Made by a program: the position numbers and the translations under genes
Notes under the pieces: model-generated
Told to the model about the DNA's origin: nothing
What the model saw: the letters and a program-made list of their open reading frames with translations, nothing else
The model's database searches: none
In this document: piece by piece, positions 1 to 32,599 of the stretch
Layout of the letters: each line of letters begins with the position of its first letter
Numbering within the stretch: position 1 is the first letter of the stretch
Assembly: GCA_012974305.1 (NCBI GenBank)
Contig: JAAXQN010000186.1
Coordinates: 1-32,599 of the forward strand
DNA: 32,599 nt
Reading direction: 5' to 3'
Origin: Candidatus Methylomirabilis sp.
Lineage (GTDB): Bacteria; Methylomirabilota; Methylomirabilia; Methylomirabilales; CSP1-5

Positions 1-115
1 CAGCGATCAGCTATCAGCGGTCAGCTTGCTTACACGTAGGTCTACATCCGAGTTTCGCAGATGCTGAGGGCTGACGGCTGACAGCTTGGAACATGCTGAT
101 TGCTGACTGCTAATT
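1..115. repeat. Inverted arms of degenerate 7-nt units (GCTGANN)
   Basis: The left arm (1-29) reads as successive heptamers CAGCGAT, CAGCTAT, CAGCGGT, CAGCTTG. The right arm (63-115) reads GCTGAGG, GCTGACG, GCTGACA, GCTTGGA, then GCTGATT, GCTGACT, GCTAATT. The reverse complement of the left arm is GCTGACC-GCTGATA-GCTGATC, so the arms are complementary and can form an imperfect hairpin around a spacer at about 30-62. It lies just upstream of the first gene (139) and may continue past the window edge. Two other loci here share this design with different units (13118-13217 and 23300-23354). Function unknown. Confidence 0.7.
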
Positions 116-138
116 GGCATCGTCACATGGAGGGAGAC

Positions 139-531
139 ATGGAAACGTCCGTGCTTGAAAGGCTTGAGACGCTGGAAAAGCAAAACCGTCGCCTGAAGCG
201 GGCGGGCCTTGTCGTCATGGTTCTCGCCGGAGCTACCCTGCTGATCGGCCAAGCAAAACCGCAATGGAAGGTCGAGGCAGAGCGGTTCGTTCTCACGGAC
301 GCGAACGGGAAGGTACGAGCAGAGCTTGGCATGGCGGAGCACGGGCCACACCTCGCTTTCTACGACGCAGAAGGGACGCGGCGCGCGGTTTTAGGCATCG
401 TGCAGAAAGGGCCAGGCCTCTTCTTCCTCGACACGACCCAGAAACGGCGCGTGGCTATGGGAGTGGTGGAGAAGGGACCGGTCCTCCTGTTCTTTGACGA
501 GAACCGGAAAACCATCTTCTCGAAACCGTAA
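139..531 (+). CDS. Membrane-anchored protein with repeated beta-type units, hypothetical
   Basis: I do not recognise a named family. The 130-residue protein starts with a short coiled-coil-like segment (about 3-20, LERLETLEKQNRRLKR), then one hydrophobic segment (about 23-38), then an outside part of about 90 residues made of repeats. Three units of 22-24 residues follow the pattern F-x-D-x-x-x-x-x-R-x-x-x-G-x-x-x-x-G-P-x-L (around 50-73, 74-95, 96-118), with a partial fourth at the end. Asp-Gly-type turns between short hydrophobic strands suggest a small beta-structure. I chose ATG 139 rather than ATG 100 because GGAGGGAGAC sits directly before it, while the codons before 139 fall in the repeat region. 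The coding call is firm, the function is not. Confidence 0.75.
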   Translation: METSVLERLETLEKQNRRLKRAGLVVMVLAGATLLIGQAKPQWKVEAERFVLTDANGKVRAELGMAEHGPHLAFYDAEGTRRAVLGIVQKGPGLFFLDTTQKRRVAMGVVEKGPVLLFFDENRKTIFSKP

Positions 532-559
532 ACCGAAATTCCTCACCATAGAACTAGAG

Positions 560-772
560 ATGTCCCTACTCCACACCAAAGTCGCCCGGGAAGGCGCCGC
601 CTCAACAACAATTTTTTGCTTCACCGCAGTCACTACGGCGGTGCTGCTCTTCACAGGCGTCGCCCTCGCCCGCCATGCATACCTTGTCTGGGTAGAAGGG
701 CTCATCCAACGGATCGAGCCAAGGTATCGCGAGATGGCTATCTGGGAGTATCAGGGTGGTAGGTCCACGTGA
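560..772 (+). CDS. Small single-pass membrane protein, hypothetical
   Basis: A 70-residue product with one strong hydrophobic segment (about 15-37, TTIFCFTAVTTAVLLFTGVA) followed by a mixed-charge tail ending in GGRST. ATG 560 is taken as the start. A longer version from 494 would overlap the preceding gene by 38 bases and has an unlikely basic N-terminus. No clear Shine-Dalgarno is visible apart from a weak AGAGA. No family recognised. The same frame stays open past the TGA at 770-772 for another 61 codons, so this may be the 5' part of a decayed gene. Confidence 0.4.
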   Translation: MSLLHTKVAREGAASTTIFCFTAVTTAVLLFTGVALARHAYLVWVEGLIQRIEPRYREMAIWEYQGGRST

Positions 773-793
773 AGCCTCCGGGTCCCCGGGTCG

Positions 794-958
794 GTGGACC
801 TCCACGATTTCCACGTGGGCGATTACGTTCTGGCCCGCGTGGATCTAAATAGGGGTTTGGTGCTTAGAATCCGGAAGCTCCCTCCGCCGACGGGCGATGA
901 CCGCTACCAGGATGCGCTCCGCCGCCTCAAGGCCGAGACAGATGAAGAGGGACTATGA
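794..958 (+). CDS. Possible short ORF or gene remnant in the frame of the preceding gene
   Basis: From GTG 794 the frame encodes 54 residues ending RLKAETDEEGL. It is in the same frame as the small gene at 560-772 and separated from it only by that gene's TGA and seven codons. The residues look protein-like (alternating hydrophobic and charged, a helical charged C-terminus), but I recognise no family and see no ribosome binding site. Apart from this, 773-1087 holds no gene I can support, and 975-1080 is clearly AT-rich, as expected for a regulatory stretch. Confidence 0.2.
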   Translation: MDLHDFHVGDYVLARVDLNRGLVLRIRKLPPPTGDDRYQDALRRLKAETDEEGL

Positions 959-1087
959 CCCGAGGCTACCCACCTTTCTTCTCTTCCCTCCAAGAAGTTC
1001 AATAAGTTAGATTCTCAACTTTATTTAGAAATTCACTCAAATTTCAGCAGCATTTTCCCGAAACCGCTGAAAAAATAAGGTTTTCTC

Positions 1088-1116
1088 TTGACCTGTTCCG
1101 ATGACGTCCGTAGGCT
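1088..1116 (+). promoter_or_regulatory. Sigma70-like promoter for the exported DUF255 protein
   Basis: TTGACC (1088-1093), a 17-nt spacer and TAGGCT (1111-1116) lie downstream of an AT-rich stretch and about 65 nt before the coding start. The -35 box is good and the -10 box is weak. This is a sequence match only. Confidence 0.45.
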
Positions 1117-1178
1117 AGATGAACAAATAGTGACCGGGTCATCTGGGGGCTGCCAAGCACCAGCCACCCCTGAAAGGC

Positions 1179-3398
1179 TTGCCGGGATCTGTGAAAACTT
1201 ATTTGCATAACTTCCGACCGTGGTTTTGGGCCTCAGGGGTCCTGGCCGTGCTCACCCTTGTGGGTACCCCTCCCATTGAGGCCGCGCAGAAGCTGACGAA
1301 TCAGCTCGCCGGTGCGTCTAGTCCATATCTCCAGGAGGCGGCAAGCCACCCGGTCGCCTGGTATTACTGGGGAGAAGAGGCCTTTCGACTGGCCAAGGAG
1401 CTGGATCGGCCGATTCTCATGGACATTGGAGCGATCTGGTGCCACTGGTGCCACGTGATGGACCATGAGACGTACAGCAATCCCGAGGTGGCGAAACTGA
1501 TAAACAACAATTTCATCGCCATCAGGGTAGACCGGGACGAGCGGCCTGATATTGATGCCCAATACCAGCAGGCGGTGCAGGCCATTACGGGCCACGGTGG
1601 CTGGCCGCTCACGGTCTTTATGACCCCCGAAGGGAAGGTCTTCTACGGCGGAGGAACCTTTTTCCCCGATGACCGGTTCGGGCGGCCGGGCTTCAAGAGG
1701 GTGCTCCCCAAGCTCGCCGAGCTCTATAGAGACCGCAGAGAGATGATCATGACATCTGCCGATAAGCTGTACAAGGCGCTGTCCACTCATGAAGCTGAGA
1801 GGCTCAGGAAGGCTCCCCTCTCCCCCCAGCTCGTCGAAGCCATTACCCAGTCAATGACCCGTTTCTTCGATGAGGAACACGGAGGCTTTGGGCCGGCGAT
1901 GAAGTTCCCCCACACCGGGTCAATCGCACTTGCCCTCAGGACATACGCGGAGAAGGGCGATGAGCAGATGCTCAGGATCGCCACCACAACCCTGGACGAG
2001 ATGGCCAAAGGAGGAATCCACGACCAACTCGGAGGAGGGTTTCACCGGTACGCCACTGACCGGGCCTGGCGTATTCCCCACTTTGAGAAGTTCACTACGG
2101 GGAACGCCCTGCTTCTCATGAACTATCTTCGTGCGTACCAGGCAACAGAGAACGCGCGCTACAGGGAGGTCGCCGAGGGGATCATTGTCTACACGAACGC
2201 GGTCCTGTCCGATCAAGAACGGGGAGGGTTCTACTCGGACCAGGATGCGGATATAGGTCCTGGGGACGATGGGGCCTACTATACCTGGACCATCCGGGAA
2301 GTGAAGGCGGCGTTGTCAAAGGAAGAGGCGGAGGTCCTCGTACGACATTACGCCATCGATGAGAAGGGAGACATGCGCGAGACCCCCGGACGAAACGTCC
2401 TTTGGGTGGCGACCACGCCTGAGCAGATCGCCCGGGACCTTTCCCTTCCTGTCCGTCAGGTCAAGGCCCTCATCGCGAGTGGGAACACCCACTTGATCGA
2501 GGCACGGACAAAGCGGAAGACACCCTTTGTGAACCAGACTCTGTTCGCCGACCGGAACGGCATGATGATCAGCGCCTACCTCGAGGCCTACAAGGTCCTG
2601 GGCCGGGAAGAGCTCAAGGTCTTTAGCTTGAAAAGCCTGGACTATCTCCTCACGCGCATCTACTCGCGGGAAGAGGGACTGTACCACGCCCTCTCTGACG
2701 GGAAACCCCACACCCCCGGCTTCCTCAGCGATTACGTGTGGATCACCGCAGCCCTCCTCCAGGCCTTCCAGGTCACGGGAGACGTCCGGTATCTCAAGAC
2801 GGCAAGAGAATTGATGGATCAGGCCCTTCGCACCTTTTGGGACGAGACCGGGAATGCCTTCTTCGATTTCCGCCCCGAATCGACGGCCCTGGGTCTCCTC
2901 AAGCGCCCCTCCAAATCCTTTACGGACACTCCCATTCCCTCGCCGAACGCCATGGCGGCCTTGGTCCTGAACGAACTGTATTTGCTGACAAACGCGAACA
3001 TGTATCACAAGCGGGCCGAGCAGATCCTGGAGACATTCGCTGTCGCTGCCCCCGACAATGGGATATTCGCTTCGACCTACGCCCTGGCAGTCGATCTTCA
3101 CCTACACCCTCCGGCCCATGTGGCCATCATTGGCCCCCGATCCGACCCCCGCACCCTGGCCTTGTGGCAGGCCGCCCTGAAAGCCTTTCGGCCGGGAAAG
3201 ATCGTGGCAGCCTATGATCCGGCCCTTGGGGAGGCAGCAAAGCTCCCCCCGCCGATCGCTGCGGCCATGCAAGCGACTCGCGCGAAAGGCACGCCACAGG
3301 CCTACGTCTGTGTGGGGATTTCCTGTTCGCTTCCCACGAGCGAGCCGGAAGCGGTCACAGTTCTGGTCCAAACTTTCGAGCGGCAGATTCCCCCCTGA
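1179..3398 (+). CDS. Exported DUF255/YyaL-like thioredoxin-domain protein
   Basis: A 739-residue member of the YyaL/SPATA20 family: an N-terminal thioredoxin-like domain (about 45-210) followed by an (alpha/alpha)6-barrel-type region resembling N-acylglucosamine epimerase or cellobiose epimerase. The CHWCHV motif gives Cys88 and Cys91, followed by the family's VDRDERPD and GGWPLTVF segments. Unlike the paralogue at 7639 it has a signal peptide or anchor at about 9-35, so it probably acts outside the cytoplasm. Several barrel signatures are changed: HFEKFTTGNA instead of [10 protein letters not shown], and FADRNGMMIS instead of [10 protein letters not shown]. The start is uncertain: TTG 1179, or GTG 1191, which leaves a good signal peptide; neither has an ideal ribosome site. 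The substrate of the family is not established. Confidence 0.9.
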   Translation: MPGSVKTYLHNFRPWFWASGVLAVLTLVGTPPIEAAQKLTNQLAGASSPYLQEAASHPVAWYYWGEEAFRLAKELDRPILMDIGAIWCHWCHVMDHETYSNPEVAKLINNNFIAIRVDRDERPDIDAQYQQAVQAITGHGGWPLTVFMTPEGKVFYGGGTFFPDDRFGRPGFKRVLPKLAELYRDRREMIMTSADKLYKALSTHEAERLRKAPLSPQLVEAITQSMTRFFDEEHGGFGPAMKFPHTGSIALALRTYAEKGDEQMLRIATTTLDEMAKGGIHDQLGGGFHRYATDRAWRIPHFEKFTTGNALLLMNYLRAYQATENARYREVAEGIIVYTNAVLSDQERGGFYSDQDADIGPGDDGAYYTWTIREVKAALSKEEAEVLVRHYAIDEKGDMRETPGRNVLWVATTPEQIARDLSLPVRQVKALIASGNTHLIEARTKRKTPFVNQTLFADRNGMMISAYLEAYKVLGREELKVFSLKSLDYLLTRIYSREEGLYHALSDGKPHTPGFLSDYVWITAALLQAFQVTGDVRYLKTARELMDQALRTFWDETGNAFFDFRPESTALGLLKRPSKSFTDTPIPSPNAMAALVLNELYLLTNANMYHKRAEQILETFAVAAPDNGIFASTYALAVDLHLHPPAHVAIIGPRSDPRTLALWQAALKAFRPGKIVAAYDPALGEAAKLPPPIAAAMQATRAKGTPQAYVCVGISCSLPTSEPEAVTVLVQTFERQIPP

Positions 3399-3410
3399 TC
3401 ACAGTCAAAA

Positions 3411-3431
3411 CCGGCTGAAGGACGGAGCCGG
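3411..3431 (+). other. Hairpin in the gap before the DUF2784 gene
   Basis: CCGGCT and AGCCGG form a perfect 6-bp stem with a 9-nt loop just after the DUF255 stop codon. No T-run follows, so it is not a standard terminator. It may stabilise the upstream message end or weakly affect the next gene. Confidence 0.35.
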
Positions 3432-3447
3432 ATGGGAGAACCAGAGA

Positions 3448-3819
3448 ATGCTCTATGGCGTTCTGGCCGACTTCGTGGTGATGGTGCACTTTGCCTTCGT
3501 CCTGTTCGTAGTACTCGGCGGATTCTTCGTCCTGAGGTGGAAGCGGTGTGCCTGGTTACACGTTCCGGTGGTTCTCTGGGGTGCACTCATTGAATTTACG
3601 GGTTGGATCTGTCCACTCACGCCGCTTGAGAACTGGCTCCGTGCACGAGGTGGGGCGGTCGGATATCGGTCCAGCTTTATAGAGCACTACATTTTTCCGG
3701 TCCTTTATCCCACACATCTCACGCGACAGTTGCAGATTACCCTGGGTCTCTTGGTATTGGGGATTAATCTCGGAATCTATGGATGGGTATTGCGCCGCGC
3801 CGCAAAGAGCAAGGCTTGA
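3448..3819 (+). CDS. DUF2784 family membrane protein
   Basis: A 123-residue integral membrane protein with three or four hydrophobic segments (about 3-28, 35-53 and 90-116). It matches the DUF2784 pattern: an N-terminal HFAFVLFVVLGG helix, then a conserved W-x-C-P-L-T-P-L-E-N-W-L-R loop, then an IEHY...P-x-LTR segment. Function unknown for the family. ATG 3448 was chosen because the domain starts there and GGGAGAACCAGAGA precedes it; the open frame extends upstream to 3214 only by overlapping the DUF255 gene. It lies 49 bases after that gene and is probably co-transcribed with it. Confidence 0.85.
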   Translation: MLYGVLADFVVMVHFAFVLFVVLGGFFVLRWKRCAWLHVPVVLWGALIEFTGWICPLTPLENWLRARGGAVGYRSSFIEHYIFPVLYPTHLTRQLQITLGLLVLGINLGIYGWVLRRAAKSKA

Positions 3820-3881
3820 TCAGGAGGGCGCCATCACACACTGCGAGGCAGATAACGTGTAGGCAACCTGGAGGAGGGATC

Positions 3882-4457
3882 ATGGCGATATCATCGACGA
3901 TGGAGTTACCCTTTGGGGCGAAAGCCCCGGATATTGCGCTTCCGAACATTGATGGAAAGATCACCTCGCTTGCCGATTTTGGCGATGCGCCTACCCTGCT
4001 GGTGATGTTCATTTGCAACCACTGCCCCTATGTCCTGCATCTCCGAGAGCATCTCGTCCAGCTGGTCAAAGAGTACCAGAGCAAGGGGGTGGCGGTCGTG
4101 GGGATCAACTCGAACGATGTCAAGCGGTATCCAGATGATGCCCCCGACAAAATGGCCGAGGCCGCCAAGCGGTGCGGCTTTACTTTCCCGTACCTCTTTG
4201 ATGAATCCCAGGAGGTGGCCAAAGCCTATCGGGCCGCGTGTACACCGGATTTCTTCCTTTTCGACAAGGATCGCAAGCTCATCTACCGGGGGCAATACGA
4301 CGACAGCCGTCCAAAGGGCGACATTCCAGTGACCGGAAAGGACCTTCGCGCAGCCTTGGATGCCGCCCTTGCGGATGGTCCCCTCCCCCAAGATCAAAAG
4401 CCCAGCGTGGGCTGCGGCATCAAGTGGAAGCCTGGCAACGAGCCGGACTTCGCCTAG
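3882..4457 (+). CDS. Thioredoxin-fold (redoxin/AhpC-TSA-like) family protein
   Basis: A 191-residue cytoplasmic protein with a thioredoxin fold of the peroxiredoxin-like type. Residues CNHCPY give a CxxC redox pair at Cys45 and Cys48, preceded by the LLVMFI strand. The later segments GINSND, FPYLFDESQEVAKAYRA, the cis-Pro strand TPDFFLFD and YRGQYDDSRP are typical of the family often labelled thioredoxin family protein. Its reaction is presumably thiol-disulfide exchange; the partner is unknown. A strong GGAGGAGGG ribosome site 5-8 nt before ATG 3882 sets the start. A second Cys appears near the end (VGCGIKWKPGNEPDF), also common in this group. It follows two likely co-transcribed genes, one of which also has a thioredoxin domain. 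Confidence 0.88.
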   Translation: MAISSTMELPFGAKAPDIALPNIDGKITSLADFGDAPTLLVMFICNHCPYVLHLREHLVQLVKEYQSKGVAVVGINSNDVKRYPDDAPDKMAEAAKRCGFTFPYLFDESQEVAKAYRAACTPDFFLFDKDRKLIYRGQYDDSRPKGDIPVTGKDLRAALDAALADGPLPQDQKPSVGCGIKWKPGNEPDFA

Positions 4458-4586
4458 AGCTAGTCCTCCCTGATTTTTCATCCCTGTCCCTCGGTTGGAA
4501 AAACGCAGACAGGTAAGGCAGTGGCATGTCCCCTGCATGCACCTTTCTGAGATGGGTGCAGTGATCCAGGTCCGCGAGCAGAGGAT

Positions 4587-5210
4587 ATGCCACCACAGCA
4601 CTACACAGACGTCGACAAAATCCACCTTCAGGAGCAATTCCGGGAATTACGACGGAGGGTCACTCTTGCCAATGTGACTTTCTTTGTCTTTTTCTTTGCG
4701 TCGTTCTTTCTTCTTGTATACATCAAAGATGAGGGCCTTCTTAAAGGACTGGTGATTTTTTGGCTTTTGGTGGGGTTGGCTTTAATCCGATTCAATTGGA
4801 AGGTCTGGCGTTGTCCTGCCTGCTCAAAACGGTGGGATCTTCAACAGCTTTTTGCCAGTACACACTGGGATTATTGTCCGAAGTGTGCAGCACCGCTGAA
4901 AAGAGTTCCGAAAGAGTCGCGTCAAGTCAACCTGAGTGAGCATCAAATCCGAGAACTGCAAGAACAATTCAAGAGAAACCGTTGGTGGGGAAACATTGCC
5001 CTTGCGCTTCTCGTTTTTCTGCTCATCGTTGTACTGGTCGTCCTCGATGCAAAGGGATTCAGTGACGGTGAACTAGAACTGATCGGCATCATTCTCGGAG
5101 GAGTATTCACATCGATTTATTTCGTCTTATCCAGGTGTGTGAATTGCAAAAAAGGCCTTGTACTCGGGCGTGCCAGTCATTGTTACCTTTGTGGAGTAAA
5201 GCTTAAGTAG
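4587..5210 (+). CDS. Membrane protein with two duplicated helix-plus-zinc-ribbon modules
   Basis: No named family recognised. The 207-residue protein consists of two similar halves. Each has a short amphipathic lead (LQEQFRELRRR / LQEQFKRNRW), a pair of membrane helices (about 28-46 and 50-66; 131-150 and 160-178), and a four-cysteine ribbon. The first ribbon is CPAC...CPKC (around 75-104), the second CVNC...CYLC (around 181-203). The ribbons probably bind zinc in the cytoplasm. The DNA is visibly richer in A and T than its neighbours (for example 4675-4760), which hints at transfer. ATG 4587 follows AGAGGA at short spacing. A perfect terminator follows at 5247. Confidence 0.8.
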   Translation: MPPQHYTDVDKIHLQEQFRELRRRVTLANVTFFVFFFASFFLLVYIKDEGLLKGLVIFWLLVGLALIRFNWKVWRCPACSKRWDLQQLFASTHWDYCPKCAAPLKRVPKESRQVNLSEHQIRELQEQFKRNRWWGNIALALLVFLLIVVLVVLDAKGFSDGELELIGIILGGVFTSIYFVLSRCVNCKKGLVLGRASHCYLCGVKLK

Positions 5211-5246
5211 CCGTTTCTCGGTCCCCTTTCGCACGACCGTCTTAGC

Positions 5247-5276
5247 AGGCCGCACCCAGCGGCCTAGTCCCTTTTT
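5247..5276 (+). terminator. Rho-independent terminator
   Basis: AGGCCGC (5247-5253) and GCGGCCT (5259-5265) form a perfect 7-bp GC-rich stem with the 5-nt loop ACCCA, followed by AGTCCCTTTTT. It ends the plus-strand unit whose last gene stops at 5210. It lies between two convergent genes, but only the plus strand has the T-run. Confidence 0.75.
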
Positions 5277-5332
5277 GATCTTCTCAAGAATTTTTGGGGT
5301 GTTCAGCAGCTGAGTGCAGGAGTGTTGTGCCG

Positions 5333-5908
5333 TCAGATTGCTTTGCGGCGCTGGCGCCGACGCAGTTCCTCAACGCGCGCTCGCGCGCCAGGCAAATAGG
5401 GATTGATCTCGAGCGCCGCCTCGAAGGCCCCTATCGCCGCTCGATTGTCGCCGAGGCTGATATAGACGAAGCCGAGTCCCGAGAGCGCCCCGAAATGACG
5501 TGGCTCGAGGGCGAGGGTCCGTTCGATATCGCGCACCGACGCCTCATATTCGCCCATCAGGTAGTAGACCGTGGCCCGCTTGTTCCATCCTTCGGCCAGG
5601 TCCGGCTCGAGCTTGATCACCTCACTGAAGGTGTCCACCGCCGCCTCGTAGTCGCGGCGCGATATTTCCTCGATCCCTTTGGACATGAGGGTGTCAACGA
5701 TGTCGTTTTCGGGCTGCCGCCAGATAACCCAGATCTGGTACGTGAGCGCCGCCGCCTCGGTCTCGCTGTCGGTGGTCTTGAGGCGGTCAAACAGGGCATC
5801 CAGGCGTTCGTCGGTCTGGCCTGCCCAAGCGGCGGGCATAAGGCACGCCGCAGCGGCCAGAACTATTGCTGCAATAATGCGATTCATTCGAAAAACCACG
5901 TGCTTCAT
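5333..5908 (-). CDS. Exported tetratricopeptide repeat protein
   Basis: A 191-residue protein with a signal peptide (hydrophobic core about 11-24, likely cut after AWA near residue 29), then three consecutive TPR units (about 82-183). Typical TPR positions are visible: A-x-D-x-F-S-x-V-I-x-L-x-P, then AEGWNKRATVYYLMGEY, then ALSGLGFVYISLGD and AAIGAFEAALEINP. It is probably periplasmic and protein-binding; the partner is unknown. ATG 5908 is the longest start, but the likely promoter puts the transcription start at about 5908, so either the message is leaderless or ATG 5887 (MNRIIA...) is the real start. Similar small exported TPR proteins are common in alphaproteobacteria. It converges on the gene ending at 5210. 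Confidence 0.85.
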   Translation of the reverse strand: MKHVVFRMNRIIAAIVLAAAACLMPAAWAGQTDERLDALFDRLKTTDSETEAAALTYQIWVIWRQPENDIVDTLMSKGIEEISRRDYEAAVDTFSEVIKLEPDLAEGWNKRATVYYLMGEYEASVRDIERTLALEPRHFGALSGLGFVYISLGDNRAAIGAFEAALEINPYLPGARARVEELRRRQRRKAI

Positions 5909-5914
5909 AGCTCT

Positions 5915-5943
5915 ATATTACGGCCGCATTTCCGATACGTCAA
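5915..5943 (-). promoter_or_regulatory. Strong sigma70-like promoter of the exported TPR gene
   Basis: On the minus strand TTGACG (5943-5938), a 17-nt spacer and TAATAT (5920-5915). The predicted transcription start is at or next to the first possible ATG (5908), which is why the downstream ATG 5887 or leaderless translation should be considered. Confidence 0.65.
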
Positions 5944-5994
5944 CACAACAGAACTGTCCCCACATCTTTTTTCTGCTCATTTCTGGGAAAGGGC

Positions 5995-6023
5995 TTGCGA
6001 TCCCATCGAGGTATCCCTATCAT
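5995..6023 (+). promoter_or_regulatory. Sigma70-like promoter of the small gene at 6099
   Basis: TTGCGA (5995-6000), 17 nt, TATCAT (6018-6023). The start would fall near 6030, leaving a leader of about 70 nt before the ATG at 6099. Confidence 0.55.
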
Positions 6024-6098
6024 GTTAGCCTGTACAAGGGAAAAATCCGGGAAGTGAGGAAGGGATGCAAGGCCTTTGAGCCGGGAAAGGAGGAAGTC

Positions 6099-6278
6099 AT
6101 GCCGAGCGAGGAGACCCGCCGGTTGCTAAAAATATTCGGTATCGCGGTGACGGATTTCGAGGATGCGGTCGATAAAGGCGCGCCGCCCGAAGAGGTGTCC
6201 AGGACAGAGGCAGAGGTCCGTACCCGCCTCGACGAGGTCACGGCGCTCATCGAGCGCCTCCGTGCAAAGAAACCCTAA
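6099..6278 (+). CDS. Small coiled-coil-like protein, hypothetical
   Basis: A 59-residue, highly charged, probably all-helical protein with heptad-like spacing in its second half (EVRTRLDEVTALIERLRAKK). No family recognised. The start is well supported: AAAGGAGG (6087-6094) lies 5 nt before ATG 6099. A much longer open frame reaches back to 5679 but crosses the TPR gene and two promoters, so it is not used. Its TAA stop overlaps the TAG stop of the convergent gene (6275-6278). Confidence 0.7.
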   Translation: MPSEETRRLLKIFGIAVTDFEDAVDKGAPPEEVSRTEAEVRTRLDEVTALIERLRAKKP

Positions 6279-6730
6279 TTCTTGCTTGTTCCTTTATAAT
6301 CGGGATCGGCGTAGTATTTCGGGCTGAAGGCGGTCATCGTTTCCCCGGTCGTTTCCTCGGTGACCTCCACCCCCTCGTTTTGCAGATACTCCTGTTGACC
6401 CTCGGTGAGTCCCATTAATCTCTCTTCAGATCTTTTCAAGATATGAATCCGCGCCCGCAAATCGAACATCGACTCTGCCGTCAAACGTAGTCTATTTTTG
6501 TCTAAGGCCAAGACCGCATTTTTAAATTCGTCGGAAACCGGCTGGGGCGATTTATTGAGTAGGACAATTTCCCTGCTGTAGTCTGGAGCAATCTCTTGAA
6601 CACTGCCGACGTATGTTTGATCTCTCCAATCAATGAAGGCGGGGATTCCGGGGGGCTTTTGTTTCGCCATCCGCTCTTTCTCTTCCGCCAAATATCGTAT
6701 GAGACCAAAGACATCTGGTGGCTGGCTCAT
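6275..6730 (-). CDS. Conserved-looking hypothetical protein
   Basis: A 151-residue soluble protein with no signal peptide or membrane helix; I do not recognise the family. It starts MSQPPDVFGLIRYLAEEKER and has a proline-rich stretch (KQKPPGIPAF), a strand-rich middle, and a helical charged segment (about 90-120). The tail is acidic and threonine-rich. ATG 6730 is preceded by GGGAGAAG about 7 nt upstream; the frame is open to 6769, but those codons lack a site. The stop codon overlaps the stop of the convergent small gene by three bases, so neither gene can have a separate terminator there. Confidence 0.65.
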   Translation of the reverse strand: MSQPPDVFGLIRYLAEEKERMAKQKPPGIPAFIDWRDQTYVGSVQEIAPDYSREIVLLNKSPQPVSDEFKNAVLALDKNRLRLTAESMFDLRARIHILKRSEERLMGLTEGQQEYLQNEGVEVTEETTGETMTAFSPKYYADPDYKGTSKN

Positions 6731-6853
6731 GATTTCTTCTCCCGAAAAACGACATTCTGGGCGACACATTCAATCACCGAGTCGTGCCGCCAGAGAAGAG
6801 GAGTAATTGTGTCGAGGATGAAAAAGGGGTCTCTAGGCGCGAAAATTAAAGTC

Positions 6854-7192
6854 TCACGAGCAGCCCGGGCCCTTTACCTCGCTCTCAGCAGTGTTGTCAG
6901 GCACGAGGCTTGTGACGAATCCGGCTGGGTCGGCCCGGTGCTGATCGAGCATCTCTTGCAATTGCTTGAGCACCCTTTCCCGGGTGGAAAGCCCGTACCA
7001 GTATAACCGGATGGGACCGATCAGTTTGAGATAGTAATGGTTGGCTGGATCATGCTGGGCCGAACAGGCACCGGGGTTCCTCGCAACCTGGAGTTGGTCT
7101 TTGAAGGCCTCCGCGTATTGGGCAAGGAGTGGCTCCCCGCGAAGGTCCTGGGGGATTTCCGGAAACAATGCAACTAATTCCTGAACGGTCAT
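6854..7192 (-). CDS. Small hypothetical protein
   Basis: A 112-residue soluble protein of unknown family. The N-terminal half is helical (TVQELVALFPEIPQDLRG), the middle has an aromatic patch (NHYYLKLIGPIRLYWYG), then a helical stretch, and it ends in GPGCS. Two cysteines are present. ATG 7192 is chosen because GAGGAGAGAAG lies just upstream; a longer frame to 7249 would take in a stable hairpin. It has its own promoter and a structured leader. Confidence 0.65.
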   Translation of the reverse strand: MTVQELVALFPEIPQDLRGEPLLAQYAEAFKDQLQVARNPGACSAQHDPANHYYLKLIGPIRLYWYGLSTRERVLKQLQEMLDQHRADPAGFVTSLVPDNTAESEVKGPGCS

Positions 7193-7215
7193 GACTCTTC
7201 TCTCCTCACGCAATG

Positions 7216-7238
7216 ACCGGGGGTGATCTCCCCCTGGT
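7216..7238 (-). other. Stable hairpin in the leader of the 6854-7192 gene
   Basis: GGGGG/CCCCC (7219-7223 with 7230-7234), extended by ACC/GGT across one bulged base, with a 6-nt loop. It lies about 24 nt before the ATG at 7192 and just upstream of the ribosome site, so it could influence translation or mRNA stability. No T-run follows it. Confidence 0.45.
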
Positions 7239-7292
7239 ATAACCTGCATTTATCGAGAAATTTCGTGTGCTATCTGGCCGATCCGTATTTTC

Positions 7293-7321
7293 ACGATAGC
7301 CAGTTTTCGCCCTCTTGTCAA
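7293..7321 (-). promoter_or_regulatory. Sigma70-like promoter of the 6854-7192 gene
   Basis: On the minus strand TTGACA (7321-7316), 17-nt spacer, TATCGT (7298-7293). The expected start near 7286 gives a leader of about 94 nt containing the hairpin at 7216-7238. It is divergent from the plus-strand promoter at 7381. Confidence 0.65.
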
Positions 7322-7380
7322 TCCTCGTCTCTTCTCCTCACACGCCTAGAAACTGCGGCTCCACCGCGTGACACGAGCTC

Positions 7381-7409
7381 TTGACACCCGTCCGACGTTT
7401 CGGTAAGGT
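7381..7409 (+). promoter_or_regulatory. Sigma70-like promoter of the DUF255-aldo/keto reductase fusion gene
   Basis: TTGACA (7381-7386), 17-nt spacer, TAAGGT (7404-7409). The leader to ATG 7639 would be about 220 nt. Bases 7193-7638 hold no gene I can support: they contain this promoter, the divergent minus-strand promoter and a small CTGGT/ACCAG hairpin close to 7600-7617. Confidence 0.6.
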
Positions 7410-7638
7410 CGCATTGAGAGAAAGGTCCAGACGTAAGTTCTCGTCGGCCTCGCGGCCGTTAAGTATATTTGTTTTCAGCCGCTAACACGCTAATCACCGT
7501 CACGGTCTCGCGGCGCTCACACTGCCCACCCTGCCGGCCGCACAGGATATTACACCGAGGACTTGCCGGACTTTTCTCATCTTCGGACCCTCCACACCCT
7601 GGTCCCCTGGAACCAGCGGAATCATAAGGAGTACCATA

Positions 7639-10600
7639 ATGAGCCAAGAGGCTGCGCCGCGGCACACCAATAGGTTGATCCACGAGACCAGTCCCTATCT
7701 GTTGCAGCACGCCCATAATCCGGTCGACTGGTATGCCTGGGGGGAGGAGGCCCGCCAGCGCGCCAAGGGAGAACACCGTCCCATCCTCGTCAGTATCGGC
7801 TACTCCACATGCCACTGGTGCCATGTCATGGAACGCGAGTCGTTCGAGGACGAGGCCATCGCCGCGCTTATGAACAAGCATTTTGTCTGCATCAAGGTCG
7901 ATCGAGAGGAGCGGCCCGACCTCGACGAGATTTACATGGCAGCCACACTCGCGCTCAACCACGGGCAAGGGGGCTGGCCCATGACGGTCTTTCTGACCCC
8001 CGACCAGCAGCCTTTTTTCGCGGGAACCTACTTCCCCCCGACAGACAAATATGGTCGCCCCGGGTTCCCCACCCTGCTCCGACGGATTGCCGAAATTTGG
8101 GAAAACGACCCCGAGACAGTTCAGCAACAGGCTGCTGAGCTGACCGAACACCTCCGCCAGTCGTCACGCTCCCTCGCCTCTATGCCGGTCGGTGAGGCGG
8201 AAGTTGCCGCGGCCATCTCCTACTCTGCCGAGACCTTTGACGCCACCCACGGCGGATTTGGTGCCGCCCCCAAGTTCCCCGCCGCAACGAAACTCTCGCT
8301 CCTCCTGTGTCATCACCAGCGCACCGGGGACAACCATACCCTGCACATGGCCCTCAAGACACTTGACGCTATGGCCCAGGGAGGGATCTACGACCAGATC
8401 GGCGGCGGGTTTGCCCGCTACTCGACGGACGAGCATTGGCTCGTCCCGCATTTTGAAAAGATGCTCTACGATAACGCGCTCCTTACCCGGACCTACCTCG
8501 AGGCCTTCCAGGTCACCGGCGGTCCCTTGTACCAGCGCATTGCTACCGAAGTCCTGGACTACATTTTGCGCGAGATGACCGCTTCCGAGGGCGGCTTCTA
8601 CTCCGCCACCGACGCCGACTCCGAGGGGGAGGAGGGGAAATTCTTCGTCTGGACGCCCGATGAAATCGAAGCGGTCCTGGGCGAAGAGGAGGCGCGGCGC
8701 TTCTGCACCTATTACGACATCACGCCTCGGGGAAACTGGGAGGGAAAGAGCATTGCCAACGTCCGCCGCACGATTAATCAAGTCGCGGCCGGGCTCGATA
8801 TCGACCCCGAGGCGCTTCAGGCATCGCTCGATCAGGCACGGCCGATAATCTACGAGGCCCGGGGGCAGCGGATCCCACCCGGGCTCGACGACAAGATCCT
8901 CACCGCCTGGAACGGATTGATGATCAGCGCGATGGCCGAGGGATATCGCGTCCTCGGTGACCGGCGATATCTGGATGCCGGCACGCGTGCCGCCGATTTT
9001 TTGCTCACCACCCTCGTTCGAGCGGATGGCCGACTGCTCCGGACCTACCGGGCAGGCAAGGCGCACCTCGATGCCTACCTCGAGGACTATGCCTACCTCG
9101 CCGAGGGGCTGATCGACCTTTACGAGGCAGGCGGTGCATCCCGCTACCTCCTGGAATCGCTGCGCCTGGTCGAGATCGTTCTGGCCGACTTTCTCGACGA
9201 GGAGAGCGGGGCTTTCTACTCCACAGCGCGGGACCACGAATTTCTGATCGTGCGGCATCGGGAGGGAAACGATGGAGCCACCCCAGCCGGGAACGCCGTG
9301 GCCGCCTCTGCGCTCGCCCGCCTCTCGTTCCACCTGGACCGCGAAGACTTGCGAAACGCAGCGGAGCGCGCGATCACCGCCTACGGCAAACAGATCAGCC
9401 GCCTCCCCCATGCTTTTGCCAAGAGCCTGGCGGTCGTGGATCTGCTCCTGGATGGGCCGGTTGAGCTGGCCCTGATCGGGAGTAGCGGGGAGACCCGTCT
9501 TGAAGCGCTCCGCCGTGAAGTCGGCCGCCGCTACTTCCCCAACAGGATCATCGCCCACTACGATCCGGCCTCGGGCCATGCTCCCTCTTTCCCCCTGCTC
9601 GAAGGGAAGGGTCTTGTCAATGGACAGGCAGCGCTCTATGTATGCCGGAACTTCGCCTGCCAGGCCCCCATCACCGATCCGGCGCTGGTTGCCCCGGCCC
9701 TGAGCGCTCCCATGTCGGACGCGGAACCCACAAGACGGTCGGTCGTCGGCACCTTCCTGGCAGGCAGCGCCACCCCCGGCGATACCGCCGCCTACGCCGC
9801 TCGGTTCCCCGCCCACGGCTATGTTTCCCTGGGCACGACCGGCCTTATCACCAGCAAGGTCGGGTTCGGCGGCTACCGCGTTGACGATGAGACTCCCAGG
9901 CACCGCGAGGCGCTCGAAAAGGCCCTCCTCGGCGGCTGCAACCTCATCGATACGTCTACCAACTACATGGATGGCGGGAGTGAACGTTGCGTCGGTATCG
10001 TGCTCGGCGCGCTGGTACGGTCCGAGAAGCTGCGTCGTGAGGAACTCATCGTGGTCTCGAAGATCGGCTACGTGCAGGGGACTAACCTAGTCCTGGCCCA
10101 GGAACGGGAGACAGCCAGCCAAGCCTTTCCAGAGATGATTAAATACATGGATGGTTGCTGGCACTGTATCCATCCCGAGTTCCTCGGCGAGCAGCTCGAG
10201 CGTTCGCTCGCACGCCTCCAGCTCGACACCCTGGATGTCTGCCTGCTCCACAATCCCGAATACTTTTTCTCGGACGCCAAGAAGCGAGGCCGCGGGTCTC
10301 TGGAGGACCTCCGAGCAGAGTTCTACCGGCGACTCCGGGATGCCTTTGCGTTCTTCGAAAGCCAGGTCTCAGCGGGCACGATTCAATGGTACGGTGTCTC
10401 TTCGAACACAGCGGTCTCACCCGCCTCAGACCCGGAGGCGACCTCGCTCAGCCGCATGCTGGCCGCGGCGCGAGAAGCCGGAGGCCCCGGCCACCATTTT
10501 CGGGTCCTTCAGCTACCGATGAACCTGTTCGAGGGGGGCGGTGTCCTGGAGCGGAACACTGGACCGGATAACCAGCAAACAGTCCTTGAAGCTGCCGTCG

Positions 10601-11283
10601 AGGCAGGGGTGGATGTCCTGGTGAACCGGCCGCTCAATGCCATTGTCGGCGACCGCATGCTGCGCCTGGCTAGCTTTGATGTAAAGGCTGAGCCAATCGA
10701 TATCGATGCCCAGCTCAAGGTCGTGGCCGATCTGGAGGCAGAGTGGCGTCAGCGGCTCGCTCCGAATATCCAGACATCGCCCAAGAGTCTCGCCCCGGAC
10801 CATTTCTTCCGCTGGGCCGATCAACTGCAGAGCCTTTCGGGCCAGCTCGAGAGCCTCGAACACTGGGAGCATATCGAGGGACAGATGATCATGCCGCAGC
10901 TCACGCAGTTGCTCGCGACCCTTGATAATAATCTCACGGGTGAGCTACAGTCGGTGTGGCAGTCCTGGCGCGCCCGCTATCTGGAGGAACTGGCAAAGCC
11001 ATTAGCCGAATTTCGGCGCCAGGGGGCCAACAAGAGCCAGCGACAGAGCGCAGCAATCTCGGCAGTGATCGATCCGTTGCTCCCGGCCGAGCGACGGGCC
11101 GAGAGTCTCTCGCGCAAGGCCCTCTGGGTGCTGACCAGCACGCCCGGCGTTAGCTGCGTGCTGAACGGTATGCGGAGACCTGCCTACGTTGAAGATTCCC
11201 TCGGTATCCTTGCCTGGTCACCGCTCGCCGAGGTCGTCCCGATCTACCATGCCATCCAAACCCTCAGACTACCCCATCGGTAG
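7639..11283 (+). CDS. Fusion of YyaL/DUF255 thioredoxin-domain protein and aldo/keto reductase
   Basis: A single open frame of 1214 residues. Residues 1 to about 680 are a complete canonical YyaL/SPATA20-type protein: a thioredoxin-like domain with Cys58 and Cys61 (CHWCHV), then the barrel with [22 protein letters not shown] and [12 protein letters not shown], ending in the usual CRNFACQ...TDP segment. From about 727 to the end lies an aldo/keto reductase: [14 protein letters not shown], Asp771 and Tyr776 (IDTSTNY), Lys808 (VSKIG), His871 (LLHNPE), so the catalytic tetrad is intact. A helical insertion of about 150 residues (roughly 1000-1150) precedes the last AKR segment ([15 protein letters not shown]). 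No signal peptide, so cytoplasmic. AAGGAG lies 7 nt before ATG 7639. Its 3' end overlaps the convergent PIG-L gene by 20 bases. The reaction is unknown; the fusion suggests an oxidoreductase acting on the product or substrate of the barrel. Confidence 0.92.
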
Positions 11284-12040
11284 GTCCACGAGTAGTACCC
11301 TCAAAGAACTCGAGTTCGAATGCTTCTGCATACATAGTCATCTGTAAATTCTCTCGTGCAATTTTGCGGTTAACCCTTAAAACGCGTTCATCAAGGCCAT
11401 GGTTTCTCGTATTCAAGTTCCGTTGCTGTTGGGACTCGTGGAACCGCAGCAATTGGCCTTTCCACTCTGCATCTTTTTCTCCAAATACCGTATAGACATC
11501 GTGGCGCATGCTGATGGTCTTCGGATCTCTGTTTAAGAACGCTGTAATCGAATAGCCCGCCCCTGAGGCGATTCTTCGGAAGATAGAATACGTCCTTTGA
11601 TGGTCAATATTTGTATCGTTGCCGTGAGGAAGAAAAACGACATCCGGCCGTATTTGTAGAAAATGATCCCGAACACGATCAACATTCACCTCGTTCTCAA
11701 TGATATCGCCCGCATGGTCTTCCTCAAGTCTCAAAAAGCTCAGGTGTGATTCTGGTAGTCCAAAGAATGTGCAGCTCTTCCTTTGTTCCTCTTCTCTTAT
11801 TTGACCTTTTGTCTGCCTCGTAGGAGGAGAGCAAAACCCATCCTCCACTCCACTGGCCCCGGAACTCAGGACGGCCACATATATGAGGTCCCCATTATCC
11901 CTGAAAAACCGCAAACTTATCCCAATTTCATCAAAATCATCTGGGTGAGGGGCCAGAACCAACGTGACTAGCTCCTTGGGGACTTGGATTGAATGAAGAA
12001 AAACGGGCATCCCAGCTGTAAATAAGTCTTTCATGTCCAT
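11264..12040 (-). CDS. PIG-L/LmbE family deacetylase
   Basis: A 258-residue zinc-dependent N-deacetylase-like protein. The N-terminal metal motif is present as [11 protein letters not shown] (about 30-40), with the His, Asp and Asp that bind zinc and act as base. The second motif appears as [13 protein letters not shown], giving the distal His. Family members remove acetyl from GlcNAc-type substrates; the substrate here is unknown. The start MDMKDL follows GGAGGGG about 8 nt upstream. The DNA is visibly less GC-rich than its neighbours, suggesting later acquisition. Its 3' end overlaps the convergent fusion gene by 20 bases, and it starts 42 bases after the small ORF downstream of thyX. Confidence 0.85.
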
Positions 12041-12082
12041 ACGTAACCCCTCCGCCGTCCCTTCAATCGGAGCAAGAGAAGT

Positions 12083-12301
12083 TTACACGGCGAGCTTGAG
12101 GAGTTGGCGGAGGCGCGCTTCAGTGCCCGTCAGATCGTGGGCGCGGGCCGCCTCGGTCATGGCGCGAAGCCGGGGGTAGTTAATCCGTTGCTCTTCCAAA
12201 AGATCCCGAGCGAAGGAGCCGTCGCGGATCTCACGGATGATTTGTCGGAACTCAGCGAATCTAAACCTTGCTATGCTCGGGTTGCCACTGAGAAGTGCCA
12301 T
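12083..12301 (-). CDS. Small ORF resembling the ketol-acid reductoisomerase C-terminal domain
   Basis: A 72-residue product. Residues about 17-70 follow the pattern of the last helices of IlvC: I-x-x-E-I-x-D-G-x-F-A (IREIRDGSFARDLL), then E-E-Q, a Pro, an Ala, a His and a final L-R-x-L-L. The catalytic and NADPH-binding parts of IlvC are absent, so it is not an enzyme by itself. It may be a free-standing regulatory domain or a gene remnant. ATG 12301 overlaps the 3' end of thyX by 41 bases in another frame; no strong ribosome site is visible, which fits translational coupling. The family assignment is my own reading of the pattern. Confidence 0.5.
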   Translation of the reverse strand: MALLSGNPSIARFRFAEFRQIIREIRDGSFARDLLEEQRINYPRLRAMTEAARAHDLTGTEARLRQLLKLAV

Positions 12302-13043
12302 CGGGGAGGGGGATCTCTTTGAAGTCGCCAAACAGGTGGGGTGCCTCTTTTTTCATGATCTCGGCCACCTTTCCGAAGACCAGGCGGATCTCCACCTCGG
12401 CCCCCGGCTCGGTCCGGGCCTCGATCACCCATCGGAGCGTCCTGGCATTGGCCGACCAGATGATCGTGGTCGCTACCCCATCGGGGGCAACGCGGCGCAT
12501 GGCGGAGGTGAGGACCTTTTTTTCGTGGAACGGTCGCCCCTCGATCGCCAGAACGTCCGCCATGCGTTGCTGAGCCTCCTCACTTTTCCTGACGGATTCT
12601 TCAAAGAGCGCCAGTGCCTCCGGGTTGTCACGGATCTCCGGGGGTACCCACATGCCGATCTCCGTCAGGCGCACGAAGCGGAGGCTCTCTTGACTAATCG
12701 CGGTCCCGACCCGATGCCTCACAAGTTCGTGGGTGAAAACACGACTGCAATTAAAGAAGGCAAAGCTCCAGCTGGCATGCTCCAGGACGCTGCCGTGCTT
12801 GACGCTCAGAATGTTTTCGAGGTAGGCCTTGCTCCCCTCCCGGACCTTGGTGACATTGGGATTCAGACCGGGCTCGAACGAACGATAACAGGACCGTCCC
12901 GCCACTTCGATAAGCTTCTCACCCCCTGAGGGGGCGTCGGTGTCCCAGCCAGAGACGCCCACCGCTTGCAGATACGCGGCAAGCCCCTCCTCATTGATCG
13001 TCGGCCGGGCCAGGAGAAAGACCTGCGGTTCTACTTGCTTCAT
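12261..13043 (-). CDS. thyX: FAD-dependent thymidylate synthase
   Basis: A 260-residue ThyX. It makes dTMP from dUMP using methylenetetrahydrofolate, with FAD and NADPH. Visible features are the conserved LEHASWSFAF helix, the signature starting RHR (109-111) as RHRVGTAISQESLR, and the late NARTLRWVIEAR and AE-rich helices. The signature is one residue longer than the textbook RHRxxSxNxxSxR; I have seen this form described for some lineages. ATG 13043 is chosen because GGAGGG lies 5 nt upstream; a GTG at 13055 reads through that site. Having ThyX suggests folate chemistry without thyA, but the rest of the genome is not visible. Confidence 0.93.
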   Translation of the reverse strand: MKQVEPQVFLLARPTINEEGLAAYLQAVGVSGWDTDAPSGGEKLIEVAGRSCYRSFEPGLNPNVTKVREGSKAYLENILSVKHGSVLEHASWSFAFFNCSRVFTHELVRHRVGTAISQESLRFVRLTEIGMWVPPEIRDNPEALALFEESVRKSEEAQQRMADVLAIEGRPFHEKKVLTSAMRRVAPDGVATTIIWSANARTLRWVIEARTEPGAEVEIRLVFGKVAEIMKKEAPHLFGDFKEIPLPDGTSQWQPEHSKV

Positions 13044-13063
13044 AACACCCTCCACTCGGGGCT

Positions 13064-13093
13064 ATTGTGATGACCGGAAGCTCCACCCGTCAA
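13064..13093 (-). promoter_or_regulatory. Possible promoter of thyX
   Basis: On the minus strand TTGACG (13093-13088), 18-nt spacer, CACAAT (13069-13064). The start would be near 13057, giving a very short leader that still includes the GGAGGG ribosome site. Confidence 0.45.
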
Positions 13094-13117
13094 GGGAAAT
13101 CCACCCAATCCGGCTGG

Positions 13118-13217
13118 GACGCTAGAATGCTGGCACGCTGGAATGCTTTCAAGTTTGAAGAGCTCTACGACGTTCTCCTTTTGAGCCTGCTAGCGTCCTA
13201 GCGTTCTAGCGCCCTAG
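13118..13217. repeat. Inverted arms of degenerate 8-nt units (CTAGNACG)
   Basis: In the left arm CTAG, CTGG, CTGG and CTTT occur at 13122, 13130, 13138 and 13146, an exact 8-nt period. In the right arm CTAG occurs at 13190, 13198, 13206 and 13214, again every 8 nt. The reverse complement of the right arm (CTAGGGCG-CTAGAACG-CTAGGACG) matches the left (CTAGAATG-CTGGCACG), so a long imperfect hairpin can form around about 40 nt. The last CTAG contains the stop codon of the membrane protein gene (13214-13216). It may act as a transcript end for that operon. Confidence 0.7.
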
Positions 13218-14002
13218 AAAGGCAATGACGCGGAAACGAGCAGGTAGCGGCCCAGAAATTCACCGAGAAAGACGGTAATGACGGCGACGTAATAGAAGCC
13301 GGTGGCCGCCTGCACATTGGGAAGACGCAGGCAATTCAATATCACCAGCGCGACCACTAACGAGGCACCGATCCCGACGAACATCCGACTCACGAGGAGG
13401 ACCCAGTGCTCTCCCAAAAGTCGCACCCACTCCCCGCTCCCCGGACCAAATCCGTAGACCAGGAGGGTGAAGAGGGCCGGAAGTGCACCCTGGAGCAGAA
13501 TAACCATACAGAAGACATCGGAAACGCGCTTGATGAGCCGGACGGGCAGGTGGGGCTCGTTCAGGTACCGATGCCCCAAGAGCAGCCCGATCAGCGCCAT
13601 CCCGAGGATGAGGGCCGAGGTGAGGGCATTCGTCGTTCCCATAATGACGCCCAACGACCCAGCCGCGGGGATGGGATAGCGCAAAACATCGAAGACCAAC
13701 AGGACCAAGCCTGCCAGGATGGCCAGCCGATGAAGGACTCCTGCTCCAGGACTTCCCGGGAGAAACCAAGTCACCGTAAAGGCCAGCAACAGGGCGGCAA
13801 AAAGGACGCTTAACCACAGCACGAGGCCCCCTTGCCCCATTGAACGCCACAGGGCAAGACCCTCAATCGCAAGGAGAATCAGGCCACAGATCCGATAAAA
13901 TTGGCGGCTGATGGCCTCAGACGGGATTAAGAGCAGGGCCACCATGCCGCCAACCGCGATCTGGTGCAGGAAAAGAACGAAGGTCCGTCCCAGTTGGTCC
14001 AT
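13214..14002 (-). CDS. Multi-pass membrane protein, loosely NrfD/DmsC-like
   Basis: A 262-residue protein with about eight hydrophobic segments spread along its length and short loops, no signal peptide. The last segments (ATGFYYVAVITVFLGEFLGR) and the GHRYLNEP loop recall quinone-binding membrane subunits of the NrfD/DmsC type, but the similarity is weak and I would not assign a function. No partner iron-sulfur subunit is encoded next to it. ATG 14002 follows a weak GAGG; TTG 14011 is the longer alternative. It begins 69 bases after thiC and is probably on the same riboswitch-controlled transcript. Its stop codon lies in the 8-nt-unit repeat. Confidence 0.65.
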   Translation of the reverse strand: MDQLGRTFVLFLHQIAVGGMVALLLIPSEAISRQFYRICGLILLAIEGLALWRSMGQGGLVLWLSVLFAALLLAFTVTWFLPGSPGAGVLHRLAILAGLVLLVFDVLRYPIPAAGSLGVIMGTTNALTSALILGMALIGLLLGHRYLNEPHLPVRLIKRVSDVFCMVILLQGALPALFTLLVYGFGPGSGEWVRLLGEHWVLLVSRMFVGIGASLVVALVILNCLRLPNVQAATGFYYVAVITVFLGEFLGRYLLVSASLPF

Positions 14003-14071
14003 CGTCCTCAACGATCAATAAGCAGGCGTACGGAATGCGCCAGACCGCGCGGAAGCAATCGGCGAAATCTA

Positions 14072-16018
<1,947 letters not shown>

Positions 16019-16022
16019 CTAC

Positions 16023-16061
16023 TACAAAAAGAAAAGCGCGAGGCACATTTACCCGCGCTTT
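16023..16061 (-). terminator. Riboswitch-linked intrinsic terminator before thiC
   Basis: On the minus strand AAAGCGCG pairs with CGCGCTTT (16061-16054 with 16040-16033), a perfect 8-bp stem with a 13-nt loop, followed at once by TTCTTTTT. It lies between the TPP aptamer and thiC, so it is the likely off-switch when thiamine pyrophosphate is bound. Confidence 0.8.
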
Positions 16062-16078
16062 GGCTGTCTTTCCCAGAC

Positions 16079-16175
16079 ACCTCCCTCCGCTGGCATTATC
16101 CAGATCAGGTTCGACGGTCGTCCCGGGACTAACGGGACCTCTCAGCTCGCCTCCGCGCGCTCCCGTGGTCCTCCC
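16079..16175 (-). promoter_or_regulatory. TPP (THI element) riboswitch aptamer
   Basis: Read on the minus strand the sequence holds the conserved blocks of the thiamine pyrophosphate aptamer in order: ACGGGAGC, GCTGAGAGG, then CGTCGAACCTGATCTGGAT and AATGCCAGCGGAGGGA. The blocks flank the expected variable stem (GGTCCC...GGGAC). It lies about 140 nt upstream of thiC with an intrinsic terminator between them, so it fits transcription-termination control. Confidence 0.96.
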
Positions 16176-16188
16176 TATTGTTGTTTTC

Positions 16189-16217
16189 TTCCTATCACGC
16201 CCTCCCGGTTTTGTCAA
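16189..16217 (-). promoter_or_regulatory. Sigma70-like promoter of the thiC operon
   Basis: On the minus strand TTGACA (16217-16212), 17-nt spacer, TAGGAA (16194-16189). The start near 16182 is just before the riboswitch aptamer, exactly where a THI element leader should begin. Confidence 0.75.
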
Positions 16218-16513
16218 CTATCCCACACGCTTTCCGAATCCCCGATCTTTCGAAAACCGGCTTTTCCAATGCCTTTCAGCTGCCCGCCACAGATGCGAAG
16301 GTAGACCTCGCACCCGGGGCACCCCACACCTCGATAGAGGCCGTGGTAGACGCAAAGCCCCTCGGGGATTTCCAGGACCGGACACATCCGTGGACCTCCA
16401 TGGAGAAGCACAGAAGGCGCAGATCCAAGAGGAATTTGCTTCGTCAGGCACATACGCTCCGGACAAATTGCAAACGGCATGCCGAGGCCGCTCTCTGGAT
16501 AAAAGGAAGTCAT
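16214..16513 (-). CDS. Small cysteine-rich protein, hypothetical
   Basis: The frame encodes 99 residues with seven cysteines, including CPERMC, MCPVLEIPEGLC and GCPGC, plus ICGG. This clustering and the Gly/Pro turns look like a metal-binding or iron-sulfur protein rather than a chance frame. I do not recognise a family. ATG 16513 is the start used; an internal ATG at 16480 would still keep all cysteines. No strong ribosome site is visible. It lies 46 bases after the rhlB stop codon and ends on the -35 box of the thiC promoter. An overlapping plus-strand frame (16178-16639) looks much less like protein. Confidence 0.45.
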   Translation of the reverse strand: MTSFYPESGLGMPFAICPERMCLTKQIPLGSAPSVLLHGGPRMCPVLEIPEGLCVYHGLYRGVGCPGCEVYLRICGGQLKGIGKAGFRKIGDSESVWDS

Positions 16514-16559
16514 CACATGTCCAGGAAAGAAGGAGTCAGGTCAGATGAGATGGAAAGGA

Positions 16560-17789
16560 TCAAGGAAAAGAACGGCGGGTTGTTCTGCGATGGCCGGGCC
16601 GCTTGGCCGCAGGTGGCCGGGACGGAGGGGCGGTCTTGAGAAAGAGTTCATCTTCAGGCCACTCCACTGGGATCTTGTAACCGACCAGGGCCTCGATAGC
16701 GGGCAGGCCAAGGACATACTTTTCGTCGGCCAAGGTGATGGCTTTCCCCGAGGCCCCTGCTCTGGCAGTCCGACCTATCCGATGGATGTAGTCTTCGGGA
16801 TCCTGTGGCACATCGTAGTTGACCACATGAGTCACCCTTTCGATATGGAGACCTCGGGAGGCAACATCTGTCGCCACCAGAATCGGGAGTTCCCCTCTTT
16901 TGAAGGTTTCGATCACTTTGAGTCGTATTCTCTGATCGATATCGCCGGTGATGGCCCGGCTTTCGTAGCCGTAGAGGGTAAGTCGGTCGGCGAGCCCCTG
17001 GGCACCCCGCTTCGTGTTGGTGAAGATCAGAATCCGTTCTCCCCGCTCCCGCTTCAATAGCCCCAGAAGAAGGGGAAGCTTCTCCTCTCGAGACACATGG
17101 TACAGAACCTCTTCCACCTGCGCGACGGTTAGCTGTTCTGGCGTGGCGGAGACTTTGACAGGATTGTTCATGAACTCGTAGGCCAGTTCCATCTCCCGAT
17201 AGCCTAATGTAGCCGAGAAGAGGAAAGATTGACGGAGGTGGTAAGGCGGAAGGCGCCGCATGATGTACCGGATATCCCTGATGAACCCCATGTCGAACAT
17301 TCGATCCGCCTCGTCGATCACTACCACCTCGATAGCCTTGAGGCTGTACACGCGCTGTCTCGAATAATCGATGAGACGCCCGGGCGTTCCCACCACAATG
17401 TCCACCTTCTGGCGCAGGGCCTCCCGCTGCCCGTGGTAGTCGATCCCCCCATAGACAGCGAGGATATTCAGGCGGGTGAACTGTCCCAGAAGCCGGGCGT
17501 CCTCATAGATCTGCACCGTGAGCTCCCTGGTAGGGGCGACGACGATGGCCCTGGGAAGAGCTGGTGCGGTCACCCGCTCACTTCGAAGGAGACGAGTGAA
17601 GCAGGCAATGAGGAAGGCCGCCGTCTTCCCGGTCCCTGTCTGGGCCTGCCCGGCTACATCTTTCCCCTCGAGGATCAGGGGCAGGGTCAGCTCCTGAATT
17701 TGGGTGCAATGGGTGAATCCGGCCGCCTCGATACCTCTCAGCACCGGTTTGGGAAGGTTAAGGGTCTGAAATGCGACCGGTTTGCCCAT
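16560..17789 (-). CDS. rhlB: DEAD-box ATP-dependent RNA helicase, RhlB-like
   Basis: A 409-residue DEAD-box helicase. In order: F-x-x-L-N-L and Q motif (TQIQ), Walker A GQAQTGTGKT (about 47-56), PTREL, GG, TPGRLIDY, DEAD (159-162), SAT (192-194), and in the second RecA domain FTNTKR, ATDVASRGLHI and HRIGRTARAG. The overall pattern and segments such as DEADRMFDMGFI, and LPAIE...IPV near the end, follow E. coli RhlB closely, with a short basic tail (KRPGHRRTTRR). It likely unwinds structured RNA, perhaps with RNase E-type partners. ATG 17789 is used (GTG 17792 precedes it directly). It is the last gene of the minus-strand operon that includes mqnE and mqnC. Confidence 0.9.
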   Translation of the reverse strand: MGKPVAFQTLNLPKPVLRGIEAAGFTHCTQIQELTLPLILEGKDVAGQAQTGTGKTAAFLIACFTRLLRSERVTAPALPRAIVVAPTRELTVQIYEDARLLGQFTRLNILAVYGGIDYHGQREALRQKVDIVVGTPGRLIDYSRQRVYSLKAIEVVVIDEADRMFDMGFIRDIRYIMRRLPPYHLRQSFLFSATLGYREMELAYEFMNNPVKVSATPEQLTVAQVEEVLYHVSREEKLPLLLGLLKRERGERILIFTNTKRGAQGLADRLTLYGYESRAITGDIDQRIRLKVIETFKRGELPILVATDVASRGLHIERVTHVVNYDVPQDPEDYIHRIGRTARAGASGKAITLADEKYVLGLPAIEALVGYKIPVEWPEDELFLKTAPPSRPPAAKRPGHRRTTRRSFP

Positions 17790-17837
17790 CACCTGTTTCT
17801 TTTCCGTTCACACCCTGGCTTCTTTTAGGGCATGAAG

Positions 17838-18653
17838 CTAGGAATGCAGGAGCGCCCGAAGCGCGCGGAGACTTTCTCCGATTCTGGGACCGTACCAGGA
17901 GAGGAGCTTGCCGTCAATGAAGTGAACGCGACCGGTCATGAGCGCTGGGATGACGTCTTCAAACGGTTTGAAATCTTCCAGATGCCTGGGAAGGAAACGA
18001 TACGGCTCGTCGGAAAGGAGGATGACTTCCGGCTTGAGATCTGCAACTTCCGCTAACGAGATTTGAGGGTAACGCTCGCTCTTGCCGGCGAAAATATTTT
18101 CCCCCCCGCAGGTCCGGAGCACGTCATGGATATACGTATCTCGATTGATGGACATGTACGGCCTGCGCCAGATGGGGCAGAAGCTCCGCACCGGTCCTTG
18201 TCTCGTGGCCTCGGCGGAGATTCCCCGATACACCTCCTCAAGGGATCGAGCGATCGCCCCTGCCTCCTCATCGGTCCGGGTCACACGACCAAGGTCCCGA
18301 ATCATCGCGACTCCCTGCTCCACTGTCCGAGGATAGGTCGTGTAGACGGCAATCCCCATCGCCGCCAAGGCGTCAACATCTTCGCGACGGTTCTCCTCCA
18401 CATTGGCTACGATCAGGTCAGGCCGGAGGGATTGAATCGTTTTGAGGTCTGGATCCTTCTGTCCACCGACTTTCGGCCTTTGAGCAACGCTGGCCGACGG
18501 CTCAGTACAGTAGCGGGTCACGCCCACCAGACGTTCGCCAAGGCCCAGGACGAAAAGGGTCTCAGTGATGCTAGGGACGAGGGAGATGATTCGGGAAGGG
18601 AAAACGGGAAGGCACACGCGCCTCCCCGCTGCATCCACGACGTCAATCGACAT
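17838..18653 (-). CDS. Periplasmic-binding-protein-like metal/cobalamin receptor (BtuF-type)
   Basis: A 271-residue protein of the helical-backbone metal receptor fold (periplasmic binding protein, PF01497 type). It shows the family's RIISLVPSITETLFVLGLG, VGG and LRPDLIVA segments in the first lobe and LKPEVILLS plus the long inter-lobe helix. Close relatives bind cobalamin, haem or siderophores. It has no signal peptide, starting MSIDVVDAAGRRVCLP directly in the domain, so it is either cytoplasmic or carried by another route. No ABC permease or ATPase gene is next to it. The adjacent gene encodes a B12-dependent radical SAM enzyme, so a cobalamin link is plausible but unproven. AAGGGGGG precedes ATG 18653. 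Confidence 0.8.
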   Translation of the reverse strand: MSIDVVDAAGRRVCLPVFPSRIISLVPSITETLFVLGLGERLVGVTRYCTEPSASVAQRPKVGGQKDPDLKTIQSLRPDLIVANVEENRREDVDALAAMGIAVYTTYPRTVEQGVAMIRDLGRVTRTDEEAGAIARSLEEVYRGISAEATRQGPVRSFCPIWRRPYMSINRDTYIHDVLRTCGGENIFAGKSERYPQISLAEVADLKPEVILLSDEPYRFLPRHLEDFKPFEDVIPALMTGRVHFIDGKLLSWYGPRIGESLRALRALLHS

Positions 18654-18726
18654 AAGCCGACCCCCCTTCCACGCACCATGGTCCCCACGGGGGGCTGCGA
18701 CGGACGCGGAAGGGATGGGGAACTTT

Positions 18727-21024
18727 TTATTGGTAATTGAAGAACATGGTCATGGCTCTCCGGGCAAAGGACGCTGTCAGGAAAAGATCCCTGAAAAATG
18801 CAACCGTGAGCCGCAAGGGACGGATATTCCAGAATCGCCAGCTACGCACGTGGTCCCACGTTCTCACCCACAATCTTTGCAGGTCCTGCCGAGAATAGAT
18901 GACCTTGTTGCTCAGGGGATCAAATCTGATGTACTGGAGATCGAACTTTGACGGAAGCCCCTCTCTGAAGCTCGAGTAAGCCTCTCGCCATTCTTGAATC
19001 TTCAGACCATTCCAGGCCTCTTTGTGAAGGTCGCCCAGCTGGTCGAGCCACCTCATGGTGGTCCCATCTTCCGCCACAAGGCGTCCACGAATCTTCTGGA
19101 TCCTGGTCTGGATACCTCCCCATTTGTACAGGAACGTGTCCAGATCTTTGCGACTGATTAGGATCTTCGAGGCGAGGTCTTCAAATGGATCGAGCAACGT
19201 CCTCGCCTTGGTCGGCAGAGACGACTTGGCATTGGCATATGCCTTTTGCCACTCCGCGATTCGCAAGGTCTGCCATATCTCACCTTGAATATGCTGAATC
19301 TCCTCGGAAAATCGCTTTTCCGCCTCACTCCTCGGACGGGTCTGGAGCCAAATTTCCTCCAACTCCTTGAGAAAGCGGGCCCAGGAGACAAAGAGACGTG
19401 TGACCTCCTTCGTCCGCTTCCACAGATGGACCGGTAACGAATCGATGGAGAACCCGGGTCTCCGGGACCGCCAGTCCTTCAGACGGAAAAAGCCGGCAAT
19501 CATCGGGTGTTCCTTCTCGATCAGGGCCGCATTCTTATACCAGATGAGGTTCACGAACAGGTTCCAGTAGACGCCGGGGTTGTGGCTCCATCGTGACAGG
19601 ATCTTGATGAGATTTTCCTTGCTGAAAAACGCTTTCCATGCGTTTACGTACGCCTCGGTCCATTCCTCGGCGGTCATATGGGGATGGTGGACCGTGGCAT
19701 GAAACGAATCCCGCTTGTTGAAATCGGGATCCATCCATTCCCCTCGCTTTTTCATCTCCAAGTGATCGTGAGATCCCGGCAACGGCGTCAGCATAAAGAA
19801 CGACGCCATATCCACATGAATCTCGTCCATGAGATATTGGACATCGCGCGGGACCTGCTCTTTGGTATCGAAGGGAAGGCCGATGATATACCCGGCGTGA
19901 ACATATACACCCGCCTCGTGCCACTCGCGGATGATGCTCGCATACTCTTCGGTCTTGTTCTGCGGCTTCCCGCCGGCTTTGAGATTTTCCGGATTCACGC
20001 TTTCCATGCCGATGAACACTTGGCTACAGCCGGCCTCGGCGGCCAGGCGCACAAAGTCCTTTGGCTTGCGCGCCAGGTCCACCTGCATCGCGAACGAGAA
20101 AGGAATGCCTTCCTGCCGAATTCGGATGAGTACCTCGAAGGTCTCACGCCACAGCTTCTTCCGGGCAAAATTGTCGTCCGTGAAGAAGTAAAAATCGACC
20201 CCGTGTTCCCGATGGTTGTGCCGCACGAGCTCGGCGATCTCCTCAGAACTCCGTTCCCGCATCGTCCGGCCCTGCACATTGATAATGGTGCAAAAGGTAC
20301 ACGCAAAGGGACAGCCGCGGGAGGTGTCCACGGTCCCGAAAGTAGGTCGCGCGAAGTGCTGCATCGTTTTGGGACTTATGACGGGGTGGGGTGCCTTCTC
20401 GATATCTACGAGACTCTTGAGGTCCTGGGCAAAGGAGTACAGAGGCTTGGCTTGCCCGTTGAGGACATCGGCCAGAATCCCTGCCCACTTCCCCTCGACC
20501 TCGCCGGACACGACAATGATTCCCTCGCGTATGAGCTCCTGGATGTCCGGCTCCTGCGGGCCGAGCATGTTGACCGTCCCACTGGTATGGAAGCCGCCCA
20601 TGATCACATCAATCCCGTGCGCGCGAAACTGCTTCCCCAGATCGAACGCCCTCGGAAACTGGTTCGTCTGCACGCCGACCAGACACACGATCAGCTTCGT
20701 AGCAGGGCGGCGGCTCCATTTAACGATTTTCTTGACCGGGATTTTTTCCGTCGTCTCATCAAAGGTATCTACCGCAAATTCGATGTCGCCGAAGAGCCCA
20801 CGCCTCTTGACATCCTCGGTCAAGCCGTTCAAGACACTGAGGGTGTTGCTCGGCAACACCCCTTTCCAAAACCGGATCACATACCCATCGTCGTCATACT
20901 TCGACGGCTTGATCAGAACGATGTGCACGGTTCGGTACTGTTTGGTCTGGGGCAAAAGATCAATATACTCCGAGCTCTGAAGCTCGGGGGAAGCGTCAAT
21001 GACAGGCAGCGGTGCAGGCCCCAC
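18727..21024 (-). CDS. B12-binding radical SAM protein with duplicated helical C-terminus
   Basis: A 765-residue class B radical SAM protein. A cobalamin-binding Rossmann-like domain occupies about 33-200 (with the IMGGFHTSG loop near 141-149), the radical SAM core about 230-450 with Cys238, Cys242 and Cys245 in CPFACTFC, followed by a long helical tail (450-765). The tail contains two similar units (about 578-638 and 665-725) sharing the pattern W-x-x-L-x-I-x-E-W-x-x-A-Y ... LP-x-K ... DP ... K-x-x-x-S-R-x-D-L. Substrate unknown; such enzymes often methylate or rearrange carbon skeletons. GTG 21024 is well supported by AAGGAGG 6 nt upstream. It follows mqnC by 45 bases, so it shares the menaquinone operon. 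Confidence 0.9.
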   Translation of the reverse strand: MGPAPLPVIDASPELQSSEYIDLLPQTKQYRTVHIVLIKPSKYDDDGYVIRFWKGVLPSNTLSVLNGLTEDVKRRGLFGDIEFAVDTFDETTEKIPVKKIVKWSRRPATKLIVCLVGVQTNQFPRAFDLGKQFRAHGIDVIMGGFHTSGTVNMLGPQEPDIQELIREGIIVVSGEVEGKWAGILADVLNGQAKPLYSFAQDLKSLVDIEKAPHPVISPKTMQHFARPTFGTVDTSRGCPFACTFCTIINVQGRTMRERSSEEIAELVRHNHREHGVDFYFFTDDNFARKKLWRETFEVLIRIRQEGIPFSFAMQVDLARKPKDFVRLAAEAGCSQVFIGMESVNPENLKAGGKPQNKTEEYASIIREWHEAGVYVHAGYIIGLPFDTKEQVPRDVQYLMDEIHVDMASFFMLTPLPGSHDHLEMKKRGEWMDPDFNKRDSFHATVHHPHMTAEEWTEAYVNAWKAFFSKENLIKILSRWSHNPGVYWNLFVNLIWYKNAALIEKEHPMIAGFFRLKDWRSRRPGFSIDSLPVHLWKRTKEVTRLFVSWARFLKELEEIWLQTRPRSEAEKRFSEEIQHIQGEIWQTLRIAEWQKAYANAKSSLPTKARTLLDPFEDLASKILISRKDLDTFLYKWGGIQTRIQKIRGRLVAEDGTTMRWLDQLGDLHKEAWNGLKIQEWREAYSSFREGLPSKFDLQYIRFDPLSNKVIYSRQDLQRLWVRTWDHVRSWRFWNIRPLRLTVAFFRDLFLTASFARRAMTMFFNYQ

Positions 21025-21069
21025 GTCGTACCTCCTTTTTCCTTCGAACTCCCGAATGGTTCGGATGAA

Positions 21070-22146
21070 TTATCCCAGGATCTCGTATCGTGTATTCCGG
21101 ACGCGGGGGACATACCCGGCGTCCCTGATCACCCGTTCGATCTCCTCCCGAGAGGCCATGAATTTTGCCCCACCGGCGGAGACCACCCGCTCCTCGAAGA
21201 TCGTGCTCCCCAGGTCGCTGATCCCGTAGTGGAGCGCGATCTGGGCCACCTTGGGCCCCTGGGTCAGCCAAGAAGCCTGGATATTGTCAAAGTTATCCAG
21301 CATCAGCCGAGCCACCGCCATGGTCCGGAGGTAGTCAAACGCCGAAGCCCTCTTCCCGTTCAGTGCGGTCCCCTCGGGCTGGAAGTTCCAGGCCACGAAG
21401 GCGGTAAACCCGCGTGTCTCGTCTTGCAGGGACCGGAGCCGGAGGAAATGCTCCATCCGCTGCTCCGCCGTCTCGACCGACCCGAACATCATCGTGGCGC
21501 TCGACGGAATCCCGACCTGATGGGCCGTCAGCATGCAGTCGAGCCATTCCTGCACCGTGTCCTTCAAAGGGGAAATGACCTGCCGTACCTCTTCCACCAG
21601 GATCTCTGCCCCCCCTCCGGGGATCGACCCAAGGCCGGCCGCTTTCAATCGCAGGAGGGTCTCCCTCATTGAAAGGTTAGAGATCTTGGCCAGGTAGATC
21701 AGCTCGGCCGGTGAGAGGCCGTGGATGTCGACCGGAAAACGCTCCTTGATAGCCCGAAAAGTGTCCTCATAGTAGTCGATCTTGAGCGCCGGGTTCAAGC
21801 CTCCCTGAAAGAGAACCTCGGTGCCGCCGTGATCGACGAGTTCCTGGATCTTCTCGAAGATCTCCTCACGGGAGAGGACGTAGCCCTCGTGGTGACCGGG
21901 CAGGCGGTAAAAGGCGCAGAACGAGCACTTCACCCAGCAGACGTTGGTGTAGTTGACGATCCGGCCAATGACATAGGTTACCTCCCGTTCCGGACGCTTC
22001 CGTCGCCGCACCGTATCGGCCAGGAAGGCTAAAGCCGGGAGGTTGGTTACCTCAAAAAGGGTCAGGCCGTCCTCGGTCGTGAGCCGCTCTCCAGCCAGGA
22101 CCTTCGTCTCAACCTCTTTGAATCGTTCTGCCCCGTTTCCCGACAT
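21070..22146 (-). CDS. mqnC: Cyclic dehypoxanthinyl futalosine synthase
   Basis: A 358-residue radical SAM enzyme of the futalosine route to menaquinone; it cyclises dehypoxanthinyl futalosine. The cluster motif CxxxCxxC is Cys70, Cys74 and Cys77 in NVCWVKCSFC. The motifs SIPGGGAEI, MMFGSVET, WNFQPEGT and NIQASWLTQG match MqnC rather than MqnE. It acts in the cytoplasm, after removal of hypoxanthine. It follows mqnE by 44 bases. The remaining pathway genes (mqnA, mqnB, mqnD) are not in this window. The ATG at 22146 is preceded by a weak AGGAAAT. Confidence 0.95.
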   Translation of the reverse strand: MSGNGAERFKEVETKVLAGERLTTEDGLTLFEVTNLPALAFLADTVRRRKRPEREVTYVIGRIVNYTNVCWVKCSFCAFYRLPGHHEGYVLSREEIFEKIQELVDHGGTEVLFQGGLNPALKIDYYEDTFRAIKERFPVDIHGLSPAELIYLAKISNLSMRETLLRLKAAGLGSIPGGGAEILVEEVRQVISPLKDTVQEWLDCMLTAHQVGIPSSATMMFGSVETAEQRMEHFLRLRSLQDETRGFTAFVAWNFQPEGTALNGKRASAFDYLRTMAVARLMLDNFDNIQASWLTQGPKVAQIALHYGISDLGSTIFEERVVSAGGAKFMASREEIERVIRDAGYVPRVRNTRYEILG

Positions 22147-22190
22147 GCAATTTCCTCGCCCGGACCCCTCAGCACTCCGCTGAAGGCTGC

Positions 22191-23306
22191 CTACGCGGCT
22201 ACCATCACGTTATAGAGTGCATCGCGCTCCACTGGCACCCGTCCCGCTTCGTTGACCAGATGGAGGAGCTCCTGATGGTTCAAAACCTGGTGATCGGACG
22301 TGGTTCCCAGGGCATGGGTAATCTCGTAGTGATTCACCGTCCCGTCGAGGTCATCCGCCCCGTACCAGAGGGCCAGCTGGGCAACCTGGGGCGTGATCAT
22401 GATCCAGAAGGCCTTGATGTGAGGAAAATTATCCAGGAGCAGACGAGCGATCGCAATTTCCCGGAGATTCTGTTGCCCCGTGGTCAGCGGGATATGCTCG
22501 AGCTCGGTCCGGGCGGGGTCGAAGGCCAAGGGGACAAAGCATTGAAACCCTTTGGTCTCATCTTGCAGCTCCCGGATGTGGAGGAGATGCTTGACCTTTT
22601 CCTCCACCGTCTCAATATGACCGTAAAGCAAGGTTGCGTTCGACTTGAGCCCCGCGCGGTGGACCTCCCGGGACACCTCAAACCACCCTTCGTTATCTAG
22701 TTTGGCTCGGAAGAGCTCCTCATGGACCCGCTCGCTGAAGACCTCAGCTCCGCCTCCCGGACAGCAGGTCAGTCCCGCATCCTTGAGATCTTCGAGGACG
22801 TCCGCCAGAGGTTTTTTCGCAACTCGGGCGATCTGGGCCAGCTCAATCATCGTAAAGGCCTTGATCTGGGCATCAGGACGGGCCGTCCGGACCGCCGTCA
22901 GAATATCCAGGTAATATTCATACGGAAGCTTGGGGTTGATTCCCGCCACCATGTGGATCTCCCGGATCGCCTGATGGCGGTACTCATCCAAACGGGCGAT
23001 GATATTGTCCGCAGTCAGCACGTAGCCCCTGGGGTCTCCTGGCTTGGCGTAAAAGGAGCAAAATTTGCAGAGCTTATTACAAATGTTGGTGTAATTGATA
23101 TGGAGGTTCCGGACATAGTAAGTGGCACAGCCGTTCATGCGTTCCCGGACGTGGTTAGCCAAGGCTCCCACGGCGGTGAGGTCTAGTGTCTGATAGAGCC
23201 GCAGGCCATCCTCGTAGGAAAGGCGCTCCCCTTTCAGGATCTTCCCGTACAGGTCCGTCAGGCCAGCCCGAGCAACCAGTACTTCCACCTCGACCTCGCG
23301 ATTCAT
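22191..23306 (-). CDS. mqnE: Aminofutalosine synthase
   Basis: A 371-residue radical SAM enzyme that joins S-adenosylmethionine and the enolpyruvyl-benzoate intermediate to form aminofutalosine, the first radical step of the futalosine menaquinone pathway. Cys76, Cys80 and Cys83 (NICNKLCKFC) bind the cluster. CPGGGAEVFSERVH, LLYGHIET and the ADDLDGTVNHYEITHALG segment match MqnE. The start ATG 23306 lies inside an iterated 7-nt repeat (TGAACGG, TGAATCA, TGAATCG), so no normal ribosome site precedes it. The upstream yjbQ stop is 50 bases away, and the pair probably shares one transcript. Confidence 0.95.
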   Translation of the reverse strand: MNREVEVEVLVARAGLTDLYGKILKGERLSYEDGLRLYQTLDLTAVGALANHVRERMNGCATYYVRNLHINYTNICNKLCKFCSFYAKPGDPRGYVLTADNIIARLDEYRHQAIREIHMVAGINPKLPYEYYLDILTAVRTARPDAQIKAFTMIELAQIARVAKKPLADVLEDLKDAGLTCCPGGGAEVFSERVHEELFRAKLDNEGWFEVSREVHRAGLKSNATLLYGHIETVEEKVKHLLHIRELQDETKGFQCFVPLAFDPARTELEHIPLTTGQQNLREIAIARLLLDNFPHIKAFWIMITPQVAQLALWYGADDLDGTVNHYEITHALGTTSDHQVLNHQELLHLVNEAGRVPVERDALYNVMVAA

Positions 23307-23354
23307 GATTCACCGTTCACGGATCGTAAACCATGAACGGTGCACTGTGAACGA
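23300..23354. repeat. Inverted arms of degenerate 7-nt units (TGAACGG)
   Basis: On the plus strand the right arm is TGAACGG-TGCACTG-TGAACGA (23334-23354). The left arm, read on the minus strand, is TGAACGG-TGAATCA-TGAATCG and includes the mqnE start codon. The core CACCGTTCA (23311-23319) pairs with TGAACGGTG (23334-23342) around 14 nt. This is the third locus in the window with iterated short units in inverted orientation. It could mask the mqnE start region in the mRNA. Confidence 0.65.
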
Positions 23355-23356
23355 TC

Positions 23357-23785
23357 TTACTCGCCAAGAACCTGGAACTGAACGCTCCGCTCTTGGGGGC
23401 CATCCAGTTCCGCAAAGATGATACTCTGCCAGCGACCGAGGACCACATCTCCAGCGCGAACCGGAAGGGCCAGGGTTCGGGCCAGCAACATCGATCGCAG
23501 GTGTGAACCGGCGTTACCCCGGGTACAGTCGGAATGCCGGGGATCGTTATGTCGGTAGTCGCCGTTCTCCTCGACGAGGTGGGCGAGGATGCTTTTCATA
23601 TCCTCGACGAGGGCGGACTGAAACTCATTAATGAACAGGACGGCAGTCGTGTGCAAGGTGTTCAAGAGCAACACGCCGTCACGAATCGGGTGCTTGATCA
23701 GACAGTCCCGGACCATCTGGGTAATGTCTAACAACTGCATCGACTCCTTGGTCTTGACCGGGATCGTCTCAAAGGCAATTTTCAT
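23357..23785 (-). CDS. yjbQ: YjbQ/UPF0047 family protein
   Basis: A 142-residue member of the UPF0047 family, annotated in databases as secondary thiamine-phosphate synthase enzyme because E. coli YjbQ can weakly replace ThiE. Family landmarks are visible: LLNTLHTTAVLFINE, DYRHND...NAGSHLRSMLLA, and the C-terminal GRWQSIIFAELDGPQERSVQFQ with the conserved GxWQ-hFhDhDGPR pattern. ATG 23785 has GGAGGAAG upstream; GTG 23800 would use that site as coding sequence. Its metabolic role here is unclear. A ThiC gene under a TPP riboswitch lies 7 kb away. Confidence 0.9.
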   Translation of the reverse strand: MKIAFETIPVKTKESMQLLDITQMVRDCLIKHPIRDGVLLLNTLHTTAVLFINEFQSALVEDMKSILAHLVEENGDYRHNDPRHSDCTRGNAGSHLRSMLLARTLALPVRAGDVVLGRWQSIIFAELDGPQERSVQFQVLGE

Positions 23786-23810
23786 ACACTCTTCCTCCAC
23801 GTTGTTGGCA

Positions 23811-24302
23811 TCACCCTGCGTGACTCATTCTCAGTCCAAAATAGACGATAACGGCCCCCAGGGTTGCAGCAGCCAGATACCACCGTTGTAAGGACTGGAC
23901 AAGTTGCATTCCCTTGGCGGCACCCTCCGCGTCGGGCTTCTCGTCTGCTCCGGGAAGCGCCCGGAGCAGCCTCGAACCAAGCGCAAAGAACGTATAGCAA
24001 CTCACCATGACCAGGACGAACACGAAGAGAAGCTTGAGGGCCAGCACCCCAAAAAGCCTGGGGACGTACTCGGGTCCCAGCGTTTCCTTGACCGGTGTCA
24101 GCGCGATTGCTCCTGTAATGACCGCGAGGCCCAAGCTTGCGAGGCTCACAGGATGAAAGATCCGAATCACCCCTGCCAAAAAGTGCAGCCCTTCCGTATC
24201 GAGCCCTCGCCGTTTGAGTGCCGGGATCAGGACTGCCCCCAGGAACACAGTCCCACCCAGGTAGACCACGACTGCCACGGTATGCAGAAATGCCAGGAGC
24301 AC
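23811..24302 (-). CDS. Four-helix membrane protein, CopD/DUF4149-like
   Basis: A 163-residue integral membrane protein with four predicted helices (about 2-25, 53-70, 85-108 and 140-158). The first helix has the LHTVAVVVYLGGTVFLG pattern of CopD-like or DUF4149 proteins, including His7; a second His (FHPVSL) precedes helix two. Function unknown; related proteins are linked to copper or haem handling. GTG 24302 is the first possible start in the frame, with a rather distant GGAGGT. It appears to be the first gene of the operon that continues with yjbQ, mqnE and mqnC. Confidence 0.7.
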   Translation of the reverse strand: MLLAFLHTVAVVVYLGGTVFLGAVLIPALKRRGLDTEGLHFLAGVIRIFHPVSLASLGLAVITGAIALTPVKETLGPEYVPRLFGVLALKLLFVFVLVMVSCYTFFALGSRLLRALPGADEKPDAEGAAKGMQLVQSLQRWYLAAATLGAVIVYFGLRMSHAG

Positions 24303-24416
24303 GCCAGGCCCGCCTGTACCTCCACCGGTACCAACGAAGGGAAAAGCAGTTCCGTACTCTCCCTAAGAGGGCCGGCCTGTCTACGTTCAATCAGCACTGC
24401 GAAAGCCTAACCCCGC

Positions 24417-24445
24417 AATATAGACGGTTTCACCCCTGGCGTCAA
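24417..24445 (-). promoter_or_regulatory. Sigma70-like promoter of the CopD-like/yjbQ/mqnE/mqnC operon
   Basis: On the minus strand TTGACG (24445-24440), 17-nt spacer, TATATT (24422-24417). The -35 box overlaps the stop codon of the alpha/beta hydrolase gene. All seven genes down to rhlB follow on the same strand with gaps of 25-73 bases. Confidence 0.7.
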
Positions 24446-25269
24446 TAATCTTTACAGGGGGGGGTCTCCTTGATGAACGCTTTCATCAGACGGGCAACCT
24501 CCTCTGGCTGGTCCTCCGGGAGGATATGCCCTGCGTCCTTCACAACCACCAGCCGGGACGACGGCAACTGATCAGCGAGGCGCTGCCCGACCATGACCTC
24601 CTGTGAGTCATCGCCCTTCCCGCAGAGAATGAGCACCGGAACAGTCAGGCGTTCGATCTCGGCAGCACGGATGAGAATGTCCCGGTTATTGAGGGCTCGA
24701 GCACAGTGGAGATAGGCCTCTCTTCCCTGCAAACCAACAAAGTGACTGGCATATTCCCCGACCAGGGCGTCCGTCACCCGCTCCTTGTGGAAAATCCCCT
24801 TAACGAGCACCTCCTTGAACCCCGTGCGCAGGTCGAGTGTCTTGGCGTCCCAGGCCGGGTCTTTAAGCTGCTCGATCTCGTGAAGCGGCCATAAATCGTA
24901 TGCCACCGTACCCACCAAGATGAGGCGTCTCACCAGCTCAGGTCGATCCAGGGCGAGGAGCTGGGCTACTCCACCGCCGATATCATTGCCCACCACCGTG
25001 GCATGCGTCAGTCCGACTCTCATCATGAACTCTGCGACATACTCGGTCTGGGCCGGGATCGAGAGATCCGCCTTTACCGGTTTGTCAGAATCTCCGTATC
25101 CGAGCAAGTCGAGCGCATACACGGTAAAGTCCGTGGCAAGCAAGGGAATCACGTTCCGCCAGAGATACGTGGACGTGGGGATGCCATGAATCAGGACGAT
25201 TGGTTCACCCTCCCCCTGCTGGACATAGGCGATGGCACCCTTCCTGATGTCTACTCGCGTTTTCTCCAC
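24442..25269 (-). CDS. Alpha/beta hydrolase with Asp nucleophile (dehalogenase/epoxide hydrolase-like)
   Basis: A 275-residue cytoplasmic alpha/beta hydrolase. The oxyanion loop HGIPTSTYLWRN (29-40) is typical of haloalkane dehalogenases and epoxide hydrolases. The nucleophile elbow GNDIGG gives Asp96, the acid is Asp220 or Asp221 (GKGDDS) and the base His248 (AGHILPED). The two halide-binding residues of haloalkane dehalogenases are missing: Ile30 stands in the HGN position and Ile97 in the DW position. A C-O or epoxide hydrolase role is therefore more likely than dehalogenation, but the substrate is unknown. GTG 25269 is preceded by GAGGGGGG at short spacing. Confidence 0.88.
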   Translation of the reverse strand: MEKTRVDIRKGAIAYVQQGEGEPIVLIHGIPTSTYLWRNVIPLLATDFTVYALDLLGYGDSDKPVKADLSIPAQTEYVAEFMMRVGLTHATVVGNDIGGGVAQLLALDRPELVRRLILVGTVAYDLWPLHEIEQLKDPAWDAKTLDLRTGFKEVLVKGIFHKERVTDALVGEYASHFVGLQGREAYLHCARALNNRDILIRAAEIERLTVPVLILCGKGDDSQEVMVGQRLADQLPSSRLVVVKDAGHILPEDQPEEVARLMKAFIKETPPCKDY

Positions 25270-25382
25270 GACCCCCCTCTAGAACTAGAAAGCCATAGCA
25301 AGGCCCATTCCAAGAAGACGAATATCTCCTCACTCATAAAAAACATTTGAATTCAATTAGATACGAGATCGCAACCAGGGGT

Positions 25383-25410
25383 ATTTTACACTCTTGTCTT
25401 TTTTTTGCAA
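25383..25410 (-). promoter_or_regulatory. Promoter of the alpha/beta hydrolase gene
   Basis: On the minus strand TTGCAA (25410-25405), 16-nt spacer starting with an A-tract, TAAAAT (25388-25383). It lies in the AT-rich gap between azlD and the hydrolase gene and gives a leader of about 105 nt. The A-tract may act as an UP-like or curved element. Confidence 0.55.
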
Positions 25411-25498
25411 CTCTGCCAGTTCCATCTGTTGAAAGAAAACCACAGGGGTCGGTCAGTCCGCTTGCCAGCTCCTCCACAGGGTCCGAGGACGAAAGCCC

Positions 25499-25810
25499 TC
25501 ACAATCCTATCCGCGACAAGACCAATACGGCCACGATCCCGGCCCCCATCCCCATCACAGCGTTCCTCGAACGAACCGCGACGAGGACCGTCAGAGCCAG
25601 AGCCAGACTCCGAAAGCTCAACGTGACAGGGGCTGGAGCCCCCTTGGCGAGCCCATACCACACGAAACTCGCGATGATCCCGTAGGAGAGGAATTGAAAC
25701 CATCGAATCATGCGGGGATGGAAGCGCGGGACTAGCAGGAAGGGAAAGATCCGGATCAGATATGTCGCCAGCCCCATCCCCAGAATGATTACGACTTGCT
25801 CTCCCACCAT
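25499..25810 (-). CDS. azlD: AzlD family branched-chain amino acid exporter small subunit
   Basis: A 103-residue protein with four hydrophobic segments. The N-terminal VIILGMGLATYLIRIFPFLL and the SYGIIASFVWYGLA segment match AzlD. With AzlC it forms an exporter for branched-chain amino acids (leucine analogues in Bacillus; BrnFE-type pairs elsewhere). It overlaps the end of azlC by 22 bases, a sign of translational coupling. ATG 25810 has GGTGGAGAT just upstream; the longer frame to 25867 lies fully inside azlC. Confidence 0.88.
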   Translation of the reverse strand: MVGEQVVIILGMGLATYLIRIFPFLLVPRFHPRMIRWFQFLSYGIIASFVWYGLAKGAPAPVTLSFRSLALALTVLVAVRSRNAVMGMGAGIVAVLVLSRIGL

Positions 25811-26493
25811 ATCTCCACCCCGATGGCCCCCGTGGCCACGATGACCGCATTGAGAATGAGCCCCCATCCCGGCACCAGCCTTTCAACCACCGGTGTGGTC
25901 AGAAAGGCTACCCCGACCAGCAGGATTAATTGCCGCTCCTTGAGCTCTGCGGCTAACAGCGCGCTCAGGTAGGCGGGGAAGACGAACTGGATACCCTCCT
26001 CAAATCCCCCTGGGATTCGAACTCCAAAGAGGTATCCCACCGCGGTTCCCAGCACGTAGCAGGTGTAACTGGGGATCGCTACTCCCAGAAAGTACAGGAA
26101 CTTATCCTGCACCGATTTCTTCTGAAAACCGAGAAAGGAGACGGCAAAGGTACTGACACTGATGAGATGTGCCGCCGGCATCAATGCCGCCATTCGAACG
26201 CGGCCGAAATGTGGTGCAAGGGTAAAACTCATAATGGCAAAGCGAAGGTTGATGACGAAGGTACTCACCAGAATCTGCACGGCCTGGCCCCCAAGGGGAA
26301 TGAGCTCGAGGGCAGGGAACTGCGCTGGAGCAGCAAAGACGATCGCTGACATGAGCACGCCCTCGCCTAGGGAGAGACCCGCGGTATGGGCCGCGATCCC
26401 GAGGGCCATCGTGATGCCAAAAAACCCGAAACAGACCGGGACCGCCGCGCGGGCTCCTTCCCGGAAGCTGGCAAACTTCTCATGCGTCTGCAC
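25789..26493 (-). CDS. azlC: AzlC family branched-chain amino acid exporter large subunit
   Basis: A 234-residue integral membrane protein with the AzlC pattern: FREGARAAVPVCFGFFGITMALGIAA at the N-terminus, SAIVFAAPAQFPALEL, the conserved NLRFAIMSFTLAPHF, and late hydrophobic segments. It exports branched-chain amino acids together with AzlD. GTG 26493 is the first start; the nearest purine-rich site (AGGAGAAAAGAG) is about 13 nt away, so the start is not certain. It begins 20 bases after the exported hypothetical gene. Confidence 0.9.
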   Translation of the reverse strand: MQTHEKFASFREGARAAVPVCFGFFGITMALGIAAHTAGLSLGEGVLMSAIVFAAPAQFPALELIPLGGQAVQILVSTFVINLRFAIMSFTLAPHFGRVRMAALMPAAHLISVSTFAVSFLGFQKKSVQDKFLYFLGVAIPSYTCYVLGTAVGYLFGVRIPGGFEEGIQFVFPAYLSALLAAELKERQLILLVGVAFLTTPVVERLVPGWGLILNAVIVATGAIGVEIWWESKS

Positions 26494-26513
26494 TGATTTT
26501 GTTCTCTTTTCTC

Positions 26514-27056
26514 CTACTGCTTTGGATTGGCCGTACGGTAGTCCTTGACGAACTGATCCATCCTATCCCACACACTTGGGAGAATGCGGAGCAAGCTCTG
26601 TGCCCCCACGAGACCAACTGCCCCTGTACTCCACGTTGTTCCACGCCCCACTAACTTGGAATCACGAAGGAGGACCACGGCCTGGACCAAGTTCAGTTCA
26701 ATGCCGAAGGCGTAGATGTAACCCGCCGCATCCTTGTGCGTAGTCACCTTGAGGACCAGATGTGGGATACCGGGGGTGCTCATGGCTTCTACTCGGTTGA
26801 CGACGCGGATATCAGCCCGTCGGAGCTGCAGTTCAATGTCCGTTTTCAGACCTGCCCTGGTCACATCGCTTTGTCCCGGCGGCATAACCCCCGTGACGTC
26901 GACAAACACGCCCGAGAGCCCGGCGAGACTTTCACGGGTAAAGCGCTCGGGCTTCCGTTCCGTCGCCACAATCTGCTCGACTCCCCTTGCCATATCAACG
27001 AGGCTCAGGCTCACCAGGACGGCGAGTATCACTATGATGCACTGCTTGGGTTTCAT
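26514..27056 (-). CDS. Exported hypothetical protein
   Basis: A 180-residue protein with a clear signal peptide (KPKQ, hydrophobic core about 7-20, likely cut after ARG near 25). The mature part reads as a mixed alpha/beta domain: an N-terminal helix, GVFVDVTGV, TDIELQLRRADIRVV and HLVLKVTTHKD, followed by LVQAVVLLRD and a C-terminal helix (VWDRMDQFVKDYRTANP). This strand-helix order and the two-layer look resemble small periplasmic domains seen with exported lipoproteins, but I recognise no named family. ATG 27056 follows GGAGGGGAAG. It precedes azlC by 20 bases. Confidence 0.75.
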   Translation of the reverse strand: MKPKQCIIVILAVLVSLSLVDMARGVEQIVATERKPERFTRESLAGLSGVFVDVTGVMPPGQSDVTRAGLKTDIELQLRRADIRVVNRVEAMSTPGIPHLVLKVTTHKDAAGYIYAFGIELNLVQAVVLLRDSKLVGRGTTWSTGAVGLVGAQSLLRILPSVWDRMDQFVKDYRTANPKQ

Positions 27057-27215
27057 AACTTCCCCTCCACGTCTTCCGCGGCGATCACTTCCCCGGCTTG
27101 GGATATCACCATAGTGTTCGGGCGGCATGAACGAATTGTGAGCGAAAGGCAAGACCGGCGGAGCCGCTTCACCTTAGGGCAAAGCGGCCGGAATGGCAAG
27201 CGTGTTAGAGGGGGA

Positions 27216-27533
27216 TTACGAGCCGCGCTGTAGCGCTATCGCCTCCGCCATCTCTGCTTCGGCCTCGGGGATCATCCCCTTCTTCCGAAAAAAGACGGAG
27301 AGGCTGGTGTGGTACAGAGGCTCCTTGGGATTCAATGCGATCGCTCTGTTAATGCTGGCGATGGCGTCATCAATCATTCCCTTTTGATCATAGGCCTGGG
27401 CCATTGCCAGATACCCGTCCGCAAAGTTCGCGTCGACCCCCACGGCCTTCTTGAAGGCAGCAAGCGCCTCGTCACTCTCCTTCTTGGCAAAGTGGCTAAG
27501 CCCCTGATGGTAGTACTGATCCCGTGTACTCAT
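27216..27533 (-). CDS. Small tetratricopeptide repeat protein
   Basis: A 105-residue soluble protein made almost entirely of three TPR units (about 5-38, 39-72 and 73-103), with typical positions such as YYHQGLSHFAKKESDEALAA, AMAQAYDQKGMIDDAIAS and LALNP-like ends (AIALNPKEP). It has no signal peptide. A protein-binding role is likely; a partner in lipoate or PDH assembly is possible from its position 12 bases after lipB but cannot be shown. GAGGAAAGGG precedes ATG 27533. The next gene is 159 bases downstream. Confidence 0.85.
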   Translation of the reverse strand: MSTRDQYYHQGLSHFAKKESDEALAAFKKAVGVDANFADGYLAMAQAYDQKGMIDDAIASINRAIALNPKEPLYHTSLSVFFRKKGMIPEAEAEMAEAIALQRGS

Positions 27534-27545
27534 CTTTCCCTTTCC

Positions 27546-28226
27546 TCACGGCAAGGACAAGGCTACCTCAGGACGGGCCTTCCACCTAGGGACACAGTCG
27601 AAGACCAGCCCGAACTCACGGGTAACAGACTCGGCCACCGCTTGAATCGGCACCCCCTGTCCGAGGAGGGCTGTCATGGACGTCATGCGAACTCCGGTAA
27701 GGCCGCAAGGCACGATCAGATCGAAGAGGCTGAGATCGGTGCTCACGTTCAAGGCAAAACCATGCCGGCTCACCCACCGGCTCACGTGCACACCGATGGA
27801 TGCAATCTTGGACTCCTGAACCCAGACCCCGGTCTGCTTGAGGCTTCGCTCGGCCCGAATATCATACGTCTCCAAGGTCCGGATTAACATTGCTTCCAAA
27901 TTGCGCATAAAGAGGTGGAGGTCTTTTCCATGACGGGTGAGGTCGACAACAGGGTATCCGACCAGCTGCCCTGGACCGTGGAAGGTAACATCGCCCCCCC
28001 GTTCGATCTCCCACACCTCAACCCCCTGCGCCTCCAGAATCTGCTCGTCACTGAGGAGATGCTCGCGCTTCGCGCCCCGACCGAGGGTGATCACCGGCGG
28101 ATGTTCGAGGAGCAGAAGGCAGTCCTGCACTTCGCCCCGTATCCTCGCCGTGGCACGCTCTCGCTGAAGCCTGAGCGCCTCCCCGTAGTCCACCCGTCCG
28201 AGCCAGTACACCTCGAACTCTCGCAT
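27546..28226 (-). CDS. lipB: Octanoyltransferase LipB
   Basis: A 226-residue enzyme that moves octanoate from acyl carrier protein to the lipoyl domains of E2-type proteins. The family signature RGGDVTFHGPGQLVGYP lies at 77-92; catalytic Lys140 is in SKIASIGVH and Cys174 in VPCGL. The N-terminal DYGEAL and the EHPPVITLGRG segment are also typical. ATG 28226 is chosen over GTG 28229; GAGG lies a few bases before it. It sits downstream of the pdhB-pdhC-lpdA genes, whose E2 product is its natural target. LipA, which adds the sulfurs, is not in the window. Confidence 0.97.
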   Translation of the reverse strand: MREFEVYWLGRVDYGEALRLQRERATARIRGEVQDCLLLLEHPPVITLGRGAKREHLLSDEQILEAQGVEVWEIERGGDVTFHGPGQLVGYPVVDLTRHGKDLHLFMRNLEAMLIRTLETYDIRAERSLKQTGVWVQESKIASIGVHVSRWVSRHGFALNVSTDLSLFDLIVPCGLTGVRMTSMTALLGQGVPIQAVAESVTREFGLVFDCVPRWKARPEVALSLP

Positions 28227-28239
28227 CACCTCTTCTCCG

Positions 28240-28625
28240 TTCCCGCACGAGGCTGAGGGAGGGATCTAGCGGTGAAGGCTGGCTGCACCTGGCTTGCGTC
28301 GAGTCGGCCTGCTCTGCAGGCCGACATTTGTTCGTCCCACAACACAAGAGGGCGCGTAGGAATCGCGTTCCGCCTAAGCAACCAGGGGAATTTGCAGCCA
28401 ACTGAGCCGCGGATCCCTCCCGAAGCCATCACTTCCCGCACGAGGCTAAGGGGGAGGCCCTTAGCGAAGGTAGGTTGCATCTGGCTTGCGTCAAGCCGGC
28501 CTATTGCGCAGGCCGGCATATCCCCATCCCATGATAGAAGATGGCACGTATGCAGAATCTTCCGCGGTAGCAACCCACAGAATTTGCAGCCATCTGAGGC
28601 GAAGATCTCTTCCGAGGCCATCTCT
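28240..28625. repeat. Tandem pair of ~193-bp degenerate repeats with conserved hairpin
   Basis: Copy 1 begins at 28240 and copy 2 at 28433, both with TTCCCGCACGAGGCT. Shared later blocks are TGGCTTGCGTC, a hairpin, and AATTTGCAGCCA followed by CTGAG. The hairpin is GTCGGCCTGC/GCAGGCCGAC in copy 1 (28303-28325) and GCCGGCCT/AGGCCGGC in copy 2 (28495-28517). One base pair changed on both sides (T-A to C-G), which keeps the stem. The pair fills the gap between lpdA and lipB. A minus-strand frame runs through both copies but I consider it a by-product. Confidence 0.8.
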
Positions 28626-28648
28626 CCCTCAGCCATATTACCTATATC

Positions 28649-30043
28649 TCACATGTGGATGACACGGCCCAGCGCGGCCAAACACGCCTCCGCCACTGTC
28701 TCCGAGAGAGTCGGATGGGCATGGACCGAGTTGTGCAGGTCTTCGAGAGTCGCCTCGAGTGTGCGGGCCATCGTCGCCTCGGCGATCATCTCCGTCGCCT
28801 CCGGACCGATAATATGAAGTCCCAGGATCTCTCCATACTCCGCATCCGCCACGACCTTGACAAATCCCTCGGTGTCTCCCAGCGCCACCGCCTTCCCGCT
28901 AGCCTGGAAAGAAAAGCGACCTACTTTGACCTGCCGGCCCATCTCCTTGGCCTGCTCCTCGGTCAGACCGACGCTGGCTACCTGGGGAGAGCAGTAAGTG
29001 CAATTCGGGATCTTTGAGGGATCCGGCCGTTTGGTTTTTATCCCAGCCATTGTCTCCACTGCGGCAATCCCCTCGGCCATCGCTTTGTGGGCGAGCAGGG
29101 GGCCACCGACCACATCGCCGATTGCATAGATTCCTGGAACCGAGGTTTCACATTGGTCGCTGACCTCAATGAATCCACCGCGGTCTCGCTTCACCCCCAA
29201 CCCATCAAGTCCCAACGATTCGACATTGGGTACGCGGCCGACCGCGACCAACGCAACATCTCCAGCAACCTCTTTCTGTTTTCCCTCTCTCGACAGCTGA
29301 AGGTGGACCTGCTCTCCCTTGACCGCTACTCCCTCCACCGTGGTATTGGTCCAAATCTTCATCCCACGCTTCGCGAAAATCTTCTCCAGGAGGCTGGATA
29401 CCTCGGCGTCCTCTACCGGTACCAGGCGAGGCAACATCTCGATGACTGTCACCTCGGAGCCATAGGTTCCATAGATGTCGGCAAACTCCACCCCGACTGC
29501 CCCCGCGCCAATGATCAGGAGCGATCGTGGAACCTGAGGCAGGCTCACGGCCTCGGTGCTCGTGATCACCCGCTTTCCATCCACAGCAACCCCGGGGATC
29601 TCTCGAGGGCGGGACCCGGTGGCCAGCAGGACTCGTTCTGCCTGTAGCTCGGTCTCTTTGCCATCTTTGGTGACCAGGATCTGACCTTTGCCAGCGAGCC
29701 TCGCCTCTCCGAGCACCACTGTCACCTTGTTCTTCTTCATGAGATACTCGACACCCTTGGAAAGCTTCCAGGCTGCCCGCTCGCTTCGCTTTACCGCGAC
29801 CGAGAAGTCCACCCGCAGATTGTCAAAGCTGAAGCCGAACTCTTCGGCTCGGCGAAGCAAGGAGAGTATCTCGGCGTTCCGGAGGAGTGCCTTCGTGGGA
29901 ATACAACCCCAGTTGAGACAGACCCCTCCCAACCTGTCGCGCTCCACGATGGTAACCTTCTTCCCCAACTGGGCAGCCCGGATGGCACCAACATAGCCAC
30001 CGGGGCCGCTCCCGATTACCACGAGGTCATACCGCTCCCCCAT
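28649..30043 (-). CDS. lpdA: Dihydrolipoyl dehydrogenase (E3)
   Basis: A 464-residue flavoprotein that reoxidises dihydrolipoamide on E2 with NAD+. Visible motifs are the FAD-binding GSGPGGYVGAIRAAQLG (11-27), the redox pair Cys42 and Cys47 in GGVCLNWGCIPT, the NAD-binding GAGAVGVEFADIYGTYG, the second FAD motif YAIGDV, and the catalytic His-Glu region HAHPTLSE near the C-terminus. ATG 30043 follows AAGGGG; the frame is open to 30166 but this would overlap pdhC. It starts 49 bases after pdhC and clearly belongs to the same complex. Confidence 0.97.
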   Translation of the reverse strand: MGERYDLVVIGSGPGGYVGAIRAAQLGKKVTIVERDRLGGVCLNWGCIPTKALLRNAEILSLLRRAEEFGFSFDNLRVDFSVAVKRSERAAWKLSKGVEYLMKKNKVTVVLGEARLAGKGQILVTKDGKETELQAERVLLATGSRPREIPGVAVDGKRVITSTEAVSLPQVPRSLLIIGAGAVGVEFADIYGTYGSEVTVIEMLPRLVPVEDAEVSSLLEKIFAKRGMKIWTNTTVEGVAVKGEQVHLQLSREGKQKEVAGDVALVAVGRVPNVESLGLDGLGVKRDRGGFIEVSDQCETSVPGIYAIGDVVGGPLLAHKAMAEGIAAVETMAGIKTKRPDPSKIPNCTYCSPQVASVGLTEEQAKEMGRQVKVGRFSFQASGKAVALGDTEGFVKVVADAEYGEILGLHIIGPEATEMIAEATMARTLEATLEDLHNSVHAHPTLSETVAEACLAALGRVIHM

Positions 30044-30092
30044 GACGTCCCCTTTCATGCAAGCGGACCAGACACCCGCTAGAAGGATGATT

Positions 30093-31331
30093 TCAAGTGA
30101 CCAGATGGAGGGGTTGCTCGAGATAGACCTTGAAGCGCTGGAGGAATCGTGCAGCCGTCGCTCCATCGAGGACGCGGTGGTCCGCGGAGAGGGTCACCCG
30201 CATCCGCTCGGCCACCTTCACCTCGCCATCCACCACGACCGGTCGAGGGATGACCGAGCCCACGGCCAGAATAGCCGCCTCGGGCGGATTAATGATGGCG
30301 ACAAACTCCTCCACGTCGAACATGCCCAGATTGCTGATGGTGAAGGTGCCAGGGCTGAAGTGCTCCGGCCGCAGCCGCCCCGTCCGGGCCCGCTCCACCA
30401 ATTCCTTCGCCTCCTGGGCGATCTGGCTGAGGGGTTTTTTGTCGCAATCGGGGATGACCGGTGTCACCAACCCCTGCTCCAACGCGACGGCAACACCGAT
30501 ATTGATACGCCCGTAGACCCGGAGTTTTCCCTCGGCAAAGGAGGCGTTCACCTCCGGAAAGTCCTGAAGAGTCTTGGCCACCCCCTTCACCAGCATGTCG
30601 GTGACCGAGATGCGCGCCCCTTCCCCGAGGAGTGCGTTCAAGCCCTTCCGAAGCTTCAAGGCCTCGGCCATGTCAATATCCGAAGTAACATAGAAGTGAG
30701 GAGCAACGCGTTTGCTTTCGGCCATCCGGCGGGCCACGGTCTGCCGGATGCGGGAAAGGTCGTGATCCTCGTACGGAATGTCCTGAGGTACAGCGGCCGG
30801 TGCAGCCGCCACAGGGGTCGGAGCTGGCCTCGGAGCCTCCACAGGCCGTTCCGCAAGAAAAGTCTCGACGTCGTCTTTGACGATCCGGCCACCCGGTCCG
30901 GTCCCGCGGATCAGGTTGAGGTGTACTCCTTGCTCGCGCGCAATGCGTCGGGCAACGGGTGACGCGGCAATCCGGGAAGCCTCTTCTCCTGTGACAGCGA
31001 CGGTGGCCACCGGTGTCGGCGCCCCTGTGGCCACCGGAGCCGCCTTCTCCGCGGGAGCGGCCTTTACCTCCAGCCCCGGGATCGGCTCGTCCCGGTCCGC
31101 GATGACGGCGATGACGTGCCCGACTGGGACCGTTTGTCCCTCAGGGACCAGGATCTTTCGCAGGACACCAGCGGTGTAGGCCTCCACCTCCACCGTCACC
31201 TTGGTGGTGTCGACTTCGGCGATAACCTCCCCGCGCGTGACCTCATCCCCCTCGTCCTTCCGCCAACGGACGATGGTCCCCTCGGTCATGTCGTAGCCCA
31301 TTTTGGGCATCACGACTTCGTTTACCAACAC
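30093..31331 (-). CDS. pdhC: Dihydrolipoamide acetyltransferase (E2) of pyruvate dehydrogenase
   Basis: A 412-residue 2-oxoacid dehydrogenase E2. It has one lipoyl domain (1-80) with the lipoylated Lys44 in DTTKVTVEV, an Ala/Pro-rich linker (90-112), a peripheral subunit-binding domain (about 120-158, SPVARRIAREQGV...GTGPGGRI), a second Ala/Pro linker, and the catalytic core (190-412) with His385 and Asp389 in SADHRVLDG. The start is uncertain: GTG 31331, TTG 31328 or GTG 31313; a run of G residues lies directly upstream. The gap to pdhB (240 bases) is filled mainly by a MITE-like element. Confidence 0.95.
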   Translation of the reverse strand: MLVNEVVMPKMGYDMTEGTIVRWRKDEGDEVTRGEVIAEVDTTKVTVEVEAYTAGVLRKILVPEGQTVPVGHVIAVIADRDEPIPGLEVKAAPAEKAAPVATGAPTPVATVAVTGEEASRIAASPVARRIAREQGVHLNLIRGTGPGGRIVKDDVETFLAERPVEAPRPAPTPVAAAPAAVPQDIPYEDHDLSRIRQTVARRMAESKRVAPHFYVTSDIDMAEALKLRKGLNALLGEGARISVTDMLVKGVAKTLQDFPEVNASFAEGKLRVYGRINIGVAVALEQGLVTPVIPDCDKKPLSQIAQEAKELVERARTGRLRPEHFSPGTFTISNLGMFDVEEFVAIINPPEAAILAVGSVIPRPVVVDGEVKVAERMRVTLSADHRVLDGATAARFLQRFKVYLEQPLHLVT

Positions 31332-31378
31332 TCCCCCCGTTTTCCCCCTGAGCTTACCGGAGTCGGAAAACCTGTTAT

Positions 31379-31575
31379 CTAGCCCGCATTATTCACGAAC
31401 GGAATGTCTTCGTGAATAATGCGCCTGCAGGTGCGGGCTCCGCCGCACCGGCAGGTTTCGATCCCGCCGCTGCGGCGGGCCTCAAGGCTAGCCCTGAGCG
31501 ACGCCCCGCAAACGCGGGGCGGAGTCGAAGCCCGGAGGGTGGTTTATTCACTTCTATGTGAATAATCCGGGCTAG
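31379..31575. mobile_element. MITE-like palindromic element between pdhB and pdhC
   Basis: About 197 bp bounded by 18-bp inverted ends with one mismatch: CTAGCCCGCATTATTCAC (31379-31396) and the complement of 31558-31575 (CTAGCCCGGATTATTCAC). Inside are perfect hairpins: a 14-bp stem (31386-31399 with 31409-31422), a two-part stem (31424-31455), CCCGCCGC/GCGGCGGG (31463-31479), GCCCCGC/GCGGGGC (31503-31520) and TTATTCAC/GTGAATAA (31544-31565). The CTAG at each tip could be a 4-bp target duplication. It has no open frame. The pdhB stop codon (31574-31572) is part of its right end. Confidence 0.75.
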
Positions 31576-32558
31576 ACGCCGGTCCGGACAAAGAGCTGCT
31601 TGACCGCCTCCACTACCCGCCCAGCATCCGGGATCGCCGCCTGTTCCAAATTCTTGGCGTAAGGCAACGGGACCTCCACACCGGCCACGCGACCGATTGG
31701 TGCATCCAGGTAGTCAAAGGCCTCCTCTTGAATCCGACTCGCAACCTCTGCACCAATCCCGTAGGTGCGCCAGGCCTCCTCGACGGTGACGGCTCGGTTG
31801 GTCTTCCTGACGGAGGTCAGCACCGTCTCCATGTCGAGCGGGCGCAGCGTCTTGAGGTCGACCACCTCGGCTTCGATCCCCTCCTGACTGAGGCGATCCG
31901 CCGCCTCGAGTGCCACCAACGCCATCCTGGAGTAAGCCACGAGGGTGACATCTTTCCCCTCTCGCTTCACCTCGGCCTTGCCCAGGGGAATGAGAACCTC
32001 CCCTTCCGGGACCTCTCCCCGAACTCGATAGAGGAGGGCGTGCTCGATGAAGAGGACCGGATCGTTATCCCGAATAGCGCTCTTCAACAGTCCCTTGGCA
32101 TCGGCAGGCGTCGCCGGGGTAACTACCTTCAGACCCGGAACATGGGCAAACAGGACCTCAAGGCTCTGCGAATGGGTCGAGGCGAGCTGGGCACCCCCAC
32201 CCCCCGTCATCCGAAACACGACGGGGACCGACATCTGCCCCCCAAACATGTGCAGGACCTTCGCGGCATGATTGATGATCGCATCAGAGGCGAGAAGCGC
32301 AAAATTAATCGTCATCAGCTCGGCCACAGGACGAAGCCCCCCCATGGCTGCTCCAACCGCGGCGCCGCTAATCCCCCCTTCGGCGATTGGGGTATCCATC
32401 ACTCGCTTTTCCCCGAAATCGTTGACAAGGCCTGAGGTGACCCCATAGGCCCCACCATACGCCACCACGTCCTCGCCAAAGACCAGGACGCGCTCGTCCC
32501 TGGCCATCTCCTCGCGCAGGGCGTGATTCAGCGCTTCCCGATAGGTGATTGTCGGCAT
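31572..32558 (-). CDS. pdhB: Pyruvate dehydrogenase E1 beta subunit
   Basis: A 328-residue E1 beta (transketolase-like pyrimidine-binding domain about 4-180, C-terminal domain about 200-320). Landmarks: GEDVVAYGGAYGVTSGL, DTPIAE with the cofactor-activating Glu60, the ASTHSQSLEVLFAHVPGLKVVTPATPADAKGLL segment, and the C-terminal VDLKTLRPLDMETV and VEEAW. With E1 alpha it decarboxylates pyruvate using thiamine diphosphate and loads acetyl onto lipoyl-E2. ATG 32558 has GGGGAGGA about 9 nt upstream. Its stop codon TAG is the tip of the MITE-like element, so the last residues could have been altered by insertion. Confidence 0.96.
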   Translation of the reverse strand: MPTITYREALNHALREEMARDERVLVFGEDVVAYGGAYGVTSGLVNDFGEKRVMDTPIAEGGISGAAVGAAMGGLRPVAELMTINFALLASDAIINHAAKVLHMFGGQMSVPVVFRMTGGGGAQLASTHSQSLEVLFAHVPGLKVVTPATPADAKGLLKSAIRDNDPVLFIEHALLYRVRGEVPEGEVLIPLGKAEVKREGKDVTLVAYSRMALVALEAADRLSQEGIEAEVVDLKTLRPLDMETVLTSVRKTNRAVTVEEAWRTYGIGAEVASRIQEEAFDYLDAPIGRVAGVEVPLPYAKNLEQAAIPDAGRVVEAVKQLFVRTGV

Positions 32559-32576
32559 CCCTACATCCTCCCCGCC

Positions 32577-32599
32577 TCAAGGATTCGAATAGATGTCTT
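32577..32599 (-). CDS. pdhA: 3' end of probable pyruvate dehydrogenase E1 alpha gene (partial)
   Basis: In the minus-strand frame ending TGA at 32579-32577 the last visible codons read DIYSNP. This fits the usual C-terminal end of E1 alpha (acidic residue, aromatic, D-x-Y-x). The gap to the pdhB start is 18 bases and contains the pdhB ribosome site, as expected for pdhA-pdhB. Only six codons are seen, so the call rests mainly on gene order. Confidence 0.5.

What the first reader, a model, noticed from the sequence alone, without database searches (positions are those of the whole stretch)
7639..11283. One open frame fuses a complete YyaL/DUF255 protein to an aldo/keto reductase
Seen: a 1214-residue frame with the full YyaL/SPATA20 signature set (Cys58/Cys61, [19 protein letters not shown]) followed by an aldo/keto reductase with intact Asp771, Tyr776, Lys808 and His871 and a helical insertion of about 150 residues. 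Known: YyaL proteins have a thioredoxin-like domain plus a sugar-epimerase-type barrel and no settled function. Inference: the fused NAD(P)H-dependent reductase may act on the aldehyde or sugar-like compound handled by the barrel, so the fusion could reveal the function of DUF255.
Basis: partly seen in the sequence, partly recalled or inferred. Interest (0 to 1): 0.72.

Follow-up and report, generated by a model that had tools for sequence, protein, structure and literature searches.

The report
DUF255 protein fused to aldo/keto reductase
A bacterial gene welds two complete enzyme-like proteins, one of a family with no settled function and one carbonyl reductase, into a single chain; the same joined gene is found in several groups of bacteria, so it is a real and old fusion that gives a handle on what the unknown half does.

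Summary
ORF 7639-11283 (+) is one uninterrupted 1214-aa frame: complete DUF255/YyaL (residues ~1-688), short linker, complete aldo/keto reductase (AKR, ~704-1214) with a helical insertion. It is no assembly join: of the 80 best genome-wide relatives, 74 carry DUF255 (whole or part) and AKR in one open frame, in records titled as five phyla. CxxC and the AKR tetrad are invariant in 46 of 46 fused proteins aligned; both halves are under purifying selection and diverge together. Trees fit one old fusion of an Acidobacteria-like standalone AKR with a DUF255, with moderate support on the AKR side.

The function is less certain. The AKR half was apparently lost several times while DUF255 stayed, and Acidobacteriota mostly keep this AKR apart from DUF255: the halves are facultative partners. 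Best reading: a cytosolic bifunctional enzyme whose AKR acts on a sugar-like carbonyl compound related to the barrel's ligand. Fold kin support this only generically; gene neighbours name no substrate. The fusion does not reveal DUF255's function, but makes it testable.

The parts
7639..11283 (+). fused gene: DUF255/YyaL + aldo/keto reductase, 1214 aa
   Evidence: orthologous single frames
7666..8154 (+). DUF255 thioredoxin-like domain (residues 10-172)
   Evidence: Pfam PF03190 257.4 bits; 3ira and 7tkv matches
7810..7821 (+). CxxC motif, Cys58-His-Trp-Cys61
   Evidence: invariant in 16 of 16 and 46 of 46
8179..9702 (+). DUF255 alpha/alpha-barrel part (residues ~181-688)
   Evidence: whole DUF255 half (model 1-653) aligned to 7tkv at Z 41.8 over 608 residues; barrel to 1vd5 Z 27.0 and 5x32 Z 26.9
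9703..9747 (+). junction/linker (residues ~689-703)
   Evidence: model residues 685-690 (window 694-699) have pLDDT under 50; standalone AKRs begin with the matching GxATxxGTxxY stretch just after it (by eye)
9748..11280 (+). aldo/keto reductase half (residues ~704-1214)
   Evidence: PF00248 63.3 bits; model vs AKR crystal structures Z 26-30
9949..9951 (+). AKR catalytic Asp771
   Evidence: invariant, (role recalled from the AKR family)
9964..9966 (+). AKR catalytic Tyr776
   Evidence: invariant, (role recalled)
10060..10062 (+). AKR catalytic Lys808
   Evidence: invariant, (role recalled)
10249..10251 (+). AKR catalytic His871
   Evidence: invariant, (role recalled)
10672..11025 (+). helical insertion in the AKR barrel (residues 1012-1129 by alignment), absent in 7 of 16 fused proteins of the order
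   Evidence: alignment; helices in the model; present in acidobacterial standalone AKRs L103/L104 (sequences printed)
1179..3398 (+). second DUF255 gene (739 aa), unfused paralogue with a hydrophobic N-terminus, 36% identical

Best explanation
A genuine bifunctional protein made, most likely, by one old gene fusion: a DUF255/YyaL protein (thioredoxin-like domain plus sugar-epimerase-type barrel) joined head-to-tail to an NAD(P)H-dependent aldo/keto reductase that carries its own helical insertion. Shown: one frame, both folds (by model), both sets of active-site residues conserved, co-divergence, survival of either half without the other. Inferred: it has no evident signal peptide (by eye) and works in the cytosol; the barrel binds or opens a small sugar-like or carbonyl compound and the AKR half reduces (or, like L-galactose dehydrogenase, oxidises) that compound or its product. 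The AKR is a facultative partner: where it is lost the DUF255 half goes on alone, and where the AKR is a separate gene it works alone.
For: One open frame with both Pfam families above cut-off. 74 of the 80 best relatives have DUF255 (whole or part) and AKR in one frame; 20 of 35 genomes of the order, window included (four cut by contig ends, one with an in-frame stop), 54 of 198 Nitrospirota genomes, 4 of 12 Myxococcota genomes picked for long DUF255 frames. C58, C61, D771, Y776, K808, H871 invariant in 46 of 46, the window plus 45 chosen of the 80 loci. Pairwise distances of the two halves correlate at r = 0.851, 0 of 2000 permutations reach it; dN/dS 0.12-0.19 (DUF255) and 0.15-0.28 (AKR) in four pairs. 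Model pLDDT 86.2, pTM 0.81. Barrel fold kin: D-mannose isomerase, unsaturated glucuronyl hydrolase; AKR fold kin: L-galactose dehydrogenases, AKR11, YghZ. The window's paralogue P0002 matches GlcNAc 2-epimerase PF07221 at 32.1 bits, cut-off 23.4.
Against: AKR half missing from DUF255 genes of G011, G014 and G030 with flanks colinear, and no such AKR at E <= 1e-20 elsewhere in those genomes (G030 only 80% complete); three Nitrospirota genomes have the fused-clade DUF255 without an AKR downstream. Acidobacteriota carry this AKR mostly as a gene of its own. No neighbour names a substrate. The fused protein itself has no sugar-epimerase family match above cut-off (C5-epim_C 20.5 bits vs 23.3). AKR fold matches are to many subfamilies within about 3 Z units, so no specificity follows. 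A fifth close pair gave AKR dN/dS 0.69 on almost no changes. pTM is only indirect evidence of domain packing; no PAE was available.
Confidence: 0.4

Rival explanations
1. The fusion only ties together two housekeeping redox or repair proteins for co-expression; the halves act on unrelated substrates.
For: Apparent repeated AKR loss with DUF255 kept; standalone AKR in varied contexts in Acidobacteriota, such as beside UbiE methyltransferase, FMN reductase, 2-thiouracil desulfurase-family or CofD genes; no neighbours shared across phyla in the 80 loci.
Against: The fusion has been kept in several phyla with both halves constrained, longer than plain co-expression would seem to need; high pTM suggests a fixed arrangement.
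Confidence: 0.38
2. The thioredoxin-like domain regulates or reactivates the AKR (or supplies thiols to a thiol-bound substrate) and the barrel is only a scaffold.
For: CxxC invariant in 46 of 46; the AKR half has an invariant Cys843 in a CWHC/IWHC loop.
Against: The second Cys of that AKR loop (Cys840) is not kept across phyla (consensus IWHC); barrel residues such as those of HFEKMLYDN are just as invariant.
Confidence: 0.12
3. The protein handles nitrosative stress: a thioredoxin-like denitrosylase fused to an AKR acting as an S-nitrosothiol reductase (such an activity of mammalian AKR1A1 is recalled, not from a call).
For: Frequent in Nitrospira and in Methylomirabilales, which handle nitrite and NO (record titles; physiology recalled).
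Against: Also in Myxococcota, Gemmatimonadota and Acidobacteriota; no residue or neighbour evidence; confounded by descent.
Confidence: 0.05
4. Assembly error or frameshift joins two neighbouring genes.
For: None found.
Against: Same join in dozens of independent assemblies, including a single-contig genome of 2,752,854 bases (G026).
Confidence: 0.01

Closest known systems
DUF255/YyaL/SPATA20 family (Pfam PF03190 Thioredox_DsbH), solved full-length structure 7tkv
   Same: whole thioredoxin-like plus barrel architecture; Z 41.8, 36% identity over 608 residues; CxxC kept
   Different: 7tkv chain is 668 residues and matches only residues 5-585 of the fused protein by sequence; here an AKR is fused at the C-terminus
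Aldo/keto reductase superfamily (PF00248): nearest folds 7utf (deoxynivalenol-detoxifying AKR), 1ynp (AKR11C1), L-galactose dehydrogenases 9w7a/9w6y/7svq, YghZ 3n6q
   Same: (beta/alpha)8 fold, Asp/Tyr/Lys/His tetrad; Z 28-30
   Different: only 20-23% identity in those rows; ~118-aa helical insertion; fused to DUF255
Acidobacterial AKR with the same insertion (L103, L104, L171-L185)
   Same: 40-64% identical best segments over the AKR half; insertion seen in L103/L104
   Different: no DUF255 in the stretch read in 17 of 17 loci; standalone in 16, L184 undecided because its start is cut by the contig end
Leptospirillum YyaL (TFP11), PMC7084401
   Same: a cytoplasmic YyaL in a member of Nitrospirota (phylum recalled), gene near trxB (passages read)
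   Different: about 79 kDa, so unfused; role stated there as unclear

Membership tests
DUF255/YyaL (PF03190) | Pfam profile above curated cut-off | tested here: met
   257.4 bits vs 27
DUF255/YyaL (PF03190) | CxxC in the thioredoxin-like domain | tested here: met
   C58/C61, 46 of 46 fused proteins
DUF255/YyaL (PF03190) | thioredoxin domain followed by an alpha/alpha barrel | tested here: met
   model vs 7tkv Z 41.8, rmsd 3.1 over 608 residues
Aldo/keto reductase superfamily (PF00248) | Pfam profile above curated cut-off | tested here: met
   63.3 bits vs 24
Aldo/keto reductase superfamily (PF00248) | (beta/alpha)8 barrel | tested here: met
   Z 26-30 against many AKR structures over 265-313 residues
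Aldo/keto reductase superfamily (PF00248) | Asp-Tyr-Lys-His catalytic tetrad | tested here: met
   D771, Y776, K808, H871 invariant
Aldo/keto reductase superfamily (PF00248) | NAD(P)H-dependent activity | not testable with these tools
   needs assay
NADH-dependent methylglyoxal reductase YdjG (NF049922) | equivalog score cut-off | tested here: not met
   26.4 bits vs 550
L-galactose dehydrogenase | close sequence relationship and activity | tested here: inconclusive
   sequence E 1e-4 to 7ezi, fold Z 27-29 at 20-23% identity, tied with other AKRs
Disulfide reductase DsbH (NF043050) | equivalog score cut-off | tested here: not met
   not listed at E <= 0.001 for the fused protein; paralogue 29.4 vs 190

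The most novel reading that the evidence does not exclude
The fused protein is a channelling two-step enzyme: the DUF255 barrel ring-opens or isomerises a sugar or sugar-like adduct (with the CxxC dealing with a thiol- or disulfide-linked moiety) and hands the open carbonyl directly to the AKR. If so, all DUF255 proteins, human SPATA20 included, are carbonyl/sugar-processing enzymes rather than general thiol reductases.
Probability: 0.18. Interest if true: 0.8.

Novelty: new variant of a known kind. Interest (0 to 1): 0.48.

Why it matters
DUF255/YyaL/SPATA20 occurs in bacteria and archaea (controls) and in human (recalled), yet a 2020 paper calls the role of a bacterial member unclear (PMC7084401, passages). 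A conserved fusion to an enzyme of well-understood chemistry gives a ready assay: NAD(P)H consumption can be screened on sugar and carbonyl panels. Natural variants (AKR lost, AKR free, insertion lost) form a built-in comparative experiment. The claim is modest: the fusion narrows the chemistry, it does not name the substrate.

Tried and rejected
Assembly or frameshift artefact: rejected.

Operon context as a clue: in Nitrospirota loci the fused gene often sits among OmpA-family, Ppx/GppA, thymidylate kinase-like, DnaJ, RNase D-like (exonuclease plus HRDC) and malic-enzyme-like genes; these clusters did not recur in the loci of other phyla within the 6 kb read on each side, and the window's own neighbours differ. 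No substrate follows.

SelO as the functional alternative to DUF255: PMC6822775 lists PF02696/PF03190 among negative phyletic couplings (passage read). SelO was found in 0 of 60 relatives, and among 14 control genomes SelO rings in 4 and DUF255 in 7 with no overlap. But in 140 Myxococcota genomes both occur in 39, SelO alone in 26, strong DUF255 alone in 58, neither in 17 (odds ratio 0.44, p = 0.029, not corrected for descent; 33 genomes with only weak PF03190 matches and 10 with none counted as lacking DUF255). They often coexist, so I dropped it as an explanation.

First AKR tree put acidobacterial standalone AKRs L103/L104 inside the fused clade (fission); with 17 acidobacterial AKRs most fall outside it, leaving one weakly placed group (L174-L177, support 80) inside. 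I therefore prefer standalone as ancestral and do not claim a fission.

One loss for the three unfused genes of G011, G014, G030: the AU test on the DUF255 half rejects one clade (p = 0.00033; the group was named after the first tree was seen). The breakpoints lie close together and the halves of some pairs differ in dS, so recombination after one loss is not excluded.

Literature: searches for DUF255 + thioredoxin, YyaL, SPATA20 + thioredoxin, DUF255 (26), COG1331 (27), 7TKV, DUF255 + aldo-keto, Thioredox_DsbH, Methylomirabilis + keto reductase, SPATA20's full name + bacteria + epimerase listed no description of this fusion in titles or abstract starts; of the papers listed I read passages of five only. 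Subscription papers and domain-architecture databases were not searched.

Full report
What is there. The frame at 7639-11283 (+) is a single uninterrupted 1214-aa ORF. Pfam finds DUF255 (PF03190) at residues 10-172 and aldo/keto reductase (PF00248) at 741-925, both above cut-off. A sequence search of solved structures finds 7tkv (full-length DUF255 protein) and 3ira for the first half, and only weak AKR matches for the second.

Whose genome. The window is contig C59 of a 2.82-Mb, 282-contig genome. The genus mate G002 has a 56,438-base contig that equals in length the record LDXR01000018.1, 'candidate division NC10 bacterium CSP1-5' (L067), and other order mates correspond in the same way to records titled Methylomirabilota; so the window comes from Methylomirabilales (inference from contig lengths and titles; the order name is recalled).

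Not an artefact. In 99 relatives, 20 of the 35 genomes of the same order (window included) show both halves in one place; G006, G016, G029 and G033 are cut by contig ends and G032 has one in-frame stop. A genome-wide scan kept the best 80 of 208 relatives. Of these 80: 58 have a complete uninterrupted fused frame; 14 have an uninterrupted junction but a cut or broken start or end; L082 and L141 are fused frames whose alignment overruns the stop; L063 and L142 have both halves in place with a frame broken inside a half; L090 and L134 are cut by the contig edge; L103 and L104 are standalone AKRs. Nitrospirota: 54 of 198 genomes with a complete fused frame. Myxococcota: of 12 genomes picked for long DUF255 frames, 4 are fused. 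Acidobacteriota: 18 of 297 genomes hold this AKR; G105 is fused, 16 are standalone in the stretch read, and G659 is undecided because its AKR start is cut by the contig end. Gemmatimonadota group: 5 of 200, four with fused-length frames and G922 with the end of a DUF255 in frame with the AKR.

Both halves look functional. C58, C61, D771, Y776, K808 and H871 are invariant in 16 of 16 proteins of the order and in 46 of 46 across phyla, i.e. the window plus 45 chosen of the 80 loci. dN/dS is 0.12-0.19 for the DUF255 half and 0.15-0.28 for the AKR half in four pairs; a fifth pair (L012/L013) has almost no changes and gives 0.19 and 0.69. The two halves' pairwise distances correlate (r = 0.851; 0 of 2000 permutations; 37 proteins), the AKR evolving about 1.35 times faster.

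History. On a tree of 70 chosen DUF255 halves all 37 fused ones fall in one clade (SH-aLRT 100) that also holds six unfused genes; six changes are needed, which fits one gain and five losses. In G011, G014 and G030 the DUF255 gene and the downstream DNA are colinear with G026, with about 1.2 kb of AKR missing; no other AKR of this kind was found in these genomes at E <= 1e-20 (G030 is 80% complete). The AU test rejects the three as one clade (p = 0.00033; group named after a first tree). On the AKR side, standalone AKRs of the same class (Rokubacteriales by recall; 32-43% identity, no insertion in the sequences printed) are the outgroup; acidobacterial AKRs, with the insertion where inspected (L103, L104), lie next, and the fused AKRs form a clade with moderate support in which one standalone group nests weakly. 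So the insertion-bearing AKR most likely existed first as a separate gene, then joined a DUF255. The insertion was later removed (118 residues by alignment) in the G026 subclade.

Structure. The model of residues 10-1209 built on 46 fused sequences has mean pLDDT 86.2 and pTM 0.81; only short stretches, among them the linker, are under 50. The DUF255 half aligns to 7tkv (Z 41.8, 608 residues); the barrel also to unsaturated glucuronyl hydrolase 1vd5 (Z 27.0) and D-mannose isomerase 5x32 (Z 26.9); the AKR half to 7utf, AKR11C1, L-galactose dehydrogenases, YghZ and others at Z 26-30. A pTM this high for a two-part protein suggests a preferred relative placement, but without PAE this is inference.

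How it most likely works. The chemistry of the AKR half (hydride transfer between NAD(P)H and a carbonyl) follows from fold and tetrad. The barrel belongs by fold with enzymes that act on sugars or uronates, although the fused protein has no sugar-epimerase family match above cut-off by sequence (the paralogue has). The simplest joint reading is that the AKR reduces or oxidises a sugar-like carbonyl compound that the barrel binds or makes, with the CxxC in a redox or thiol-linked role. This is inference: no substrate, no operon and no literature (searches in Tried and rejected) decides it, and the apparent repeated loss of the AKR half says that DUF255 does its own job without it. I put this at 0.4 and plain tethering at 0.38.

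Known or new. Both families are known. In the open-access library searched I found no paper on the fusion; the databases that list domain architectures were not searched. I file it as a new variant of a known kind.

Noticed in passing
window 1179-4457 (+): A second, unfused DUF255 gene with a hydrophobic, signal-like N-terminus (by eye) stands beside a DUF2784 gene and an AhpC/TSA-type thioredoxin-fold gene: perhaps an exported DUF255 with its own redox partner. G006 has both DUF255 genes on one contig too.
   Followed up: partly
L052 (G009:C279) around 1501-2055: A 258-aa frame joins the first ~45 residues of the DUF255 half to two pieces of the AKR half: a collapsed remnant of the fused gene, or misassembly.
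   Followed up: no
window 7639-11283 vs L004; L012 vs L015: Synonymous divergence differs between the halves of the same gene (0.11 vs 0.39; 0.36 vs 0.19), which hints at recombination near the junction.
   Followed up: no
L146, L147, L149 (G011, G014, G030): In-place absence of the AKR half at nearly the same breakpoints, with the DUF255 reading frame kept.
   Followed up: partly
L174-L177 (acidobacterial standalone AKRs): The standalone AKR directly follows, with a small overlap, a gene of one cluster whose L177 member is a UbiE-family methyltransferase; L188's follows a 2-thiouracil desulfurase-family gene, L172's has an FMN reductase gene downstream.
   Followed up: partly
window 21070-23306 (-): Two neighbouring radical SAM genes with the CofH/MqnC C-terminal region, as in futalosine-type menaquinone or F420 synthesis (pathway recalled).
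   Followed up: no
window 14072-15943 (-) and 28649-32558 (-): ThiC, and a dihydrolipoyl dehydrogenase-like, 2-oxoacid acyltransferase and transketolase-type (E1 beta-like) gene set: ordinary metabolism.
   Followed up: no
L123: Record titled 'uncultured Nitrosospira sp. isolate NOB2' shares neighbour-gene clusters with Nitrospira loci such as L124, L127 and L140; the title may be a mislabel.
   Followed up: no

What the first reader, a model, noticed from the sequence alone, without database searches (positions are those of the whole stretch)
18727..21024. B12 radical SAM enzyme with a duplicated helical tail in a menaquinone operon
Seen: cobalamin domain, CPFACTFC core, then about 315 extra residues in which two units of roughly 60 residues share a W...EW..AY...LP.K...DP...SR.DL pattern. 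It lies 45 bases after mqnC and before a BtuF-type protein. Inference: an unassigned B12-dependent modification, perhaps of the quinone or a lipid made by this organism; the tail may bind membrane or a partner.
Basis: partly seen in the sequence, partly recalled or inferred. Interest (0 to 1): 0.6.

Follow-up and report, generated by a model that had tools for sequence, protein, structure and literature searches.

The report
Unassigned B12 radical-SAM lipid-modifying enzyme
A methane-oxidiser-related (NC10) bacterium carries a member of a widespread, uncharacterised family of vitamin-B12-type radical enzymes whose relatives sit in phospholipid-making operons; its position beside menaquinone genes is a local accident of one genus, and it may be the enzyme that puts unusual branches on membrane fats.

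Summary
The ORF at 18727-21024 (-) is a 765-aa radical SAM protein with an N-terminal B12-type domain, a CPFACTFC cluster site and a real tandem duplication in its helical tail. Two ~83-residue units align at about 17 SD above shuffles.

The menaquinone reading does not hold. Linkage to mqnC/mqnE was seen only in the window's genus. Six genomes of the clade deposited as Deltaproteobacteria/Candidatus Binatia carry the same two-unit form but have neither MqnC nor MenB; in the three checked, the one MqnC-like gene is CofH. Related Rokubacteria-like genomes have MqnC but no orthologue.

The family is uncharacterised, spans many phyla and usually has one tail unit. In about 14 Omnitrophota genomes the gene starts, abuts or sits near an operon with phosphatidylserine decarboxylase and synthase, usually with a second B12 radical SAM. 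Corrinoid genes flank it in three Omnitrophota and in this genus.

Best explanation: an anaerobic, B12-dependent modifier of membrane phospholipid acyl chains, most likely a C-methylase. In Methylomirabilis it is a candidate for the 10-methyl-hexadecanoate branch, because 14 of 15 orthologue-bearing order genomes lack the usual CFA-type methylase. Lipid substrate: about 0.6. This particular methylation: about 0.25.

The parts
18727..21024 (-). B12-type radical SAM enzyme, 765 aa, two-unit tail form
   Evidence: ORF; PF04055; 78-sequence family; AF2 pLDDT 88.4, pTM 0.86
20410..20943 (-). N-terminal Rossmann (cobalamin-type) domain, residues 28-205; invariant D44, G47, Y48, P58, N60, V118, Q119, R125, GGFH 143-146, GE 174-175, E177
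20650..20673 (-). Loop after Rossmann strand 3 (V118-Q-T-N-Q-F-P-R125), where OxsB, TsrM and TokK place the residue under the cobalt (PMC13331322)
   Evidence: position from AF2 secondary structure, invariance, literature; functional role inferred
19585..20337 (-). Radical SAM core, residues 230-480
   Evidence: PF04055 residues 234-397; Foldseek to AprD4, TokK, TsrM, CysS, MgmA, OxsB
20290..20313 (-). CPFACTFC, ligands of the [4Fe-4S] cluster (residues 238-245)
   Evidence: sequence; C238, C242 and C245 invariant in 78
19336..19584 (-). Single-copy conserved tail, residues 481-563 (YW..WY..HPM..GF.R.K.R..RRP), helical, net charge +6
   Evidence: present in essentially all complete homologues; conservation; charge
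19084..19332 (-). Tail unit 1, residues 565-647
   Evidence: unit HMM E 9.4e-34
18820..19068 (-). Tail unit 2, residues 653-735
   Evidence: unit HMM E 1.2e-35; unit 1 versus unit 2 z about 17
18733..18819 (-). C-terminal long helix, residues 736-764
   Evidence: AF2
17838..18653 (-). TroA/BtuF-like corrinoid-type binding protein, 73 bases downstream
   Evidence: NF038402 over cut-off, BtuF equivalog sub-threshold; same place in L031 and L059
21070..22146 (-). mqnC, 45 bases upstream (genus-specific neighbour)
   Evidence: TIGR03699 474.9 bits, over cut-off
22191..23306 (-). mqnE (genus-specific neighbour)
   Evidence: TIGR03700 444.4 bits, over cut-off

Best explanation
This is a class B (cobalamin-type) radical SAM enzyme that modifies membrane phospholipids or their fatty acyl chains, probably under low oxygen. 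Likely mechanism (inferred from class B enzymes): the [4Fe-4S] cluster held by CPFACTFC cleaves SAM to a 5'-deoxyadenosyl radical, which removes a hydrogen from an unactivated carbon of the acyl chain; methylcobalamin held base-off in the N-terminal Rossmann domain then donates a methyl. The positively charged helical tail (one unit ancestrally, two in this clade) would hold the enzyme on the membrane or on its lipid. In Methylomirabilis-type bacteria the product may be the 10-methyl branch of hexadecanoate. Shown: domain anatomy, tail duplication, family breadth, lipid and corrinoid gene linkage in other phyla, no general mqn linkage. Inferred: cobalamin binding, lipid substrate, methylation chemistry, membrane role of the tail. 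My odds: lipid substrate 0.6; 10-methyl branch 0.25.
For: Operon context: in about 14 Omnitrophota genomes the gene starts, abuts or lies near a run of second B12 radical SAM, phosphatidylserine decarboxylase, CDP-diacylglycerol serine phosphatidyltransferase (TIGR00473 over cut-off) and a LysE-type protein. In G102 it overlaps psd by 4 bases and in G156 it is 3 bases away, with no second enzyme between. Other Omnitrophota: acyl-thioesterase (4HBT) 1-9 bases downstream in 4 genomes; thioester/fatty-acyl reductase plus MlaE in L085; fatty-acid hydroxylase in L090. B12: CobA/BtuR adenosyltransferase and ABC-type uptake genes upstream in 3 Omnitrophota (G120, G114, G156), BtuF-like protein downstream here; N-domain matches a PF02310-positive domain. 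Closest solved folds are class B enzymes and AprD4. Substrate elimination: members live in genomes without menaquinone genes and without hopene cyclase. Lipid phenotype: 10-Me-C16:0 is cited as putatively diagnostic of M. oxyfera (PMC9125203 citing Kool 2012); CMAS (PF02353) was not found in 14 of 15 orthologue-bearing genomes of the order, including the 2,752,854-base single-contig genome G026.
Against: In Methylomirabilota the gene itself is next to no lipid gene; the lipid linkage comes from one other phylum, at 42-50% identity and with a one-unit tail, so the substrate may differ. AprD4, a top structural and sequence hit, is to my knowledge a radical SAM dehydratase that does not use cobalamin. 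Methyl branches could come from SAM methylases outside PF02353. One genome (G001) has both the orthologue and a CMAS match. Other neighbours point elsewhere (protoporphyrinogen oxidase, haem-copper oxidases, Crp/Fnr, hemerythrin). No 10-methyl lipid data are known to me for the other carriers.
Confidence: 0.4

Rival explanations
1. A lipid enzyme that does not methylate: it uses the radical to couple, dehydrate, desaturate or rearrange an acyl chain or a lipid head group, with cobalamin as electron carrier or absent, as in AprD4 or OxsB.
For: AprD4 (a dehydratase) is the best solved hit by sequence and by fold; HpnJ and BchE, neither a simple methylase, are the best NCBIfam hits; same lipid gene neighbourhoods as above.
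Against: The N-domain is strongly conserved (GGFH, VQ..QFPR) and is linked to corrinoid genes in two phyla, which argues for functional cobalamin; most solved fold relatives after AprD4 are methylases.
Confidence: 0.2
2. A quinone-modifying enzyme, for example making a methylated menaquinone.
For: Placed between mqnC and a BtuF-like gene in the window's genus; UbiE-like methyltransferase upstream in one Acidobacteriota locus, L066; many carriers have MqnC.
Against: mqn linkage seen in one genus only; six two-unit genomes lack MqnC and MenB; MqnC-bearing Rokubacteria-like genomes lack it. Known menaquinone C8-methylases (MqnK/MenK) are, to my knowledge, HemN-type class C enzymes without such an N-domain.
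Confidence: 0.1
3. A tetrapyrrole (haem-type) modification, as an anaerobic BchE-like ring enzyme.
For: BchE is the second NCBIfam hit (83.5 bits, cut-off 481); protoporphyrinogen oxidase is directly upstream in 3 Omnitrophota; COX or NorB genes follow the 4HBT gene in others.
Against: Far below the BchE cut-off; the psd-pssA association involves several times more genomes than any tetrapyrrole association; these respiratory neighbours can equally reflect low-oxygen regulation.
Confidence: 0.07
4. A hopanoid-modifying enzyme related to HpnJ or HpnR.
For: HpnJ is the top NCBIfam hit (85.7 bits); all Methylomirabilota examined have a squalene-hopene cyclase match.
Against: HpnJ cut-off is 577.6 and HpnR 650 bits; no hopene cyclase was found in any of the Omnitrophota examined or in five of six two-unit Binatia-like genomes.
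Confidence: 0.05

Closest known systems
Class B (class 1) cobalamin-dependent radical SAM enzymes: TokK, TsrM, CysS, OxsB, MgmA
   Same: Rossmann N-domain, radical SAM core, C-terminal helices; Foldseek E 1e-13 to 1e-15; CX3CX2C; lower-face loop after strand 3
   Different: 13-18% identity; much longer helical tail with unit repeats; unrelated gene neighbourhood
AprD4 radical SAM diol dehydratase (6fd2)
   Same: Best solved match by sequence (E 6.8e-12) and fold (E 3.7e-19, TM 0.72 on target)
   Different: NF033070 score 48.9 against cut-off 500; 453 residues, no extended tail; sugar substrate
HpnJ / BchE families
   Same: Best NCBIfam hits over the radical SAM core (85.7 and 83.5 bits)
   Different: Far below cut-offs; occurs without hopene cyclase
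TIGR04072 lipid (ladderane) B12/radical SAM
   Same: Lipid-associated B12 radical SAM; weak match (57 bits, cut-off 360); the partner radical SAM in the Omnitrophota operon also matches weakly (74.9 bits)
   Different: Not over cut-off; no long repeated tail is described for it that I know of
MqnK/MenK menaquinone C8-methylases
   Same: Radical SAM; proposed quinone link by position
   Different: Class C, HemN-type architecture (own knowledge); no cobalamin-type N-domain

Membership tests
Radical SAM superfamily | PF04055 over cut-off and CX3CX2C motif | tested here: met
   74.2 bits against 29.5; CPFACTFC, cysteines invariant
Class B cobalamin-dependent radical SAM | N-terminal Rossmann B12-type domain | tested here: met
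   AF2 alpha/beta fold; hhalign 95.7% to a PF02310-positive domain; PF02310 itself not matched directly
Class B cobalamin-dependent radical SAM | Actual cobalamin binding and requirement | not testable with these tools
   Only indirect: corrinoid-gene linkage and conserved lower-face loop; AprD4 has a similar layout and, to my knowledge, uses no cobalamin
Class B radical SAM methylase | Transfers a methyl group to an unactivated carbon | not testable with these tools
   Needs biochemistry
HpnJ (TIGR03471) | Score over equivalog cut-off 577.6 | tested here: not met
   85.7 bits
HpnR (TIGR04367) | Score over equivalog cut-off 650 | tested here: not met
   38.5 bits
BchE (TIGR02026) | Score over equivalog cut-off 481 | tested here: not met
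   83.5 bits
AprD4 (NF033070) | Score over equivalog cut-off 500 | tested here: not met
   48.9 bits
TIGR04072 lipid B12/radical SAM | Score over equivalog cut-off 360 | tested here: not met
   57.3 bits
Menaquinone pathway component | Conserved linkage or co-occurrence with mqn/men genes | tested here: not met
   Linkage in one genus only; carriers without MqnC and MenB; MqnC carriers without it
Phospholipid-operon enzyme | Conserved operon with phospholipid genes | tested here: inconclusive
   Met in about 14 Omnitrophota genomes; not seen in Methylomirabilota or the Binatia-like clade

The most novel reading that the evidence does not exclude
This family is a second, oxygen-independent and B12-dependent route to mid-chain methyl-branched membrane lipids, acting where CFA-type methylases are missing; it would explain the biosynthesis of the 10-methyl fatty acids used as biomarkers of NC10 methane oxidisers, with the repeated tail as a lipid-gripping module.
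Probability: 0.22. Interest if true: 0.8.

Novelty: new variant of a known kind. Interest (0 to 1): 0.5.

Why it matters
The family is widespread in uncultured soil, groundwater and sediment phyla, conserved over its whole length, and no model in the libraries searched describes it. If it acts on membrane lipids it gives one concrete gene to test for lipid biomarkers whose biosynthesis is, as far as I could find, unassigned: the 10-methyl fatty acids of denitrifying methane oxidisers. It also shows how a neat-looking operon (mqnE-mqnC-radical SAM-btuF) can mislead when it is confined to one genus.

Tried and rejected
Menaquinone function from gene order: rejected as a general link by the neighbourhood survey and by MqnC/MenB searches. 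Hopanoid function: disfavoured by the hopene cyclase search. Plasmid homologues in Phyllobacterium and Rhizobium (36-39% identity): the annotated Phyllobacterium neighbourhood is uninformative and the Rhizobium record carries no annotation. Nitrospirota survey: the class reached held only 4 genomes, so known lipid phenotypes could not be compared. Literature searches found nothing on this family; Kool 2012 itself is not held. UbiA-proteo search: no genome over cut-off. Amphipathicity of the tail: suggestive only. Window genes at 23782-24390 and 13214-14011: no family hit.

Full report
What is there. The window lies in a 2.82-Mb draft genome whose named relatives are Candidatus Methylomirabilota, NC10. 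The ORF at 18727-21024 (-) encodes 765 residues. It has an N-terminal Rossmann domain, a radical SAM core with CPFACTFC, and a helical tail; AlphaFold2 with 78 homologues gives mean pLDDT 88.4 and pTM 0.86. Upstream by 45 bases is mqnC, then mqnE; downstream by 73 bases is a TroA/BtuF-like protein.

The tail. Units at residues 565-647 and 653-735 align at score 107 against shuffles of 25.9 +/- 4.7, and a unit HMM finds both at E below 1e-33. Most other family members, in Omnitrophota, Acidobacteriota, Entotheonella relatives and others, have one recognisable unit; a few have none detectable. The two-unit form makes up one strongly supported clade of 36 sequences from Methylomirabilota and from genomes deposited as Deltaproteobacteria, Proteobacteria or Candidatus Binatia (support 100/98), and occurs separately in two Acidobacteriota, L089 and L096. 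So the duplication is a lineage-specific elaboration of an older single unit. Residues 481-563, with the HPM..GF.R.K.R..RRP signature, are conserved across the family.

Not a menaquinone system. Among the loci examined, mqnC/mqnE are beside the gene only in the window's genus (window, L031, L051, L052, L059). In the single-contig relative G026 they are about 1.25 Mb apart. Six genomes with the two-unit form (G060, G061, G063-G066) have no MqnC over cut-off and no MenB. Three of their MqnC-like hits were examined and are CofH at 454-474 bits. Nine Rokubacteria-like genomes of the same class have MqnC but no orthologue, only distant radical SAM relatives at about 30% identity over part of the protein. 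Another quinone cannot be strictly ruled out, since UbiA-like prenyltransferases are present. Draft genomes can miss genes, but six of six is consistent.

Lipid context elsewhere. In Omnitrophota the gene is patchy (27 of 237 genomes, short paralogues included), which makes its neighbours informative. In about 14 of these genomes it starts, abuts or lies near a block with phosphatidylserine decarboxylase, CDP-diacylglycerol-serine phosphatidyltransferase and a LysE-type protein, usually with a second B12-binding radical SAM (DUF4070) first. Gaps are around 50 bases to the second enzyme and the genes of the block mostly abut or overlap; where the second enzyme is missing the gene itself overlaps psd by 4 bases (L171) or is 3 bases away (L172). 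Four other Omnitrophota have a 4HBT acyl-thioesterase 1-9 bases downstream, one has a thioester/fatty-acyl reductase and MlaE lipid transport upstream, and one has a fatty-acid hydroxylase. Hopene cyclase was not found in any Omnitrophota examined nor in five of the six Binatia-like genomes, so hopanoids are not a shared substrate. Phospholipid acyl chains are a substrate that all carriers have.

Cobalamin. The N-domain is homologous to a PF02310-positive domain. The loop after strand 3, where OxsB, TsrM and TokK place the residue under the cobalt (PMC13331322), is nearly invariant as V-Q-x-x-Q-F-P-R. In three Omnitrophota a corrinoid adenosyltransferase and ABC-type uptake genes lie upstream, and a BtuF-like gene follows it in the window, L031 and L059. 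The caution is AprD4, the best solved match, which to my knowledge has this layout but does not use cobalamin.

Proposed function. An anaerobic B12-dependent lipid acyl-chain modifier, most likely a C-methylase. The specific proposal for Methylomirabilis is the 10-methyl branch: 10-methylhexadecanoate is cited as putatively diagnostic for M. oxyfera (PMC9125203 citing Kool 2012), orthologues occur in records named Methylomirabilis (L032, L038, L069), and 14 of 15 orthologue-bearing genomes of the order had no CMAS-type methylase at E 1e-25, including G026. G026 has 2,752,854 bases in one contig, which I recall as the size of the M. oxyfera genome; the tool does not name it. That CFA-type methylases are the usual source of 10-methyl chains (in Actinobacteria) is own knowledge. 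This step is inference.

Other signals. Crp/Fnr-type regulators occur near the gene in five loci from the Binatia-like clade and Acidobacteriota, and hemerythrin, NorB or COX genes near others, which fits low-oxygen use of an oxygen-sensitive radical enzyme. The tail is net positive and partly amphipathic, compatible with but not proof of membrane association.

Verdict. Novelty is moderate: an undescribed family within a known enzyme class, with a directly testable hypothesis.

Noticed in passing
L113:6723-8495 (-) and L114:75-1847 (-) (G000 and G006): A second, 590-aa member of the same family (39-41% identical, no detectable tail unit) in the window's own genome; in L113 it is followed by an LpxD-like hexapeptide acyltransferase.
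   Followed up: partly
L088:2212-3816 (+) and equivalents in other Omnitrophota loci: A second B12-binding/DUF4070 radical SAM enzyme directly after the focal gene in the psd-pssA operon, also unassigned.
   Followed up: partly
L084, L091, L098 (Omnitrophota): Focal gene, then a 4HBT thioesterase, then different respiratory genes: hemerythrin/cytochrome c, NorB-like, or COX2-COX1/3.
   Followed up: partly
L047, L048, L061, L080, L089: A Crp/Fnr-family regulator cluster near the focal gene across two distant lineages; one member (L047) was checked against Pfam.
   Followed up: partly
L089, L096 (Acidobacteriota): Two-unit tails outside the main two-unit clade, suggesting a second independent duplication of the same unit.
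   Followed up: partly
L166, L167, L184 (Omnitrophota): Protoporphyrinogen oxidase-type gene directly upstream of the focal gene (31-116 bases).
   Followed up: no
G060, G061, G063-G066: Carriers with the two-unit form seem to lack both known menaquinone routes yet most have a UbiA-like prenyltransferase; their quinone is unclear.
   Followed up: partly
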